From Kiritimatiellia bacterium (GTDB lineage Bacteria > Verrucomicrobiota > Kiritimatiellia > RFP12 > UBA1067): DNA of 64,000 nucleotides. Below, one piece after another: positions 1-64,000 of the stretch. How positions within the stretch are numbered: the stretch's first letter is position 1; each line of letters begins with the position of its first letter. The notes under the pieces are model-generated. The model was not told the origin of the DNA, did no database searches, and saw only the letters and a list, made by a program, of their open reading frames with translations. The stretch is from positions 1 through 64,000 of the forward strand of contig JAFPUH010000001.1 in the NCBI GenBank assembly GCA_017395505.1, in the 5' to 3' direction. Both the position numbers and the translations under genes were made by a program.

Positions 1-997
1 GGCGGGCGCAGGGGAACGCCGCGTCGATCTTGTCCGTCAGCTGCCAGCTGTTCTTGCCGGCGAAGAACTTGACGGCCTTCGTCTTCTTCGCGAAGTCGGC
101 GAGCTCGCCGCGCTTGACGTTCTTGAGGACCATGATGTCCTTGAGCATCTTCTCGGTGATGCCGCCTTCGCAGAGGATCGCGCCGGAGCGGTCGCTGAGG
201 GTGAGGACCTTCGCGCCGAGCTGCATCAGCTTCTCGGCCGCGTAGCTCGCGACGTTGCCCGAGCCGGAGATCACGCAGCGCTTGCCCTCGAAGGTCTCGC
301 CGCGCATCGCGAGCATGTTCTCGGCGAAATAGACGTCGCCGTAGCCGGTCGCCTCGGGGCGGATAAGCGAACCGCCGAAGCTGAGGCCTTTGCCCGTGAG
401 AACGCCCGTCCACTCGTTGGCGAGGCGCTTGTACTGCCCGAACAGGTAGCCGATCTCGCGGCCGCCGACGTTCATGTCACCGGCTGGAACGTCGGTATCG
501 GGGCCGATGTGGCGGAAGAGCTCGGTCATGAAGCTCTGGCAGAAGCGCATCACCTCGGCGTCGCTGCAGCGCTTGCCGGGAGTATGGGGGCTCACCTTCG
601 GGTTGAAGTCGCTGCCGCCCTTGCCGCCGCCCATGGGAAGGGTGGTGAGGGAGTTCTTGAATACCTGCTCGAAGGCGAGGAACTTGAGCACGCCGAGATT
701 GACGGTCGGATCGAAGCGCAGGCCGCCCTTGTAGGGACCGATCGCGCTGTTCATCTGGATGCGGTAGCCGCGGTTCACGCGGACGATGCCCTTGTCGTCC
801 ACCCACGGAACGCGGAACATCACCACGCGCTCAGGCTCGACCATGCGCTCGAGGATGGCGTTCTTCTCGTACTGGGGATTCGCCTTGAGGACGGGGTCGA
901 GAGTGGTGAGGACTTCATCGACGGCCTGAATGAACTCAGGCTCGTTAGGGTTCTTCGCCTTGACGTCGGCGAGTACTGACTCAACATATTTGCTCAT
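1..997 (-). CDS. gdhA: NADP-type glutamate dehydrogenase, 3' end cut by window edge
   Basis: Makes glutamate from 2-oxoglutarate and ammonia with NADPH in the cytoplasm. About 332 codons are visible of a family length near 445. The protein begins MSKYVESVLADV; GPYKGGLRF lies near residue 90, the glycine/lysine motif MGGGKGGSDF near 120-130, and VLTGKGLSFGGS with a Rossmann motif (VISGSGNVASYA) follows. The frame runs open off the left edge at PCAR. The start at 997 fits an AGAAGAAAG ribosome site and a strong promoter at 1055-1083. It faces away from the M48 protease gene. With type III glutamine synthetase at 52.4 kb it would cover ammonia assimilation. Identification is secure; the C-terminal third is not seen. 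Confidence 0.96.
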   Translation of the reverse strand, partial: MSKYVESVLADVKAKNPNEPEFIQAVDEVLTTLDPVLKANPQYEKNAILERMVEPERVVMFRVPWVDDKGIVRVNRGYRIQMNSAIGPYKGGLRFDPTVNLGVLKFLAFEQVFKNSLTTLPMGGGKGGSDFNPKVSPHTPGKRCSDAEVMRFCQSFMTELFRHIGPDTDVPAGDMNVGGREIGYLFGQYKRLANEWTGVLTGKGLSFGGSLIRPEATGYGDVYFAENMLAMRGETFEGKRCVISGSGNVASYAAEKLMQLGAKVLTLSDRSGAILCEGGITEKMLKDIMVLKNVKRGELADFAKKTKAVKFFAGKNSWQLTDKIDAAFPCAR

Positions 998-1054
998 TTT
1001 GTATCTTTCTTCTGTCGTTCGTTAGTCGGCGCGACAATACGTGCCTTTGTTGTA

Positions 1055-1083
1055 ATAATAGCAGAAACCGTGCCAAATGTCAA
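1055..1083 (-). promoter_or_regulatory. Sigma-70-type promoter of gdhA
   Basis: On the minus strand TTGACA (1083-1078) is followed after 17 bases by TATTAT (1060-1055). It lies about 58 bases before the gdhA start. This is one of the few promoters here with a full -35 box and a normal leader. Confidence 0.75.
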
Positions 1084-1191
1084 AAGAGGCCGCAAGGCCC
1101 GTTTTGAGGGCGGATTCTTTACATTGGACGTAAAATCGCCCTGTTTGGCTTTACATATTTTGTGCTCTAGAAATGCGACCTGAAAGTATGG

Positions 1192-1197
1192 TATAAT
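1192..1197 (+). promoter_or_regulatory. Extended -10 box, leaderless start of the M48 protease
   Basis: ATGGTATAAT ends at 1197 and the ATG is at 1204, leaving exactly six bases (AGCGCC). Transcription normally begins about seven bases after the -10 box, so the mRNA would begin at the AUG. Confidence 0.7.
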
Positions 1198-1203
1198 AGC
1201 GCC

Positions 1204-2001
1204 ATGAAAACGACGCATATCATCCTTTCTGCGGCGCTGATCGCAGCGCTCGCGGGCTGCCGCACAGTTCCTATGACGGGCCGCTCCCAGCTGATGCTTT
1301 CCTCGGCCGCCAGCGAAAACGAGCTCGGTGCCAGCGCCTACAACGAATACAAGCAGCAGACAAAGCCCACTTCGAACGCGAACCAGCAGGCCGTCCTCGC
1401 GCGCGTCGGCAATTCGATAAAGGATGCGTCGGGCGAGACGGGCTTCGCGTGGGAGTTCAACGTGCTCGAGAGCGATACGGTCAACGCGTTCTGCCTGCCG
1501 GGGGGAAAGGTTGCGGTCTACACGGGCATGATGCGCAAGTTCTCAAACGAGGCGGAGCTCGCCTGCGTCGTCGCCCACGAGGTCGGCCACGCGATTGCGC
1601 GCCACGGCGGCGAGCGGTCCAGCTGGAGCCAGCTGCAGTCGCTCGGAATGTCGGGCGTCGCGGCCTACGGCAACGAGACGGCGCAGACGATCTACGGCAT
1701 AGGCACCGAATACGGCCTCATGCTGCCGTACAGCCGCAAGCACGAGAACGAGGCCGATCTCATCGGACTCTACCTCATGGCCAAGGCGGGCTACGATCCG
1801 CAGGCGGCGGTCGATTTCTGGAAGAAGTTCGATACCGGCAACAGCTCGAAGCTCGACGAGCTTCTTTCGACCCATCCGTGCGACGCGACGAGGGTGGCCA
1901 ACCTTTCCGAGCATCTCGCCGAGGCGCAGGAGATCTATTCGCAGTGCGCCGCGAAGCGCGGGCTTGGCGTCGCGATCGTCGACGGCCAGCCGCAGATGTG
2001 A
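1204..2001 (+). CDS. M48-family zinc metalloprotease lipoprotein
   Basis: A 265-residue membrane-anchored peptidase of the YcaL/LoiP/BepA kind, expected to degrade damaged envelope proteins. A signal peptide ends in lipobox LAGC, so Cys19 is the predicted lipidation site. The zinc motif HEVGH is at 125-129 and the third ligand lies in ENEAD near 181-185, the standard M48 arrangement. Length matches the short lipoprotein subfamily without TPR repeats. The start follows the -10 box by six bases with no ribosome site, so it is probably read as a leaderless message. The next gene follows after 18 bases and may be cotranscribed. The precise substrate cannot be told. Confidence 0.9.
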   Translation: MKTTHIILSAALIAALAGCRTVPMTGRSQLMLSSAASENELGASAYNEYKQQTKPTSNANQQAVLARVGNSIKDASGETGFAWEFNVLESDTVNAFCLPGGKVAVYTGMMRKFSNEAELACVVAHEVGHAIARHGGERSSWSQLQSLGMSGVAAYGNETAQTIYGIGTEYGLMLPYSRKHENEADLIGLYLMAKAGYDPQAAVDFWKKFDTGNSSKLDELLSTHPCDATRVANLSEHLAEAQEIYSQCAAKRGLGVAIVDGQPQM

Positions 2002-2019
2002 CGGGGCGGAGGTAGCACA

Positions 2020-2598
2020 ATGTCGCAGGAATGGAACATCAGGTCGCGCGGGCATGTCTGCTCGATATGCCAGAAGCCGCTTGTGGACAAGACGCCTGTC
2101 GTGAGCGCGCTCAGGGAGACGAGCGACGGATACGAGAGGCAGGACTGCCACCCCGAGTGCTGGAAGGCGGAGCAGCGCGACTGGGAGCCTTTTTCGCAGT
2201 GGGACGGCGTCTATCTCGCGCCGGTCAAGGAGGAGAAGAAGGAGCCTCTGAAGAAGGAGGACGCGAGCGAGCTGATACGAAAGCTCATCACCCTCGACGA
2301 CCCTGCGATGCGCAACGTCATATACGTGCTCGCGGTGATGCTCGAGCGCTCGAAGATTCTCGTCGAGCGCGACTCCAAGCCCCAGGGCGACGGCACGATT
2401 CGACGCGTCTACGAGGACCGCAAGAACGGCGACACCTTCGTCATACTCGATCCGCGCATAAGGCTTGAGAACCTGGCCGAGGTGCAGTCGCAGGTCGTCG
2501 CGCTGCTCTCCGGAACAAAGACCCTTGGCGAAGTCGCGGCGGCTGAAGATGCGGAAGCTGCGGAAGGGGAGGGCGCGAATGCCACGGTATGTGATTGA
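2020..2598 (+). CDS. Hypothetical protein with a CxxC...CxxxC zinc-ribbon-like N-terminus
   Basis: A 192-residue cytoplasmic protein of unknown function. The first 55 residues carry CSIC (near 15-18) and CHPEC (near 44-48), a plausible four-cysteine zinc site. The middle is acidic/basic (EEKKEPLKKED) and is followed by a helical part. The C-terminus is Ala/Glu rich. An unbroken GC-rich frame and a GGAGG ribosome site 7 bases before ATG support it as real. Its last 20 bases overlap nspC, so the two are translationally linked, but nothing in the sequence ties it to polyamines. I do not recognise the family. Confidence 0.75.
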   Translation: MSQEWNIRSRGHVCSICQKPLVDKTPVVSALRETSDGYERQDCHPECWKAEQRDWEPFSQWDGVYLAPVKEEKKEPLKKEDASELIRKLITLDDPAMRNVIYVLAVMLERSKILVERDSKPQGDGTIRRVYEDRKNGDTFVILDPRIRLENLAEVQSQVVALLSGTKTLGEVAAAEDAEAAEGEGANATVCD

Positions 2599-3694
2599 CG
2601 AAGCCGCCCTCAGGCGCAACCTCGAAATACTGAGGGGTGTCGCGGACGCGACAGGCGCGAAGATACTGCTTGCGCAAAAGGCGTACTCCTGCGCGGCGAC
2701 GTATCCGCTCTGCGCGAAGTATCTCGCCGGTACCACGGCAAGCTCGCTCTTCGAGGCGAAGCACGGACACGACAATTTCGGCGGCGAGACCCATGTGTTC
2801 GCCCCGGCGTTCGATGCGCGCGAGATGGATGAGATTCTTTCGCTCGTCGATCACATCGTCTTCAACTCTCCGCGACAGGTGGCGCTATTCGGTGCGGCCG
2901 CGAAGGCAAAAGGCGTCTCGGTCGGGCTGCGCGTCAATCCTGAGGTGTCCGTCGCGACGACGCCGGCATACGATCCGTGCAGACCGTCTTCGCGCCTCGG
3001 CACTCGCCGCCGCGATCTCGATGCCGCGCCGGAGGCTCTCGCGCTTGTTGATGGACTGCACTTCCACTGTCTCTGCGAACAGGGTGTCGAAGAGCTCGCC
3101 AAGGTGCTTGCGGGATTCGAGGCTAAGTTCGGCGATCTGCTGCCGCGCATGAAGTGGGTCAACTTCGGCGGCGGCCACCACATCACGAGGGCAGGCTACG
3201 ATGTGGCCGCGCTTGTGAGGCTGATACGCGACTTCCGCGAGCGCAATCCGCATCTTGAGGTCTACCTTGAACCGGGAGAGGCTGTCGCGCTAAATGCGGG
3301 AACGCTTGAGGTGACAGTACTTGAGATTCAGCCGAAGGGCGAGGATGGCGTCGCGAATGCGATACTGGATACGAGCGCCGCCTGCCACATGCCGGATGTT
3401 CTGGAGATGCCATACACGCCTCGCGTCGTCGGCGCGGTGGAGGGCGGAAGCTACACGTACCGCTTCGGCGGGCCGACATGTCTTGCAGGTGACGAGATAG
3501 GGGTATACTCTTTTGCTTCGCCGCTGGCTGAAGGTTCGCGCGTGGTATTTGAGGACATGGCCATATATTCGATGGTCAAGAACAACACGTTCAATGGACT
3601 CAACCTGCCGGATATAGTGCTGCGGCGTGAAGACGGTTCGGAGCGACTTCTCAAATCGTTCGGCTACGCCGACTTCGCCTCGCGGCTAGGTTAG
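2579..3694 (+). CDS. nspC: Carboxynorspermidine/carboxyspermidine decarboxylase
   Basis: PLP enzyme of alanine-racemase fold that decarboxylates carboxyspermidine to spermidine. It has 371 residues, typical for NspC. The PLP lysine is Lys34 in LLAQKAYSC; GLHFHCLCEQ, FGGGHHITR and LEPGEAVALN follow. DTSAACHMPDVLEMPY and GPTCLAGDEIGVY near the C-terminus are the usual NspC signatures with the active-site cysteine. The start at 2579 (MPRYVIDEAAL) is chosen because homologues begin there; a longer in-frame extension from 2465 would lie inside the upstream gene. Its partner, a carboxynorspermidine synthase, lies at 15.9 kb. It ends in a 9-base tail overlap with the SNF2 gene. Confidence 0.95.
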   Translation: MPRYVIDEAALRRNLEILRGVADATGAKILLAQKAYSCAATYPLCAKYLAGTTASSLFEAKHGHDNFGGETHVFAPAFDAREMDEILSLVDHIVFNSPRQVALFGAAAKAKGVSVGLRVNPEVSVATTPAYDPCRPSSRLGTRRRDLDAAPEALALVDGLHFHCLCEQGVEELAKVLAGFEAKFGDLLPRMKWVNFGGGHHITRAGYDVAALVRLIRDFRERNPHLEVYLEPGEAVALNAGTLEVTVLEIQPKGEDGVANAILDTSAACHMPDVLEMPYTPRVVGAVEGGSYTYRFGGPTCLAGDEIGVYSFASPLAEGSRVVFEDMAIYSMVKNNTFNGLNLPDIVLRREDGSERLLKSFGYADFASRLG

Positions 3695-6025
3695 CGCCAC
3701 GACATCGTCGAACTCTTTGGCGGACATCTTCATCAGGAAGGATTCTCCGCCTGTTATCAGCGAACCTGCGAGCGCAGTCTTTGACTGCAGTATGTCGTCC
3801 ACGCGCTCTTCAAGCGTACCCTCCGTGATCAAGAGATGGACGAATACCGTCTTTGTCTGTCCAATTCTGTGCGCACGGTCCGTCGCCTGGTTCTCGACCG
3901 CGGGGTTCCACCATCTGTCGTAATGTATCACGTGCGCTGCCTTGACGAGGTTCAGGCCGAATCCGCCGGCTTTGAGGGAGAGGATGAAGAGGGAAGGGCC
4001 TTTGCCGCGGTTGAATGCGGCGATCTCGCGCTCGCGCTCCTTTACCGAGAGTCCGCCATGCAGGAACTGCACGCGCCTTCCGAATCTAGCCTCAAGAGCA
4101 GTCTTGAGAGCTGCGCCTACCTTCGCATACTGAGTGAAGACGAGGGCGCTTTCGCCGGAGGCGAATATCGTCTCGACGAGCTCCGTCAGGCGGGCGAACT
4201 TTCCGCCTGACGTCCCGTCGCATATCAGCTTGAGGCGGGTGATGAGCGCGAACACGTCGCCCTGCTTCCTGTCGCTCGTCCTGAAGTCCGCAAGCGCAGT
4301 CTCGTATTCGGCGCGTTCCTTCGGCGCGAGTGCACAGTATTCGCGGATCTCGCGCTTCGGGCCAAGCTCCTTCGCGACACCCTCGTCGCTCTTGAGGCGC
4401 CGTAGCACGAAAGGTTCGAGAGCGTGGCGCAGCTTTCTGGCGGCGACGCCTGACGGCTCGTATGCGATGGGCTTGAGGAAGCGCTCGGCAAAACTCTTGC
4501 GGTCGCCGAGAAATCCGGGGTTTAGATATTCCTCGAGGCTCCAGACGTCTGCGGCGGAGTTTTCGACTGGCGTGCCGGTGAGCGCGATGCGGCGCTTTAC
4601 GCCAAGCGCCCTGACCGCGCGGGCCGACTGGGTGTCGGGGTTCTTGATCGCCTGGGCTTCGTCCAGCACGAGCGCGCCCCACTCGACTTCGCAGATGTCG
4701 CGGTAGTCCTTTACAAGAAGCGAATAGCTCGTCACGACGACATCCGCTTCGTTTGCCGCACGTCGGAAGCTGATATCCTTGAGGCGACCATCGCCCTGAT
4801 GGACGCGCACTTTGAGACTGGGCGCAAATCTCTTGAACTCGTGCCGCCAGTTGGAGAGCAGCGTGAGGGGCGCGACGACGAGCGCGGGCTTGGCGGAATC
4901 TTTGTTCGCGAGAAGCCAACCTATCGTCTGGATGGTCTTGCCAAGGCCCATGTCGTCGGCGAGCAGTGCGCCGAAACCGTTGTCGGTAAGAAACTTGAGC
5001 CACGCGACTCCGCGCCGCTGGTAGTCGCGCAATGTGCCGTTCAATGCGGCGAGTTGCGGCGAGTCGGTTTCGAGAAGCGAATCATGTCCTGCGGCGCGAA
5101 GCTGGTTGATGAGGCCGCGAAGCCATCCATGGGAGGCGACGCTTTCCATCTCAAGGTGGCCGATGCGCCCGATGCCACTCGCGAAAGCTATCGCTTCGGC
5201 ACGGGAGAGCGAGGCAAGGCCGCTTTTCTCAAGTGCGCGAAGGGCTTCCTTGAGAATGTTGCGGTCTACGTTAATCCAGCGGCCGCGAAAGAACACGAGC
5301 GTCGAGCCCTGGTCCAGCAGAAAGCGGATCTCCTCGGCGCAGACCTCCTCTCCGGCTACATGTATTTTGAGCCGAGCCTTGACATCTGCAGACTGTTGCA
5401 AGTCGCCCTCTTCGATCTCTGCGGACGCAGTCACGGCGGCGGCGATATCCACGCCTGTAACAGAATAGCCAGCCTCGACAAGTTCGCGTGCGCCGCGCGT
5501 GACGAACGCCTCAGCATCGGCGTGGGAGAGGGCGGCGCGGAGTTCGCCGCCGTTCGACATAAGCCCGCGCAGGGCGCCGAACACATAAGTTGCCTGTCCA
5601 AGCGCCCGCAACGCCTTGCGGCCTTTTGGCGTAGCGCACGAGACGAAGAAATTTTTCTCCGTCGGCTTGAAGTGGAAGGTGATGGATTTCCTGACAGCCG
5701 TGTCCTCCTCGCCGCCTCCATGCCATTCGGCGAGATCGCGAGCGAACTCCTCGCATTCGCCGTCGGCCCAGCGGACAAGTCCAGTCTCGCTGCGGAGCGC
5801 CATCATCCAGGCGTCGTGAAGTGTCTCGTGCTTCTGGTTCTCGGCGTCGCGCGAAAGGGGAGTCATAGCGGCGGACCTGACATACTCGTCTATCCATGGA
5901 TTATCGTCCGCGCCGAACGCACGCCAGCGGGCGTACCAACCGTCGTCCTCCTTGACCAGGTCGGGATAGAAGCGGCCTTCTGCTACAAGTCTCAGCGCCT
6001 CGCTCTGCCGTGGCGTAAGCTTCAT
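3686..6025 (-). CDS. SNF2-family helicase/ATPase
   Basis: A 779-residue double-stranded DNA translocase. The Walker A region LADDMGLGKT is near residue 355, the Walker B variant VLDEAQAIKNP near 455, ALTGTPVEN follows, and the second RecA lobe has VFTQYAKVG, LKAGGFGLNL and the terminal Q-x-x-D-R-A-H-R-I-G-Q motif near 715. The roughly 340-residue N-terminal part has no motif I can name. The ATG at 6025 lies one base after the stop of the upstream pseudouridine synthase gene, so translation is coupled. Bacterial SNF2 proteins often pair with a SWIM zinc-finger protein; one lies at 17.2 kb. The cellular role is not known from sequence. Confidence 0.95.
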   Translation of the reverse strand: MKLTPRQSEALRLVAEGRFYPDLVKEDDGWYARWRAFGADDNPWIDEYVRSAAMTPLSRDAENQKHETLHDAWMMALRSETGLVRWADGECEEFARDLAEWHGGGEEDTAVRKSITFHFKPTEKNFFVSCATPKGRKALRALGQATYVFGALRGLMSNGGELRAALSHADAEAFVTRGARELVEAGYSVTGVDIAAAVTASAEIEEGDLQQSADVKARLKIHVAGEEVCAEEIRFLLDQGSTLVFFRGRWINVDRNILKEALRALEKSGLASLSRAEAIAFASGIGRIGHLEMESVASHGWLRGLINQLRAAGHDSLLETDSPQLAALNGTLRDYQRRGVAWLKFLTDNGFGALLADDMGLGKTIQTIGWLLANKDSAKPALVVAPLTLLSNWRHEFKRFAPSLKVRVHQGDGRLKDISFRRAANEADVVVTSYSLLVKDYRDICEVEWGALVLDEAQAIKNPDTQSARAVRALGVKRRIALTGTPVENSAADVWSLEEYLNPGFLGDRKSFAERFLKPIAYEPSGVAARKLRHALEPFVLRRLKSDEGVAKELGPKREIREYCALAPKERAEYETALADFRTSDRKQGDVFALITRLKLICDGTSGGKFARLTELVETIFASGESALVFTQYAKVGAALKTALEARFGRRVQFLHGGLSVKEREREIAAFNRGKGPSLFILSLKAGGFGLNLVKAAHVIHYDRWWNPAVENQATDRAHRIGQTKTVFVHLLITEGTLEERVDDILQSKTALAGSLITGGESFLMKMSAKEFDDVVALT

Positions 6026-6026
6026 T

Positions 6027-6962
6027 TCAGTTCGCCCACTCTGGCTTGGGTGTGGAGACGGTGATCTCTTCACCAGTCGTCGGGTGGCGGAACTTCGCGG
6101 AGAGCGCGTGCAGGCAGTGTCCCTTCATGCCCTCGATCGCGAACGCGCCGTAAAGCCTGTCGTTCACTATGTGCATTCCCGCGAACGCGAGCTGCGCTCG
6201 TATCTGGTGAGTGACGCCGGTGAATATCGTAACCTCGAGCAGCGTTCGCTCCTCGTTCTCGACAATCATGTGCGCAATCGGCTTGAAGCGCGTCACGGCG
6301 TGAAGCCGCCTCAGCCTTTCTCGCTGCGCGTTCGTCAGCCTGTTGTGGTCCGCATCGATCATGCGGCAGAAGGGTAGGGTCGGGTCGTGGGCAAGGTCGC
6401 ACTCGAGGGCGCCGCCCGCCGCAACAGAACCTTCGACAAGAGCGAGATACGTCTTTTCGACGGTCTGTTCGGAGAACTGCGCGCGCAGGTTCTCAAAAGC
6501 ATCCGACGTGCGCGCCACCAGAACGAGACCCGACGTGTCGGCGTCGATTCTGTGCAGGGCGCCAGCCATTAGCGGCGCATCGCCCAGGGTCTGGCACTCT
6601 GGATGGCGCGCGACGACACCGTTCATCAGCGTCGAGAGCTCGCTGCGCGAAAGCGGCTGCACCGGCATTCCCGCCGGCTTGTCGAAGGCGAGAAGGGCGT
6701 CGTCCTCATAAACAGTTCGCGGGGAGATGTCGGCGTTGGGCTGCACCACGTTGTCCGCGGCTTCGGCCAGGGAGACAACCGACACCTCCTCTCCGCCTCG
6801 AAGCTTGAGTCCCTTCGGCGCGACCCTGCCGTTCACCAGCACGTCGCCAGCGAGTATCGCCTCGCGAACGAACGCGCGCGTCGAAGAGGGAAAGGCGTTA
6901 AGCAAAGCGGCGTCCAACCGGACGCCGCCATGCTCCACTACAATCTGTGCGCCGCTTATCAT
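6027..6962 (-). CDS. RluA-family pseudouridine synthase
   Basis: A 311-residue RNA pseudouridine synthase. An S4-like segment at 10-60 (LDAALLNAFPSSTRAFVREA, DVLVNGRVAPKG) precedes the catalytic domain with HRIDADTSGLVLVA, where the aspartate after HRI is the catalytic residue, and a C-terminal THQIRAQLAFAGMHIVND motif. This is the RluC/RluD layout. The start at 6962 overlaps the stop of the small lipoprotein gene by ATGA. The target uridines cannot be assigned; RluD-like activity on 23S rRNA is possible. Confidence 0.93.
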   Translation of the reverse strand: MISGAQIVVEHGGVRLDAALLNAFPSSTRAFVREAILAGDVLVNGRVAPKGLKLRGGEEVSVVSLAEAADNVVQPNADISPRTVYEDDALLAFDKPAGMPVQPLSRSELSTLMNGVVARHPECQTLGDAPLMAGALHRIDADTSGLVLVARTSDAFENLRAQFSEQTVEKTYLALVEGSVAAGGALECDLAHDPTLPFCRMIDADHNRLTNAQRERLRRLHAVTRFKPIAHMIVENEERTLLEVTIFTGVTHQIRAQLAFAGMHIVNDRLYGAFAIEGMKGHCLHALSAKFRHPTTGEEITVSTPKPEWAN

Positions 6963-7132
6963 TCGTAGCGATCCATCACAGACGGCGCTATCGGGGCCAT
7001 ACCCTCCCACGAGCGGTTCGAGGACCAGGGGAGGTTGCTGTCCTCCGCGGTGTCGGCTATGCAGCCCACAAGCACCGACAGCGCGAAGGCGGCCAGAAAC
7101 GCCTTGGCGAATTTAGTCAGCGAAGACGACAT
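6959..7132 (-). CDS. Small lipoprotein
   Basis: A 57-residue predicted lipoprotein: a basic N-terminus, a hydrophobic stretch (FLAAFALSVLVGC) with Cys near 24, then a short polar tail ending MDRYE. An in-frame ATG four codons earlier at 7144 is also possible. It overlaps the 3' end of the coiled-coil gene and its stop overlaps the pseudouridine synthase start by ATGA, so it sits inside a coupled operon. No family is recognised. The lipobox and tight packing are the evidence that it is real. Confidence 0.7.
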   Translation of the reverse strand: MSSSLTKFAKAFLAAFALSVLVGCIADTAEDSNLPWSSNRSWEGMAPIAPSVMDRYE

Positions 7133-8264
7133 CGGTCTCTTCAATCGTGGTGCCTTCCTGCTGCCATGCCTCGAGGATGTCGCAAGTCACGTAGTTCTTG
7201 CCGCGGACATGCTGCCTCAGGCGGATGCGACCGACGAACTCGCCGGCCTCGCCGTTGTAGCCGGGACGCCTGACCGCGAGCTCGATGATCGGAAGCGGAC
7301 GGTCGAGGTTCTCGCCGAAGATCTCCTTCATGGCGTCGTCGTCGAACTTGACGATCGCGAACATGGCCTCGTTGTCTACACGGGAGATCCTGCCCTTGTC
7401 TCCGGCGCTGAGAGAGGTGACCGCGCCAGAAGAGGAGGCGGCGGACGACGAAGCGCCCCTGGACTGGATGGAATCCTTGAGCGCCTTGGTGAGACGCTCC
7501 TTCTCTTCGGTGAGCTTGGCGATCTCTTCCTTGGCGTCTTCGGTTTCTTCCTTCGCTGTGGCGACAGCGTCGTTGAGCGAGGTGATCTCCTGGTTCAGCT
7601 CGTCGATCTGACCCTTGATCTTGATGACCTGGTTCTCGAGGTCGGCCTTCTCGGTCTCTAGCTTGGAAATCTTCTCATCCTTCGCGACGAGCTGAATCTT
7701 GTCCTCGCGGGCCTCGGGCTTGATGCGGTTGACCTCGTTGACGACAGAAGCGAGCTTCGTCCTAAGGCTCACGAGCTCGGCGCGGGTCGTATTGAGGCGC
7801 GACTGCTGCGCCTTGGCGCTTTCGAACAGCTTCTTGAGAAGCTCGTCGGCCGTGCCGGGGCCCGTCATCTGGGGCTGGCCGAGATCCATCACGGGGTTGC
7901 CCTCGGCATCCATCACATACACCTTGCGAAGCTGGCCGCGGTCGTTGGCGTTCTCCCAGTTGTATGTATCGAGATTGGCCGTTTCGAGATAGGCGTTGTA
8001 GCCGTCGAGCACGTTCTCCATATCAGGCGAATCGACGGGACGCGCCTCGACAGGCGAGACATCCATGTTGATCGGATCCGCCATCACGTTCTTGTCTGGC
8101 TCGACCTTCTCGATCGTTCGCGCGATGCTCACGAAGTAGTTCTCCTGCTGACGGTTGCGGTCAGTAAGGAGCGAACGCTTGGCGTTCAACTGCAGTTCAA
8201 ACCAAAGCGCCGCGGCCGCGAGCGCCAAGAACACATAGACGAGAGCGTGCAATGCTTTATTCAT
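7113..8264 (-). CDS. Membrane-anchored coiled-coil protein
   Basis: A 383-residue protein. An N-terminal membrane segment at about 5-22 (ALVYVFLALAAAALWF) anchors it. A long heptad-rich coiled coil covers about 150-265, with LENQVIKIKGQIDELNQEI as a clear stretch. A serine/alanine linker near 270-285 leads to a globular C-terminal domain of about 95 residues. A periplasmic or cytoplasmic tether role is likely but the family is not recognised. It lies between the Crp-like regulator gene and the small lipoprotein gene on one strand. Confidence 0.8.
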   Translation of the reverse strand: MNKALHALVYVFLALAAAALWFELQLNAKRSLLTDRNRQQENYFVSIARTIEKVEPDKNVMADPINMDVSPVEARPVDSPDMENVLDGYNAYLETANLDTYNWENANDRGQLRKVYVMDAEGNPVMDLGQPQMTGPGTADELLKKLFESAKAQQSRLNTTRAELVSLRTKLASVVNEVNRIKPEAREDKIQLVAKDEKISKLETEKADLENQVIKIKGQIDELNQEITSLNDAVATAKEETEDAKEEIAKLTEEKERLTKALKDSIQSRGASSSAASSSGAVTSLSAGDKGRISRVDNEAMFAIVKFDDDAMKEIFGENLDRPLPIIELAVRRPGYNGEAGEFVGRIRLRQHVRGKNYVTCDILEAWQQEGTTIEETDVVFAD

Positions 8265-8287
8265 GGTGTGGTTTTCCTAGTTGACGG

Positions 8288-8977
8288 TTATAATAATACT
8301 CTTTTTTTCCAAAAAGCGCAACCGTTAACTTTAAAGCGGTTCTTTCTGGCGGTCAGCCGCCCGAGACGCGTCAGCTTGCCGATTTCGGCCGAAAGCGCGC
8401 TGCGGTCGACGCAAAGGTAGTCAGCCAGACCCTGCCTGTCGAAGGGTATTTCGAACTCGTTGGAGCCGCATTTCTCGGCGACCGAGTTCAGGTAGGCCAT
8501 GAGGCGCTCGGATATCGTGCGGTGGGAGAGCACGCCGATCTTCTCGTTCAGCGCAAGCGTCTTCTCGGCGAGAACCGCCGAGAGGTTGCCCAGCATCCGC
8601 AGATGCGCGGGGCATGCGGACCGGCAGGGCGAAAGGACGCGCCCCGACCTGAGTATCAGCACCTCGCTGTCGGTCTCCGCCTCGACCGACACATCGAACG
8701 TCTTGCGCGAAACGGCCTGTGCCGCGGCCGCGACGTCCATCGCGCCGACGCGCTTGATTATCGAGCGGCGCCCCTCCGCATCGTATGCCGACACGGCGAG
8801 CGAGCCCGACAGCACGACGGCGAAGCGGTCAGCCCGCTCGCCAGACATGAAGAGCGGTTCGCCTTTTCCGAGCGTAACGACGCACGCTCCGAGGCAGTCG
8901 AGCATGCGCTCGAGGTCTTGGGCGCGGATTCCGTCGAACAGGCGGCAAAGCACCGGCAGTGTGGAGATGTTTCGCAT
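8288..8977 (-). CDS. Crp/Fnr-family transcription regulator
   Basis: A 229-residue regulator. A cyclic-nucleotide-binding-like barrel fills 1-115 (FMSGERADRFAVVLSGSLAV), a dimer helix follows, and a C-terminal winged helix carries FDRQGLADYLCVDRSALSAE as recognition region. Three cysteines occur in or near CRSACPAH, so redox or metal sensing is conceivable. The start at 8977 is preferred over an upstream in-frame ATG because the -10 box at 8985-8990 would make the upstream one untranscribed; only seven bases separate the -10 box from ATG. It diverges from fabD, which it could control. The effector is unknown. Confidence 0.88.
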   Translation of the reverse strand: MRNISTLPVLCRLFDGIRAQDLERMLDCLGACVVTLGKGEPLFMSGERADRFAVVLSGSLAVSAYDAEGRRSIIKRVGAMDVAAAAQAVSRKTFDVSVEAETDSEVLILRSGRVLSPCRSACPAHLRMLGNLSAVLAEKTLALNEKIGVLSHRTISERLMAYLNSVAEKCGSNEFEIPFDRQGLADYLCVDRSALSAEIGKLTRLGRLTARKNRFKVNGCAFWKKRVLL

Positions 8978-8984
8978 CGTCCAT

Positions 8985-8990
8985 ATTATA
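8985..8990 (-). promoter_or_regulatory. -10 box of the Crp-like gene
   Basis: On the minus strand GATATAAT is followed by ATGGACG and then the chosen ATG at 8977. The seven-base spacing implies a leaderless or nearly leaderless mRNA. Confidence 0.6.
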
Positions 8991-9028
8991 TCAAAAGGAC
9001 GGGGCTGGCGCGAAGCGGGTGGATATGT

Positions 9029-9034
9029 TATAAT
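9029..9034 (+). promoter_or_regulatory. -10 box of the fabD operon
   Basis: TATAAT sits 60 bases before the fabD start. The transcript leader contains the tandem 21-bp repeat and then an AAGGAG ribosome site. Confidence 0.6.
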
Positions 9035-9073
9035 ACCCCCAACGTCCATATAAATACCCCCAACGTCCATATA
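9032..9073. repeat. Perfect tandem duplication of 21 bp in the fabD leader
   Basis: The unit from AATACCCCC to CCATATA occurs twice head to tail at 9032-9052 and 9053-9073 with no mismatch. The first copy overlaps the -10 box, so the duplication lies downstream of or at the transcription start, between the divergent Crp-like and fabD genes. Confidence 0.9.
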
Positions 9074-9093
9074 TATTAAGGAGTAAAGACAAC

Positions 9094-10017
9094 ATGTCAG
9101 ACTGCTGCATCTTTGCGGGCCAGGGCGCCCAGACGCCCGGAATGGGCAAGGACTTCGCCGAGGCGGATGCCGAAGCGATGGCCCTGTTCGACAAGGCGAA
9201 CGCCGTTCTCGGGTTCGACCTGAAGAAGATCTGCTTTGAGGGTCCTGCGGAAGAGCTGACCAAATCGAACGTCTGCCAGCCGGCCATCTTCGTTACGAGC
9301 TATGCTGCGTATCTCGCGCTTCAGAAGGCGCGCAAGACCGATTTCGCCTGCGCGGCCGGCCTTTCGCTCGGCGAGTGGGGTGCGCTCTGCGTCGCGGGCG
9401 TTCTCGACTTCGATTCGACGCTCAAGGTTCTCGAGGCCCGCGGCCGCTTCATGCAGGAGGCTTGCGAGGCGACGCCCAGCGGAATGATCGCGATAGTCGG
9501 CGCCAGCGCCGAGCAGCTCTCCGCGCTCTGCGAGAAGACCGGCTGCACGGTGGCGAACATCAACTCCGCCGCCCAGCAGGTGCTCTCCGGCTCGAAGGAC
9601 GCGATAGCCGCCGCCGCGACGGCCGCCAAGGAGCTCGGCATCAAGCGCGCGATCCCGCTTGCGACGGCTGGCGCATTCCATTCTCCCTTCATGGCGCCCG
9701 CGCGCGAGAAGCTCGCGCCCGTGCTCGATACGGTCACCTTCAGCGCGCCGAAGTTCCCCGTGCTCTCGAACGTCACCGGCAAGCCGCACTCGAACGATCC
9801 CGCAGTCATCAAGGCGACGATGCTCGAGCAGGTCACCGGCACGACGAACTGGGCGGCGGATGTCGAGGCCGCCAAGGCGCTCGGCTGCACTCGCTTCGTC
9901 GAGTTCGGCCCCGGCAAGGTTCTCTCGGGTCTCGTCAAGAAGATCGACGCCGCGCTCGCCACGTGCAACGTCGGCGATCTCGCGAGCCTCGGCGAGACGG
10001 TTGCCGCGCTCGGCTGA
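9094..10017 (+). CDS. fabD: Malonyl-CoA:ACP transacylase
   Basis: Moves malonyl groups from CoA to ACP to feed fatty acid elongation. It has 307 residues, standard for FabD. The start motif IFAGQGAQ, the nucleophile Ser91 in GLSLGEW, and the catalytic His in AGAFHSPF near 195 are all present. AAGGAG lies 13 bases before ATG. fabG follows after 45 bases and acpP after that, the usual fab cluster; fabH and fabF are not in the window. It may be controlled by the divergent Crp-like protein. Confidence 0.97.
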   Translation: MSDCCIFAGQGAQTPGMGKDFAEADAEAMALFDKANAVLGFDLKKICFEGPAEELTKSNVCQPAIFVTSYAAYLALQKARKTDFACAAGLSLGEWGALCVAGVLDFDSTLKVLEARGRFMQEACEATPSGMIAIVGASAEQLSALCEKTGCTVANINSAAQQVLSGSKDAIAAAATAAKELGIKRAIPLATAGAFHSPFMAPAREKLAPVLDTVTFSAPKFPVLSNVTGKPHSNDPAVIKATMLEQVTGTTNWAADVEAAKALGCTRFVEFGPGKVLSGLVKKIDAALATCNVGDLASLGETVAALG

Positions 10018-10062
10018 GCCGCGGCGCCAACATAACGGCTTAAGAACACGAAAGGAAATACA

Positions 10063-10815
10063 ATGGCAAATCTCAAAGGCAAAGTTGCTATCGTTACCGG
10101 CGCCGCGCGCGGAATCGGTGCGGAGATCGCTAAGAAGCTCGCGTCGTGCGGTGCGGATGTCGCAGTCTGCGACCTCAAGGCCGAGTGGTGCGAAGAGACG
10201 GTCAAGGCTATCGAGGGTCTTGGCGTCAGGGCTCTCGGAATCGGCGTCAACGTCGCTGTGACCGCCGAGGTCGACGCGTGCGTCAAGGAAGTCATCGAGA
10301 AGCTCGGCCGCGTGGACATCATGGTCAACAACGCCGGCATCACGAAGGATGGCCTGCTCATGCGCATGAGCGACGAAGATTGGGATGCGGTGCTGAACGT
10401 CAACCTGAAGGGCACGTTCCTCTTCACGCGCGCGGTGGCGCGTCCGATGATGAAGAACAAGCCCGAGCCGGGAGGCGCGATAATCAACATCGCGAGCGTC
10501 GTCGGCATCATGGGCAACGCCGGCCAGGCCAACTACACGGCGTCGAAGGGCGGCGTCATCGCGCTCACCAAGACGACCGCGAAGGAGCTTGGTTCGCGCA
10601 ACATCCGCTGCAACGCCGTCGCGCCCGGGTTCATCCAGTCGAAGATGACCGACGTGCTGCCCGAAGAGGTGAAGAAGAGCTACATGGATATGATTCCGCT
10701 GAAGCGCTTCGGCACCGCCGAGGATATCGCGAAGGCCGTCGCCTGGCTCGCCGGCGATGATGCGGCCTACGTGACAGGTCAGATAATTTCCGTGAACGGA
10801 GGCATGCTGGGCTAA
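10063..10815 (+). CDS. fabG: 3-oxoacyl-ACP reductase
   Basis: NADPH-dependent SDR that reduces 3-oxoacyl-ACP in fatty acid synthesis. It has 250 residues. TGAARGIG at 12-19 is the cofactor loop and NNAG is at 89-92. The catalytic set is Asn114, Ser145, Tyr158 and Lys162 (YTASKGG). The C-terminus ends VNGGMLG as in true FabG. It sits between fabD and acpP, which makes the FabG assignment much safer than for a stray SDR. GAAAGGAAA precedes the start. Confidence 0.97.
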   Translation: MANLKGKVAIVTGAARGIGAEIAKKLASCGADVAVCDLKAEWCEETVKAIEGLGVRALGIGVNVAVTAEVDACVKEVIEKLGRVDIMVNNAGITKDGLLMRMSDEDWDAVLNVNLKGTFLFTRAVARPMMKNKPEPGGAIINIASVVGIMGNAGQANYTASKGGVIALTKTTAKELGSRNIRCNAVAPGFIQSKMTDVLPEEVKKSYMDMIPLKRFGTAEDIAKAVAWLAGDDAAYVTGQIISVNGGMLG

Positions 10816-10821
10816 CCCCCC

Positions 10822-10851
10822 TTGCAAACCAATCACAAAATAGTGTATAAT
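10822..10851 (+). promoter_or_regulatory. Promoter of acpP
   Basis: TTGCAA (10822-10827), an 18-base spacer and TATAAT (10846-10851). The acpP start follows 33 bases later with AAGGAG, so acpP has its own promoter as well as fab read-through. Confidence 0.65.
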
Positions 10852-10883
10852 ACAAACATCCAAACCACAAGGAGCAAAACATC

Positions 10884-11132
10884 ATGGCAGGTAAGCTTGA
10901 AGATCGCGTAAAAGATATCATCGTTGAGCAGCTCGGCGTTAACGGCGAGCAGGTCACGGCTGAGGCGTCGTTCATCGACGATCTCGGTGCTGATTCGCTC
11001 GACCAGGTCGAACTCATCATGGCGTTCGAGGAAGAGTTCGGCGCCGCGATTCCTGAAGAGGACGCCGAGAAGCTCACGACCGTCGGTAAGGTCGTCGAGT
11101 ACCTCAAGTCCAAGGGCTATGGCGAAGAGTAA
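10884..11132 (+). CDS. acpP: Acyl carrier protein
   Basis: An 82-residue acidic carrier of growing fatty acyl chains. Phosphopantetheine attaches to Ser38 in [12 protein letters not shown]. The [10 protein letters not shown] helix and the acidic composition are classic. It has its own promoter and ribosome site and is followed by a strong hairpin terminator, which fits a highly expressed protein. Confidence 0.98.
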
Positions 11133-11160
11133 TATCCTCGCTCGAGTCTAAATTCATCTG

Positions 11161-11192
11161 GGCGCGGGTCATCCCGCGCCTGGTGTTTTTTT
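11161..11192 (+). terminator. Rho-independent terminator of acpP
   Basis: GGCGCGGG, loop TCAT, CCCGCGCC at 11161-11180, then TGGTG and seven T. The T-run abuts the next -10 box (TTGGTATAAT), so terminator and downstream promoter are fused. Confidence 0.9.
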
Positions 11193-11194
11193 GG

Positions 11195-11200
11195 TATAAT
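11195..11200 (+). promoter_or_regulatory. Extended -10 box, leaderless start
   Basis: TTGGTATAAT, then ACTCGC, then ATG at 11207: a six-base gap, the same as for the M48 protease, SDR and GT8 genes. Confidence 0.7.
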
Positions 11201-11206
11201 ACTCGC

Positions 11207-12082
11207 ATGGACGGATTGTTCAGATTTAGTGTCGCGGGCGCGGTTGTTATTTACGCCGGCCTTGTGATGTCCGCCGAGAGGCAGCCCTACGAGCGCTACC
11301 AGTCGATTGTCGACAGGCAGATGTTCGGTGCGCCGCCGCCCGGCTTCGATCCGACCAAGCCGCCGAGCGAGGTTTCGAAGGCCGACGCGCGCGAGGCCGA
11401 GGCGCAGCTCACGAAAGAGCAGGAGCAGATAAGAAGCGCGATACACTTTTCGGTGATAAACGTGACCCCGAGCGGCGAGACGGCCGTCGGCTTCACCGAC
11501 AACGGCGACTCTAAGAATCCCGTCCACTACTACCTTAAGGTCGGCGAGCAGCGCAACGGCTGGCTCGTAAAGGAGGCCGACCCCGTCAAGGCAACGATGA
11601 CCATAGCGAAGGGCGAGGTCGAGGTTTCTCTTTCGATCGGCGGCAACTCGGCGAAGGGCGGGGCCGTCGCAAAGTCTGCGGCGGCCGGCACGGCGACGGC
11701 GACTGCGTCGATACTGCCTGCGCTGGCGAATGACGGCACGAAGCCCGGCGTGCTGGTTAACAGGCTCCAGTCTGGCGGCGGCACCCAGCTCAACTCCCTG
11801 AGGAGCAGGCGGCTTCTCCGCGAGCAGCAGCGCCAGCAGGAGGCCGCGGAGCGCGAGGCCGAGCAGGTGGCGGCAGAGGAGCGCCGCCGCGAAGACGAGG
11901 CCCGCCGCGAAGAGGAGAGGCTTCAGCGCGAGGCCGAACGTGAAGAGCAGAGGGTTCAGCTGCAGCAGATCAAGGAGGAGCTCAGGAAGGCGAGGGAGGA
12001 GCGCGAAGCGACCCAGCAGCAGGAGCAGACCCCACCTCCTCCAGATTTCGAGGAGGGCCCGCCACCTCCGGACTTCGAGTGA
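11207..12082 (+). CDS. Exported protein with basic coiled-coil tail, PulC/GspC-like N-terminus
   Basis: A 291-residue protein. A signal-anchor at about 5-23 (FRFSVAGAVVIYAGLVM) precedes YQSIVDRQMFGAPPPG, which resembles the start of GspC/PulC-type secretion proteins. A beta-rich part to about 150 and an Ala/Thr linker follow. A charged Arg/Glu/Gln helix covers about 200-275, and the tail has two PPPDFE repeats. The start at 11207 is set by the -10 box six bases upstream; an earlier in-frame codon would lie before the transcript. A link to the pilus motor genes at 59 kb is speculative. Confidence 0.75.
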   Translation: MDGLFRFSVAGAVVIYAGLVMSAERQPYERYQSIVDRQMFGAPPPGFDPTKPPSEVSKADAREAEAQLTKEQEQIRSAIHFSVINVTPSGETAVGFTDNGDSKNPVHYYLKVGEQRNGWLVKEADPVKATMTIAKGEVEVSLSIGGNSAKGGAVAKSAAAGTATATASILPALANDGTKPGVLVNRLQSGGGTQLNSLRSRRLLREQQRQQEAAEREAEQVAAEERRREDEARREEERLQREAEREEQRVQLQQIKEELRKAREEREATQQQEQTPPPPDFEEGPPPPDFE

Positions 12083-12102
12083 TTGCGGACGGAAAATTTT
12101 GG

Positions 12103-12108
12103 TATAAT
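12103..12108 (+). promoter_or_regulatory. Extended -10 promoter of the efp-polyamine operon
   Basis: TTTGGTATAAT ends at 12108. The efp start is 46 bases on with an AGGAG site, so unlike its neighbours this message has a leader rich in CAACAA. Confidence 0.7.
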
Positions 12109-12154
12109 ACAACAACAAACTTCAGACAGAAACAACAACATACAGGAGAACACA

Positions 12155-12730
12155 ATGGGCGAGGTTATTGGAGCTGGTGAACTGCACAAGGGCGTCAAGC
12201 TGTTGATTGACGGCGAACCCTGGGAAATCACCGAGTTCGACTTCTCGAAACCTGGCAAGGGTCAGGCCATCTACAACTGCAAGCTCCGCAACATGATGAC
12301 CGGCGGCGGAATGTCGAAGAGCTACCGCTCGGGCGACAAGTTCGAGAAGCCCGATCTTACGCAGCAGGACGTCACCTACTCGTACGACGACGGCACGGCG
12401 TTCGTCTTCACCGACGACAACTTCGAGGAGATCCGCGTCAGCTACGACGTCATGGGCGACAAGAAGTACTTCCTGATGGACGAGATGCAGGTCAAGGCGC
12501 TCTTCTTCAACGAGAAGGTGATCGGCGTTCAGCTGCCTCAGCTCGTCGAGCGCAAGGTGACGAAGGTCGAGCCCGGCGTCAAGGGCAACACCGCCTCGGG
12601 CAAGGTCACGAAGCCCGCGACGGTCGAGGGCGGCTACACGCTGGCCGTTCCGCTCTTCATCAACGAAGGCGACGTCATCCGCATCAACACCGAAAGCGGC
12701 GAGTACAACGACCGCGTTTCGACGAAGTGA
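12155..12730 (+). CDS. efp: Elongation factor P
   Basis: Binds the ribosome E site and rescues stalling at polyproline. It has 191 residues and three beta-barrel domains. The tip loop FSKPGKGQA carries the modifiable Lys35. The C-terminal signature INEGDVIRINTESGEYNDRV is intact. The start at 12155 has an AGGAG site; an upstream in-frame TTG at 12083 lies before the promoter. The stop overlaps the GTG start of the arginine decarboxylase by four bases, an unusual link between EF-P and polyamine synthesis. No epmA or epmB is in view. Confidence 0.97.
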   Translation: MGEVIGAGELHKGVKLLIDGEPWEITEFDFSKPGKGQAIYNCKLRNMMTGGGMSKSYRSGDKFEKPDLTQQDVTYSYDDGTAFVFTDDNFEEIRVSYDVMGDKKYFLMDEMQVKALFFNEKVIGVQLPQLVERKVTKVEPGVKGNTASGKVTKPATVEGGYTLAVPLFINEGDVIRINTESGEYNDRVSTK

Positions 12731-14172
12731 CCCTTGATCAGAACTCAACCCCACTGGCGGATGCGCTGGATGCACAGCGCATAAACCGCCTTGCGCATTT
12801 CGACGTTCCCGCGCACAAGGGGGGCAGGATGAACGCCGAGCTGCCGGAGTATTTCGGCAAGCGCTGCATGGAGCTTGATGTCAACTCCATGAAGCCCCTG
12901 GACAACCTTGGCCACCCCGTGAGTGTGATCCGCGACGCCCAGACGCTCGCGGCCGAGGCTTTCGGTGCGGACAACTCGTTCTTCATGGTCAACGGCACGA
13001 CATCCGCCGTGCAGACGATGATCTGGACGGCGTGCGGCCGCGGCGACAAGATCATCCTGCCGCGCAACGTCCACCGCAGCGCGATCAACGCGCTCGTCGT
13101 GAACGGCGCGATTCCGATCTACATCAACCCCGGCCGCGACAAGCGGCTCGGCATCCCGCTCGGCATGTCGGTCGAAGACGTCAAGAAGGCGATCAAGGAC
13201 CACCCCGACGCGAAGGCGATCCTGGTGAACAATCCGACCTACTACGGAATCTGCTCCAACCTTCGCGCGATCGTCAGGCTCGCCCATGCCGCCGGAATGC
13301 TCGTGCTCGCCGACGAGGCCCACGGCACCCACTTCTACTTCCACGAGCATCTGCCCGTCTCCGCGATGGCCGCCGGCGCCGACATGGCCGCCGCCTCGAT
13401 ACACAAGACGGGCGGTTCGCTTACCCAGAGCTCGATACTCCTCACGCGCAAGCCGGTGAATCCCGACTACGTGCGTCAGGTGATCACGCTCACCCAGTCC
13501 ACCTCGGCCTCTTACCTGCTCCTCTCTTCGCTCGACATCGCGCGCCGCAAGCTCTACTTCAAGGGCCGCTCGATGTACCAGAAGACGATGGACTTCGCGG
13601 ACTACGCGCGCGAGGAGATCAACGACCTCGGCGGATACTACGCGTTCGGCCCCGAGCTGGTCGACGGTGACGCGGCCTTCGCGTTCGACCGCACGAAGCT
13701 CTCCGTCCACACGCGCGACATCGGCCTCGCCGGCATCGAGGTCTACGACCACTTGCGCGACGACTACGGCATCCAGATCGAATTCGGCGACATCGGCAAC
13801 CTGCTGGCGATACTTTCGGCCGGCGACCGAATGATGGATGTCGAGCGCCTCATCTCGGCCCTCGCCGAGATCAAGCGTCTCCACGAGCGCAGCGCCGCCG
13901 GACTCTTCGACCACGAATACATCGACCCCGTAATCGCCATGGGCCCTCAGGAGGCGTTCTACGCGAAGAAGCGCCGCGTGCCGATGAAGGAGACGGTCGG
14001 CCTTATCGCCGGCGAATTCGTGATGAGCTATCCGCCGGGTATTCCGATCGTCGCCCCTGGCGAGCGCATCACCCCCGACGTGCTGGAGCACATCCTCTTC
14101 GCCAAGGAGAAGGGCTGCTTCATGACCGGTACCGAGGATATGAACCTCGACTATCTTCAGGTCGTAGGCTAA
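12727..14172 (+). CDS. speA: Orn/Lys/Arg decarboxylase, likely arginine decarboxylase
   Basis: Fold-type I PLP decarboxylase of 481 residues, the length of Bacillus SpeA rather than the 650-950 residue forms. The PLP lysine is in SIHKTGGSLTQS near 227, preceded by ADEAHGTHFYF. The GTG start overlaps the efp stop. Because an agmatinase gene lies two genes on, arginine is the likeliest substrate, giving agmatine; lysine or ornithine cannot be excluded from motifs alone. Confidence 0.9.
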   Translation: MTLDQNSTPLADALDAQRINRLAHFDVPAHKGGRMNAELPEYFGKRCMELDVNSMKPLDNLGHPVSVIRDAQTLAAEAFGADNSFFMVNGTTSAVQTMIWTACGRGDKIILPRNVHRSAINALVVNGAIPIYINPGRDKRLGIPLGMSVEDVKKAIKDHPDAKAILVNNPTYYGICSNLRAIVRLAHAAGMLVLADEAHGTHFYFHEHLPVSAMAAGADMAAASIHKTGGSLTQSSILLTRKPVNPDYVRQVITLTQSTSASYLLLSSLDIARRKLYFKGRSMYQKTMDFADYAREEINDLGGYYAFGPELVDGDAAFAFDRTKLSVHTRDIGLAGIEVYDHLRDDYGIQIEFGDIGNLLAILSAGDRMMDVERLISALAEIKRLHERSAAGLFDHEYIDPVIAMGPQEAFYAKKRRVPMKETVGLIAGEFVMSYPPGIPIVAPGERITPDVLEHILFAKEKGCFMTGTEDMNLDYLQVVG

Positions 14173-14183
14173 GGAGGTTTCAG

Positions 14184-15029
14184 GTGGAACTTTGGTATAC
14201 CGACCAGCATACTGACGATGTCCGCTTTTCCATGAAGGCTTCCGTGCAGGTCGCCTCGAAGAAGAGCGACGTGCAGCAGATCGACATTCTCGACACTCCT
14301 GCGTACGGGCGCGTCCTCGTGCTCGACGGCGGCCTGATGACGACCGAGAAGGACGAGTTCATCTACCACGAGATGATCACCCACGTGCCGATGGCCGTCA
14401 ACCCGAACGTCAAGAACGTTCTCGTCATCGGCGGCGGCGACGGCGGAACTGTGCGCGAGCTTACGAAGTACCGCAAGATCGAGACGATCGATCTCGTCGA
14501 GGTCGACAAGGACGTGGTGCTTCTCGCTAAGAAGTATCTGCCGTTCACCTCGTCGAAGCTCAAGGACAAGCGCGTCAGCGTCTGGTTCGAGGAGGGGCTG
14601 CGCTACGTCCGCGGCAAGAAGGCCGAGTACGACCTCATCATCGTCGACTCGTCCGATCCCTACGGTCCCGCCGAGGGTCTCTTCACGCGCGAGTTCTACG
14701 GTACCTGCTACAAGGCTCTGCGCGACGACGGTATCCTCATCAACCAGCACGAGTCGCCTTTCTACTACGCCCACCAGCGCTCGGTGCGCGACGCCCACAA
14801 GCACATCGCCGTCGAGTTCCCCGTTTCGACCGTCTACCAGTGCCACATCCCGAGCTATCCTTCGGGACACTGGCTCTTCGGCTTCGCGTCGAAGAAGTAC
14901 CATCCTATCGAAGACCTCAACGCGCCGCGATGGAACAAGCTCGGCATCCGTACGCGCTACTACAATACCGATCTCCACCGCGGTGCGTTCGCGCTGCCGA
15001 ACTACGTAAAGGATCTTCTCAGCAAATGA
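14184..15029 (+). CDS. speE: Spermidine synthase-family aminopropyltransferase
   Basis: A 281-residue aminopropyltransferase. LVIGGGDGGTVREL is the decarboxy-SAM site and IVDSSDPYGPAEGLF the putrescine/catalytic region, with tyrosines placed as in SpeE. A GTG start with AAGGAGG eight bases before it is clear. The stop overlaps the agmatinase start by ATGA. SpeE needs decarboxylated SAM from SpeD, which is not in the window, while a complete carboxyspermidine route is. The enzyme may be redundant or have another amine acceptor. Confidence 0.93.
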   Translation: MELWYTDQHTDDVRFSMKASVQVASKKSDVQQIDILDTPAYGRVLVLDGGLMTTEKDEFIYHEMITHVPMAVNPNVKNVLVIGGGDGGTVRELTKYRKIETIDLVEVDKDVVLLAKKYLPFTSSKLKDKRVSVWFEEGLRYVRGKKAEYDLIIVDSSDPYGPAEGLFTREFYGTCYKALRDDGILINQHESPFYYAHQRSVRDAHKHIAVEFPVSTVYQCHIPSYPSGHWLFGFASKKYHPIEDLNAPRWNKLGIRTRYYNTDLHRGAFALPNYVKDLLSK

Positions 15030-15868
15030 GCTTCATCGGCGCCGACAGCACCTTCGAGGACTCCCGCATCGTCATCTTCGGTGCGCCATACGACTCCACA
15101 ACGAGCTTCCGTCCCGGCACCCGCTTCGGCCCTGCCGCCGTCCGCTCCGAGTCGTTCGGCATCGAGACCTACTCGCCCTATCAGGACCGCGACCTCGAGA
15201 CCGACGTGGCCGTGCATGACGCCGGCGATCTCGAGCTTCCGTTCGGCGCGCCCGACCGTGCGCTCGCGATGATCGAGGCGAAAGCCGACGAGATACTCTC
15301 GGCGGGCAAGATACCTTTCCTATTGGGCGGCGAACACCTCGTCTCCCTCGGCGCTGTCCGCGCCGCAGCGAAGAAGTATCCCGATCTGCACATAATCCAT
15401 TTCGACGCCCACGCCGATCTTCGCGAAGACTACCTCGGCGTCAGGCTCTCCCACGCCTGCGTAATGCGCCGCTGCCACGATCTTCTCGGCGACGGACGAA
15501 TCTGGCAGTTCGGCATTCGCTCCGGCACGCGCGACGAGTTCGCCTTCATGCGCGAGGGCCACGTGACGACCGAGCCGTTCTCGGTCAACACCCTCGCCTC
15601 GCTCTCGTTTCCCGAAGGTACGCCCGTCTACCTGACGGTCGACCTCGACGTGCTGGATCCCTCGGAGTTCCCTGGCACCGGTACGCAGGAGGCTGGCGGA
15701 CTTCGCTTCACCGAGCTTCTTTCGGCGCTGACCGAGATACTGCGGCGCCTCAATGTCGTCGCCCTCGACAATGTGGAGCTTTCGCCCGGGCTGGACGCCT
15801 CGGGCCGTTCGACGGCGCTCGCGTGCAAGATACTTCGCGAGCAGCTGCTTTCGCTTGCAAGACGCTAA
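15026..15868 (+). CDS. speB: Agmatinase
   Basis: Hydrolyses agmatine to putrescine and urea. It is a 280-residue ureohydrolase. GGEH (101-104), DAHAD (127-131), SHA (142-144) and LDVLDPSEFPGTGT give the binuclear manganese ligands. The start at 15026 overlaps the speE stop by four bases. Its place between speE and the carboxynorspermidine synthase supports agmatinase over arginase or formiminoglutamase. Confidence 0.95.
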   Translation: MSFIGADSTFEDSRIVIFGAPYDSTTSFRPGTRFGPAAVRSESFGIETYSPYQDRDLETDVAVHDAGDLELPFGAPDRALAMIEAKADEILSAGKIPFLLGGEHLVSLGAVRAAAKKYPDLHIIHFDAHADLREDYLGVRLSHACVMRRCHDLLGDGRIWQFGIRSGTRDEFAFMREGHVTTEPFSVNTLASLSFPEGTPVYLTVDLDVLDPSEFPGTGTQEAGGLRFTELLSALTEILRRLNVVALDNVELSPGLDASGRSTALACKILREQLLSLARR

Positions 15869-15887
15869 CAAGAACCAGGAGTACAAT

Positions 15888-17165
15888 ATGGCCAGGGTAA
15901 TGCTAATCGGTGCGGGTGGTGTCGCGGGTGTGGCCGCGGCCAAGATGGCGCAGAATCCGGATGTGTTCGGCGAGCTGCTGATCGCCTCGCGCACGAAGTC
16001 CCGCTGCGATGCGATAAAGGCGGATATCGAAAAGCGCGGCTTCTCGAAGGGCGGCCTCAAGACCGCGATCACGACCGCCCAGCTCGACGCGATGGATGTC
16101 GCCGCGACGACGGCGATGATCCGCGAGTACAAGCCTGATCTCGTGATGAACATTGCCTTGCCGTATCAGGACCTCGCGATCATGGACGCCTGCCTCGCCG
16201 CAGGAGTCAGCTATCTCGACACAGCCAACTACGAGCCGCCGGACGAAGCGCACTTCGAGTATTCCTGGCAGTGGGCCTACCGCGAGAAGTTCGAGAAGGC
16301 CGGGCTTACGGCGATTCTCGGCTGCGGCTTCGATCCTGGCGTCACGCAGGTGTTCTCGGCCTACGCGCAGAAGCACTACTTCGACACAATCGAGACGCTC
16401 GATATCCTCGACTGCAACGGCGGCGACCACGGCTATCCTTTCGCGACGAACTTCAACCCCGAGATCAACATCCGCGAAGTCGCGGCCAAGGGCAGCTACT
16501 GGGTGGCCGATCCCGCCGCCGACAAGCCCGAGGTCGCCGTCGAGAACCGCAAGGCGTTCGACAAGGGCTGGTGGGTCGAGACTGCCCCGATGGCGATCAA
16601 GCGCGTCTACAACTTCGATCAGGTAGGCGAGAAGGACATGTACCTTCTCCACCACGAGGAGCTGGAGTCGCTCGGCTGCAACCTCAAGGGCATCAAGCGC
16701 ATCCGCTTCTTCATGACCTTCGGACAGAGCTACCTCACCCACCTCAAGTGCCTCGAGAACGTCGGCATGACGCGCATCGACCCCGTCGACTTCAAGGGAC
16801 AGAAGATCGTGCCTATCGAGTTCCTCAAGGCGCTCCTGCCCGACCCCGCCTCGCTTGGTCCGCGCACGAAGGGCAAGACGAACATCGGCTGCATCTTCCA
16901 TGGCGAGAAGGCCGGCAAGCCCGTCGACTACTACGTCTACAACGTCTGCGACCATCAGGAGTGCTACGCCGAGGTCGGCTCGCAGGCGATCAGCTACACG
17001 ACCGGCGTTCCCGCGATGATCGGCGCGAAGATGTTCCTTGAAGGCAAGTGGACCGAGAAGGGCGTTCACACCTGCGAGGAGTTCGACCCCGATCCCTTCA
17101 TGGCCGAGCTGAACGTCCAGGGTCTCCCGTGGAAGGAGACGTTCGATCCTGTCAAGGTTCCCTGA
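15888..17165 (+). CDS. Carboxynorspermidine/carboxyspermidine synthase (saccharopine dehydrogenase family)
   Basis: A 425-residue NADPH-dependent reductase that condenses aspartate semialdehyde with putrescine to carboxyspermidine. The cofactor site LIGAGGVAGVAA is at 6-17, LGCGFDPGVTQVF follows, and DILDCNGGDHGYPF is typical of the Lys1-like branch. The start at 15888 has CAGGAG. With NspC at 2.6 kb it completes the carboxyspermidine route, and with SpeA and SpeB just upstream the route runs from arginine. Confidence is high because length, motifs and neighbours agree. Confidence 0.93.
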   Translation: MARVMLIGAGGVAGVAAAKMAQNPDVFGELLIASRTKSRCDAIKADIEKRGFSKGGLKTAITTAQLDAMDVAATTAMIREYKPDLVMNIALPYQDLAIMDACLAAGVSYLDTANYEPPDEAHFEYSWQWAYREKFEKAGLTAILGCGFDPGVTQVFSAYAQKHYFDTIETLDILDCNGGDHGYPFATNFNPEINIREVAAKGSYWVADPAADKPEVAVENRKAFDKGWWVETAPMAIKRVYNFDQVGEKDMYLLHHEELESLGCNLKGIKRIRFFMTFGQSYLTHLKCLENVGMTRIDPVDFKGQKIVPIEFLKALLPDPASLGPRTKGKTNIGCIFHGEKAGKPVDYYVYNVCDHQECYAEVGSQAISYTTGVPAMIGAKMFLEGKWTEKGVHTCEEFDPDPFMAELNVQGLPWKETFDPVKVP

Positions 17166-17173
17166 CGGATCGG

Positions 17174-17758
17174 ATGAGCCGCAAGAAATATCCCATACGC
17201 ATACCGCGCTTCGCCGCCGGCATCCGTGCGCAGGAGTCGCGCTTGGGCGCTGGCCGCAGCTGGTGGTCTCGCCGCTGGCGCGAGATAATGGAGCGCATGG
17301 GCCTCGGCGCACGGCTTGGACGCGGCCGCAACTACGCGGCCTCGGGTCAGGTGGTCTCGCTCAAGATCGCTGGTCCTCACATCGAAGCGAGCGTCGTCGG
17401 TACGCGCCCCGACCCGTATTTGATCACGATCGACTTTCGCACTCCGGCCGACGATGCGCGAGAGCGCATTGTCTCTTCTCTCCGCGCCAAGCCAATGATG
17501 GTTGCGCGGCTGTTGGCGGACGATCTGCCCGTCGAGGTCGAAACGCTCTTCAAGGCCGAGGGCTGCGACCTCTTTCCTGGCGGCAGGCTCTCTCCCGGAA
17601 AATACGACATGACGACGAAGTGCAGCTGCCCCGACTACGCCAACCCGTGCAAGCATTCGAGCGCCGTGCTGCTTCTTCTCGGTGAAGAGGTGGCGAGGCG
17701 ACCCGCGTCGCTCCTGGAGCTGCGCGGCATCACACTCGAGGAGCTTTATGAAGATTGA
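17174..17758 (+). CDS. SWIM zinc-finger protein
   Basis: A 194-residue protein. A basic, Trp-rich start (SWWSRRWREIMERM) is followed by GRGRNYAASGQVVSL and a C-terminal SWIM zinc finger, CSCPDYANPCKH near 148-160. This type of SWIM protein is usually encoded with a SNF2 helicase and probably binds nucleic acid with it; here the helicase is at 3.7-6.0 kb on the other strand. It starts eight bases after the carboxynorspermidine synthase stop and is likely cotranscribed with the polyamine genes. Confidence 0.88.
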   Translation: MSRKKYPIRIPRFAAGIRAQESRLGAGRSWWSRRWREIMERMGLGARLGRGRNYAASGQVVSLKIAGPHIEASVVGTRPDPYLITIDFRTPADDARERIVSSLRAKPMMVARLLADDLPVEVETLFKAEGCDLFPGGRLSPGKYDMTTKCSCPDYANPCKHSSAVLLLLGEEVARRPASLLELRGITLEELYED

Positions 17759-17924
17759 GACGCCGATACTGAAGCGCCTCGGGCCGGTGCCTTTCTGGCG
17801 CGGAGAGCGAAAGTGCATCGACAGTCTCGAGGCCGCCTACCGCAGAGCCATCGAATACGCCACCGCCAAGCTTTGCGGCGAGGCGCCTACTTCATCGAAG
17901 GCAGCACGATCCCGCGCAGTATGA
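17748..17924 (+). CDS. Small protein linked to the SWIM gene
   Basis: A 58-residue frame beginning MKIETPILKRLGPVPFW and continuing with a regular helix (SLEAAYRRAIEYATAKL). It overlaps the SWIM gene stop by 11 bases, which suggests coupling. Its last 38 bases overlap the end of the convergent permease gene. The first 45 residues look like real protein; the final dozen are low complexity and may be read-through. Function is unknown. It might be a detached C-terminal piece of a SWIM protein. Confidence 0.5.
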   Translation: MKIETPILKRLGPVPFWRGERKCIDSLEAAYRRAIEYATAKLCGEAPTSSKAARSRAV

Positions 17925-19311
17925 CCTTCTGGCAGAGAAGGAACACCGCCGCAGTCGGAATCGAAACGAGCACGAAACCGGCCATCACGCACCACGGCTG
18001 ATGCGCGAACGTCTGAGACATCTGGTACATCCAGACGGCGAGCGTCCAGTGAGACTCCTTCTGGCAGACGAGGAACGCCCACTCCCACGACGAGTATGCG
18101 TGGATGAACGAGTTCAGCGCGTTGACCGCGAGAATCGGCGTCGTCATCGGCAGCGTGATCTTGAGGAAGACCGTCCATTCGCTCGCGCCGTCGATCGCCG
18201 CCGCCTCGTAGAGTTCGCGCGGCAAGGCGTCGAAGAATCCCTTGAGAATGAAGATCGACATTCCGCTCGCGACGCCCGGCAGCACGAGCGCGGCGAAGGT
18301 GTTGAGGAGCCCAAGGTCGCGAATCAGCAGAAAGCCGGGTATCGCGGTTACCGCCGCAGGAAACGCCATCGTCGCGAGAAGGAAGAGTATGATCTTCTCG
18401 GTGGACTTAAGGCGAAAGCGCGAGAGCGCATACGCCGCGAGCGGGTTCACCGTGAGCGACGCGAGTATCGAGAGAATGACGAGCAGTAAGGTGTTCGCGA
18501 AGGCGCGTCCGCGCAGGAAGAGGTAGTCGCCGACGAGCGAGTAGTTGGCGAACGCGCTCTCCGCGAAGTCGCGCCAGCCGTGCTCGACGAACTGCACCGC
18601 GAGCGCGTTGCGTATCTCGTCCGCACTGTCCTTGAGCGGATACGGCATCGCCCTCGACACGTAGTCGCCGCGCTCGAGCGAAGACTTCGCGTACCACGAC
18701 TTGAACGCGAGGAAGGTGGCGTACTTCTCGTCGCCCGGAACATCTTTGGCCGGATTCATCTTCGACTCCGCCGAGAAGCTGATCTCGAAGAACGACCTGT
18801 GGCGGATGGGCCATGCGGCGTTGAGAGCGTCGATGTCGCCGTAGCGCGACTTTACGAAAGCCGGAACGTCTCTCGCGTCGTAGTCGCAGACGAGCGCATG
18901 CGGATCGGCCTCGGCGAGACGCCCCAGAAAGGCGCGGGCCCGCTTGCGGCGCTCGCTCCACGGCTCGGCGGTGTCGGCTAGCTCGTGGCGCGCGAACGCC
19001 GCAACGCCCTCGTGGTCCTGGGCAACCTGCGACCAGCTCGTCCACGAATCGGGCGCGTCGGGATATACCTCTCGCGGAAACACCCTGAAGCGCATCGCGA
19101 TTGACCGCATGAAGCGGTCGTCGCGGTCGAAGAGCGCGCGGACGAACGGACTGTGCCTCTGGTAGTCGTAGGCGGACGAGAAGCTGGCGGAGATCATCAC
19201 CGCGAAGGGATACACCATCGTCACGGCGCCCAGCGTGAGCAAAGCGTATACCAAGGCGAGGAATATCCTCGCCTTTGCCGTCTTGCGTTCCGATTCCAGT
19301 ATCACAGCCAT
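17887..19311 (-). CDS. MalG-type sugar ABC transporter permease with large periplasmic insert
   Basis: A 474-residue inner-membrane permease. A first membrane segment near 20-40 is followed by about 210 extra hydrophilic residues (roughly 45-255) that ordinary 280-residue MalG proteins lack. The usual five-helix core then follows with the ATPase-coupling loop EAAAIDGASEWTVFLKITLP. It ends ILRGIVLPSMK. The start at 19311 is chosen because a GTATAAT box at 19322-19327 overlaps the alternative ATG at 19323. No partner permease, binding protein or ATPase gene adjoins, so the transporter must be completed elsewhere. The substrate is unknown. Confidence 0.88.
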   Translation of the reverse strand: MAVILESERKTAKARIFLALVYALLTLGAVTMVYPFAVMISASFSSAYDYQRHSPFVRALFDRDDRFMRSIAMRFRVFPREVYPDAPDSWTSWSQVAQDHEGVAAFARHELADTAEPWSERRKRARAFLGRLAEADPHALVCDYDARDVPAFVKSRYGDIDALNAAWPIRHRSFFEISFSAESKMNPAKDVPGDEKYATFLAFKSWYAKSSLERGDYVSRAMPYPLKDSADEIRNALAVQFVEHGWRDFAESAFANYSLVGDYLFLRGRAFANTLLLVILSILASLTVNPLAAYALSRFRLKSTEKIILFLLATMAFPAAVTAIPGFLLIRDLGLLNTFAALVLPGVASGMSIFILKGFFDALPRELYEAAAIDGASEWTVFLKITLPMTTPILAVNALNSFIHAYSSWEWAFLVCQKESHWTLAVWMYQMSQTFAHQPWCVMAGFVLVSIPTAAVFLLCQKVILRGIVLPSMK

Positions 19312-19321
19312 GATGGCGAGC

Positions 19322-19327
19322 ATTATA
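19322..19327 (-). promoter_or_regulatory. Extended -10 box of the permease gene
   Basis: TTTTGGTATAAT on the minus strand, ten bases before ATG 19311. It lies 21 bases from a divergent copy of the same motif. Confidence 0.65.
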
Positions 19328-19348
19328 CCAAAATTGAGGATTATTTGG

Positions 19349-19354
19349 TATAAT
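19349..19354 (+). promoter_or_regulatory. Extended -10 box, leaderless GTG start of the SDR gene
   Basis: TTTGGTATAAT, six bases (AGTGGC), then GTG at 19361. The box overrules longer start choices upstream. Confidence 0.7.
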
Positions 19355-19360
19355 AGTGGC

Positions 19361-19921
19361 GTGCGGATTCTAATAGCAGGAAGCAGCGGCGGAATCGGCA
19401 GTGCGGTTGCACAGGCGGCTCGCACGGCCGGATATGATGTCATGGACTGGAACCGCGCAGATTTCGAGAGTGGGGCGGAACTTCCCGATGGACCATACGA
19501 CGCCTTCGTTTTCGCGACTGGAATGTGCTGCGTAAAGCCTGTGACTCAGCTTTCCGACGAGGACTTCCTCGGGGCCGTGCGCGTGAACTGCCTGCTGTTC
19601 GTGCGTCTCGTGCGCGAGATCGTTAAGCGCGGCCTGAACTCCGCAGACGGCATGAAAGTAGTTGCGGTCTCGAGCGTTTCCGCGAACGAGGGCTGGCCGG
19701 GCGGCGTCGCCTACTGCGCGTCGAAGGGTGCTCTTTCTGCTGCGTGCCGCGCGCTCGATACGGAGCTTTCGTGGCGCGGCGTTTCCGTCCGTGCGATAGA
19801 GCCGCGGTACGTGAAGACGAGAATGTTCGACGGCTGCGCGGGGCGCATGGGCGTTCCTGCGAGCGAGGCGAGGGATCCGCGCGAACTGGCGGACGAGATT
19901 TTGAAAGGACTGACAAGATGA
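19361..19921 (+). CDS. Short-chain dehydrogenase/reductase
   Basis: A 186-residue minimal SDR. The cofactor loop GSSGGIG is at 7-13, the active-site serine lies in VSSVSA, and Tyr/Lys in AYCASKGAL. The GTG start is fixed by the -10 box six bases upstream and by the protein beginning directly with the first beta strand (MRILIAG). Its stop overlaps the purE start by ATGA, so both probably share one leaderless transcript. The substrate cannot be inferred. Confidence 0.88.
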   Translation: MRILIAGSSGGIGSAVAQAARTAGYDVMDWNRADFESGAELPDGPYDAFVFATGMCCVKPVTQLSDEDFLGAVRVNCLLFVRLVREIVKRGLNSADGMKVVAVSSVSANEGWPGGVAYCASKGALSAACRALDTELSWRGVSVRAIEPRYVKTRMFDGCAGRMGVPASEARDPRELADEILKGLTR

Positions 19922-20415
19922 GCGAAGCACTGGTCGGCATTGTTATGGGCAGCGATTCGGACTGGCCCCTGGTAAAGAAGGCGTGCGAGACGCTGGACAA
20001 GTTCGGCGTCGCCTACGAGACGCGCGTCATATCGGCGCACCGCACGCCCGAGGTCGCGATAGAGTATTCGAAGAGCGCGGAGTCGCGCGGGCTCAAGGTT
20101 GTGATTGCGGCGGCTGGCGGCGCGGCGCATCTCGCGGGCGTGCTGGCGGCGGGAACCGTTCTGCCGGTTATCGGCATTCCGGTCGCGGGTGGTGCGCTTA
20201 ACGGACTTGATGCGCTCTACGCCACGGTGCAGATGCCGGGCGGGGTGCCGGTCGCGACTGTCGCTTGCGGCAGTGCGGGTCCGGTGAATGCGGCCCTCCT
20301 GGCGGTGCAGATCCTCGGCACGGCCGATGCCGCGCTGCGCGAGAAGTTTCGTGAACACAAGGAGGAGCTGAAGCGAAAGGTCGCTGCGGCGAACGACAGG
20401 ATACATGCGTCTTGA
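19918..20415 (+). CDS. purE: N5-carboxyaminoimidazole ribonucleotide mutase
   Basis: Purine pathway step turning N5-CAIR into CAIR. It has 165 residues. MGSDSDWPL near 10 and SAHRTPE near 40 are the class I PurE signatures, followed by AAGGAAHLAGVLA and a GGALNGLDALYA stretch. The start at 19918 (MSEALVGIV) overlaps the SDR stop. purK is not next to it. An 11-base overlap leads into the HD gene. Confidence 0.96.
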   Translation: MSEALVGIVMGSDSDWPLVKKACETLDKFGVAYETRVISAHRTPEVAIEYSKSAESRGLKVVIAAAGGAAHLAGVLAAGTVLPVIGIPVAGGALNGLDALYATVQMPGGVPVATVACGSAGPVNAALLAVQILGTADAALREKFREHKEELKRKVAAANDRIHAS

Positions 20416-21184
20416 CGAACTGAGAAGGCTTTACGACGAATACGTCGACACGTACCGCGAAGAAGGCGGTGCGCTGCCGTCGATGATGCAGCTTAAGCGC
20501 GCGCATACCGGTTTCGTCGTTAAGAACGCGACGCTGATAGCGGACGGCGAGGGATTCGACGACCTCACGCGAGAGGTCGCGCTCTCCGCCGCGCTGCTGC
20601 ACGATACGGGACGCTACGAGCAGCTCAAGCGCTTCAATACGTTCAAGGATTCCGATTCCGTCGACCACGCCGTATTCTCGCACGACATCGTCAAGGAGAA
20701 GGGCTGGCTCGCGAAGGCCGGATCGCCTAGGCCGGATGCGATACTCGCGGCAGTGCTGTACCACAACAGGCGCGATCTGCCGGACGGGCTCGACACGGTG
20801 ACCCTTGCTGCCTCGCACACCGTGCGCGACGCCGACAAGCTCGACATCTTCCGCGTACTGCAGCACGAGATCGCGAACACCGACTGGCGCAAGGACTCGC
20901 GCGCGTTCTGGAACCTTTCGACGAGGCTGCCGCCGAACCCGGTCGTCGTGGAGTGCATAGAGAACAGGCTGCCCGTCGACTACCAGAACATAAAGTCGCT
21001 TTCTGACTTCGTCATGATACAGGTCGGGTGGATGGTCTCTGGCCTGCACTATGCGACAACGCGCCGCCTTTGCGCGGAGCGCGGACACCTCGAGTACAGG
21101 CGGAGGTTTCTGCACGAGCTGACGGACGATCCGTCCATCGACCGCGTGTGCGACCTAGCGGCCAAGGAGCTTTCAAAGATATAG
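20405..21184 (+). CDS. HD-domain phosphohydrolase
   Basis: A 259-residue cytoplasmic metal hydrolase. A histidine in KRAHTGFVV near 36, the HD pair in ALLHDTGRY near 66, HAVFSHDIV near 94 and a later aspartate in VRDADKLDI make up the HD set. Substrates of such proteins are usually nucleotides, but nothing narrows it here. It overlaps purE by 11 bases and precedes a PAP2-like membrane protein gene, within one run of genes. Confidence 0.85.
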   Translation: MRLDELRRLYDEYVDTYREEGGALPSMMQLKRAHTGFVVKNATLIADGEGFDDLTREVALSAALLHDTGRYEQLKRFNTFKDSDSVDHAVFSHDIVKEKGWLAKAGSPRPDAILAAVLYHNRRDLPDGLDTVTLAASHTVRDADKLDIFRVLQHEIANTDWRKDSRAFWNLSTRLPPNPVVVECIENRLPVDYQNIKSLSDFVMIQVGWMVSGLHYATTRRLCAERGHLEYRRRFLHELTDDPSIDRVCDLAAKELSKI

Positions 21185-21198
21185 GAAGGATAGTGCAA

Positions 21199-21675
21199 AT
21201 GTTTTTTGCTACGATACAGCATTGGGATTTCTGGCAGATATTCACCTGCAAATGGTTCTGCTGCGGACTCGGCGGATGGATCGTCGCGTCGATCATAAAG
21301 ATGATTATCGCCGCGTGGAAGACCCACGAGTTCGATTTCGTCTATCTCGTGTCGACAGGCGGCATGCCGTCCAGCCACTCCGCGACAGTCGCGGCGCTCG
21401 CCTTCAGCATTGGCTACACGGAGGGCTTTGGAACTCCGCTCGCGACGCTTGCCGTGGCGTTCGCCGTGATAACGATGTTCGATGCTGCGACCGTGCGCCG
21501 CGCGGCGGGCGAGCATGCGAAGGTCTTGAACGCGATCGTCCGCGACATCAAGGAGCTGAAGTTCAAGCCGCGCAAACGCTTCAAGGAGCTGTTGGGCCAC
21601 TCGAGACGCGAGGTGTTCTGGGGCATGATAACAGGCATACTGTGGGCCACGCTCATCTGCCATTTCTGGAAGTGA
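21199..21675 (+). CDS. Divergent PAP2-family membrane protein
   Basis: A 158-residue protein of the YuiD type. Hydrophobic segments surround GGMPSSHSATVAALA (near 55-70), the divergent phosphatase motif, followed by ITMFDAATVRRAAGEHA and another membrane helix at the C-terminus (WGMITGILWATLI). GGAAGGA lies before ATG 21199. It probably acts on a lipid phosphate, which would fit the following envelope genes, but many members have no proven activity. Confidence 0.85.
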   Translation: MFFATIQHWDFWQIFTCKWFCCGLGGWIVASIIKMIIAAWKTHEFDFVYLVSTGGMPSSHSATVAALAFSIGYTEGFGTPLATLAVAFAVITMFDAATVRRAAGEHAKVLNAIVRDIKELKFKPRKRFKELLGHSRREVFWGMITGILWATLICHFWK

Positions 21676-21685
21676 GGTGGCGCGA

Positions 21686-22804
21686 ATGAAGATACTGCAG
21701 ATACTCCCCGCGCTGGGGCAGGGCGGAGTTGAACGCGGAACGATCGAAATCGCTGCGGCGCTCGCCAAAGCCGGAATCGAGAATGCGGTCGTCTCGAGCG
21801 GAGGCCCGATGGTCGCGCAGCTCGAGAAGCTCGGCGTCAGGCACTACACGCTTCAGGTGCAGTCGAAGAATCCGTTAACCGTGTGGATGAACGGGGGCCG
21901 CCTCGCGAAGATCGTCCGTGAGGGCGGCTACACGCTGATGCATGTCAGAAGCCGTGCGCCGGCCTGGAGCGTTCTCAGGGCTTCGCGCCTGACGGGAGTT
22001 CCGTATCTCGCGACTTACCACGGTCTTTACGGAACCAAACCTGCGTGGCTCAAGAAGCCCTACAACCGCGTGATGCTCAAGGGCGTCAGGGTCGTCGCCG
22101 TCTCCGATTGCGTGCGCCAGCACATCCTCGACAACTACGGGCTCGATCCTGATAGGATCGTCCGCATATACCGCGGCGCCGACATATCGGTATTCAACGG
22201 CGAGGCGCCTCATGCCGCCGAGCTGCGCAAGTCGCTCGGCTTTCCGGAGGGGCTGCCGGTCGTCACGCTGCCTGGGCGCCTCACGTATCTAAAGGGACAG
22301 AAGGATCTGATCGCCGCAGCAGGAATGATGAAGACTCGTCCGCTAGGGTTGCTCTTCGTAGGCAGCGACCAGGGGCGAACCGACTATTCGGCGGAGCTTC
22401 GCGAGATGGCGTCTAAGCTACCGAGCGACGTGAAGGTCGTGTTCCTCGAGCATTCGAGCGACATGCCTTCCATCTACGGAATGAGCGACGTAGTCGTCAG
22501 CGCGACGAGCGTCAAGCCTGAGTCGTTCGGGCGGACGATTCCAGAGGCGCAGGCGATGGGCCGGCTCGTCGTCGGCACGGCGCATGGCGGCGCCTGCGAG
22601 ACGATCATGGACGGCAAGACCGGCTTTCTCGTGCCGCCGGCCGATCCGCCGTCGCTCGCCAAGAAGCTCGACGAGGTGCTCGCGATGACTCCCGAGGCGA
22701 AGCGCGAAATGTGCGAGCGCGCGAAGGCCAGGGCTCGCGAGGAGTTCTCGACCGAGAAGATGTGCGAGCGGACCATCGAGCTGTACCGCGAACTTTCGCT
22801 GTAA
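21686..22804 (+). CDS. Glycosyltransferase family 4
   Basis: A 372-residue GT-B enzyme, probably for the LPS core. The N-lobe has GGVERGTIEIAAAL and the C-lobe has LPGRLTYLKGQKDLI and the EX7E element in KPESFGRTIPEAQAMG. The ATG at 21686 is six bases after GAGGTGG. It starts a block of sugar and lipid A genes (three transferases, msbA, an acyltransferase). Donor and acceptor are not known. Confidence 0.92.
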   Translation: MKILQILPALGQGGVERGTIEIAAALAKAGIENAVVSSGGPMVAQLEKLGVRHYTLQVQSKNPLTVWMNGGRLAKIVREGGYTLMHVRSRAPAWSVLRASRLTGVPYLATYHGLYGTKPAWLKKPYNRVMLKGVRVVAVSDCVRQHILDNYGLDPDRIVRIYRGADISVFNGEAPHAAELRKSLGFPEGLPVVTLPGRLTYLKGQKDLIAAAGMMKTRPLGLLFVGSDQGRTDYSAELREMASKLPSDVKVVFLEHSSDMPSIYGMSDVVVSATSVKPESFGRTIPEAQAMGRLVVGTAHGGACETIMDGKTGFLVPPADPPSLAKKLDEVLAMTPEAKREMCERAKARAREEFSTEKMCERTIELYRELSL

Positions 22805-22822
22805 AGGAACGGAGGTGTGGTG

Positions 22823-23860
22823 ATGGATTTTGAACGGCTTCGCATTCTTCTTGTGGACAACCTGATGATCAGGCGCTACGGCAACCTCAGGATGGGGCCG
22901 GGGCGCAAGTTGATGTGCGGCGCGATACGCAACAACTGGCGGCTCTGCGAATATTCCGACCGCGACATGGCGAGGCTTCTCGCACCGCTCGGCATAAGAT
23001 CCATCGGCGGGGTGATCGCGAACAAGAAGCTGGTCAAGTGCGCGAAGAACTTCCGTCCTGACGTCGTGCTTCTCGGACACTGCGACTACATAACGAACGA
23101 GACGCTGTTCGAGATACGCCGGCTGCTGCCTGATGTCAGGATCGCCCACTTCAACGTCGATCCCATCTGGCAGGAGAACACGCGCAAGCAGATTGCGGAC
23201 AGGATGGAGAGTTGCGACGGAGTCTTCATAACTACGGCCGGCAAGGAGCTGAAGACGTGGTGCACGGGCAGGAACTTCATGGCCTACATGCCGAATCCGA
23301 GCGATCCCTCGATGGAGCATGGCGACAACTCGAAGATCTATGAGTTCGAGCGCGACCTCTTCTATGCGGCGAATCCGAGAGAGGGCGATCCGCGGCTCGA
23401 CTTCCTCAAGGCGCTCAGGCCGAAGATTGACGGCAAGCTCAGAACCGATTTCTTCGGCATCGACAAGCCGTCGATCTGGGGCGCGAACTATGAGGATGTT
23501 CTCGCGAGCTCGAAGATGTCGCTCAACCTCAACCGCAAAGAGGGCGACAAGTGGTATTCGTCTGACAGAATCGCGCATCTGATGGGATATGGCATACTGA
23601 CGTTTCAGAGTTCGCGCAACGAGATGCAGCGATTCTTCTCCGGCGACGAGACGGTCTATTTCGACGAGCCTGGCGATCTCGCGGAGAAGATACTCTGGTA
23701 TCAGGCGCACGACGATGCCCGCGCGAAGGTGGCTGGCGCGGGGCGCGCGAAGTACCATTCGATATTCAGCGGCGAGCGTGTGCTGCGCTTCATGGTCGAA
23801 ACACTTTACGGTGAAAACTATTCACAGCCCTACGAATGGGCGGAGGAGGTATACAGATGA
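22823..23860 (+). CDS. Glycosyltransferase, CgeB-like
   Basis: A 345-residue protein with RPDVVLLGHC and IAHFNVDPIW in the N-lobe. SLNLNRKEGDKWYSSDRIAH in the C-lobe resembles CgeB-type glycosyltransferases, where a spore or envelope saccharide is made. GGAGG lies seven bases before ATG 22823. Its stop overlaps the next gene by ATGA. A role in LPS core or O-chain is inferred from neighbours only. Confidence 0.78.
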   Translation: MDFERLRILLVDNLMIRRYGNLRMGPGRKLMCGAIRNNWRLCEYSDRDMARLLAPLGIRSIGGVIANKKLVKCAKNFRPDVVLLGHCDYITNETLFEIRRLLPDVRIAHFNVDPIWQENTRKQIADRMESCDGVFITTAGKELKTWCTGRNFMAYMPNPSDPSMEHGDNSKIYEFERDLFYAANPREGDPRLDFLKALRPKIDGKLRTDFFGIDKPSIWGANYEDVLASSKMSLNLNRKEGDKWYSSDRIAHLMGYGILTFQSSRNEMQRFFSGDETVYFDEPGDLAEKILWYQAHDDARAKVAGAGRAKYHSIFSGERVLRFMVETLYGENYSQPYEWAEEVYR

Positions 23861-24912
23861 AGAGAGTCTTGTTCTGGGGCAGGTTCGATCCGGAATACTC
23901 CCGCAACAGGGTTTACATCTCGCTCTTCAAGGAGCTTGGCTGGGAGGTCGAGATATTCCAGGTCAAAGTGTGGCCTAGGTTCGGCGACATCGAAGCGCTC
24001 TTCCGCGGGCCTAAGCAGAAGCCAGACCTCGTGTGGGTGCCGGTGTGCCGCCAGCGCGACATTCTCGCTGCGTGCCGTTGGGCGCACAGGAGAGGGATAA
24101 AGGTTCTCTTCGATCCGATGATCTCCGCTTGGGACAAGAAGGTGCTCGAGCAGAAGAAGTGGAAGGCAGGGGAGCCGCGCGCGAAGCGCCTTTTGAAGCT
24201 CGAGAAGAAGATGATGAACGCGCCCGACTTCGTGACGTGGGATACGAGCTGCCATGTCGACTTCTGCGCCGAGACCCTCGACGTGCCGCGCGAAAAGATG
24301 CGGGCGCTCTTTACGGGAACGGACGAGAAGGTGTTCAAGCCGACGGACGTACTGCCGCCTAGCGACGGCACCTTCCGTGTGCTGTATCACGGCGCGTATC
24401 TGCCGCTGCACGGCACCGAGACGATCGTCGAGGCCGCTCGCATGACGCAGGATCTGCCGATACAGTGGGACTTCCTGGGCTGGGGCGCCTACAAGGCGTC
24501 GACAGAGGCGAAGGCGGCAGGACTCAAGAATGTGAGGTTTCTCGACAAGGTGCCTTATGTCAAGGTTCCGGAGGTCATAGCATCCCACGACATCGTGCTC
24601 GGCGTGTTCGGCACGACTGCCAAGGCCGCGCGGGTGATCGGCAACAAGGTCTACGAGTGCATGGCGTGCTGCAGACCGACTATCAACGAGTTCTGCACGG
24701 GCTATCCTCCCGAAGCGAAAGACTGCAAGGCGATAAAGTTCATACCGCCGGGCGATGCCGCAGCGCTTGTCAAGGCAGTCGAGGAATACCGCGCCGACTG
24801 GTCCAACCGCGATATGTATTTCAAGGAGGCTCGCGACTTCTTCGAGCGGCACCTTTCGATGGCCGTCATAAAGAAGCAGCTTGAAGACATCCTCAAGGAG
24901 GTGCTTGGATGA
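23857..24912 (+). CDS. Glycosyltransferase family 4-like
   Basis: A 351-residue GT-B-like enzyme: WGRFDPEYSRNR at the N-terminus, LYHGAYLPLHGTETIVEAA in the donor lobe, and GNKVYECMACCRPTI as the C-terminal signature. It overlaps the gene before and after by ATGA, so the three are translationally coupled with msbA. It is likely to act on a lipid-linked sugar before export. Confidence 0.85.
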   Translation: MKRVLFWGRFDPEYSRNRVYISLFKELGWEVEIFQVKVWPRFGDIEALFRGPKQKPDLVWVPVCRQRDILAACRWAHRRGIKVLFDPMISAWDKKVLEQKKWKAGEPRAKRLLKLEKKMMNAPDFVTWDTSCHVDFCAETLDVPREKMRALFTGTDEKVFKPTDVLPPSDGTFRVLYHGAYLPLHGTETIVEAARMTQDLPIQWDFLGWGAYKASTEAKAAGLKNVRFLDKVPYVKVPEVIASHDIVLGVFGTTAKAARVIGNKVYECMACCRPTINEFCTGYPPEAKDCKAIKFIPPGDAAALVKAVEEYRADWSNRDMYFKEARDFFERHLSMAVIKKQLEDILKEVLG

Positions 24913-26888
24913 GCATAGACTACAAGAAGGAATTCTTCGACAGGGAGTATACGGCAAGGGAGGCGTATGGCCGTGTGTGGAAGTATGCGCGCAAATACCG
25001 CTTCCGCATTGTGGTCGGCATCGTCTGCGGAATGCTGACTGCGGGAACCCTGCTGCCGCTGTTCCAGGTCATACAGCCTACGCTCGAGAAGGTTAGCGCC
25101 AACGAACAGGCGGCAGTCCAGACGAGCGAGCCAGAAGTCGGAATCATCGCGCAGCCCGAGGCTGGGGCGCAAGTTCAGGCGCCAGCCCCCAAGAAGCATG
25201 GCCTCGCCAAGAAGATGGACGAGGCGGCCAAGCTGCCTTCGTGGTATCCGAAGGCCGAGAAGATTGCACGCAAGCTGGGGATTGAGCTTCAGGACGAAAG
25301 CGGCGCGATGGGTGGCGCTCTCGTGCTGATGGCGATAGTGATAATTCCCTTCGTCGCATTCGTGCGGCTTGGGCTGATATTCCTGAACCAGTACTGCCTG
25401 ACGTGGTCGGCGTCGAAGGTGGTCGCCGACTTGCGCGTAGACATACTGAAGCATATCCAGCGCCAGTCGGTGCAGTTCCACGGGCGCATAGACGTCGGAC
25501 AGCTCATGTCGCGCGCGACCGGAGATCCGCAGATCGTGCAGTCGATAATCCAGACCATGCTCTCGGAGCTGGCGAGAGCGCCGTTCGAGATCGCGGTTTC
25601 GGTCGGCTTCATCATATGGTTCGCTATCGCAAACCATCAGCTCCCGACGCTCGCCGTCATATTCATCGGCATGCCGGCTTTCATGCTGCCTGTCGTCTCG
25701 CTAGGCAAGATGATACGCAAATGGAGCCGTCGTACGCTCGAGCGCAGCTCGGTGGTGGGCAGCCGCATACACGAGATACTTACGTGCGTGCGCGTCGTGA
25801 AGGCTTACGATACGGAGGACTTTGAGAACGAGAAATACGAGACGGTCAACCGCACGCTCTTCAAGACCACGATGCGTGCAGTGCGCTGGGGTCTACTCGT
25901 CGGGCCGACGGTAGAGACGATCGGCATTGTGCTCATCTGCGCGTTTCTCGTTTACTGCTTCGCCGCGCATGTCACGCTCGCCAACGTGATACCGATGATC
26001 GCGCCCCTGCTGCTCATCTACAAGCCGCTCAAGCAGATGGCCAACCTTCAGGTGCAGATTGAGACGGCTCAGGCGTCGCTGCAGCGTATATGGTCGATAC
26101 TCGACGTCAACATGGAGCTGCCCGAGAAGCCCGACGCTAAGGAGAAGACATCGTTCGACGGAAAGATCGTCTTCGACGACGTGTGCTTCCGCTACGACAC
26201 GGCCGACCACGACGCCGTCAGCCATGCCTCGTTTGAGATCGGGCGCGGCAAGATGGTTGCCGTCGTCGGTGGTACAGGCTCCGGCAAGACAACGATGTCG
26301 GGGCTGCTCGCCCGCTTCTACGATCCGAGCTCCGGACGCGTCACAATGGACGGCACGGACCTGCGCGACCTGCGTATCGCAGATCTCCGTCGGCTCGTCG
26401 GGTCTGTCCAGCAGGAGACGATACTTTTCAACGACACGATCGAGGAGAACATTCGCTACGGCACGCCCAACGCAACGCATGAGCAGGTCGTAGCGGCCGC
26501 GAAGCTGGCAAATGCCCACGAGTTCATCATGGCGCAGCCAGAGGGATATTCCCGCTTGGCCGGCGAGAAGGGCTTTGCACTTTCTGGTGGCGAGCGTCAG
26601 CGCATAGCAATCGCCCGCGCGATACTTCGCAATCCGCCGATACTGATTCTCGATGAAGCGACCAGCGCGCTTGACACCGTCACAGAAAAGCTTGTGCAGG
26701 ATGCTCTCACCAACTTGATGCAGAACAGGACGGTGTTCGCGATCGCACACAGACTTTCGACCATCCGCGATGCTGACCTCATACTCGTGATGGAGCATGG
26801 CGAGATCGTCGAGCGCGGAACCCACGACGAGCTCTATGCGGCGAACGGGGTTTACCGCAGGCTGTGCGACATGCAGCACCAGAAGTAG
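24909..26888 (+). CDS. msbA: MsbA-type lipid exporter (ABC half-transporter)
   Basis: A 659-residue fused membrane/ATPase protein thought to flip lipid A-core. The ATPase has Walker A GGTGSGKTT, the signature SGGERQRIAIARAI and Walker B ILILDEATSALD. Between the first two membrane helices about 95 extra residues occur, partly Pro/Ala/Glu rich (about 75-100), which ordinary 580-residue MsbA lacks. An LpxL-like acyltransferase gene follows after 11 bases, which supports lipid A export rather than a drug exporter. Confidence 0.88.
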   Translation: MSIDYKKEFFDREYTAREAYGRVWKYARKYRFRIVVGIVCGMLTAGTLLPLFQVIQPTLEKVSANEQAAVQTSEPEVGIIAQPEAGAQVQAPAPKKHGLAKKMDEAAKLPSWYPKAEKIARKLGIELQDESGAMGGALVLMAIVIIPFVAFVRLGLIFLNQYCLTWSASKVVADLRVDILKHIQRQSVQFHGRIDVGQLMSRATGDPQIVQSIIQTMLSELARAPFEIAVSVGFIIWFAIANHQLPTLAVIFIGMPAFMLPVVSLGKMIRKWSRRTLERSSVVGSRIHEILTCVRVVKAYDTEDFENEKYETVNRTLFKTTMRAVRWGLLVGPTVETIGIVLICAFLVYCFAAHVTLANVIPMIAPLLLIYKPLKQMANLQVQIETAQASLQRIWSILDVNMELPEKPDAKEKTSFDGKIVFDDVCFRYDTADHDAVSHASFEIGRGKMVAVVGGTGSGKTTMSGLLARFYDPSSGRVTMDGTDLRDLRIADLRRLVGSVQQETILFNDTIEENIRYGTPNATHEQVVAAAKLANAHEFIMAQPEGYSRLAGEKGFALSGGERQRIAIARAILRNPPILILDEATSALDTVTEKLVQDALTNLMQNRTVFAIAHRLSTIRDADLILVMEHGEIVERGTHDELYAANGVYRRLCDMQHQK

Positions 26889-26899
26889 GGGAGGATACG

Positions 26900-27892
26900 A
26901 TGGCGACAACGCGCAGCAAGCAGATAAAGCGGGCGATGCGTCGTCCGTTCGAGTGGCTCGGCATCTTTCTCGCGGAGCTGCTTTTTTCGAACGTGTCGCA
27001 CAGGATGCTCTTCCGGCTGTGCGACCTGCTGAGTGCTGCGTTCTATCGCTTCGATGAACGCGGGCGCAAGCAGTCGCTCATTAACCTTCGCGTAATCGAG
27101 GGCAAGGGGCCTCCAATCGTCCCCGGCCTTATGCAGCACGCGTTCAACCCGAAGTATCTCACCTACGACCCTACGTCGCGTGAAGAGAAGATCATCCGCC
27201 GCAGCTACCGCAACATGGCGCGAACCATCGGCCACATATTCTGGACATCGAAGAATGCCGCCAAGAGGGCTGGTTCCATCGCGGAGCTCTCGCCGAAGTG
27301 CAGAGCGATCCTCGAGGCCAATCCTGTGGCGATAACCGTGTCTGCGCACATGGGCTGCTGGGAGGTTCTCTCACAGCTGGTGCATCTCATGGGCCACCCG
27401 ATGATATCAGTCGCGAAGGACATCGGCTCTAAGGCGATGACGAAGCTGCTCATGAAGTCGCGCAGATCGATCGGACAGGAGATCGTGCCGGCGCAAGGCG
27501 CATTCCGTCCGCTTATGCAGGCGTTGAAGGATGGAAAGGACATCGGGCTTCTCGTTGACCAGTTCGTGAACAAGAAGGACGGCGGCATCTGGGTTTGGTT
27601 CCTGGGGCGTCCTATGTGCGTGTCAGTTGCTCCGGCGTTCCTTTCTGCCAAGACGCACGTACCAATCATCGTCGCGTGGTCACGTCCGCTCAAGAACGGA
27701 CACTACGTCTGCGAACATCTTGCGACGTTCGAGTGGGAGAAGGGCATGGATATCCGTCAACGGACGATCGACGTGCTCAGAGCAATCGAGCGGACGATCC
27801 GCCGCCACCCATCATGTTGGGTCTTGAACTACCGCTACTTCAACGAGGGTCCGACCGAAGAGGAACTCTCTGCACTTACGGCCTCGTTGTAG
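26900..27892 (+). CDS. Lipid A acyltransferase, LpxL/HtrB-like
   Basis: A 330-residue membrane-associated acyltransferase adding a secondary fatty chain to lipid A. The HX4E motif is HMGCWE near 153, and LLVDQFVNKKDG and APAFLSAKTHVPI follow as in LpxL. GGGAGG precedes ATG 26900. It lies directly after msbA, as in many Gram-negative genomes. The last 58 bases overlap the end of a convergent gene. Confidence 0.9.
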   Translation: MATTRSKQIKRAMRRPFEWLGIFLAELLFSNVSHRMLFRLCDLLSAAFYRFDERGRKQSLINLRVIEGKGPPIVPGLMQHAFNPKYLTYDPTSREEKIIRRSYRNMARTIGHIFWTSKNAAKRAGSIAELSPKCRAILEANPVAITVSAHMGCWEVLSQLVHLMGHPMISVAKDIGSKAMTKLLMKSRRSIGQEIVPAQGAFRPLMQALKDGKDIGLLVDQFVNKKDGGIWVWFLGRPMCVSVAPAFLSAKTHVPIIVAWSRPLKNGHYVCEHLATFEWEKGMDIRQRTIDVLRAIERTIRRHPSCWVLNYRYFNEGPTEEELSALTASL

Positions 27893-28692
27893 GCTGCATG
27901 GGTCGGGCGGAACGAGTCGTCGTATCTGGCATGGGCGAATATGCCCTCTGATATCGCGACCCGCACCTTGAGGTTTCGCCAATACTTGCCGTTGATTATG
28001 ATTTCCGGGACAGGACGACCGTTCAGCGTTCGGGAGTGTTCTTTGTGCGCATCGGCCCACTCGAGCAGTTCAAGAGTCAGCTTGTGAGATGCCATGAAAG
28101 GCTGGTCGGAATAGTTCGTGTAACGCGAGTCGGTTATGAATGTGAAGCCGTCGCGCTTGAATATATCCGGATAGGCCGTCGCGGGATCCTTCAGCGCGGC
28201 AGGTGCGCGGCCGATCATCCTGTTGGCCTTGAAAGGCCGCAAAAGTCTGCGGAACTTCAGCCTCAAGGTATCCGGCTCCCCGTCCGCCGGCCAGTATTCG
28301 AGATACTTCATCTTGTCGGAGAACGTCGGGTCGAACCTGTCGCGCAGTCTTACCATTTCAGCGGCTCCGCTCGAGAGCAGCCGCTTGGCGTCGGCGATAC
28401 GCGCCGCCAGCACATCCGGAGGAACATTGACCGGATTGTCGTTCTGGACGAGCATTACTGTGTCACCCTTGAGGCATTTGACGAGCTCGAGGGTGCCGCC
28501 GAGGATGCCAAGATTCTCGGACCCTCCTTCTGCCCTAAAGCCGAACTCTTCAGCTATCGCCTTGTCTTCAGGCGTAAGCGCATTGAAGTATATGACAGCC
28601 TCGTCAACGAGGGGCAGGAGGTGGGTGTATGAGGAGAGGGTTTTCCTCAAGGTGTCGTGGGCACGCCACGAGAGCATTCCAAGCGACAACAT
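27835..28692 (-). CDS. Putative glycosyltransferase
   Basis: A 285-residue protein resembling a GT-A enzyme of the island: SLGMLSWRAHDTLRKTLSS, VMLVQNDNPVNVP where DXD is expected, and a substrate part with RYTNYSDQPFMAS. The start ATG is one base after the upstream gene stop, so it is coupled to the transferase at 28.7 kb. Its tail overlaps the acyltransferase gene by 58 bases on the other strand. The family is only loosely recognised. Confidence 0.72.
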   Translation of the reverse strand: MLSLGMLSWRAHDTLRKTLSSYTHLLPLVDEAVIYFNALTPEDKAIAEEFGFRAEGGSENLGILGGTLELVKCLKGDTVMLVQNDNPVNVPPDVLAARIADAKRLLSSGAAEMVRLRDRFDPTFSDKMKYLEYWPADGEPDTLRLKFRRLLRPFKANRMIGRAPAALKDPATAYPDIFKRDGFTFITDSRYTNYSDQPFMASHKLTLELLEWADAHKEHSRTLNGRPVPEIIINGKYWRNLKVRVAISEGIFAHARYDDSFRPTHAAYNEAVSAESSSSVGPSLK

Positions 28693-28693
28693 A

Positions 28694-29455
28694 TCAGACC
28701 GCCTCCCAAAGAGCCTTTACCCAAGCGCAGGGCTTGACCCATGTGTTGAGGTGCTTGCCGCGATAGCCGGCGATCGCTTCATGCGGACTCGGCGCGCCGT
28801 GGAAACACAGTATCGATGCACCGCTCGGCTTCTTTGCGCCGAGGAAAAGGTTCAGCGGGAATATGCGCACGCATGAGCGCTTGAAGGACTTCACCCAGCC
28901 AGACGGCCACCAGTTGACCTTGTCGAGACCGACGGCGTGTGTCATGAACGCCTGCTCGGTGCGGAAGAAGCGCTGGTCGACGGCGCGGTCCATATCGGCG
29001 AGGAACGCCTCGTAGACGTATTCCATCTTGCCGGCCTCGAAGCGGAAGCAGCTGGAGTTGCCAACCTTGGGGAGCCTGCGGAAAAGACGCTTGCGAAGCT
29101 CGATCCAGTTTCTGATGATGCAGAACTCGCCAGGACGGTAGTCGAAGAAGCGCCCCATGTCGCCGACGATTATCTGGTCGATGTCGAGAAACAGCGTCGG
29201 ACCCTCAAGCCCAGCGAGGCCTTTGCGGAACAGGCAGAGCTTGACGAATATGTTCGGCCAGCCGTACTTCCAGCCGGGCGGAGGCTCGGGGAACGGAGCG
29301 GCCTCGACACCGTCTGCGAGCCCGGTCGGATCGTCTGTGAAGCAAACGAAGCGGAAGGGCCTGTCCATATGAGCCTTGACGCCGTTGTATAGCCTATTAA
29401 CGTAATCGGGACCGTAGAACGTACCCCACTTAAGGCATATTACATTTACTTTCAT
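28694..29455 (-). CDS. Glycosyltransferase with DXD motif
   Basis: A 253-residue GT-A-like enzyme. CFTDDPTGL and LFLDIDQIIVGDM (the DXD motif) are in the first half; a conserved CFHG near the C-terminus is like GT8/GT32-type enzymes. It appears to be read from a leaderless message: TATAAT, six bases, ATG. It heads a two-gene minus-strand unit with the following transferase gene. The sugar is unknown. Confidence 0.8.
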   Translation of the reverse strand: MKVNVICLKWGTFYGPDYVNRLYNGVKAHMDRPFRFVCFTDDPTGLADGVEAAPFPEPPPGWKYGWPNIFVKLCLFRKGLAGLEGPTLFLDIDQIIVGDMGRFFDYRPGEFCIIRNWIELRKRLFRRLPKVGNSSCFRFEAGKMEYVYEAFLADMDRAVDQRFFRTEQAFMTHAVGLDKVNWWPSGWVKSFKRSCVRIFPLNLFLGAKKPSGASILCFHGAPSPHEAIAGYRGKHLNTWVKPCAWVKALWEAV

Positions 29456-29461
29456 GCAGTC

Positions 29462-29467
29462 ATTATA
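29462..29467 (-). promoter_or_regulatory. Extended -10 box, leaderless start of the DXD transferase gene
   Basis: Minus strand ATGGTATAAT, then GACTGC, then ATG at 29455: the six-base spacing again. Confidence 0.7.
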
Positions 29468-29553
29468 CCATAATTGAAGCGGGTTGTGCCATATGAAAAA
29501 CTTTGGTGCGATACTTGCGCATTTATGGATAACCCGATTTTGCGGCCGTCATC

Positions 29554-29582
29554 TTGACGAGAGCCGATATTTATGGGATAAT
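29554..29582 (+). promoter_or_regulatory. Promoter of the 29.6-kb membrane gene
   Basis: TTGACG (29554-29559), a 17-base spacer and GATAAT (29577-29582). AAAGGAG follows near 29611 before ATG 29622. Confidence 0.65.
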
Positions 29583-29621
29583 ACCCCAAACGCGATTGTG
29601 CGTTCGAAAGGAGACACTGTC

Positions 29622-30338
29622 ATGAACCTCATAACATCCAGGAAGTCGTGGCTTACCGCCCCTGTTTTGGCGCTCGTCTGCCTCGCCATATTCGTGTGCA
29701 TCTGGTCCGCTCTCGACCCGGCTACCGTCACAAGTCTTTTCGACAACCACGGCGCCTCGCCCGTCGAACTGATGACGCTTCCTCTCTTTGCGCTGATCAT
29801 TCCGCTCGTGTGGCTTTGTCCGCCATGCGGCGGCAGCACCAAGAGGCAGTGCGCTTGGGCCGCGCTCTGGTCGCTGTTGGCGATCATGGCAATCGTGCGC
29901 GAGACCGACCTTCACAAGATGCTTTTCGCGTCCATCTGGCCCGACATCGCCGAGAGTTTCACAGGCACGGTCTTCAAGATGCGCTTTCTGAAGGCGGGCT
30001 ACATTCCGTTCATGCCGAAGCTGTTCGTCGTCGCCTTCTTCGCGCTCTTCTTCGTGGCGGTGATTCTGCCGCTAGTGCGCTATATCGTGCCGCTCGTCAA
30101 GGGGTTCTTCAAGCTTGAGCCTGTCGCTTGGACCATGGCAACATTCGGTGCGGCGAGTGTCGTCGTGATGATTGTGGACCGCCTGCCCGCGAATCTTCGC
30201 CATGCCGGTGTCGAGCTTTCGGAGACGACTCTCTCGCTCTTAACCGTCCTGGAGGAGGGCGGCGAAATGACGATGGCCTTGATGGCGCTGTTGGCCGCGC
30301 TGCAGTCGCATCTCATTTTCGACCGTCCCAAAGAGTAG
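29622..30338 (+). CDS. Polytopic membrane protein of unknown function
   Basis: A 238-residue protein with about six membrane segments: near 12-28, 50-65, 80-92, 130-152, 165-182 and 212-230. A motif IVRETDLHKM lies between the third and fourth. The start at 29622 is chosen from AAAGGAG 8 bases upstream and a good promoter; earlier in-frame codons lie before the promoter. I do not recognise the family. It stands alone between two divergent or separately promoted glycosyltransferase genes. Confidence 0.75.
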   Translation: MNLITSRKSWLTAPVLALVCLAIFVCIWSALDPATVTSLFDNHGASPVELMTLPLFALIIPLVWLCPPCGGSTKRQCAWAALWSLLAIMAIVRETDLHKMLFASIWPDIAESFTGTVFKMRFLKAGYIPFMPKLFVVAFFALFFVAVILPLVRYIVPLVKGFFKLEPVAWTMATFGAASVVVMIVDRLPANLRHAGVELSETTLSLLTVLEEGGEMTMALMALLAALQSHLIFDRPKE

Positions 30339-30366
30339 GTAAATTGCGTGATAATGTTGTTTTTGC

Positions 30367-30372
30367 TATAAT
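30367..30372 (+). promoter_or_regulatory. -10 box, leaderless GTG start of the GT8 gene
   Basis: TTGCTATAAT, six bases (ACCTGC), then GTG at 30379, with an ATG as the second codon. Confidence 0.68.
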
Positions 30373-30378
30373 ACCTGC

Positions 30379-31296
30379 GTGATGAGCGAGCCAGTATCAA
30401 TATCGTTCTCAGTATCTGACAACTATTCTCAACATCTTGCTGTCGTGCTGGCGAGTGTGCTTGTCAACAACCCGTCATCCCGCTTCGTGTTCCATGTGCT
30501 TCATCGCAACATAACCGAAGCCAACCAGGCTTGCATACGCGAGCTTGAGCGGATGTATGGGAATTGCGAGGTGAAGTTTCACCTCATAGACGATTCGCAG
30601 TTTGCGAAGTTTCCGATACCGCCGGAGCTTGAGCATGTGACGCAGGAGATGTATTACCGCTACATTCTGCCTGATGTGCTCGCCGACGAAGACCGCACAA
30701 TCTACAGCGATGTCGATGTGCTTTGCGTCGGCGATTTGCGGCCGCTTTGGGAGCTGGATCTCAAGGGCAACATACTTGCGGCCGTGTCGGAAGGCGAGGC
30801 TGGCGAGTGGAAGAAAAGCCTGATGGGGATTGAGGGCGACGCGCCTTATTTCTATTCGGGGCTTCTCGTAATGGACCTCAAGGAGATGCGTCAGGGCGAC
30901 TATGCGCGTCAGCTGATGGAGAATACTGTAAAGTATGCCGCGAAAATATCTTGGCCCGATCAGGACATAATAAACCTCACCTTCAGGGATAAGATACTTC
31001 AGCTTGGGCCAGAGTGGGACGGAATAAACGTTCGCTACAGTCCGTTCAGAAAAGACATAGTCATATGGCACTTCCCTGGCTTCACGCTCAAGCCTTGGTG
31101 CAATATCTGGAAGAACACTACCTGGCCGCTCTACCTCAAGTACCTTCTTAAGTCACCATACAGCTTCAATGCGGCAAAGTTCATGTGGGGCCATGTCAAA
31201 GGCTTTTTCTTCTTCAAGTACACCAAGAAGCAAACAACCCGCTATCTCGTATGCGGCATCCGCGTCTGGAAGAGCAAGGCGAAGGAGGCGGCGTGA
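30379..31296 (+). CDS. Glycosyltransferase family 8 (LPS type)
   Basis: A 305-residue GT-A enzyme. It opens ISFSVSDNYSQHL; the DXD site is in IYSDVDVLCVGDL near 112-120; NILAAVSEGEAG, YFYSGLLVMDLK and DQDIINLTF follow in GT8 order, with WHFPG near the end. It likely adds a hexose to LPS. A truncated paralogue sits at 42.6 kb, and this intact gene shows what that one has lost. The start follows the -10 box by six bases. Confidence 0.92.
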   Translation: MMSEPVSISFSVSDNYSQHLAVVLASVLVNNPSSRFVFHVLHRNITEANQACIRELERMYGNCEVKFHLIDDSQFAKFPIPPELEHVTQEMYYRYILPDVLADEDRTIYSDVDVLCVGDLRPLWELDLKGNILAAVSEGEAGEWKKSLMGIEGDAPYFYSGLLVMDLKEMRQGDYARQLMENTVKYAAKISWPDQDIINLTFRDKILQLGPEWDGINVRYSPFRKDIVIWHFPGFTLKPWCNIWKNTTWPLYLKYLLKSPYSFNAAKFMWGHVKGFFFFKYTKKQTTRYLVCGIRVWKSKAKEAA

Positions 31297-31301
31297 GCGA
31301 T

Positions 31302-31577
31302 TTATCCATATACCTCGTCATGAGAACCGATGTTGACAAGCTCAATCTCGGATTCAAGAATGCGCAAAATCAGCGTGATACGATAGGTGTATGTGATACT
31401 GACAGCATGAAGTCCAGCAAGATCTCCAGTAAGGGCATGGAGCCGCAGCGAAGGCGCGAACGGATTTTCGCTCAACATGCGGAACGTTGCGGCAACCTTT
31501 TCGCGAAGTTCCGGATGTCTGCGGGCAAACCGGCGGAGCGCTCTCTCAAAGCCGGTCGTTTGTATCAGACTGAACAG
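31302..31577 (-). CDS. RelE/YafQ-type toxin, apparently with a CTG start
   Basis: A 91-codon frame (ribonuclease toxin of RelE/StbE type). It has FERALRRFARRHPELR at 10-24, LSENPFAPSLRLHAL near 35-49, then YTYRITLILRI and a terminal IGSHDEVYG, matching this family end to end. No ATG, GTG or TTG lies upstream in frame before a stop; the codon where family members start is CTG at 31577, inside the antitoxin's last codons with GAGGAAA upstream. It either uses CTG or has lost its start. The downstream flank is the GT8 gene stop. Confidence 0.8.
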   Translation of the reverse strand: MFSLIQTTGFERALRRFARRHPELREKVAATFRMLSENPFAPSLRLHALTGDLAGLHAVSITYTYRITLILRILESEIELVNIGSHDEVYG

Positions 31578-31837
31578 GAAGCCGTTTCCTCGTCAAACGT
31601 TGCCATGAGTTCATCCACCGTTGTGCGCTTGCCGAGCCCCTCCCTTAGCTCCGCCATCGACTCGTGGCATGCCTTTACGAACATCTCATGTCTCATACGC
31701 TTGAAATCGTCGGCGAAGAGAACTACATATTTGGGCGTGTTGTTTGCAATAACCCACACCGGGCCGTCTTTCAACTGCTCGTTCATAGCGCTCATTCCGC
31801 GCCGTTTTATTTCCTGCGCCGCCATTGTCGTCATCAT
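31565..31837 (-). CDS. YefM/Phd-type antitoxin
   Basis: A 90-residue antitoxin. The N-terminal DNA-binding part is MMTTMAAQEIKRRGMSAM, followed by VWVIANNTPKYVVLFADDF and a helical tail that would bind the toxin. The ATG at 31837 follows GGAAGGAG, and a longer GTG start would fall almost on the -10 box. It overlaps the toxin by about 13 bases. A dyad over its promoter suggests autoregulation, as is usual for the family. Confidence 0.85.
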   Translation of the reverse strand: MMTTMAAQEIKRRGMSAMNEQLKDGPVWVIANNTPKYVVLFADDFKRMRHEMFVKACHESMAELREGLGKRTTVDELMATFDEETASCSV

Positions 31838-31860
31838 GACTTTCTCCTTCCAGACTCTTT

Positions 31861-31887
31861 TTAGTGCAAAAATCGGCACTAATTATA
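31861..31887 (-). promoter_or_regulatory. Toxin-antitoxin promoter with overlapping dyad operator
   Basis: TTAGTGC (31861-31867) and GCACTAA (31876-31882) form a perfect 7-bp inverted repeat with an 8-base loop. The minus-strand -10 box TATAAT (31887-31882) touches it. It probably binds the antitoxin. Confidence 0.6.
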
Positions 31888-31996
31888 ACACATTCTTGGT
31901 GCTAAAATCAAGGGGTAAAGATTTTTCTGCCTATGGCACCAGGCATAAGAACTGCGTTTTAGAAGTATTTGACAGCGCCATTCCAAAGGAGGCTGC

Positions 31997-32794
31997 ATGA
32001 TGTTCGGGTGGATGTTTGGCAAGAAGCGAGACAAGCCGCTTAAGCTCAAGATAACGCGAGGCTCCTTGCGAAGGATTCGCAACAGATGCGGTATTCAGTT
32101 TGAGATAGGCAAGTATAAGGTCGGTCCTTACGCCAGACTTGAACCGCCGTGCGAAGTTTCGCAGGCGGTCGATCTCAGGGGGCCGTTTTCGCTAGGGGCG
32201 TTTTCGACCATTTCGCCAACCGATGGCGTCGGTCATTTTCTGCATAATGTCTCCATTGGCCGCTACTGCTCGATAGCCGCCGGCGTGTGGATTGCGCCAG
32301 ATGAGCATCCTATAGATTGGCTTACGGCAAATCCTGTTTCATATGCGCCGGAATGCTTTGAATGGTCTCGCCGTTGGAGGGATCGCGCGCTTCCTAAGGC
32401 AATGACGTACAACGCTGCGCGTCCTGTTGAGATCGGCAACGATGTATGGATCGGTTCCGGCGCCTTCATAAAGGGTGGCGTGAAGATTGGCGATGGCGCT
32501 GTCGTGGCCGCCCACGCAGTAGTCGTGAAGGATGTTCCGCCATATGCCATAGTCGGTGGAGTTCCCGCCAAGGTCATACGTTATCGCTTTGACGCGGCAA
32601 CGATAAACGAGTTGCTTGAACTCAAGTGGTGGAACTACGATCTGGCCGACTTCGGCGAGCTCGACTGGTCTGATGTGAAAGGCTGCATCGCGAGAATACG
32701 CGAAGGTATCGCTAAGGGTATTAAGCCATACGCCCCCAAGCCTGTGGTTTCTTCTGACCTACGTAGCGCTGTAAGGTGGATTGCATCCATCTAG
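31997..32794 (+). CDS. Hexapeptide-repeat acetyltransferase (CatB/XAT-like)
   Basis: A 265-residue left-handed beta-helix transferase. The repeats begin near 65 and the CatB-type pieces VSIGRYCSIAAGVWIA, DEHPIDWLT, EIGNDVWIGSGAFIKGG and [18 protein letters not shown] are intact. AAAGGAGG precedes two adjacent ATG codons (31997, 32000). It should O- or N-acetylate a sugar of the surface polysaccharide. A shorter homologue is at 34.4 kb. Confidence 0.9.
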   Translation: MMFGWMFGKKRDKPLKLKITRGSLRRIRNRCGIQFEIGKYKVGPYARLEPPCEVSQAVDLRGPFSLGAFSTISPTDGVGHFLHNVSIGRYCSIAAGVWIAPDEHPIDWLTANPVSYAPECFEWSRRWRDRALPKAMTYNAARPVEIGNDVWIGSGAFIKGGVKIGDGAVVAAHAVVVKDVPPYAIVGGVPAKVIRYRFDAATINELLELKWWNYDLADFGELDWSDVKGCIARIREGIAKGIKPYAPKPVVSSDLRSAVRWIASI

Positions 32795-32850
32795 CAGATC
32801 AAACAGTCGTTTTTAATTTTATCTTGGTCGCTCAAAAAGAAATGCTTTGG

Positions 32851-32856
32851 TATAAT
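32851..32856 (+). promoter_or_regulatory. Extended -10 box upstream of the deacetylase gene
   Basis: TTTGGTATAAT is followed by ATCTGC and then GTC rather than a start codon. The coding GTG is at 32905 with a weak GAGG site, so this message has a leader of about 40 bases. A short ATG frame of 18 codons begins at 32868 in another frame. Confidence 0.55.
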
Positions 32857-32904
32857 ATCTGCGTCATATGGATAACAGGATACTAATCTTAGTGAGATTG
32901 AGGA

Positions 32905-33630
32905 GTGAAAGATATCTTCTCTAGATTGTTGCCTTGGCGCAACCTATGGTGGTGGCCGAGGTGGAAAGTGCCGTCGTTCCTGATGCTGCACAGCGTTGGG
33001 GATGATGTCACTGATGAGTCTTGTCCCAACAATACGATTCGCCCCAGAGAAGTGCGAGATCTCATAGTAGCGTTGCGAAAAGACGGCTACACATTCAAGA
33101 CTTTCAAGGATGCTATCGAGACAGGTGATCGTTGGACGATGTGCCTTACTTTTGATGATGGATTTGTCGACAATTATACGTTGCTCTTCCCGATACTCAA
33201 GGAGCTTGATGTACCTGCGACTCTGTTTGTTACGAGCAGAGGCAAAAGCGATAATGGCTTTCTGTCGCCAGACATGATTAGGGAGATGGATGCGAGCGGA
33301 CTGGTGGAGCTCGGTGGGCATACGTCTGGCCACACGATGCTGACTGAAGTTTCCCTTGAAGAGGCCAAGCGCGAAATCGACGAGAACAAGGCTTGGATTG
33401 AGGCAATAATTGGTCATCCGATAATAAGTTTCGCCTATCCTCGCGGTGGAGAGAACGATGATATTGTCGAGTTGGTGAAGGGTGCCGGTTACAGGTATGG
33501 CGCAGCCATGGTCAAGAAGATGCGGCCCGTTGAGACTGACCTTTTCAGGGTTCACCGCCAGATCATTCCGCGCGGAATGCCGACATGGAAGAGCGTGCTT
33601 CTTGCGACGAGAGGCAAATGGAAACTGTGA
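32905..33630 (+). CDS. Polysaccharide deacetylase family protein
   Basis: A 241-residue NodB-fold hydrolase. TFDDGFVDNY near 85 gives the catalytic/metal aspartates, LGGHTSGHTML near 138 the histidine pair, and SFAYPRGGENDD the third motif. It has no signal peptide, so it may act on a lipid-linked sugar in the cytoplasm. The GTG start is preceded by GAGG. The DUF1796 gene follows after five bases. Confidence 0.88.
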   Translation: MKDIFSRLLPWRNLWWWPRWKVPSFLMLHSVGDDVTDESCPNNTIRPREVRDLIVALRKDGYTFKTFKDAIETGDRWTMCLTFDDGFVDNYTLLFPILKELDVPATLFVTSRGKSDNGFLSPDMIREMDASGLVELGGHTSGHTMLTEVSLEEAKREIDENKAWIEAIIGHPIISFAYPRGGENDDIVELVKGAGYRYGAAMVKKMRPVETDLFRVHRQIIPRGMPTWKSVLLATRGKWKL

Positions 33631-33635
33631 ATGAT

Positions 33636-34406
33636 ATGAAAAAAGCATATGACATGATTGCTTCTCTTGGGGGCAATTGCTCTGCAGCGATGCAGTTGAG
33701 AAATCGCGGATTGCGCTATGAGTCATATCCTCTAGATTGGGTCTACATGGAGAGTGAGAAATCCATCCGCTGGCTTTGCAAGGCCTTTGAGAATGGATTC
33801 GCCGATTTTGCGCTTCGCGAGAATATGGAGGAGATCCCCAAGGAATTGCATTCCGGCGTAGCGAAGTATTCCTTCCGCGACACGAATACCGGTTTCTGCT
33901 TCATACATCATTTCAACGATCGGATAGATATTGATCAGGCGGCCTATGATCGCGATATTGCTGTTATCCGCAAAAGAATAGAGCGGTTCCTGTGTAGGAT
34001 TGAATCATCAAAGGACATCTTTTTCATACTGACCGTGAGGTTTGCGTTTGATCCAAAGACGGTAATGGACCTCAAGGCGACACTGGAGGGGCTTTATCCA
34101 GGTAAAAACTTTGATATACACGTTAAAGAATTCAATGCGAAGCTGTCCTCGCCATTGGCTATTGCCGAGAAGTGGCCCGAGGAATATCATTTTGCAGGCG
34201 GCGAACGGTATTGCTATGACTCATATCCGTATTCATTTGAGTATGCGAGCAAAGAATGGGAGTTTCTTGACGACCTGGAAATCAAGGGGTGGACGGTCGC
34301 CAAGCCTAAAGGGTGGGCGAAGGTCATATATAAGATATGGAAGAAATCCAGCAAGTGGCTTAATGAGTGCGGCTATAGGGTTGTGGGGATAAGGTTTGGA
34401 GCGTGA
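33636..34406 (+). CDS. DUF1796-family protein (putative papain-like cysteine peptidase fold)
   Basis: A 256-residue protein. [18 protein letters not shown] near the N-terminus places a cysteine after GGN, then PLDWVYM and FIHHF give a plausible Cys-His set. The start at 33636 is chosen because the paralogue at 48.1 kb begins at the same residue. The family is common in polysaccharide clusters but its reaction is not established. It overlaps nothing; the acetyltransferase gene starts two bases after its stop. Confidence 0.8.
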
Positions 34407-34408
34407 CG

Positions 34409-34990
34409 ATGAAACGGATTCTTGTAAAGTTCCTTTGCATGTTCATATTCCCTTCAAAGACAAGGAAGAGAATCCGCAACAACCTTCTAGGCAAGCCGAA
34501 TACGCCGTTCAAATTGGGGCGCCACTCATATTACGGCGACCATAGCTTTTCCATTTCGCCCGATACGGAGGTCGGCAACTTCTGTTCGATTGGCGTCGAT
34601 GTCATACTTGGGCCGTCGCAACATCCGACAAATTGGTTGACGACGCATCCTTTCCCGTATCTTTCATACAAGAAGCTGAAGCGCGTCAACTACGCCCAGA
34701 AGGCATTTGAAGCCGTACGCCCGGTAAAGGTCGGCAACGACGTCTGGATCGGCGATCGGGCGATTGTCATGGACGGACTGACAATCGGCGACGGCGCGAT
34801 TGTCGCCGCAAACGCCGTTGTTACGAAGGATGTTCCGCCATATGCGATTGTGGCGGGAGTTCCGGCGAAGATATTGCGATACCGTTTTGACAAGCCGCTT
34901 ATCGACAAACTGCTTGAACTCAAGTGGTGGGATATGCCAGACGAAGAAATCGTCAAACTGCCGCTTGACCATCCGGAGGATCTGCTGTGA
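34409..34990 (+). CDS. Hexapeptide-repeat acetyltransferase
   Basis: A 193-residue beta-helix acetyltransferase: [35 protein letters not shown], and [18 protein letters not shown] as the terminal coil, then [13 protein letters not shown]. It is shorter than the 32-kb homologue, lacking its N-terminal 70 residues. A GTG at 34403 overlapping the previous stop is an alternative start. It lies in a coupled run DUF1796-acetyltransferase-GT2-ketoisomerase. Confidence 0.9.
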
Positions 34991-36045
34991 TTAGATACCA
35001 ATATAGCGGCAATGGTCTTTCGGATTCGTCTTTGCCGCTGATGACGATTCATGCGCTGTTTTACAATCAAGCGCAATTTGCGAAGGCGACATTAGAGAGC
35101 ATGCTCGCCCAGACCTACGGCAATACGGAGGTCGTGGTATCCGACGACTGTTCGCCGGATGGAACTGGCGATGTATTGCTAGAGGTTGCAAAAAACTATA
35201 AAGGTCCGCACAAGGTAGTAGTCAACATCAACGAAAAGAATCTGGGCATCGGCGACCACTTTGCGCATGTCTTGTCGCTTTCGCATGGCGAGTGGCAGAC
35301 TTCTCTTGGCGGAGACGATATCGCCGAGCCCGACTATCTGCAGACAATATACGGCTACATCAAGAGATATCCAAATGTCGTCTCCATCGGATCGTCTGCA
35401 TTGAAGATCGACGAAGAGGATAATGTAATTGGCGAGGCGTATGTCGTAAGCGAGCCCAAGGTCTATCCTAGATATGAGTCCGGTCCGCTGACTTATTCCT
35501 TGAATCCCGGTGATGATGTTGCAGTCGTTCTTGTAACGGGGTGTGTGGCGACATTCAGCAAGAAACTTTTGGAAGCGCTGCCATTCCCGCGCGGCATAAT
35601 GGCGGAGGATGCGTTTTTGGGCTTCCGCGCATCGCTTCTGGGGGATGTATTGTTTATCCCGGAGAAGTGTGTAAGGCAGCGGATAAATGGTGCAAGCATA
35701 ATGCGAAAGGGTCGGCTTTCAAAAGGCCGGGCGGAGAGAAAGAAGTTTCGCCGTCGCATGTCGGCAATGACATTTACAACGCTTGATGCAGTACTGAAGG
35801 AGGTCCCGCTTTTAAGAGCCGATGTCAATAGCGAAGCTTTAGACACACTTTTGTTTGAAGTTTCAGAAAGTCTGCTCGGCTCATTTTACGTGCCCGATCC
35901 ATTAGGCGCCAATTATCCCAAATACCGTGAGGCGGTGCGCATGGTTTTGAGACGCAAGAGCATATTTAAGGTGCTGGGTTATGCGAGGGCAAGAGGTCTG
36001 TTTTGGCCCACACTTAAGCTGATGGTGAAAGGAATGTTTTCATGA
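34987..36045 (+). CDS. Glycosyltransferase family 2
   Basis: A 352-residue GT-A enzyme. [20 protein letters not shown] begins the nucleotide-binding fold, [16 protein letters not shown] gives the acidic pair, and [13 protein letters not shown] the DXD-like metal site near 117. GTG start overlapping the previous stop. It probably extends the repeat unit of the surface glycan. Its stop overlaps the ketoisomerase start by ATGA. Confidence 0.9.
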
Positions 36046-36452
36046 CACCCATTGCAGAGGTTTTGGAGTTTCCTATTCATGGCGACCACACGGGATCGCT
36101 CGTAGCGTTGGAGAAGGGGGATGATTTTCCCTTTGAGATAAAGCGCGTATACTACATTTGGGGGACGGCTCCTCACGTCGTGCGTGGCCATCACGCCCAC
36201 AAGAATCTCGAGCAGGTCGTCGTCTGCACTTCGGGTTCTTGCGACTTCATACTGGACGATGGAACAAGGCGCGAAACATATCACCTCGCCTCGCCTGCGA
36301 AAGGGCTTCACATAAAGAACAATGTCTGGCGCGAATTCACCAACTTCTCGCCAGACTGCGTCGTCATGGTGCTCGCGAGCGAGCACTACAACGAAGCAGA
36401 CTACATCCGCAACTACGACGACTTTTTGCGGAGCGTGGGTAAAGGGGCTTAG
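36042..36452 (+). CDS. fdtA: dTDP-4-oxo-6-deoxyglucose 3,4-ketoisomerase (FdtA/QdtA cupin)
   Basis: A 136-residue cupin. RVYYIWGTAPHVVRGHHAHK near 35-55 holds the histidines of the active site, and the barrel closes with KGLHIKNNVWREFTNF. It would start the branch from dTDP-4-keto-6-deoxyglucose to a 3-amino-3,6-dideoxyhexose. The likely acetyltransferase (42.1 kb) and aminotransferase (46.1 kb) of the same branch lie farther on. Gene name is by family; FdtA (galacto) and QdtA (gluco) cannot be told apart from motifs. Confidence 0.88.
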   Translation: MTPIAEVLEFPIHGDHTGSLVALEKGDDFPFEIKRVYYIWGTAPHVVRGHHAHKNLEQVVVCTSGSCDFILDDGTRRETYHLASPAKGLHIKNNVWREFTNFSPDCVVMVLASEHYNEADYIRNYDDFLRSVGKGA

Positions 36453-37324
36453 ATTTTGCCCCAGCGGAAGCCTTTCGTATTGTAGTCGGGATATTTCGCC
36501 AGCCAGCTATCGAAGAACGCGCGAGCACGGTGAAGCTGGCGCTTCGCCTTCGGATCGCCGCCGTGCGTGTGGACGCCTATCGCCAGCGCAACGGGAACGG
36601 CCTTTTTCGGGTCCTTCACTTCGGGGTGGACCTCGAAGAACTCATGGGTGAAGGCATCCTTCCACGATATTGTCATTCTTCGGCCATCCTCCGATACGCT
36701 CACCCCGCTAACGTCATACTTGCCGCTGCTCATGGTCTTGCCGTTCTGCGTGTAGTACGCGATAGAAAGGCCGTCCTCCGCGCCTATCTTGTCGGGGGAG
36801 AATCCCCAGTCAGGCAGAAGGAACAGGTTTTCGCCTTCGATTATGATGTCTTCGCCGAAGACCAGGGTGCGGTCGGTCTTTGCGGAGCGGCTGTACATTC
36901 GGTTTATCACTACCTTCGGACCAGTGTTCCTGATGTAGGGGGATACACCGGTCAGGGCAAGCATCTCCTTCACCCGCTTCAAAGGTCTGATGCAGAGCGA
37001 AAGCTTGTGCTTCTCGGGGTCGAACGTCTCGCCAGGTTCGTCGAAGCGGCCTTCGATGTTGACGCCTATCGAGAAGTAGTCTCCGACGCGGCGCGTGTTG
37101 CCGTCCGTTAGCGTTTTGGCGATGACGGTGTCGAAGAAGTGCTCGATCATCATCTTCATGGCGGACTGCGGAATGTTCAGGAAGCGCGACGCCATCACCT
37201 CGGAGAGCACCTCATCATAGCTCAACGTCCGTGAATTGCGCCATCTGGCGATGTATCCGCCGCCGCCCGGGAATTTCTCGGGTATCGCCTGAAGCTTTAT
37301 TTCCTTCTTCGTCTCGGTAAGCAT
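36449..37324 (-). CDS. HU-like DNA-binding protein with extra C-terminal domain
   Basis: A 291-residue protein. Residues about 30-115 read like an HU/IHF fold (SYDEVLSEVMASRFLNIP, RRVGDYFSIGV), as in the larger HU-like proteins of Bacteroidetes and relatives. The rest is beta-rich (VVINRMYSRSAKTDRTLVFG) and ends with an Arg/Lys-rich HRARAFFDSW part. The start at 37324 follows AGGAGG. It ends in a 4-base tail overlap with fdtA. Six palindromic boxes lie directly upstream, suggesting repression, perhaps by itself. Confidence 0.65.
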   Translation of the reverse strand: MLTETKKEIKLQAIPEKFPGGGGYIARWRNSRTLSYDEVLSEVMASRFLNIPQSAMKMMIEHFFDTVIAKTLTDGNTRRVGDYFSIGVNIEGRFDEPGETFDPEKHKLSLCIRPLKRVKEMLALTGVSPYIRNTGPKVVINRMYSRSAKTDRTLVFGEDIIIEGENLFLLPDWGFSPDKIGAEDGLSIAYYTQNGKTMSSGKYDVSGVSVSEDGRRMTISWKDAFTHEFFEVHPEVKDPKKAVPVALAIGVHTHGGDPKAKRQLHRARAFFDSWLAKYPDYNTKGFRWGKI

Positions 37325-37353
37325 ATCTGGTCCTCCTATGGTTAAAAATCTTT

Positions 37354-37495
37354 TCAACTGACATTATATCATATCTCAACTGACAAAACAACCAAAGTCT
37401 ACAGATAAATTTTTATATGTCAGTTGACAAATAAAAATCTTTCAACTGATAAAAAATAATTTGGCAGTTGACAAAATATAGTTTGTCAACTGACA
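37354..37495. repeat. Array of six TGTCA-TGACA operator-like boxes
   Basis: TCAACTGACA or its complement occurs at 37354-37363, 37376-37385, 37418-37429, 37442-37451, 37462-37473 and 37484-37495. The best copies are 12-bp palindrome-like TGTCA-NN-TGACA. Neighbouring copies are about 20-24 bases apart, with one gap of about 43, so they lie mostly on one helix face. The DNA is AT-rich and contains the presumed promoter of the HU-like gene. Confidence 0.85.
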
Positions 37496-37566
37496 AATAT
37501 CTAATGCCTAACGACTATCAAAAGCACCTTAGCTCAAAAGCAGGGTTGGAAAAGACTGTGACAAGA

Positions 37567-37587
37567 GCATCGCCGATTAGGCGATGC
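37567..37587. terminator. Hairpin after the 37.6-kb glycosyltransferase gene
   Basis: GCATCGCC, loop GATTA, GGCGATGC: a perfect 8-bp stem six bases beyond the minus-strand stop. The T-run is weak on both strands (CGGTTTT on plus), so termination is likely but not certain. Confidence 0.55.
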
Positions 37588-37592
37588 CGGTT

Positions 37593-38621
37593 TTAGACTA
37601 GGCGCTTTTTTTGTAATCTCTTGCGTATTTTATTGTATACGAAGAGCATTATTCGATATTTCAGCTTGATCTTCTTGCCTTTTGCTCCTGCATCGTTAAA
37701 AGCAGAAATCAGCTCCCTGTTTTTATGGCACGACGAGGCAACATTGAAGAACATTTCTTTTATATAATCGGCGAATGCAAAATCCTGATTCAATTCGTTT
37801 AACGCCACAACGCACAAAGATAGGTTTTTATACGCCTCGTAGAAGAAAAATGCATTGTATTTATCTTCAAAATATGCATTGTAATCCAAATAGCATTGTG
37901 CCTGTATGATGTTTTTCTCAAATTCCGTCAGTCGAGACCAAATGCCCGATGTCAGAAGACGATAAATGCCACTTGGCTTGGGGTCGTAGTGGGCTTTACC
38001 ATATTTCAGATGCATCAGATACCTGTCAAAATCTCCCTCAAATGAACGTTCCGAAATTGTGCCCACGGCCTTTTCCATTATACTGGGAACGCCGTTGATA
38101 AAAATCACATTCCGAAAAAACGTCCCTGTGGTTTGCGTCATGCAGATGCTGCGCTTAAAGTAATCGTCCAACGTAAAATCAGAAGAAGAGATATTTTGCG
38201 GGACAAACAAATGCTCGCTGCCATCTTCTGCCTGACAAACGACATTCCTGGAATATATGACATAATCAGGATGTGAGTCCAAGAAGTTGACAGCACTTTG
38301 CAGATAATCCATATCAGTCCAACAGTCATCCGCATCAAGCAAACAGAAGTATGGGGTTTTTGTTATGGCCTTGGCTCTTAATACATTCTTGAGATACCCA
38401 CCATTCTCCTGATTGTAAAGCACCTTTATCTTTTCTGGAAATTTGGCTTCGTATTGCTTAATTATTTCAACGCTTTTATCTTTTGTCGAGAAATCATCAG
38501 TAATAAGCAACTGGAAAGCGAAATCCACCTTTTGGTTTAAGACGGATTCAATTGCACAGGAGACATATTTCTCCTGATTGTAATTGGACATAATTACGGT
38601 TACTTTGCAGTCTCCGCGCAT
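37593..38621 (-). CDS. Glycosyltransferase family 2
   Basis: A 342-residue GT-A enzyme: VIMSNYNQEKYVSCAIESVL, QLLITDDFSTKD and CLLDADDCWTDM (DXD near 95). The codon usage and AT-rich DNA differ from the core genes, which suggests transfer. The start overlaps the upstream gene end by 22 bases. It is the last gene of a three-gene minus-strand unit with the 467-residue protein and the GNAT/FemAB-like gene. Confidence 0.9.
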   Translation of the reverse strand: MRGDCKVTVIMSNYNQEKYVSCAIESVLNQKVDFAFQLLITDDFSTKDKSVEIIKQYEAKFPEKIKVLYNQENGGYLKNVLRAKAITKTPYFCLLDADDCWTDMDYLQSAVNFLDSHPDYVIYSRNVVCQAEDGSEHLFVPQNISSSDFTLDDYFKRSICMTQTTGTFFRNVIFINGVPSIMEKAVGTISERSFEGDFDRYLMHLKYGKAHYDPKPSGIYRLLTSGIWSRLTEFEKNIIQAQCYLDYNAYFEDKYNAFFFYEAYKNLSLCVVALNELNQDFAFADYIKEMFFNVASSCHKNRELISAFNDAGAKGKKIKLKYRIMLFVYNKIRKRLQKKRLV

Positions 38622-40003
38622 ATCTTCTTCCTCCGGCGCCTGTAGCTGATCTTTATGAACCCAAAAATAACAATCGTCCGGCGCTCCCCGTTTTTTATTT
38701 TTTCAAACACCTTAACTCTAAAAGGTGCGCCTGCACATCCCCACCTTTCAAACCTCTTGATCATTTTGCAATCTTTGACATCCTTAGGGACTTCATGTCT
38801 CTTTTGCTTCATACTAAGCAAGACATCAAGTGTTATAAATTTTAATCCATGATAATAAAAATGATAATTGGGATTTTCAATGATCTTTTTCTTGGGGAAA
38901 GGATAATACTTTAACTCGCTATCATGATTTGATAGGGTTTCGGTCTGAACATCAAACGAACAGGGTCCATTATATAGGAAGTCAAAATCACTGCATTGCC
39001 TTAGCCCATATACACCAAATGGTGTGCTACCTGCTCCACATAGGCATTCAATGTCTACATTGTTTGAGGCTGCCACCACTTTCAGATCTTCAATCATTTG
39101 ATCAAATCTGATATCCTCGTAGATAAACGGGCGACGGTTTATCATTCTCAATGAATTTTCATTGAAATATGTCTCTGCCAACCATATTGCCTCTTCGCGC
39201 GAATCATTTATATGTATGCTGAAATTGCCTATTTTAAATAAATCTCGGATTTCACTCTTTGCCTTAATAACCTTCTGAATATCATCGCATACAAAAACAA
39301 ACACTCTTAATGGACTCTTGCCCATGCATTCTCTTGCATGCATTTGGGCGCCGGCAAATTTATTCGAAACAGTGCCGATCCACGGCTCTTTTTCCCAAAA
39401 TGAACCGTATGAAAGCTTCTTAAGATTGACATAGCCGTCGAAAGTGAGGCGGACACTTTTCTTATAATAAACAAAACCATACTTCTCCAGAATACTGACA
39501 ACCTCTGTGTCTTTTGCTTGGTCAGTTACAGAATGAAGGTTTACGATATATGCATTGGGGTTTAGTTTTACATATTCCAGTGCGCCAAAATCCATGATCT
39601 TAGGATCCATCTTCTGACAGATGAAGAACCTATAATCATATAGATCACGCCTCCCGTCTGGTTCCGTTGCAACACCTTTGTTTAAATATGCACAAACAGA
39701 AAGCCTATGTGCGCCATCGCTTATCTCACCATTATCGCCAATAGGAACGAGCCCCTTTGATTCATTATATCCTACACCTTTTATAGACTCATATAAAGCA
39801 TCAAAACTTTTTAGGAAATCGGCGGGGGAATTTTTGGGCTTTCCATCACTAGGCTCATCTTCGTGAAAATCGTTAAACGCCCTGATGCTTTCTAAATAAG
39901 CAGCTCTTACAAATTGATTATCAGGATACTTTAAATATAAAAACTTGAAGATCAGGTCGAATCTTCTTTGCTTAAGAAATAACAGTCTCGCATCATGTAT
40001 CAT
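38600..40003 (-). CDS. Two-domain protein: ParB/Srx-like N-terminus, nucleotidyltransferase-like C-terminus
   Basis: A 467-residue protein I cannot assign. Near 85-105 GLVPIGDNGEISDGAHRLS resembles the substrate loop of ParB/sulfiredoxin-like folds. The C-terminal third has CGAGSTPFGVYGLRQCSDFD (GS...DFD), like a nucleotidyltransferase active site. A region with VFVFVCDDIQKVIKAK lies between. AT-rich, foreign-looking DNA. The start at 40003 overlaps the previous stop by ATGA. A role in modifying the surface glycan is inferred from neighbours only. Confidence 0.6.
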   Translation of the reverse strand: MIHDARLLFLKQRRFDLIFKFLYLKYPDNQFVRAAYLESIRAFNDFHEDEPSDGKPKNSPADFLKSFDALYESIKGVGYNESKGLVPIGDNGEISDGAHRLSVCAYLNKGVATEPDGRRDLYDYRFFICQKMDPKIMDFGALEYVKLNPNAYIVNLHSVTDQAKDTEVVSILEKYGFVYYKKSVRLTFDGYVNLKKLSYGSFWEKEPWIGTVSNKFAGAQMHARECMGKSPLRVFVFVCDDIQKVIKAKSEIRDLFKIGNFSIHINDSREEAIWLAETYFNENSLRMINRRPFIYEDIRFDQMIEDLKVVAASNNVDIECLCGAGSTPFGVYGLRQCSDFDFLYNGPCSFDVQTETLSNHDSELKYYPFPKKKIIENPNYHFYYHGLKFITLDVLLSMKQKRHEVPKDVKDCKMIKRFERWGCAGAPFRVKVFEKIKNGERRTIVIFGFIKISYRRRRKKICAETAK

Positions 40004-40935
40004 AGAGATATCTCCCAAGTATTATAGACCGCAGTTCTTCCACCAAAGCCCTCCTTTTGGCTTATCAGGCCTTCGTTCAGAATACGCCCATCGTCTTCAG
40101 TGGAAATTCCAAAGTCGAAATACGCCTTTGTCTCAGCAAAACGATCCATCAAGGTTTTGATCAACAAGTCTAAACCGCCGATTTCACGTGCGCTTTCGTC
40201 GGCTGCCATATATTGCGTATGCACCACATCGCCGTAAACAAAAAGCAATGTCGCCGCAATCATCCGCCCCTGCCATTCCGCAGACCAAAGTTGTATGTTG
40301 TCGCAGAACCTTGATTTCAACAGGTGCAACTCTTCGGAATTATGAACGGCTTTTGTCGCATGGCGTTCGCCCAATACGCTGTTCTCCAGCTGGATGAAGC
40401 CGTCGAAGTCTGTTGACTCCTTTACGGACACCCCCTCACGCTTCGCCCTGGAAACTTGCGCCTTGCGTCCCTTCGGCATCTTGAAGGGCCTTTTCAGCGC
40501 CACCGTGGTGGAAGGCTCGACCTTCAGGAGATGGGCGCCGCTTCTGTATAGTGCATATAGATCCTCTTCTGCAGGGCTATGATGGAATATGTGCGGAATT
40601 GTCTTATATATGATTGTCTTCACGCCGCATTCGCCGTAATGCCGCTTCATTGCGTCAAAGCATTCCAGCATGGTATGCTGCTTCATCTGCTCGCCGTATA
40701 TCATGCCGCCATACGTAAGTCCGCCGTGTGAGATAATCTTCTCACCATGCGCGGAGGCAGGCAATACCGCCATCAGATCATTGTCCCTGTATAACATGAG
40801 CGAGGCATCTTTAAACCTGTCGGAATGATAATCCATATAGCCGCGTTCAAACATGAACATCGGCATCCTTGAATTCTGGACGAATCTGTCCCAGATTTCT
40901 AGGTCGTTGGATGTGTATGGCCGTATGGCAATCAT
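40000..40935 (-). CDS. GNAT/FemAB-like acyltransferase
   Basis: A 311-residue protein of the FemAB/GNAT-like group found in exopolysaccharide clusters. It has WDRFVQNSRMPMFMFERGYM near 15-35, KGRKAQVSRAKREGVSV near 155, and a C-terminal GNAT-like core with MIAATLLFVYGDVVHTQYMAA and FDFGIST. It may attach an aminoacyl or acyl group to a sugar. AAAGGA precedes ATG. The likely promoter is at 41064-41069. Confidence 0.75.
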   Translation of the reverse strand: MIAIRPYTSNDLEIWDRFVQNSRMPMFMFERGYMDYHSDRFKDASLMLYRDNDLMAVLPASAHGEKIISHGGLTYGGMIYGEQMKQHTMLECFDAMKRHYGECGVKTIIYKTIPHIFHHSPAEEDLYALYRSGAHLLKVEPSTTVALKRPFKMPKGRKAQVSRAKREGVSVKESTDFDGFIQLENSVLGERHATKAVHNSEELHLLKSRFCDNIQLWSAEWQGRMIAATLLFVYGDVVHTQYMAADESAREIGGLDLLIKTLMDRFAETKAYFDFGISTEDDGRILNEGLISQKEGFGGRTAVYNTWEISL

Positions 40936-40978
40936 CGTTTAGCGATCCTTTATATTGCGCCATATTCATCCGGCCTAT

Positions 40979-40996
40979 GTCTTCTGTAGCACAGAA
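40979..40996. repeat. 18-bp inverted repeat, left copy (beside recombinase)
   Basis: Its complement, TTCTGTGCTACAGAAGAC, recurs exactly at 42076-42093, and the recombinase gene lies between. Each copy is also a small dyad, TTCTGT-(3 nt)-ACAGAA, whose 3-nt centre is AGC here and GCT in the other copy. Confidence 0.8.
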
Positions 40997-41063
40997 CCGT
41001 GAGGCTGATGCGCACACGGCGTAGAACATAGGACGTAGGTGTGGTTTGTTATCATCACTGCGT

Positions 41064-41069
41064 ATTATA
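41064..41069 (-). promoter_or_regulatory. Extended -10 box of the GNAT-like gene unit
   Basis: Minus strand TTTGGTATAAT. Eight bases on is an ATG (41055) opening a 26-codon frame that ends at 40975. The GNAT-like gene starts 40 bases after that, so the small frame could be a leader peptide or chance. Confidence 0.55.
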
Positions 41070-41141
41070 CCAAATTTTACAGCGTGGTGGGGAAAATAAT
41101 TTGCTATGATGGACTGAACTTGAATCGAAAGGAATTACATC

Positions 41142-42059
41142 ATGAATCCAGATAAAACAACGTTTGCAGACATACTGTCCGCCTACACAAAAGCCGCGAG
41201 AGCAGAACGAGCAGCCACTGGTTCGCCCTGCGAATCAACCGTCAAGACAAACATTGGCACCACAAGGAACATATTGAAGAGGTGCAATATCTCAGAGGAT
41301 GCGCCTCTGTCAAGTCTCACGCGGCAGATGTTGGCGGATTATGTAGTGCAATGCTGCGAGTGCGGTAGGCCATTGATATCGATCAAAAGCGACATTGAGC
41401 GTCTGAACGCGCTTTTTGCAATATGGACAGAGCCGCATTACGAGTATCTGCTTGGAGCGGAGTTGGGCCGCGCATTCCGATTTCCGGTACCGAGAGTGAA
41501 AGCTAGCGCTCAACGCTACACGCGCCCTGCGAGGGAGCTGCTGATGGCGGTCAAGGCATGGTATGCAAATCTTCAAATGAACGCCAGATGCGAGGGGAAA
41601 TGGATCGCGGCGACGTTGATGCTTGAGTTTGCTATGCGCAATGGTGACATCGGGCGTCTCAGATGGGACAATATAGTGGAAAAGGACGGCCGTTGCTATC
41701 TGTCGTATACGCCGCACAAGACCAAGCTTTCGTCTGGGCGCATCGTGGTTTGGCCGGTGCATGACGACATATGGAAAGTGCTCAAGGCAATCAAAGCCAA
41801 AAGCCGTAACGAACTTGTCCTTCCCAGGGCGGCGGGGCAGATCGCACGCATAACGAGAGAGCTCCGAAGCATGGGCTTCAGAGGCAGCAAGGGAGCGTAT
41901 GAACTTCGAAAAATCTGCATTGATCATGTCTACCAGAACTATGGAGCGGAAATGGCAACATCCATCAGCGGAGACAACCTAAAAACGATTTTGCGCTACT
42001 ATGCCGATCCGTCCGCCCTCAATGTGATGGGCGTGCGCATATTCGACCTGATCAAGTAG
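41142..42059 (+). CDS. Tyrosine recombinase/phage integrase-like protein
   Basis: A 305-residue site-specific recombinase. The N-terminal core-binding part (CESTVKTNIGTTRNILKR) precedes a catalytic domain with the first arginine in AMRNGDIGRLRWDN near 165, YELRK near 252 in place of HxxR, and a tyrosine in ILRYYADP near 285. The usual GH before the tyrosine is not clear, so activity is uncertain. AAAGGAA precedes the ATG. Exact 18-bp inverted repeats flank the gene, suggesting a self-contained or invertible unit. Confidence 0.82.
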   Translation: MNPDKTTFADILSAYTKAARAERAATGSPCESTVKTNIGTTRNILKRCNISEDAPLSSLTRQMLADYVVQCCECGRPLISIKSDIERLNALFAIWTEPHYEYLLGAELGRAFRFPVPRVKASAQRYTRPARELLMAVKAWYANLQMNARCEGKWIAATLMLEFAMRNGDIGRLRWDNIVEKDGRCYLSYTPHKTKLSSGRIVVWPVHDDIWKVLKAIKAKSRNELVLPRAAGQIARITRELRSMGFRGSKGAYELRKICIDHVYQNYGAEMATSISGDNLKTILRYYADPSALNVMGVRIFDLIK

Positions 42060-42075
42060 GTCGTCTGTATTATTC

Positions 42076-42093
42076 TTCTGTGCTACAGAAGAC
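42076..42093. repeat. 18-bp inverted repeat, right copy (beside recombinase)
   Basis: TTCTGTGCTACAGAAGAC, the exact reverse complement of 40979-40996. It starts 17 bases after the recombinase stop. As a dyad its arms extend to 8 bp (TCTTCTGT/ACAGAAGA), so it could also end transcription. Confidence 0.8.
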
Positions 42094-42123
42094 GGGGGCT
42101 GAGATTTGCGGGAGCGACGATAA

Positions 42124-42567
42124 ATGAGCGCATTCATACATCCATTATCTGACGTGCAGTCGCAGAATATTGGTGATGGTACTCGCATTTGGCAGTACTG
42201 CGTTGTGCTCCCAGGTGCGAGGATCGGCAGGAACTGTAATATCTGCTCGCACTGCTTTATTGAGAATGATGTTGTCATTGGCGACAATGTTACAATAAAA
42301 TGTGGGGTTCAGATCTGGGATGGGATGCGCATAGAAGATAATGTCTTCATTGGTCCCGATGCGACATTCTGCAATGACCGCCATCCAATTTCTGGCAATG
42401 GGGCTAACTATAAGCTCGAGCCTGTAATTATCCGGAAAGGGGCGATGGTTGGCGCTGGGGTTACAGTATTGCCAGGCGTTGAAATTGGGGAAGGGGCTGT
42501 GGTTGGCGCGGGGACTACAGTTGTGAAGAGTATTCCTGCTACGGCGACATTCTTGGGGGGCAGATGA
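42124..42567 (+). CDS. dTDP-aminosugar N-acetyltransferase, hexapeptide type
   Basis: A 147-residue beta-helix acetyltransferase like FdtC/QdtC/Wla[53 protein letters not shown] and [20 protein letters not shown]. These match transferases that N-acetylate dTDP-3-amino-3,6-dideoxyhexoses. Together with the ketoisomerase at 36.0 kb and the aminotransferase at 46.1 kb it completes the pathway. GGGAG precedes ATG. It overlaps the truncated GT8 by ATGA. Confidence 0.88.
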
Positions 42568-43028
42568 AAACGATACCCATATTCTTTAGTTTTGATGACA
42601 ACTATGTAAAGCCGGCGGCAGTTGCATTTTGGTCTTTACTGGATAAGGCGGATAAAAATGTTTCATACGATATGTATGTATTGCATCATGACATATCTAA
42701 GGAGAATCAGGCGTTCCTTTCATCGATTGTGGAAAAGGCCGGCAATGCAAGGCTGATATTTAAGGATACTGGTGGGTTTTTTTTAAATGAGTGGCGGGAG
42801 GGCAACTATGAAGGGCACCAGACTCGAACGCAATTTACGTCTGATACCTTGGTGCGATGTTTTGCCGCCACTATGTTCCCCTATCTTGATAAAGTGATAT
42901 ATTCAGATGTTGATGTCGTGTTTGCTGACGACATTTCCGAACTTTGGAACATAGATGTTTCCGAATCAAGGACAGCGTGTCCGAAAATCTATCAGTCAAA
43001 GTGCCGAAAATCTATCTGTCAAGCTTGA
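42564..43028 (+). pseudogene. Truncated GT8 glycosyltransferase
   Basis: The first 130 residues are a normal GT8 start (FFSFDDNYVKPAAVAFWSLL, and VIYSDVDVVFADDISELW as the DXD region). It then runs into unrelated sequence and stops at residue 154, about half the length of the intact homologue at 30.4 kb. The break is near 42970, just before the direct repeats at 42981-43022 that lead into the ATPase gene. No remainder of the GT8 is found downstream. The product would lack the acceptor half, so it is very likely inactive. Confidence 0.85.
42981..43022. repeat. Direct repeat at the left edge of the first ATPase module
   Basis: CCGAAAATCTATCAGTCAA at 42981-42999 and CCGAAAATCTATCTGTCAA at 43004-43022: 18 of 19 bases match, period 23. 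The first copy begins at the break in the GT8 gene. Part of the unit (TGCCGAAAAT) recurs near 44479-44488. Confidence 0.85.
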
Positions 43029-43065
43029 CACCCGACGCCACCCCCGCCCATACCGAAATTCACGG

Positions 43066-43095
43066 TTGACACGCAGATACTAAGAATGATATAAT
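43066..43095 (+). promoter_or_regulatory. Promoter of the first ATPase gene
   Basis: TTGACA (43066-43071), an 18-base spacer and TATAAT (43090-43095). AGATAC and GTATCT arms flank the -10 box. Confidence 0.7.
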
Positions 43096-43129
43096 TCGCG
43101 TATCTTCAAATACTAAAACTGGGATAAAA

Positions 43130-44341
43130 ATGGAAGTCGCAGATACTAAACAGCTCTTGGCGGCGTCTGATCGCCTTATTTCACGCGTTCCCATGGAACG
43201 CAAGAGATACCTGTTCCCTCGCGTTGACTGGAATGACCGCCTGATTTGCATAAAGGGTCCGAAGGGGACCGGGAAAACGACCCTGATTCAACAACACATA
43301 CGTGAAACGTTTGGTATCGGCAGCGACAAATGCGTCTATATGTCGGCCGACCACATTTGGTTCGCTAAACATGACATTTTGGATGCCGTTGATTATTTTA
43401 ATTCCCATGGTTTCACACACATATTTATAGATGAAATTCATCATGCCGATGAATGGTCTCGGCTTGTTAAGACAATTACCGACACATATCCCGACCTGAA
43501 TGTCGTTTACAGCGGTTCTTCCATACTCAAACTTTCATCGGGAGAGGCAGATCTCTCAAGACGCCAAGCCTCGTATAATCTGAAGGGGCTTTCTTTCAGG
43601 GAATTCCTCTCGTTTGAAGGTGTCATGGATGAGAAGGTTCTTTCTCTTGAGGACATCATATCCCACCATCGTGCCATTGCAACCGACATCTCTTCACGCA
43701 CAAAGATTCTTCCGTCGTTCGAGAAGTATCTCAAGATTGGGTATTATCCGATCTATAAAGGCGTCTCAAGCCAATTCGAGGAACGGTTAGTAGAGATTGT
43801 CAACAGCGTCATAGATGTGGATTTCCCGATAATAGAAGACTTCACCCCGGCAACGCTACGGAAAGCCAAGAAGATGCTTATGGTGCTTGCGGAAAGTTGC
43901 CCTCAGCATCCGAACATGTCGAACCTTTATCGGGAGCTTGAAACGAATCGAAATCTCGGACTGAAAATGCTTGAAGCCCTCGAAAGAGCGGAACTCGTCA
44001 TGTCAATAGATTCTGGTAATGCAAAACTCAAGCATCTCTCGAAACCGGAGAAACTGTTCCTCGGCGATACCAATCTGATGAATGCAATCGCCCCAAGCAC
44101 GAACTCAGGGGCAATAAGGGAAACCTTCTTCGCCTCTCAACTTCGTGCCGCATCACACAAGGTCGTTGCGCCGCTTGCCGGTGACTTCTGCGTTGACGAC
44201 AGATATCTCTTTGAGATTGGCGGCCCAAGCAAGGGTTTCGACCAAATCAAGGACATCCCGGATTCCTATGTGGCTCAAGATGGGGTGGAGACAGGAATTG
44301 GCAACAAAATTCCGCTTTGGCTATTTGGCTTCCTGTATTGA
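43130..44341 (+). CDS. AAA-type ATPase with DUF4143-like C-terminus
   Basis: A 403-residue P-loop protein. Walker A GPKGTGKTT is at 43-51, Walker B HIFIDEIHH near 100, and sensor-like VVYSGSS follows. A helical middle and a C-terminal domain with FCVDDRYLFEIGGPSKGF recall nuclease-like folds in this family. Such ATPases are widespread accessory genes of unknown role. It has its own promoter and ends the damaged GT8, so it looks inserted. The start is at MEVADTKQ; no strong ribosome site is seen. Confidence 0.85.
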   Translation: MEVADTKQLLAASDRLISRVPMERKRYLFPRVDWNDRLICIKGPKGTGKTTLIQQHIRETFGIGSDKCVYMSADHIWFAKHDILDAVDYFNSHGFTHIFIDEIHHADEWSRLVKTITDTYPDLNVVYSGSSILKLSSGEADLSRRQASYNLKGLSFREFLSFEGVMDEKVLSLEDIISHHRAIATDISSRTKILPSFEKYLKIGYYPIYKGVSSQFEERLVEIVNSVIDVDFPIIEDFTPATLRKAKKMLMVLAESCPQHPNMSNLYRELETNRNLGLKMLEALERAELVMSIDSGNAKLKHLSKPEKLFLGDTNLMNAIAPSTNSGAIRETFFASQLRAASHKVVAPLAGDFCVDDRYLFEIGGPSKGFDQIKDIPDSYVAQDGVETGIGNKIPLWLFGFLY

Positions 44342-44433
44342 GACTCTGCGAGGGTGGGGTGGAGAGTGGCGGAGTAGCCCGCTTGGGGCAGGCGATTCCC
44401 ACCCGATGGTTTTGCGAAAAGCAACAAATGATA

Positions 44434-44526
44434 GGTTCACCTAAAGGCAGAAATCCTGTTTAGGTGAACCAAAAGTGATGCCGAAAATTGGTTCACCTAA
44501 TTACCAAAATCGCAAATAGGTGAACC
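44434..44526. repeat. Four GGTTCACCTA boxes in two hairpins before the second ATPase gene
   Basis: GGTTCACCTAAA (44434-44445) with TTTAGGTGAACC (44459-44470) is a perfect 12-bp inverted repeat. GGTTCACCTA (44490-44499) with TAGGTGAACC (44517-44526) is a second pair. The last box ends nine bases before the -35 box. The 250 bases between the ATPase genes hold nothing else. Confidence 0.9.
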
Positions 44527-44534
44527 TGCGCCTA

Positions 44535-44564
44535 TTGACATAACAGAAAGATTAATGGTATAAT
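44535..44564 (+). promoter_or_regulatory. Promoter of the second ATPase gene
   Basis: TTGACA (44535-44540), an 18-base spacer and ATGGTATAAT (-10 at 44559-44564). A TATGGAGGA ribosome site follows before ATG 44593. Confidence 0.75.
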
Positions 44565-44592
44565 ATGCACGATTTATGGAGGAACTACGGAT

Positions 44593-46029
44593 ATGAATTT
44601 CTTTGGCAGGGATGCTGAGATGGCGGATCTAATGTCGCTTTGGGGGAAACGAAGCGGATCTCTTGTGACATGTCGTGGTCGCCGTCGCATAGGTAAGTCT
44701 ACATTGATTGAGGCTTTTGCCAACAAGTCAAAAGCTCGGTTTATACGGATTGAGGGATTGCGACCCAAGCCAGAGTATTCTAACAAGACGGAGTTGATGA
44801 CATTTGCGAGGGAGCTTGCCACGCAGACGCAGGCGGAAGACAGCATACCAGACAATTGGCTTAAGGCGTTCATTCGGTTGGATCGCGAGATAAACGACAA
44901 GGAGAGAACGATCGTCTTGCTTGATGAAGTGTCATGGTTAGGGCATTATGAGGCAACATTTGCTGACATGGTCAAGGTAGCGTGGGATGAATATTGGTCC
45001 AAGCATGATCGTCTGGTCGTTGTCGTGTGTGGTAGCGTATCGGGCTGGATCAAAGAGCATTTTGTTGACAACGGTGCATTTTTCGGACGGCGTTCGCTTG
45101 ACCTTGTTGTCAAGGAGCTGCCGCTTAGGGAGTGCACTAAGTTTTGGGGTAGTGCGGCTGGCCGGGTTGAGATTCGGGAAATTATCGATGTGCTGTCTGT
45201 GACTGGAGGCGTGCCAAGGTATCTACAAGAAATAGATCCGGGGATGTCTGCTTCTGCAAATCTTGCAAGGCTGGCGTTTCGGCCTAGTTCAATCCTGCGT
45301 ATCGACTTCGACGAGATGTTTTCGGATGTGATTACAAAGCTTCCGACGCTTTCGGGGAAGATTATTCGAGCGCTTGTGAAATGTCCACTTACCGTTTCTG
45401 AAGCCGCGATTGCTGTTGGTGCCGGCAAAGGAGGCAAGATAGGCGAGGCCCTGGAGCAGCTTGAAGAGGCTGGCCTTGTTGCATCGGATGCCGGCAAGAA
45501 TCCTGAGACGGGTCGGATTGCACGAGAGGTCAAATATCGCCTGAAGGATAACTATTCGCGTTTTTACTTGCGGTACATCGAGCCGAGAAAGGAAATAATA
45601 GACGCCGGAGCCTATAGGTTCGTATCGTTGGATGCTCTGGATGGATGGGACTCTATCATGGGGCTTCAGTTCGAGAATCTCGTGCTGAATCATTACGAGG
45701 CCTTGATTGAGCCTCTTCACATTGGCAATTCTTTAATCGAGTCGGCAGCCCCGTATTCGAGGAGGAGAATGGGAAATGGTCCTGATGGACTTCAGATAGA
45801 TCTTCTTTTGCAGACCAAGTACAGCAATTATATAATTGAGATAAAGCGCAAGCGCGAGATTGGAATGGATGTTATTGGCGAGGTAGAGAGAAAGATTCGT
45901 AAGCTGTCGACTCCTCGCGGCAAGTCGACACGTGCTGCGCTTGTCTATGATGGAACTCTTGCGCCTGGGATTGAGACGGACGGATATTTTGATGCAATAA
46001 TACCATTCAGTATGTTGTTGGGCCTATAA
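44593..46029 (+). CDS. Archaeal-type ATPase with DUF234-like C-terminus
   Basis: A 478-residue protein: Walker A GRRRIGKST at 29-37, Walker B IVLLDEVSWL near 105, a winged-helix part near 260-320 (KIGEALEQLEEAGLVASDAG), and a C-terminal nuclease-like domain with LQIDLLLQTKYSNYIIEIKR (D...EIK) near 400. This is the domain order of STAND/MNS ATPases joined to DUF234. The function is unknown. It has its own promoter and repeat array and sits between dTDP-sugar genes. Confidence 0.88.
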   Translation: MNFFGRDAEMADLMSLWGKRSGSLVTCRGRRRIGKSTLIEAFANKSKARFIRIEGLRPKPEYSNKTELMTFARELATQTQAEDSIPDNWLKAFIRLDREINDKERTIVLLDEVSWLGHYEATFADMVKVAWDEYWSKHDRLVVVVCGSVSGWIKEHFVDNGAFFGRRSLDLVVKELPLRECTKFWGSAAGRVEIREIIDVLSVTGGVPRYLQEIDPGMSASANLARLAFRPSSILRIDFDEMFSDVITKLPTLSGKIIRALVKCPLTVSEAAIAVGAGKGGKIGEALEQLEEAGLVASDAGKNPETGRIAREVKYRLKDNYSRFYLRYIEPRKEIIDAGAYRFVSLDALDGWDSIMGLQFENLVLNHYEALIEPLHIGNSLIESAAPYSRRRMGNGPDGLQIDLLLQTKYSNYIIEIKRKREIGMDVIGEVERKIRKLSTPRGKSTRAALVYDGTLAPGIETDGYFDAIIPFSMLLGL

Positions 46030-46066
46030 TCCTGTGGACTCTGCGAAAAACCTATTCAACTTTGCG

Positions 46067-46096
46067 CTATTCATCTGAATAGAAATATGGTATAAT
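46067..46096 (+). promoter_or_regulatory. Dyad plus extended -10 box before the aminotransferase gene
   Basis: CTATTCA-TC-TGAATAG (46067-46082) directly precedes ATGGTATAAT (-10 at 46091-46096). The dyad occupies the -35 side. The gene start at 46148 has ATGGAG. Confidence 0.6.
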
Positions 46097-46147
46097 GCTC
46101 ACATTCTGGAGTTTCACGATATATAGTATTAATGGAGTAAACACGCT

Positions 46148-47239
46148 ATGATACCGTTTCTATCGTTGAAAGACCTCAATAACCGCTTCCGCGCCGAAAT
46201 CGATGCGCGGATAAAGACCATCCTCGACAAAGGGTGGTATTTGCAGGGCGAGGAGAACGAGCGCTTCTCCAAGAACTTTGCGGCCTACTGCAGGGCGAAG
46301 GGTGCGGTCGGCGTTGCAAACGGACTCGATGCCCTCAACCTCATAATCCGTGCATACGGTTTCGGTCCTGGCGATGAAATCATCGTTCCGGCCAATACAT
46401 TCATCGCGACGATTTTGGCCATAAGCGAAAACGGCTGCACGCCTGTGCTAGTCGAGCCGGATATCGAAACCTATTGCATCGACCCGGAAAAGATTGAGGC
46501 GGCGATCACGCCGAAGACGAAGGCCGTGATGGTTGTGCATCTCTATGGACAGGCCGTGCCGATGGAGAAGATATGGGCATTGCAGGCGAAATACGGATTC
46601 AAGATTATTGAGGACGCCGCCCAGGCTCATGGCGCAATCTATCAAGGGCGCAGGACAGGCAATCTCGGCGATGCCGCAGGGTTTTCGTTCTATCCCGGCA
46701 AGAATCTCGGCGCAATGGGTGACGCCGGCGGAGTGACGACGAACGATCTCGATATTCTCGAGAAGGTCAAGGCGATCGGCAACTACGGCAGCGACAGGAA
46801 GTATCATCACATCTACAAGGGCGTCAATTCGAGGCTCGATGAGATTCAGGCTGCGGTCTTGGATGTTAAGCTTGCGCATCTTGACGCCGACAACGCAAGG
46901 CGCCGCGAGATATCGAAGCTCTACCGCGAGCGCATTACGAATCCACGCATAATCCTGCCGAAAGCCTATGACGAGATGGCCCATGTCTGGCACCTGTTCG
47001 TGATTCGCTGCGATGATCGGGACGGCCTGGCGGCGTATCTTAAGGAGCGCGGAATCGAGACGAACATACATTATCCGATGCCGCCTCACAAGCAGGGCGC
47101 GTATGCCGAATGGGCCGAGAGGTCTTATCCGATAACGGAGAAGATACACCGCGAAGTCTTGAGTTTGCCGATAAGTCCGACAATGACGGATGAAGAGGCT
47201 CAGCGTGTTATCGACGCTGTGAATATGTGGAATGCCTAG
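46148..47239 (+). CDS. fdtB: DegT/DnrJ/EryC1 sugar aminotransferase (FdtB/QdtB type)
   Basis: A 363-residue PLP enzyme that would turn a dTDP-3-keto-6-deoxyhexose into the 3-amino sugar. VPANTFIATILAISENGC and IEDAAQAHGA place the cofactor; the lysine is in SFYPGKNLGAMGDAG near 185. ETNIHYPMPPHKQ is typical of the VioA/FdtB/QdtB branch. Its partners lie at 36.0 and 42.1 kb. It is separated from the acetyltransferase by the two ATPase modules, and has its own promoter. Confidence 0.9.
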   Translation: MIPFLSLKDLNNRFRAEIDARIKTILDKGWYLQGEENERFSKNFAAYCRAKGAVGVANGLDALNLIIRAYGFGPGDEIIVPANTFIATILAISENGCTPVLVEPDIETYCIDPEKIEAAITPKTKAVMVVHLYGQAVPMEKIWALQAKYGFKIIEDAAQAHGAIYQGRRTGNLGDAAGFSFYPGKNLGAMGDAGGVTTNDLDILEKVKAIGNYGSDRKYHHIYKGVNSRLDEIQAAVLDVKLAHLDADNARRREISKLYRERITNPRIILPKAYDEMAHVWHLFVIRCDDRDGLAAYLKERGIETNIHYPMPPHKQGAYAEWAERSYPITEKIHREVLSLPISPTMTDEEAQRVIDAVNMWNA

Positions 47240-47264
47240 CAATTGTCTGATTCCTTAACCGCCG

Positions 47265-48095
47265 ATGGTTTTTATTTCCGTAGTTCGCGATTTTGCGATG
47301 TATGACAGGCTTGTTCGGAACAATCCGAGCAATGCTGGCGCCGAACTTGTTGCCTTCGACAACAATGCCGAGAACAAGACCATACCGGTAAGATACAATT
47401 CGTTCCTCAACTCCTACGACTACTCCAAGGAAGCGTGGTTCGTCTTCTGTCATGAGGACTTCCAGTTTCTGGAGCCCGTTGCGCCAAAGCTCGAGTCTCT
47501 CGATAAGGGGGCGATTTACGGCGTGTTCGGCGCGAAACTGCGCGTTCCTGGCGTCGGCCTGCAGATAGACTCCAACAAGGATGGTTCAGACATGAGCTTC
47601 CGGGGCGCGCCGGTTTCGAAGCCGACGACTGTCGATACGATAGACTGCGCCTGCCTGATCGTCCATTCGTCGCTTGTTGCGAAGCATGGCCTACGGTTCG
47701 ATGAGAATTTGACGTATGACCTCTATACCGAAGACTTTGGCATAGCCGCGAAGGAACAATACGGCATAGATACGAAGGTTCTGCCGATACGCTCGCATCA
47801 CTACTCTTACGGCAATGTTGTGCCGCGCTTTCACGACCAGCTGCGCTACCTGAACGAAAAATTCGCGACTGCTTCGCGCGTCTATGTTACGACGACCTGC
47901 TACGCCATCGGCAAGGCTACGGAATTGCCTTCGGTCGCGGCTCTAATAAACTCCAAGCGCCGAATCCCGCATAAGTGGCTTTTCTATAAGAAGATTTCGC
48001 ACAAGGGACGGCTGACCGTAAAGGTGCTGGGCGTTCCCGTATGGCGCAGAAGGGCGTATTCAATGGAGGCATGGCACAATGGAAAAGACATATGA
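47265..48095 (+). CDS. Glycosyltransferase-like protein, StrF-related
   Basis: A 276-residue protein: VSVVRDF-like start (FISVVRDFAMYDRLV), FVFCHEDFQFLE in place of a DXD motif, and DTIDCACLIVHSSLVAKHGL. These match the Glyco_tranf_2_5/StrF group of GT-A proteins in polysaccharide clusters. It follows the aminotransferase gene after 25 bases and overlaps the DUF1796 gene by 17 bases. The sugar is unknown. Confidence 0.78.
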   Translation: MVFISVVRDFAMYDRLVRNNPSNAGAELVAFDNNAENKTIPVRYNSFLNSYDYSKEAWFVFCHEDFQFLEPVAPKLESLDKGAIYGVFGAKLRVPGVGLQIDSNKDGSDMSFRGAPVSKPTTVDTIDCACLIVHSSLVAKHGLRFDENLTYDLYTEDFGIAAKEQYGIDTKVLPIRSHHYSYGNVVPRFHDQLRYLNEKFATASRVYVTTTCYAIGKATELPSVAALINSKRRIPHKWLFYKKISHKGRLTVKVLGVPVWRRRAYSMEAWHNGKDI

Positions 48096-48840
48096 TATGA
48101 TAGTTTCCCTAGGCGGCAACTGCTATGTTGCGGTGCAGCTTCGCCATCGCGGAATGCGGCCATATTCACTACCTTTGGATTGGACATATATCAAGGGGGC
48201 GGAGTATGTCGCAAAGCTGCCGGAATTGATACGCACGAAATTTGCCGACTTCTGCATATACGAAAACATGAAGGATATCGGCGAGCCTGGGATGGAAGCC
48301 GGTAAGCCCACATATAAATTTGAGGATACATTTTCTGGATTCGGCTTCGTACATCAATTTCATGCGCCGCTTACGGACAAGGAAGGGTTTGCCGTCGACA
48401 GGGCAATTATCCAAAAGCGCATCGACCGGATGTATAAGAATGTAAGCCAGTCAAAAAGGGTGCTTTTCGTTCTTGAGACTTCGTTTACGTTTGATGAGGC
48501 AATTATTAGGTCGATATATGAAGCGCTTAGGGATACGTTCGCCAATACGGAGGTTGATCTGCGCGTGATGCAGTTTGGCGGCAAGAGTCTTGTCGATGCC
48601 GATATCGGGCCGCACATCCATTTTACGAGGCACATAAGGCCCTCCAGCCTCGAAAGCGATGTGTATGGAACAGCGGCTGAGTGGAACTGGCTCGACGAGC
48701 TACGCCTGACGAACCGTCCAAAGGCGGCGGAGTTGCGAAAGCGCAACCTGATCGTCAAATGGAAGTATTCGCTTTGGAAGGCGTTGGGCAGGTCGCTTCA
48801 GAAGGACGGCGCAGGTTGCGTAAGTCTTGTATTGCCGTAG
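48079..48840 (+). CDS. DUF1796-family protein, paralogue of the 33.6-kb gene
   Basis: A 253-residue protein, IVSLGGNCYVAVQLRHRG at the start with PLDWTYIKG and FVHQFHAP, the same Cys/His layout as the 33.6-kb copy. GGAGG lies before the ATG. Both copies sit among glycosyltransferase genes, which supports a glycan role. The protein is a full family member with no obvious damage. Confidence 0.8.
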   Translation: MEKTYDMIVSLGGNCYVAVQLRHRGMRPYSLPLDWTYIKGAEYVAKLPELIRTKFADFCIYENMKDIGEPGMEAGKPTYKFEDTFSGFGFVHQFHAPLTDKEGFAVDRAIIQKRIDRMYKNVSQSKRVLFVLETSFTFDEAIIRSIYEALRDTFANTEVDLRVMQFGGKSLVDADIGPHIHFTRHIRPSSLESDVYGTAAEWNWLDELRLTNRPKAAELRKRNLIVKWKYSLWKALGRSLQKDGAGCVSLVLP

Positions 48841-48927
48841 CATTCTGATTCGAAGCATAGCCGCTTGGCGGCGGATTATGGCACCCTAAGCCTACGCTTG
48901 TCATACCCCCCGACATCAGGTACAATA

Positions 48928-48938
48928 CCCCCCCCCCC
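48928..48938. repeat. Run of 11 C between a -10-like box and a short ATG frame
   Basis: TACAAT (48921-48926) is followed by A and 11 C, then ATG at 48939. That frame is 27 codons long to 49022. Homopolymers of this length often slip. The rest of the 240-base gap (48841-49070) has no gene I can support. Confidence 0.75.
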
Positions 48939-49070
48939 ATGCTTCCCTCATTTCTGGAGTATATGGACAAAATCTTCACCATGGCGAAGGCGCAATCGGC
49001 TTTCATAAAACATGTTACATAAAACATGAAATTTGTAATTGCGGTGATTGCTCTGAAATATCAAATATGA

Positions 49071-49076
49071 TATGAT
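49071..49076 (+). promoter_or_regulatory. -10 box, leaderless GTG start of the rmlC remnant
   Basis: TATGAT, six bases (ATAAAA), then GTG at 49083: the same geometry as intact leaderless genes, so the promoter survived the truncation. Confidence 0.5.
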
Positions 49077-49082
49077 ATAAAA

Positions 49083-49188
49083 GTGTATGACTCAGAGATT
49101 GCGGGCGTAAAGGGCATTGAGCCTGATGTGTTCAAGGATGCACGCAGATATTTCTGCGAGACCTACAACGCCGTAGCGAGCGCAGAAT
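49083..49188 (+). pseudogene. 5' remnant of a dTDP-4-dehydrorhamnose 3,5-epimerase gene (rmlC)
   Basis: The first 35 or so codons read VYDSEIAGVKGIEPDVFKDA then RRYFCETYN, matching the RmlC start EIPGVKIIEPDVF.DERGYF.E.YN. The frame stays open to 49259, but everything after 49188 is the 3' end of the convergent ATPase gene. Full RmlC needs about 180 residues, so about 80% is missing. It is either an insertion scar or a deletion. The open region is too short for a functional epimerase. Confidence 0.7.
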
Positions 49189-50298
49189 TTATTGTTGGCG
49201 CAGATATTCGGCAAAAAGATAATCATAGACCATATATCCATCGGGAGACTGATAGATAAGGTCCAGATTTTCAAGCACCGGTAGCGCACCTCGAACCGAT
49301 GAAGGCGCAGTTAGAGAATGCCGCTTGATAAACTCACCTGCTGTCAATTCGCGCACTTTACCTTCGTGAGCGATTGCGCGAAGAAGCTTCTTGCCAACTT
49401 CGCTTTGGGCGGCAAAAAGATCGTGGAATGTAAGGGCCCTGTCTTCTACAAGGCTTGCAACCGCAGCGTTGACATCATCTTCTGATCCAATTGACCCGCC
49501 TTCACCCCATATCCTGTTTAGAACACTCTGCAAATACCAAGTAACTCCATCGAATCGGTCATAGAGGGCAAGGAAGGCTTCGGAAGAAAACGCCCTATCA
49601 GATTTGCGGAAGAAATGTTCTGCAAATGCGGAATAGGTGTTTCGCGGGATGACATCAAGAGACATCATGTCTGTCGATTGGTAAAACGGATGGCGCGGAG
49701 ATGTGAACATTTCGCCCATCATATGGTGCCTCGATCCGGCGAAGATGAAATTGACGTTATCAAGGAACTGTATTTTACTGCGCAGCAAAGCCTCCGTTCC
49801 CTTTTCCGGATAACTCATAATCTGCTGGAACTCATCTATCGCCACGACTATATGCTTATCTTTTGACGCTAGATACTCAAAGGCTCCTAGCAAAGTTGAC
49901 GATGTCGCATCCTTATCGACTGTAATGGAAAACGACACGCCGCCAGTCCCGTCGGGTGTAACGGTTGGGCGCACGGCCTTGAAGAATCGTCCAATAGAAG
50001 ATAAAGCCTTGTCAACGGTGTTGTCCAAAGCACCAATTACGGATGAGGCAAACGCTTGTGTAAACTCCTGTAGATTGGTAGTGGAATAAATATCCACATA
50101 AATTGATGCGTAGTCGTTTGGCAAAGCATTGAAGACATTGCGGATCAGCCCGGTCTTTCCATAGCGCCGCGGTGCCATGAGCGTTATATTTCGCTCATTG
50201 GCTAGTGCTGAAATGACTTTGTTGGTTTCCTGAATACGGTCGCAGAAATACTCAGGGCCGCGGTAGCCATTGATAACAAACGGGTTGCTGGGTTTCAT
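49189..50298 (-). CDS. P-loop ATPase, archaeal-ATPase/ExeA-like
   Basis: A 369-residue protein. Walker A APRRYGKTG is at 42-50, Walker B HIVVAIDEFQQIM near 150, and IFAGSRHHMMGEMF gives sensor 1. A winged-helix tail (LTAGEFIKRHSLTAPSSV) ends in VYDYLFAEYLRQQ. It lacks the nuclease-like C-terminus of the other two ATPases. The start at 50298 lies eight bases after a TATACT box; the earlier GTG overlaps that box. It adjoins the rmlC remnant and marks the end of the island. Confidence 0.85.
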   Translation of the reverse strand: MKPSNPFVINGYRGPEYFCDRIQETNKVISALANERNITLMAPRRYGKTGLIRNVFNALPNDYASIYVDIYSTTNLQEFTQAFASSVIGALDNTVDKALSSIGRFFKAVRPTVTPDGTGGVSFSITVDKDATSSTLLGAFEYLASKDKHIVVAIDEFQQIMSYPEKGTEALLRSKIQFLDNVNFIFAGSRHHMMGEMFTSPRHPFYQSTDMMSLDVIPRNTYSAFAEHFFRKSDRAFSSEAFLALYDRFDGVTWYLQSVLNRIWGEGGSIGSEDDVNAAVASLVEDRALTFHDLFAAQSEVGKKLLRAIAHEGKVRELTAGEFIKRHSLTAPSSVRGALPVLENLDLIYQSPDGYMVYDYLFAEYLRQQ

Positions 50299-50306
50299 AA
50301 GTGCGT

Positions 50307-50358
50307 AGTATAGCACATTTATGCCATGGCGTAAAGTACGAAACGTAAATTACGCCAT
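50307..50358 (-). promoter_or_regulatory. Promoter and inverted repeat of the third ATPase gene
   Basis: Minus strand TATACT (50312-50307) is eight bases before the ATG. ATGGCGTAA (50326-50334) and TTACGCCAT (50350-50358) form a perfect 9-bp inverted repeat around the -35 position. Confidence 0.65.
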
Positions 50359-50413
50359 CTGGCTTTGCGCTTTTTTGTGCGGCTTCTGCTAGCACAGCAA
50401 GGTAAAGATATGC

Positions 50414-50419
50414 TATAAT
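50414..50419 (+). promoter_or_regulatory. -10 box of the ispF operon
   Basis: ATGCTATAAT ends eight bases before ATG 50428, so the message is leaderless or nearly so. It heads the long ispF-to-rsmD run. Confidence 0.65.
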
Positions 50420-50427
50420 ATACGTCT

Positions 50428-50913
50428 ATGGCAGGGTTTCGCGTAGGCTTTGGCTACGACTCGCACCGCTTTGAGGCGGGGCGCAGGCTCGTATTGTGCG
50501 GAATCGAAATCGAGGGCGAAACGGGGCTCAAGGGCCATTCGGATGCGGATGTCGTTCTGCATGCCGTGATCGACGCTCTTCTCGGCGCTGCGGCTCTCGG
50601 CGATATCGGCTCGCACTTTCCCGATACCGACGAGAAATGGCGCGGCGCAGATTCCGCCAAGCTGCTTTCGTCCGTCGTCGACGAGGTGTCTGCCGCCGGC
50701 TGGCGCGTAGGCAACGTCGATGTGACCGTCATCTGCGAGCGCCCGAAGCTGAGGCCCCATGTCGAGGCGATGCGCTTAAGGCTCGCCGGTCTCTTGCGCT
50801 GTCCCGTCGGCGGCGTTTCGCTCAAGGGCAAGACGAACGAGAAGATGGATGACGTCGGCGCCGGCGTCGGCATAGAGGTGCATGCGGCGTGTCTTTTGGA
50901 GGGGATAAAATAA
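50428..50913 (+). CDS. ispF: 2-C-methyl-D-erythritol 2,4-cyclodiphosphate synthase
   Basis: MEP pathway zinc enzyme forming the cyclic diphosphate on the way to isoprenoids. It has 161 residues. GFGYDSHRF at 7-15 supplies Asp and His, LKGHSDADVVLHAVIDALLG is the signature, and the C-terminus has GVSLKGKTNEKMDDVG. It marks the return to GC-rich housekeeping DNA after the island. Its stop overlaps the cstA start by one base. Confidence 0.97.
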   Translation: MAGFRVGFGYDSHRFEAGRRLVLCGIEIEGETGLKGHSDADVVLHAVIDALLGAAALGDIGSHFPDTDEKWRGADSAKLLSSVVDEVSAAGWRVGNVDVTVICERPKLRPHVEAMRLRLAGLLRCPVGGVSLKGKTNEKMDDVGAGVGIEVHAACLLEGIK

Positions 50914-52361
50914 TGAGCTGGTTCATTGGCGGTATCGCGTTTCTGGTGTTTGGCTACCTCACATACGGCAGGTTCGTAGAGAAGGTGTTCGGTCCTGACG
51001 ACCGCAAAACTCCGGCTGTCAGTTCGCCGGATGGAGTGGACGTCATACCGCTGCCGCAGTGGAAGAACCTCCTTATCCAGCTGCTCAACATCGCAGGCGT
51101 CGGCCCCGTGATCGGCGTCATTCTCGGCATAAAATTCGGCAAGATCGCGCTTCTGATAATCCCCGTAGGCTGCATACTCATGGGCGCCGTCCACGACTTC
51201 GCCGTCGGCATGATGTCGCTCAGGATGGGCGGCGCCAACATGCCTAAGATCGTCAGCCGCTATCTCGGCGAGACGTATTCCAAGGTGTTCTCCGGAATGA
51301 TGGTGCTGCTCCTCCTGCTCTGCGTTACGGTGTTCATCAACGTGCCGGCGAATCTCATCGACAAGATGATGTTCCCCGACATGTCCTTCTTCTGGTGGAT
51401 TGTGTCGGCGATATTCGTCTACTACATTCTCGCGACGCTCTTTCCCGTCGATAAGGTCATCGGCCGCATCTACCCCCTCTTCGGCGCGCTTCTGGTAATC
51501 GGCTCGCTGGCGATCTCCGTCGCGCTAGTCATCGCCGGCTTCAAGGATCCCGCGATCCTCGACGACTGCGCCGGCTTCGCGAGCTTCCAGGCGAAGAATC
51601 CGCTCTTCCCCTGCCTCTTCGTCACTATCGCCTGCGGAATCATCTCCGGCTTCCACGCGACCCAGAGTCCGATAGTCGCCCGCACGATGACGAGCGAGCG
51701 TCAGGCCCGCGCGACGTTCTACGGCATGATGGCGGCCGAGGGCGTGATCGCCATGATCTGGGCGGCGTCCGCGCTCGCCATCTACAACATCGCCCCCGAC
51801 AACCTCAACCTCCCCGGCCCCGCCGTGCTCGGCAACATCGCCACCCACTTCCTCGGCCCCTGGATGGGCGGCGTCACGGTGCTCGCGATCGTCGTTCTCG
51901 CCGTCACGAGCGGCGATACCGCCTTGCGCAGCTCCCGCCTCAGTGCCGGCGAGATGTTCAAGGTCGACCAGATAAACGTCGGCAGGCGCATCGCCACGTG
52001 CGTTCCGCTTATCGCCATCGTAACGCTTCTTCTCTGGTGGTCGAACATGAGCGCAAAGTCGTTCAACAACCTCTGGAACTATTTCGCGTGGGGCAACCAG
52101 GTGGTTTCGGCCACCTCGCTCATGGCGGCGACCGTCTGGCTCCTTAGAAGCGGACGCCGCTGGACCTCTCTCGTGACGCTTCTCCCGGGCGCGTTCATGA
52201 CCGTCGTCGTCGCGTCGTTCATTCTCTGGACTCCCGGTACCGGCGGACAGCCCTGGGGCCTCGTCCCGGGCGGGCTTCCCCTTTGGATCTCAATCGTGGT
52301 CGGCGTGCTCGTCGCGGCCGGTTTCGCATTCTACGTCTTCAAGCGCAGCAGGAAGGACTGA
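50913..52361 (+). CDS. cstA: CstA-family carbon starvation/pyruvate transporter
   Basis: A 482-residue polytopic membrane protein of the CstA family; CstA and BtsT import pyruvate or peptides. It has many membrane helices, the N-terminal WFIGGIAFLVFGYLTYGRF, QLLNIAGVGPVIGVILG, and GFHATQSPIVARTMTSE near 250. It is shorter than the 700-residue E. coli CstA, like the compact form of anaerobes. GGAGGGG precedes the ATG. Confidence 0.9.
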   Translation: MSWFIGGIAFLVFGYLTYGRFVEKVFGPDDRKTPAVSSPDGVDVIPLPQWKNLLIQLLNIAGVGPVIGVILGIKFGKIALLIIPVGCILMGAVHDFAVGMMSLRMGGANMPKIVSRYLGETYSKVFSGMMVLLLLLCVTVFINVPANLIDKMMFPDMSFFWWIVSAIFVYYILATLFPVDKVIGRIYPLFGALLVIGSLAISVALVIAGFKDPAILDDCAGFASFQAKNPLFPCLFVTIACGIISGFHATQSPIVARTMTSERQARATFYGMMAAEGVIAMIWAASALAIYNIAPDNLNLPGPAVLGNIATHFLGPWMGGVTVLAIVVLAVTSGDTALRSSRLSAGEMFKVDQINVGRRIATCVPLIAIVTLLLWWSNMSAKSFNNLWNYFAWGNQVVSATSLMAATVWLLRSGRRWTSLVTLLPGAFMTVVVASFILWTPGTGGQPWGLVPGGLPLWISIVVGVLVAAGFAFYVFKRSRKD

Positions 52362-52364
52362 CCT

Positions 52365-54416
52365 ATGAAGTACTACGGCGAGGATGTCTTCTCGGAGAAG
52401 GCGATTCTCAAGCACATGCCCAAGACCGTCGCGTCCAAGCTGATCGCGACGATGCGTGAGGGCAAACCGCTCGATCCGTCGATCGCCGACGAGGTTGCCC
52501 ACGGCATGAAGGATTGGGCGATCGAGAACGGCGCGACCCACTTCACCCACTGGTTCCAGCCCATGACCGGCGGAACCGCCGAGAAGCATGACGCCTTTCT
52601 CGAGCCTTGCGGACCCGCCCAGGCCGTGCAGCGCTTCTCCGGTAATAACCTGATCGGCGGCGAGACCGACGCCTCGTCTTTTCCCTCGGGCGGACTGCGC
52701 TCCACCTTCGAGGCGCGCGGCTACACGGCGTGGGACCCCACCAGCCCCGCTTTCATCAAGCGCCACGAGAACGGCGCGACGCTCTGCATACCGACTGCCT
52801 TCTGCGCCTACACCGGCGCCGCCCTCGACATGAAGACGCCTCTTCTCAGGTCGATACAGGCTGTGACGCGCGCGACCGAGCGCCTGATGAAGAAGTTCAA
52901 GAAGCCGAAGGCCCACGTCTCGATAACCCTCGGCGCCGAGCAGGAGTATTTCCTCATCGAGCGCTCGTTCTACCTGAAGCGCCCCGACCTGCTGCAGACC
53001 GGTCGCACCGTCTTCGGCGCGGCCCCCGCGAAGCATCAGCAGCTCGACGACCACTACTTCGGCGCGATCAGGCCGAGGATAATCAAGTTCATGTCTGAGG
53101 TCGAGGAGCGTCTCTGGAAGCTCGGCATACCTGCCAAGACGCGCCATAACGAGGTCGCGCCGGCCCAGTTCGAGCTCGCCCCGATGTTCGAGGATCTAAA
53201 CCTCGCCGTCGACCACAACATGCTGATAATGGAGGTGCTTCGCCAGACGGCCGAGGCCAACGGACTCGTCTGCCTGCTGCACGAAAAGCCTTTCGAGGGC
53301 GTCAACGGATCGGGCAAGCACTGCAACTGGTCCATCGCCTATGGCGGCCGCAACCTGCTTTCGCCCGGCGACAACCCCCGCGACAATGCGATCTTCCTTA
53401 CGTTCCTCTCGGCCGTCATCCGCGCGGTCGACCTTCACTCCGACCTGCTCCGCATGTCCACCGCCGGCGCCGGCAACGACCATCGTCTCGGTGCCCACGA
53501 GGCGCCGCCCGCCATAATCTCGATCTTCCTCGGCGACGAGCTTTCCGCCGTCATGAAGGAGATAGAGACCGGCCACGCCGAGAAGAAGACTGGGCGTACC
53601 GCGATGAAGATCGGCGTCGATACCATGCCGCCGATTCCTCGCGACGCCACCGACCGCAACCGCACCTCTCCCTTTGCGTTCACCGGCAACAAGTTCGAGT
53701 TCCGCGCCCCCGGCTCGTCGCAGAACTGCGCACTGAGCCAGATGGTGCTCAACACCATCGTCGCCGAATCCATCGACGCGATCTGCGACAAGCTGGATGC
53801 CGCCGGCGGCGACTTCAACGAGGAGCTTCAGAAGCTTCTGCAGCGCCTCATCCGCAAGCATAAGCGCATCCTCTTCTCCGGCGACGGCTATGGACAGGAG
53901 TGGCCGAAGGAGGCCGAGGCCCGCGGCCTGCCCAACCTGCGCACCACCCTCGAGGCGATATCTCCGCTTGAGAATGCGGCGAACATCGCGCTCTTCTCGA
54001 AGTACGGCGTGCTGAGCGAAGGCGAGATGGCCAGCCGTCACGAAATCGCCGCCGCCGACTACTCGAGCCGCATACTCATCGAAGGCAAGGTCGCCCTCGA
54101 GATCGCGAGGTCTATGATAAGGCCTGTCGTTGCAGACGAGTTCAGCCGCCTTGCGACTGCCATCGGACGCGCCACGCGCGACGGACTCAAGGTCGGAATC
54201 GCCGGTCTGCGCGCCCTCTCCCTGAAGCTTGGCGCCGGCCTCGACGACCTGCACGTCAAGTGCGAGAAGATCGAGAAGGCGATCGCCAAAGGCTCGCCCG
54301 TCGCCATACTCCGCGAGATGGAGTCGCTGAGGAAGACGGTTGACAAGCTCGAGACCCTCGTCGACGACGGCAAGTGGCCGCTTCCCAAATACCGCGAAAT
54401 GCTGTTCATCTACTGA
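52365..54416 (+). CDS. glnN: Glutamine synthetase type III
   Basis: ATP-dependent synthesis of glutamine from glutamate and ammonia. It has 683 residues, typical of GSIII and much longer than [23 protein letters not shown] near 90-110, [12 protein letters not shown] (metal glutamates) near 190, and [15 protein letters not shown] near 310 are type III signatures. It starts three bases after cstA. It pairs metabolically with gdhA at the left edge. Confidence 0.96.
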
Positions 54417-54427
54417 GGAGGGTCGAC

Positions 54428-55015
54428 GTGAAGAAAGCCGAGAAGAAGACGTCCGTTTTCGTCCCTGACGAACAGAAGATCGCCTCGCTTGTGCGCCAGC
54501 TCCTCGTGGAGCTCGGCGAAGATCCCGAGCGCGACGGACTCAAGAAGACGCCCGCTCGAGTCGCCAAGGCTATGGCCTTCCTTACGCGCGGCTACCGCCA
54601 GAACATGAAGAGCGTCATAAACGGCGCGTACTTCAAGAGCGGCACGAACCACATGGTGATCCTGAAGGATATCGAGCTCTATTCCCTTTGCGAGCACCAC
54701 ATGCTGCCTTTCTACGGCAAGTGCTCGATAGGCTACATCTCGAAGGGAAAGGTTCTCGGCGTCTCGAAGCTCGCCCGAATCGTCGACATGTTCGCCCGCC
54801 GCCTCCAGATACAGGAGCGCCTGACCGAGGAGATCGCGACCGCCGTAATGAAGGAGGTCGGTGCCGAGGGAGTAGGCGTGGTCATACACGCCAAACACCT
54901 CTGCATGATGATGCGCGGCGTGGAGAAGCAGAACAGCGAGATGACGACTTCTGCGGTGCTGGGCTCGTTCCGCAGCGACGAGAAGGTGCGGCAGGAGTTC
55001 CTTTCGCTCATATGA
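54428..55015 (+). CDS. folE: GTP cyclohydrolase I
   Basis: Opens GTP to 7,8-dihydroneopterin triphosphate, first step of folate and queuosine precursors. A 195-residue enzyme. [10 protein letters not shown] has the zinc Cys/His, [17 protein letters not shown] and [10 protein letters not shown] complete the site. The GTG start at 54428 follows GAGGAGGG; an earlier in-frame codon at 54374 lies inside glnN. The nearby queD and queC make a queuosine role likely. Confidence 0.96.
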
Positions 55016-55941
55016 CGAAAGCGCCTCCATACGTAAACGAAGAGGTCGCGACGCGCGACTTCAAGTACTACATCTTCGATTGGGACGACAACATACTTCA
55101 CATGCCCACGAAGATTCGTATGGAGCACAAGGGCGAAGACGGCGAGTGGTCTCCCGTCGAGGTCTCGACTGCGACCTTCGCCATGATCAGAAGCGACGTC
55201 GAGCACTACCGTCCGCCGAAGGACGGCGGCTGGGACGCCGCCTTCCGCAATTTCGCCGACCAGCCGGGACGCAACACCTTCATCGAGGATACGATAACCG
55301 CCCTTGAGCGCATTGAGCACGGCGAGATTCCGGGTCCAAGCTACAACGCTCTCAAGAAGACTCTGCGCGAAGGCCGAATCTTCGCCATCGTAACCGCCCG
55401 TGGCCACTCCCCCGAGACGATCGAAAAGGCCGTGCGCATCTTCATCCGCTACGCCCTTACCGAGGATGAGCGCCAGCAGATGTTCTCGAACCTGCGCGGC
55501 TACCGAAAGTGCTTCGACGGCGTCACGGAGTTCGGCACCGACGCCGAGGAGCTTGACTACTACCTCGGCATGTGCCGCTATTCGGCCGTCACCCACGACC
55601 GCTTCAGGGAGCGCATGGAGGCCGATCCCATCTATCAGGAGAAGCTCGCCACCGCCACAAACGCCTCCAAGCCGGAGCTCGCGAAGGAGTTCGCGATACG
55701 CGATTTCGTCGAGCATATCTTCCATACGCTCCAGCGCAACGGAGGGCTTGGCCGCTCCGTTTCGATCGGCTTCTCCGACGACGACAAGGGTAACGTGAAG
55801 AGCGTGTCGAGCTACATCCGCCAGGAGCTCTCCAAGCGCTTCGACGGAATCAAGTTCGTCGTCTACGATACTTCCGACCGCACGCTTTCGAAGGGACGCA
55901 AGGTGTGCGTCTCGGGCCAGCTCAACCTGCCGGGGTTCTGA
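55012..55941 (+). CDS. HAD-like protein of unknown function
   Basis: A 309-residue protein with [12 protein letters not shown] at 21-32, a HAD motif I (DWDDN) where the fifth residue is Asn rather than Thr/Val. [17 protein letters not shown] near 125 is motif II, and [11 protein letters not shown] near 245 matches motif IV. It overlaps folE by ATGA. The substrate is unknown; position in a pterin/queuosine run suggests a phosphatase for a nucleotide intermediate, which is only a guess. Confidence 0.78.
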
Positions 55942-55942
55942 C

Positions 55943-56668
55943 ATGGCTGAAGAGAGGCTACAGAACGTGCTTGCTCACGCCGGCGTCTCGTCGAGAAGGG
56001 GAGCCGCCGCGATCATCGAGTCTGGACGGGTCACCGTCGACGGCATCGTCGTCAAGGAGCCGGGCGCGAGGGTCGATCCGGCGTCCGCCTCGATATCGGT
56101 CGACGGTCGCCCCCTCTCCGCCCCCGAGCTCAAGCGCACGATAATGCTATACAAGCCAGTCGGCGTGCTCTCGTCGATGTCCGATCCGTTCGGCGGCAGG
56201 ACTGTCGCGGACCTCATACGCGGTAAAGTCGCCGAGCGCGTCGTGCCCGTCGGACGCCTCGACAAGGATAGCGAAGGCCTTCTTCTGATGTCCAACGACG
56301 GCGAGCTAACCCTCAAGCTCACCCATCCCCGCTACGACCACGAAAAGACATACGAGGTCAGGGTCGCGGGACGCTGGAGCGACGACAAACTTCGCATTTT
56401 GCGCTCTGCCGTCAAGATGCCGGACGGCTATGTGATACGCCCCGTGCCTGTCGATGTCGTCGACGTCGGCCGCGACAATGTGCACCTCCTGCGCTTCAGG
56501 CTTCGCGAGGGACGCAAGCGCCAGATCCGCTACATGTGCAGCGCGGCCCATCTCGTCGTGCTGTCGCTAAAGCGCGTCGCCATCGGCTCGCTCGCCCTGC
56601 CCGCCGATCTGAAGCCCGGCGAATGGCGCGACCTCACAAGGGAGGAGTCGGATGGCCTTCTTCGTTGA
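55943..56668 (+). CDS. RsuA/RluB-family rRNA pseudouridine synthase
   Basis: A 241-residue enzyme. An S4 domain covers 1-60 (LAHAGVSSRRGAAAII, VTVDGIVV). The catalytic aspartate is in VGRLDKDSEGLLLMSND near 105, followed by KTYEVRVAG and LREGRKRQIRYM. It starts one base after the HAD gene. This is the RluB/RluE/RsuA type, acting on one rRNA position that cannot be fixed here. Confidence 0.92.
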   Translation: MAEERLQNVLAHAGVSSRRGAAAIIESGRVTVDGIVVKEPGARVDPASASISVDGRPLSAPELKRTIMLYKPVGVLSSMSDPFGGRTVADLIRGKVAERVVPVGRLDKDSEGLLLMSNDGELTLKLTHPRYDHEKTYEVRVAGRWSDDKLRILRSAVKMPDGYVIRPVPVDVVDVGRDNVHLLRFRLREGRKRQIRYMCSAAHLVVLSLKRVAIGSLALPADLKPGEWRDLTREESDGLLR

Positions 56669-56942
56669 GACCCCCGACGGCATCGTCCTCAATGTCAAGG
56701 CTCAGCCGCGTTCATCCAAGGCTGGAGTCGATGGTCTCCTCGGCGACGCCGTCAAGGTTCGAATCCGTTGCGCCCCTGTCGACGGCAAAGCCAACAAGGA
56801 ACTGGTCGAGACTCTCGCGGACGCCTTTGGCCTGCCCAAGTCGTCCGTCGTCTTCAAAAGCGGCGAGACCTCCAAGACGAAGCGCATCCTGCTGCGCGGC
56901 TTCGTCGACGCCGCCGCCGTCAGAAAGGTGTGTGGCGCATGA
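56652..56942 (+). CDS. DUF167/YggU-family protein
   Basis: A 96-residue conserved small protein: VKAQPRSSKAGVDGLLG, VKVRIRCAPVDGKANKEL and VVFKSGETSKTKRILL, the full YggU pattern. No biochemical role is established. It overlaps the pseudouridine synthase gene by 17 bases and the next gene by ATGA. Confidence 0.88.
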   Translation: MAFFVETPDGIVLNVKAQPRSSKAGVDGLLGDAVKVRIRCAPVDGKANKELVETLADAFGLPKSSVVFKSGETSKTKRILLRGFVDAAAVRKVCGA

Positions 56943-57484
56943 GGCTCGTGAAGTGCGATGACGCCGGCCTCGCCGAGACTGCCGCCGTGCTCAACTCCGG
57001 CGGCGTCGCCGTGATACCGACCGACACGGTCTACGGACTCGCCGCCCACCCTGCTTTCCCGTCCGCAGTCGACCGCCTTTATTCCATAAAGTCCCGTGAG
57101 GCCGCGAAGCCGATCGCGCTTCTTGCGTCCGATTACGAACACGCCGAAGCCTTCGTGGGCGGCTTTCCCGATTGCGCCAAGGCCCTGACCAGCCATTGGC
57201 CCGGCGGCTTGACGATCGTCGTGAATGGCGAGGGACTCCGCGTGCCGGACCACCCCTGGACCCGTCGCCTGATCTCCGCCTGCGGCGGAACGCTGCGCGT
57301 TACGAGCGCGAACCTCTCCGGCCGGCGCCCCGCGACAGATGCGCCCGCGGCCCTGGCAGACGTCGGCCTATCCGCCGATGTCGTTGTCGACGATGGCGTC
57401 AGCCCTGGCGGGGTGCCCTCCACTGTCGTCAGGGTGTCCGGCGAAAAGATCGAAATCTTAAGGCAAGGAGCTATCGAGATATGA
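56939..57484 (+). CDS. Sua5/YciO/YrdC-family protein (threonylcarbamoyl-AMP synthase)
   Basis: A 181-residue YrdC-fold enzyme, GGVAVIPTDTVYGLAAHP, SIKSREAAKPIALLAS, HWPGGLTIVV and RVTSANLSGRRP, the known substrate-binding motifs. It likely makes the threonylcarbamoyl adenylate for tRNA t6A. Its length matches TsaC rather than Sua5. It is coupled on both sides by ATGA overlaps to yggU-like and queD genes, giving a tRNA-modification theme. Confidence 0.9.
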   Translation: MRLVKCDDAGLAETAAVLNSGGVAVIPTDTVYGLAAHPAFPSAVDRLYSIKSREAAKPIALLASDYEHAEAFVGGFPDCAKALTSHWPGGLTIVVNGEGLRVPDHPWTRRLISACGGTLRVTSANLSGRRPATDAPAALADVGLSADVVVDDGVSPGGVPSTVVRVSGEKIEILRQGAIEI

Positions 57485-57894
57485 CTACAGTCACAAAGTC
57501 CGTAAAGTTCGACGCGGCCCACATACTGACGAACCATCAGGGACTCTGCAAGAACCTTCATGGCCACACGTATCGCGTCGATGTCTCTGTCACCCAGCCG
57601 GACGACGATCCCCGCGACATGGTCATCGACTTCAAGGACCTCAAGTCCGTCGCGACCTCCGTCATCTGCGACCGCTTCGACCATGCCTTCATCTATTCCA
57701 CCGCCAGCGAAGGCGAGCGCGAGATCGCCTCCGTCGTTGAGAAGCACGGCATGCGAACCGTCGCCCTGCCTTTTCGCTCCACGGCCGAGAACCTCGCCCG
57801 CTACTTCTTCGGCGAGCTGAAGCCGCGAATCCCCGGCCTCGTGTCCGTAAAGGTCTGGGAGACCGCCGACAGCTGTGCGGAGTTCTGCGAATGA
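57481..57894 (+). CDS. queD: 6-carboxy-5,6,7,8-tetrahydropterin synthase
   Basis: A 137-residue zinc enzyme turning dihydroneopterin triphosphate into CPH4 for queuosine. FDAAHILTNHQGLCKNLHGH at 10-29 supplies the zinc histidines and catalytic cysteine; DFKDLKSVA and FDHAFIY follow, and the C-terminal glutamate is in KVWETADSCAEF. Length and the adjacent queC separate it from eukaryotic-type PTPS. Confidence 0.94.
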   Translation: MTTVTKSVKFDAAHILTNHQGLCKNLHGHTYRVDVSVTQPDDDPRDMVIDFKDLKSVATSVICDRFDHAFIYSTASEGEREIASVVEKHGMRTVALPFRSTAENLARYFFGELKPRIPGLVSVKVWETADSCAEFCE

Positions 57895-58556
57895 AGGCGG
57901 TTGTCGTTCTATCCGGCGGACAGGACAGCGCGATCGCCCTCGCCTTGGCCGTGCGCAGATATGGCGCCGGCGAGGTGGCCGCCATGACCTTCGAGTATGG
58001 ACAGCGCCACGCGCTCGAGACGAAGTTCGCCCGCTCGCTCGCCCGCCGCTTCAAGATCGCCGCCCACAAGATCGTCCGCCTCGACTTCTACCGTCACCTC
58101 ACCAGCAACGCCCTGATGTCGAAGGACGCCCCAATCGAACGCAAGGCCGGCTCGAAGTGTCCCACTACCGTCGTCGAGGGACGCAACGCCTTCTTCCTCT
58201 TGGCGGCCTCGGTCTGGGCCAAGGAGCTCGGCGCGCGGCTTGTCTACACCGGCGTGTCCGAGGCGGACTTCTCGGGCTACCCCGACTGCCGCGAAGCCTT
58301 CATCAAGGCGCAGCAGAAGGCGATTCGCCTCGCCCTCGACTGCGACATCCGGATCGTCACGCCCTTCATGCACATGACGAAGGCCGACGAGTGGGCCCTC
58401 GCGGACGATCTCGGCATCTTCGACGTCATCGACAACCATACCCTCACGTGCTACAACGGCGTTCCGGGCAAGGGCTGCGGCGAGTGCCCCGCTTGCCTCC
58501 TGCGCAACCGTGGACGCTCCGAATACCTCGCCCGCCGCGGGAAGGGGACGCGATGA
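57891..58556 (+). CDS. queC: 7-cyano-7-deazaguanine (preQ0) synthase
   Basis: ATP-dependent conversion of 7-carboxy-7-deazaguanine to preQ0. A 221-residue PP-loop protein: VVLSGGQDSAIALALA at 5-20, EYGQRHALE near 40, and zinc cysteines CGECPACLLR near 200. It overlaps queD and rsmD. The intermediate step enzyme QueE is not in the window. Confidence 0.95.
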   Translation: MKAVVVLSGGQDSAIALALAVRRYGAGEVAAMTFEYGQRHALETKFARSLARRFKIAAHKIVRLDFYRHLTSNALMSKDAPIERKAGSKCPTTVVEGRNAFFLLAASVWAKELGARLVYTGVSEADFSGYPDCREAFIKAQQKAIRLALDCDIRIVTPFMHMTKADEWALADDLGIFDVIDNHTLTCYNGVPGKGCGECPACLLRNRGRSEYLARRGKGTR

Positions 58557-59104
58557 GGATCACCAGCGGAGAGCTGGGCGGCCGCACCCTCGCCGTGCCG
58601 AAGACCGGTGCCATACGCCCTACCCAAGACCGCGTTCGCGAGGCCCTGTTCTCCATGCTCCAGTGCGAGGTTCCCGGCTCCGCGTTCCTCGACCTCTTCG
58701 CCGGCACAGGCGCCGTCGGCCTCGAGGCCCTCTCCCGTGGAGCGTCGAGGGCAACCTTCGTCGAGCTATCCCCGAATCATGTCGACGTGCTTCGCCGTAA
58801 CGTCGAGACCTTCCGCAAATCGTCCGTCGCCGAAATCGTCCGCTCCGACGCCTACCGCTACCTGGCCTCCTACTCCGGCCCCGGCTTCGACATTGCCTTC
58901 GCCGATCCGCCCTACGCCCTGGGCGAGGAGCGCGGCTACGCCTCGGTGCTCGCGACCCTCGCTGAAAGGGGCGTCGTCAAGCCCGGTGGACTCTTCATCG
59001 CCGAGATGACGTCCGTCCAGCGCTCCGAGGCCACTCCCGGCTGGGAGCTCTTGAGAGACCGCACCTACGGCAAGACCCGCCTCTGCGTCTGGCGCCGCGT
59101 CTGA
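58553..59104 (+). CDS. rsmD: 16S rRNA G966 N2-methyltransferase
   Basis: A 183-residue SAM enzyme. RITSGELGGRTL starts it, FLDLFAGTGAVGLEALSRGA is motif I, and FADPPY is the catalytic DPPY motif near 120. This is the standard RsmD size and order. It ends the ATGA-linked run that began at ispF. Confidence 0.94.
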   Translation: MRITSGELGGRTLAVPKTGAIRPTQDRVREALFSMLQCEVPGSAFLDLFAGTGAVGLEALSRGASRATFVELSPNHVDVLRRNVETFRKSSVAEIVRSDAYRYLASYSGPGFDIAFADPPYALGEERGYASVLATLAERGVVKPGGLFIAEMTSVQRSEATPGWELLRDRTYGKTRLCVWRRV

Positions 59105-59136
59105 GGCCAGCACTTGCAATAATTGCAATATTGCGC

Positions 59137-59142
59137 TATAAT
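59137..59142 (+). promoter_or_regulatory. -10 box of the pilus motor operon
   Basis: GCGCTATAAT ends twelve bases before ATG 59155, giving a leader of about five bases and no ribosome site. The start at 59155 is chosen over a TTG at 59131 that precedes the box. Confidence 0.6.
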
Positions 59143-59154
59143 ACAGTCACAACA

Positions 59155-60825
59155 ATGACAAGCAACGACGAATATGTGCTTCAGCTGCTGACCGAGCGCG
59201 GGTTCCTGACCCCCGAGCAGATAGATGCGGCTTCGAAGTCGATGAAGGCCGAAAACGAGACTACGCTCGACGTGCTCGTTTCGGGCGGTACGATTGGCGA
59301 AGACGAGGTTCTGGGCACTGTGGCCGACCAGTTCGGCCTCAAGTACTGCCACGTCAACGCGGAGGCCATCAACCCCGAGATCGTCAAGGAGATCCCGGCC
59401 GAGATCGCCAAGAAATACGGCGTCGTGCCTGTCGTGGCTGACGAGTACGCCATAACCGTCGCGCTTTCCGATCCGATGGGCTACGACGCCATCGACTCGC
59501 TCAGATATGTCCTGCACGGGCGCGACGTCGAGGCCGTAGTCTCGCCGAAGAGCGAGGTGATGGCCGCGATGGCCAAGCTCTACGAGGGCGGCGAAGATGC
59601 CGCCGACGTCCAGACCCGCGACGAGTTCGCCGACCTCAACGCCGACGCCACCGGCGACGACGCCCCCGTCGTCAAGCTCGCCACGATGCTCATCGTCAAC
59701 GGCATCAAGATGAAGGCTTCAGATATACATCTCGAGCCGATGGAGAAGGAGTTCCGCGTACGCTACAGAATCGACGGCGCCCTCAGAAAGATGGATTCGC
59801 CCCCCAAGCGCCTTCAGGGCGCGATCATCTCGCGAATCAAGATCATGTCGAAGATGAAGATCTCCGAGAAGCGCATTCCGCAGGACGGGCGAATACAGAT
59901 CAACGTCAACGGCAAGGACCTCGACCTCCGTGTCTCGACGGTGCCCACGAACCACGGCGAATCGATCGTCATGCGTGTGCTCGACAAGTCGAACCTCGCG
60001 CTCGGCCTGCCGCAGCTCGGATTTCTCTCCGACGACCAGACGACCTTCGAGCGTCTCATAAAGCTGCCTGACGGCGTCGTGCTCGTCACCGGCCCCACGG
60101 GCTCCGGCAAGACCACTACCCTCTACGCCTGTCTCGGCCAGATCAACACTCCCGACAAGAAGCTCATCACCGTCGAAGACCCTGTCGAATACCAGATGAG
60201 CGGTATCAACCAGGTGCAGGTCAACAAGGATGTCGGCCTCGACTTCTCGGCGGCCCTGCGCTCGATTCTCCGCCAGGCGCCGAACATCGTCATGATCGGC
60301 GAGATCCGCGATGCCGAGACCGCCGACATCGCGATGGAGGCCGCCCTCACGGGCCACCTCGTGTTCTCGACCCTCCACACCAACGACGCTCCCTCGGCCG
60401 TTACGCGTCTTCTCGATATCGGCGTCAAGCCGTTCCTCGTCGCCTCGGCCCTCCGTGCCGCGATGGCCCAGCGTCTCGTCCGTGCGATCTGCGAGCAGTG
60501 CCGCGAGGCCTATACGCCGACCGACCGCGAGCTGAAGATGCTCGGGCAGTTCTCTTCGACCCTGCCCGACAAGATGTACCACGGCGCCGGATGCGACCGC
60601 TGCGGCAAGAGCGGCTACAAGGGGCGAAAGGGCATCTTCGAGATCTTCAAGGTCGACGACGCCATCCAGCGCCTCATCTTCGACCATGCCCCCGCGACGC
60701 TCCTCAGGCAGCGCGCCCGCGAGATGGGTATGCGCACCCTGCGTGAGGACGGTATGCTCAAGGTCGCCAACGGCATGACCTCGCTCTCCGAGATTCTGCG
60801 CGTTACGATGGGTGATGCCGACTGA
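59155..60825 (+). CDS. pilB: Type IV pilus/type II secretion assembly ATPase (first copy)
   Basis: A 556-residue GspE/PilB hexameric ATPase powering pilus or pseudopilus assembly. The N-terminal GspE domain covers about 10-130; Walker A GPTGSGKTT is near 315, the Asp box and Walker B IVMIGEIRDAET follow, and a C-terminal zinc site has CEQC and CDRCGKSGYKGRKG. It is followed by pilT and a second pilB, so which copy drives which machine is open. Confidence 0.93.
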   Translation: MTSNDEYVLQLLTERGFLTPEQIDAASKSMKAENETTLDVLVSGGTIGEDEVLGTVADQFGLKYCHVNAEAINPEIVKEIPAEIAKKYGVVPVVADEYAITVALSDPMGYDAIDSLRYVLHGRDVEAVVSPKSEVMAAMAKLYEGGEDAADVQTRDEFADLNADATGDDAPVVKLATMLIVNGIKMKASDIHLEPMEKEFRVRYRIDGALRKMDSPPKRLQGAIISRIKIMSKMKISEKRIPQDGRIQINVNGKDLDLRVSTVPTNHGESIVMRVLDKSNLALGLPQLGFLSDDQTTFERLIKLPDGVVLVTGPTGSGKTTTLYACLGQINTPDKKLITVEDPVEYQMSGINQVQVNKDVGLDFSAALRSILRQAPNIVMIGEIRDAETADIAMEAALTGHLVFSTLHTNDAPSAVTRLLDIGVKPFLVASALRAAMAQRLVRAICEQCREAYTPTDRELKMLGQFSSTLPDKMYHGAGCDRCGKSGYKGRKGIFEIFKVDDAIQRLIFDHAPATLLRQRAREMGMRTLREDGMLKVANGMTSLSEILRVTMGDAD

Positions 60826-60855
60826 GGCACGACAACTTAAAAGAGGAGTACGACA

Positions 60856-61986
60856 ATGGATATTTCGATGAAAGACCTGCTCGCCGCGATGATCGACGAA
60901 GGCGGCAGCGACCTCCACATCCGCGCCTACATGCCGCCGGAGCTTCGCGTGCACGGCGAGCTTCTGCCGCTTGCCGACGAAGACCTCACAGAAGAGGACA
61001 GCTACAACCTCTGCCGCGAGATTTCGACCGACGAGCACATGGCCGAGGTCGAGAAGAACGGCGGCGCCGACTACGCCATCGCCTTCCGCGACCTCTGCAC
61101 TCCCGAGGAGCAGGAGGCCGAAGACGAGAAGCGCCTCGCCACGCGTTTCCGTGTCTCTGTCTTCAAGGAGCGCAAGCGCTACGGCATGGTCCTCCGCCAG
61201 ATTCCGGCGACCCTGCTTACGATGGAGCAGCTCGGCCTGCCGCCCGTCGTCAAGGAACTCCTCTTCAAGCCGCGCGGCCTCATTCTCGTCACCGGCCCCA
61301 CGGGCTCGGGCAAGTCCACGACCCTCGCCTCGATGCTGAATGTCATCAACCACGAGCGCAGCGTGCACATAATCACGATCGAAGATCCTATCGAATTCTA
61401 CCACAAGTCTGCCAAGTCGCTCATAACCCAGCGCGAGGTCGGCGACGACGTGCCGAGCTTTGCCGAGGCCATCCGCCGCGCCCTCCGCCAGGACCCCGAC
61501 GTCATACTCGTCGGCGAAATGCGCGACATCGAGACGATCGGCGCCGCCGTGACGGCCGCCGAAACCGGCCACCTCGTCTTCGGTACCCTCCACACGACCG
61601 GCGCCGCAGAAACCGTCGACCGCATAATCGATGCCTTCCCGACCAACCAGCAGGCACAGGTCAGAACCCAGCTCGCCGCGGGACTCCAGGCCGTCATCTC
61701 CCAGATACTCCTGCCGAAGCTCGACGCCAACGGCGAGGTTCACGGTCGCGTCGCCGCCTTCGAGATCATGACCTCCACCGACGCCATACGCTCGCGTATC
61801 CGCGACGGAAAGACGAACATGATCAAGAGCGACCTGCAGACCGGCGCGAAGTACGGCATGCAGACCCTCGACTCCCACCTTACCCAGCTCTACAAGTCCG
61901 GCCTGATCGCCTATGACGAACTCATCACCAAGTCGCAGGATCCCGACAGCGTCGTCCAGAAGCTTAAAGAGGAAATGGGGCGCTAA
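60856..61986 (+). CDS. pilT: Twitching motility retraction ATPase
   Basis: A 376-residue PilT-type ATPase that retracts pili. LHIRAYMPPELRVHGEL is the N-terminal PAS-like part, Walker A GPTGSGKST near 150, Walker B VILVGEMRDIET, and the PilT-specific AIRRALRQDPD and TLHTTGAAETVDRI motifs. An insert of acidic residues (about 85-100) lengthens it compared with usual 345-residue PilT. It lies between two pilB genes. Confidence 0.94.
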   Translation: MDISMKDLLAAMIDEGGSDLHIRAYMPPELRVHGELLPLADEDLTEEDSYNLCREISTDEHMAEVEKNGGADYAIAFRDLCTPEEQEAEDEKRLATRFRVSVFKERKRYGMVLRQIPATLLTMEQLGLPPVVKELLFKPRGLILVTGPTGSGKSTTLASMLNVINHERSVHIITIEDPIEFYHKSAKSLITQREVGDDVPSFAEAIRRALRQDPDVILVGEMRDIETIGAAVTAAETGHLVFGTLHTTGAAETVDRIIDAFPTNQQAQVRTQLAAGLQAVISQILLPKLDANGEVHGRVAAFEIMTSTDAIRSRIRDGKTNMIKSDLQTGAKYGMQTLDSHLTQLYKSGLIAYDELITKSQDPDSVVQKLKEEMGR

Positions 61987-61989
61987 ACG

Positions 61990-63681
61990 ATGCTAGACCC
62001 GATACTCCAGATTCTTGTCCAGAACGGATACCTCGACGAGGCCTCCGCCCAGGACGTGCAGGATGTCGCGAAGTCCGAGGGCAAGAGCGTCCGCCAGACC
62101 GTCCTCGACCAGGAGATCCTCTCCGAGGACGACCTGCTGGCGGCGATGGCCGCCTATCAGGATACCGAGGCCATCGACCTCGCCTCGATGACGATCGAGA
62201 CCGACGTGACCGAGGCCATCCCCGCCTCGACCGCCCGAATGTACAACGTCTTCCCCGTGGCCGCCGACGACGCGTCCGTGACCCTCGCGACGTTCGACCT
62301 CGTCGACCCCAGAATCTCCGACGAGATGCTCTTCACACTCTCGAAGGAGGTGCGCTTCGTCTTCGCCCGCGAGAAGGACGTGATGGACCGCATCTCCCAG
62401 TACTACGGGGACTCGAACGATTCCGTCGCCGACATGATCAAGTCGCTTGGCGAGGGCATGACGGACGATGAAGGGCTCGCCGGCGCCGACGCCAACGACA
62501 TCGCTTCGATGGAGAGTGCCGCCAACTCGTCCGCGATCATCCGCTTCGTCAACCTCATCCTCTACCAGGGCGTCGTCGACCGCGCGGCCGACATCCATAT
62601 CGAACCCTTCGAGAACGACTTCAAGATCCGCTACCGTGTCGATGGCGCCCTCTACGCCATGAAGGCGCCCGACGTGAAGATGGCCCCCGCCATCATCTCG
62701 CGCATCAAGATCCTTGCGAACCTCAACATCTCCGAGCGCCGCGTGCCGCAGGACGGCCGTATCGCCCTGACCGTCGCCGGCAAGCCTGTCGACCTTCGTG
62801 TCAGCTGCCTCCCGACCGCCCACGGCGAGTCCGTCGTCATGCGTATTCTCGACCAGTCTGCGACCTCTCTCGACCTCGAGAACGTCGGCCTGCCCGAAGA
62901 CGTCTATGAGCAGGTCACGATGGATGTCGAGAAGCCTAACGGAATCTTCATCGTTACCGGTCCTACCGGCTCCGGCAAGACAACCACCCTCTACTCGATC
63001 CTGCGGCGCATCAACCAGATCGACACCAAACTCCTCACCGCCGAGGAACCTGTCGAATACAATGTGGACGGAATCGTCCAGGTGCCGATCGACCCGAAGG
63101 CCGGCAATACGTTCGCCAAGGTGCTGCGCGCCTTCCTGCGTCAAGACCCCGACGTGATGATGATCGGCGAGATCCGTGACCTCGAGACGGCCGAGATCGC
63201 CATCCAGGCCGCCCTTACAGGCCACTTCGTCTTCTCGACCCTCCATACGAACGACGCCGCCGGCGCCGTTACCCGCTTCGTCGACATGAACGTCGCGCCC
63301 TACCTGCTGTCGTCCACCCTCGAGGGTGTGCTGGGCCAGCGTCTCGTCAGAACCTGCTGCAAGGAGTGCAAGACCCCCTACGAGCCCGACGACGAGACCC
63401 TCGAGCGTATCGAGATGACCCGCGACCAGATCGGCGGCCGCCCGTTCTACTTCGGCAAGGGCTGCAAGGTCTGCAACGGTACGGGCTACAAGGGACGCAA
63501 GGCCGTCGTCGAATACCTGCGCGTCTCCAACCCCCTGCGCGAGCTTATCAACAACCGCGCCCCGACTCTCATCCTCCGCGAGAAGGCTCGCGAGCTCGGA
63601 ATGCGCACGATGCGCGAGCATGGCATACAGGCCATCCTCGACGGCTACACAACCGTCGACGAGGTGCTGCGCTACACTTGA
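61990..63681 (+). CDS. pilB: Type IV pilus/type II secretion assembly ATPase (second copy)
   Basis: A 563-residue GspE/PilB paralogue. Two N-terminal GspE-like blocks to about 160 are more divergent than in the first copy; Walker A GPTGSGKTT near 325, VMMIGEIRDLET, and zinc cysteines CCKEC and CKVCNGTGYKGRK near 455-500. It starts three bases after pilT. The presence of two motors suggests a pilus and a secretion system, or a switch between them. Confidence 0.92.
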   Translation: MLDPILQILVQNGYLDEASAQDVQDVAKSEGKSVRQTVLDQEILSEDDLLAAMAAYQDTEAIDLASMTIETDVTEAIPASTARMYNVFPVAADDASVTLATFDLVDPRISDEMLFTLSKEVRFVFAREKDVMDRISQYYGDSNDSVADMIKSLGEGMTDDEGLAGADANDIASMESAANSSAIIRFVNLILYQGVVDRAADIHIEPFENDFKIRYRVDGALYAMKAPDVKMAPAIISRIKILANLNISERRVPQDGRIALTVAGKPVDLRVSCLPTAHGESVVMRILDQSATSLDLENVGLPEDVYEQVTMDVEKPNGIFIVTGPTGSGKTTTLYSILRRINQIDTKLLTAEEPVEYNVDGIVQVPIDPKAGNTFAKVLRAFLRQDPDVMMIGEIRDLETAEIAIQAALTGHFVFSTLHTNDAAGAVTRFVDMNVAPYLLSSTLEGVLGQRLVRTCCKECKTPYEPDDETLERIEMTRDQIGGRPFYFGKGCKVCNGTGYKGRKAVVEYLRVSNPLRELINNRAPTLILREKARELGMRTMREHGIQAILDGYTTVDEVLRYT

Positions 63682-63700
63682 TTTTATGAGGTAAATGGAA

Positions 63701-64000
63701 ATGCCAAGAAACGATATCGACTGGACAAATCTGGGCTTCGGCTTTTCGGATGTCAACTGCCACATCCGCTATACGTGGAAGGACGGCAGGTGGGGCGAGC
63801 CCGAGTTTCTGAAGGATCCCTACATAACGATGCATATCGGCGCCTCCTGCCTTCACTACGGCCAGGAGTGCTTCGAGGGTATGAAGGCCTTCCGCCAGAA
63901 GAGCGGCAAGATCGTGATCTTCCGTCCCGAAGAGAACGCGAAGCGTATGTACCGCACCGCCGTCCGCTGCGTGATGCCGCCCGTCCCCGAGGAGATGTTC
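63701..64000 (+). CDS. ilvE: Branched-chain amino acid aminotransferase, 5' part, cut by window edge
   Basis: The first 100 residues of a fold-type IV PLP aminotransferase that makes leucine, isoleucine and valine from keto acids. It opens MPRNDIDWTNLGFGF, with HYGQECFEGMKAFR near 60-73 and RPEENAKRMYRTAVR near 80-95, as in the IlvE group of gut bacteria. The start at 63701 is favoured by GAGGTAAATGGAA; an ATG two codons earlier is too near the ribosome site. The catalytic lysine lies beyond the edge. Confidence 0.93.
   Translation, partial: MPRNDIDWTNLGFGFSDVNCHIRYTWKDGRWGEPEFLKDPYITMHIGASCLHYGQECFEGMKAFRQKSGKIVIFRPEENAKRMYRTAVRCVMPPVPEEMF

Follow-up and report, generated by a model that had tools for sequence, protein, structure and literature searches.

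A tyrosine recombinase gene between short inverted repeats: a candidate promoter inverton at a glycan locus of a Kiritimatiellia bacterium

The window analysed here, a stretch of 64,000 nucleotides, comprises positions 1-64000 of a 74-kb contig (C17) from a Kiritimatiellia MAG of 1.8 Mb and 56 contigs. It harbours a tyrosine recombinase gene bracketed by a pair of 18-bp inverted repeats, and the neighbouring genes are predicted to function in sugar modification and glycosyl transfer (Table 1). The two 18-nt arms are identical and lie 1079 nt apart, yielding a segment of 1115 bp with the repeats included. To its left extends an operon that begins with a FemAB/GNAT-like gene, and to its right one that begins with an FdtC/NeuD-like acetyltransferase gene. 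Further out lie fdtA (at 36042) and a DegT/fdtB-like gene (at 46148).

In the stretch 42564-46029, which lies between the fdtC-like and the fdtB-like gene, the family 8 glycosyltransferase gene breaks off near position 43000. Two AAA-ATPase genes come next, each under a predicted TGNTATAAT promoter of its own. From fdtA (36042-36452) to the fdtC-like gene the distance amounts to 5.7 kb, holding four minus-strand genes along with the recombinase unit, and this separation suggests an insertion or an older inversion.

Table 1. Features of the recombinase segment and its flanking operons (window coordinates)
Feature	Position	Strand	Details
Left operon, family 2 glycosyltransferase	37593..38621	-	Pfam 86 bits
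Left operon, second gene	38600..40018	-	No Pfam match
Left operon, first gene, FemAB/GNAT-like	40000..40935	-	Pfam Acetyltransf_6 38 bits, TIGR03019 47.8 bits
Left inverted repeat	40979..40996	+	GTCTTCTGTAGCACAGAA, dyad TTCTGT-AGC-ACAGAA, within leader of FemAB-like operon
P1, predicted promoter element facing FemAB-like operon	41064..41072	-	TGGTATAAT, 137 bases from start codon
P2, weaker promoter-like element	41102..41110	+	TGCTATGAT, 40 bases before recombinase gene
Divergent tyrosine recombinase, 305 aa, inside segment	41142..42059	+	Pfam, PHROGs, AlphaFold2, Foldseek
Weak terminator-like hairpin at recombinase stop	42044..42063	+	2 such sites in region versus 1.3 expected
Right inverted repeat	42076..42093	-	Exact reverse complement of GTCTTCTGTAGCACAGAA, within leader of FdtC-like gene
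Right operon, first gene, FdtC/NeuD-like hexapeptide acetyltransferase	42124..42567	+	
Truncated family 8 glycosyltransferase	42564..43028	+	Profile positions 1-130 of 253 matched

Each of the two repeats is a dyad. The left one is of the form 6+3+6 and is shorter than the right one, which extends to 8+3+8 at 42074-42092 (TCTTCTGT-GCT-ACAGAAGA). A search of the 1.82-Mb genome recovered exactly two copies of the 15-bp repeat core and no third relative of the 19-bp form at up to three mismatches. No other exact inverted repeat in the entire 74-kb contig reaches 15 nt when gaps of 50-3000 nt are considered. The longest inverted repeat in 40 simulated contigs, which served as a control for chance, measured 13-17 nt; by length alone, the 18-bp repeat is thus rare rather than impossible by chance, but it also encloses a recombinase gene and has dyad symmetry within each copy. 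Inverted repeats bounding promoter invertons are 10-40 nt long (PMC11892184), a range that includes the 18 nt found here. The original prediction, which described exact 18-bp repeats around a recombinase gene, dyads with an asymmetric 3-base centre (AGC versus GCT) and a left copy within the leader of the GNAT-like gene unit, agrees with the sequence in these respects, while its spacings of 146 and 17 bases are corrected to 145 before the start codon and 16 after the stop codon.

A dispersed REP/BIME repeat was rejected as the identity of the window repeat, because the latter has only two copies in the genome. REP-like palindromes near three other loci (L029, L068 and L071) have CTTCTGTAG in common with the window repeat. 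At L029 (13125-14336), a RAYT-like transposase gene lies between REP-like palindromes (AAGCTTCTACAGAAGGGTC) in the vicinity of a recombinase homologue. An exact 17-mer of the window repeat has three matches in IMG/VR, and no recombinase was matched beside these in the fetched stretches.

The recombinase matches the Pfam phage integrase family weakly (19.4 bits, below the cut-off) and a PHROGs integrase with an E value of 7.6e-10. An AlphaFold2 model built from an alignment of 45 sequences (pLDDT 90, pTM 0.77) displays the two-domain fold of tyrosine recombinases, and its best Foldseek matches are XerA, XerH, lambda Int and Cre (E about 1e-6 to 1e-5); a profile search among PDB sequences returned no relatives. 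Profile and predicted fold bear out the initial assignment as a recombinase and specify the tyrosine class, rather than a serine recombinase catalytic domain. R166, K193, Y253, R256, D278 and Y287 are among the residues invariant in all 45 sequences. Judged by the alignment, R166, K193, R256 and Y287 are the putative catalytic R, K, the R of the HxxR box and the nucleophile, respectively, and Y253 and D278 occupy places where His and His/Trp are usual. A His-to-Tyr change has likewise been reported for the IntDes subgroup (PMC8138268). Taken together, the invariant residues and the profile and fold matches argue for a divergent tyrosine recombinase that seems to have been preserved, with an active site that looks intact.

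Crossover sites of tyrosine recombinases are expected to consist of conserved arms and a variable centre. The most telling case is found on a phage-like IMG/VR contig (L105), the recombinase of which is 33% identical to that of the window. The longest inverted repeat of this contig is exact and 26 nt long, and its copies, 144 bp past the recombinase stop and 2.8 kb further on, are located on the same side of the gene. The core, CTCTGT-TGT-ACAGAA, equals the window's TTCTGT-AGC-ACAGAA at 11 of the 12 arm positions and differs in the centre. Throughout 768 kb of fetched sequence, the window copies left out, TCTGTNNNACAGA was confined to two loci: both repeat copies of L105 have it, and so does L092, in the equivalent position behind its 88%-identical recombinase. 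Between these two loci the site is identical at 29 of 29 nt, as compared to 77% identity of the surroundings. The same arms with a different centre beside a homologue make the window repeats look like the sites of the recombinase, and we infer that they are its crossover sites. A phage attachment core is an equally possible identity of the L105 repeat, and in that case, too, it would be the site of the enzyme. The segment between the 26-bp repeats (6173-9013 of L105) carries Fic-like, zinc-ribbon and repressor-like genes. At a further homologous locus (L080), the leader of a VGY gene (see below) holds a 6+3+6 dyad that overlaps a 20-bp inverted repeat and lies 17 bp past the recombinase stop, a position that corresponds to that of the right-hand dyad of the window.

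The absence of repeats next to homologous recombinases had been named at the outset, alongside a single orientation in deep reads, as an observation that would speak against an invertible unit, and the homologues answer in two ways. L105 and L092 carry the same dyad arms, whereas most homologues lack a bracketing repeat: among 44 loci, repeats immediately bracket the gene only in L064, where they are of an AAACTCC type that occurs elsewhere in the same genome, too. The inverted repeats of homologues, where present, mostly flank neighbouring genes. The window arrangement therefore constitutes a variant within the family.

Each window copy precedes a start codon by 31-44 bases, and the sense strand shows TTCTGTGCTACAGAAGAC in either case, as might be expected of operators or leader hairpins of two divergent operons, with the recombinase being coincidental or autoregulated through them. 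We regard such a regulatory role as improbable, since the genome contains no further copies, the dyads are not followed by a T-run, their positions relative to the promoters differ, and the same arms beside the L105 and L092 recombinases would be left unexplained. The folding of the leader RNAs is not unusual either (z -0.7 and -1.3), and an RNA hairpin or attenuator was rejected for this reason.

The recombinase is present in one copy in its own genome. Matches were found in 17 of the 58 genomes searched, its own included, and those that are close, within the genus, are about 45-47% identical. Searches of species genomes with the single protein identified no loci, and the alignment (profile) query identified 46, nearly all in Kiritimatiellae MAGs. 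Kiritimatiellae, represented in this analysis by MAGs only, occur in the guts of ruminants and other animals, and the MAGs of the relatives originate mostly from ruminant and other herbivore guts. The window protein forms a lone long branch inside a clade that comprises all VGY-linked members (moderate support).

Many relatives are tied to small surface-protein loci, in which a PEP-CTERM protein follows a protein whose N-terminus bears a conserved VGY motif. VGY proteins are scarce (fewer than 60 matches in 35 genomes), and one is present at 19 of the 44 recombinase loci, each of which spans about 9 kb or less. Inverted pairs of VGY and PEP-CTERM cassettes occur at L027, L028, L030, L032, L077 and L084 and possibly represent an undescribed surface-protein shufflon. 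Inverted repeats of 25-40 bp mark the 5' ends of their VGY genes; those of L027, L028 and L084 are exact, and one copy adjoins the recombinase. At the contig end of L028, the same repeat, in its copy on the promoter side, is joined to a start codon and signal peptide (MKKLTIGAISALCAAVAFG), and the inner copies apparently carry none; this arrangement looks like a shufflon-type expression site. The contigs of L062, L065 and L080 start or end flush with an inverted-repeat copy, which is a hint that assemblers met both orientations; at all three loci, however, the assembly runs through the partner copy, and such a break may also stem from a short assembly word. Another tyrosine recombinase, unrelated to the first (Pfam 82 bits; L100, G000:C29:17278-19981), is encoded in the genome that harbours the window and stands head to head with two genes, a VGY gene lacking a signal and a short one of secreted type.

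Given relatives on phage-like contigs (L104 and L105), the repeats might also be the ends of a small mobile element, a one-gene insertion that inserts and excises in the manner of RIT elements rather than flips. The unit indeed sits between genes, fdtC and fdtB, that are clustered without it in L103, where the relative of the FdtC-like gene adjoins fdtB. Yet, the unit is a single copy in the genome and holds predicted promoters for both neighbours, and neither the 50,697 phage records nor the 72,556 plasmid records searched contain a match. In addition, enzymes of this class ordinarily invert the DNA between two inverted sites of one molecule. A mobile element is thus unlikely in our judgement. 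For an empty-site comparison, the FemAB-like gene has no homologue among the relatives searched, and the FdtC-like gene has relatives whose divergence is too great for a junction to be defined.

The promoters within the segment are predicted from a motif, TGNTATAAT, that occurs 18 times in the contig versus about 2.3 times expected from base counts and that, where a gene start is assignable, mostly lies 14-60 bases ahead of it. Enrichment and position together suggest that it is probably the usual promoter element of the organism. Examples before gene starts, at window positions 19330/19346, 29470, 44556, 46088 and 50411, have the appearance of a strong extended -10 element. P1 at 41072 is a predicted promoter inside the segment that faces a flanking operon, as is characteristic of promoter invertons. 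P2 points at the recombinase gene and subsequently at the FdtC-like operon, for which no TGNTATAAT-type element of its own was found. As a conjecture, the hairpin at the recombinase stop may silence the right operon while the segment is in its present orientation.

We consider it probable that the 1115-bp segment is a Hin-like promoter inverton, which is flipped by its own tyrosine recombinase and underlies phase variation of a surface glycan. The enzyme would recombine the two 18-bp sites and thereby flip the segment in place. In the present orientation, P1 would drive the FemAB-like/glycosyltransferase operon to the left, and P2 would drive the recombinase as well as, possibly at a low level by read-through, the FdtC-like operon to the right. 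Since the repeats enclose neither operon's start codons, an inversion would exchange the promoters of the two operons. In the flipped sequence, which we built, TGGTATAAT is positioned at 42000 on the plus strand, 124 bp upstream of the FdtC-like start. After a flip the recombinase would face the FemAB-like operon and P1 would serve the FdtC-like operon, which likely results in a two-state switch of the surface glycan. The earlier proposal that inversion alters what lies upstream of the GNAT-like gene is thereby upheld and extended, as the P1 element inside the unit would be re-aimed at the FdtC-like operon. The inversion itself and its effects on expression and the cell surface are deduced from this geometry.

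The assembly contains one orientation only, which, along with the long branch of the window protein and the shorter dyad on the left, would also suit a locked relic, that is, a former inverton that lost the ability to flip through decay of the enzyme or a site. The frame is open, however, all residues invariant in the 45 sequences are retained and the 18-bp arms are identical, and we rate such a relic as very improbable. Beyond the promoter inverton at this locus, a more speculative scenario can be envisaged, which we put forward tentatively and with some doubt: an undescribed, Kiritimatiellae-centred family of tyrosine invertases might elsewhere in the group shuffle surface-protein cassettes, which lack signals of their own, into place behind one promoter and signal peptide, the window member having been redeployed as a self-contained two-way switch that provides one promoter for either divergent glycan operon.

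If the inverton reading is right, a defined recombinase family could be assigned to Kiritimatiellae. Its candidate site would be TCTGTNNNACAGA, and its targets would be of two kinds, surface glycans and PEP-CTERM-linked surface proteins. The literature searched, with most subscription journals lying outside it, yielded nothing on invertons or phase variation in Kiritimatiellae.

Among known systems, the layout resembles the flagellar switch of Salmonella. The hix sites are inverted dyads at the ends of the Hin segment, as are the repeats of the window unit. Both segments measure about 1 kb and contain a recombinase gene as well as an outward promoter (PMC9368917). Hin belongs to the serine recombinases and acts with an enhancer bound by Fis, whereas the window encodes a tyrosine recombinase with no enhancer known; the tyrosine enzyme thus places the window recombinase outside the Hin family, despite the Hin-like layout. 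In Akkermansia muciniphila, the cps1 capsule inverton is characterized by the motif CGGATT..AATCCG (PMC13343947; see also PMC11892184), and its repeats, like those of the window, are short inverted dyads at a surface-polysaccharide locus, which in Akkermansia is a capsule locus under their control (PMC13343947). A promoter lies inside both segments, that of the window being predicted by motif. The Akkermansia motif is absent from the window, the arm sequence of which differs; moreover, the recombinase gene is inside the window segment, and a flip, as deduced here, could serve both flanking operons. In Mycoplasma and Ureaplasma, Xer-like tyrosine recombinases are implicated in the inversion of surface-antigen genes, with inverted repeats in 5' coding or promoter regions, reminiscent of the VGY loci of the relatives (PMC3047005). 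In contrast, hosts and proteins are unrelated, and the window case concerns a glycan locus. RIT elements resemble the window in that a tyrosine recombinase coding unit is located between inverted repeats, but they are mobile and comprise three recombinases, whereas the window unit has one recombinase gene, in single copy, rather than three adjacent ones. These "recombinase in trio" elements are mentioned in PMC8138268. On balance, the window unit is best read as an established type of switch that here appears in a new lineage, uses a new site and encloses the gene of its own recombinase.
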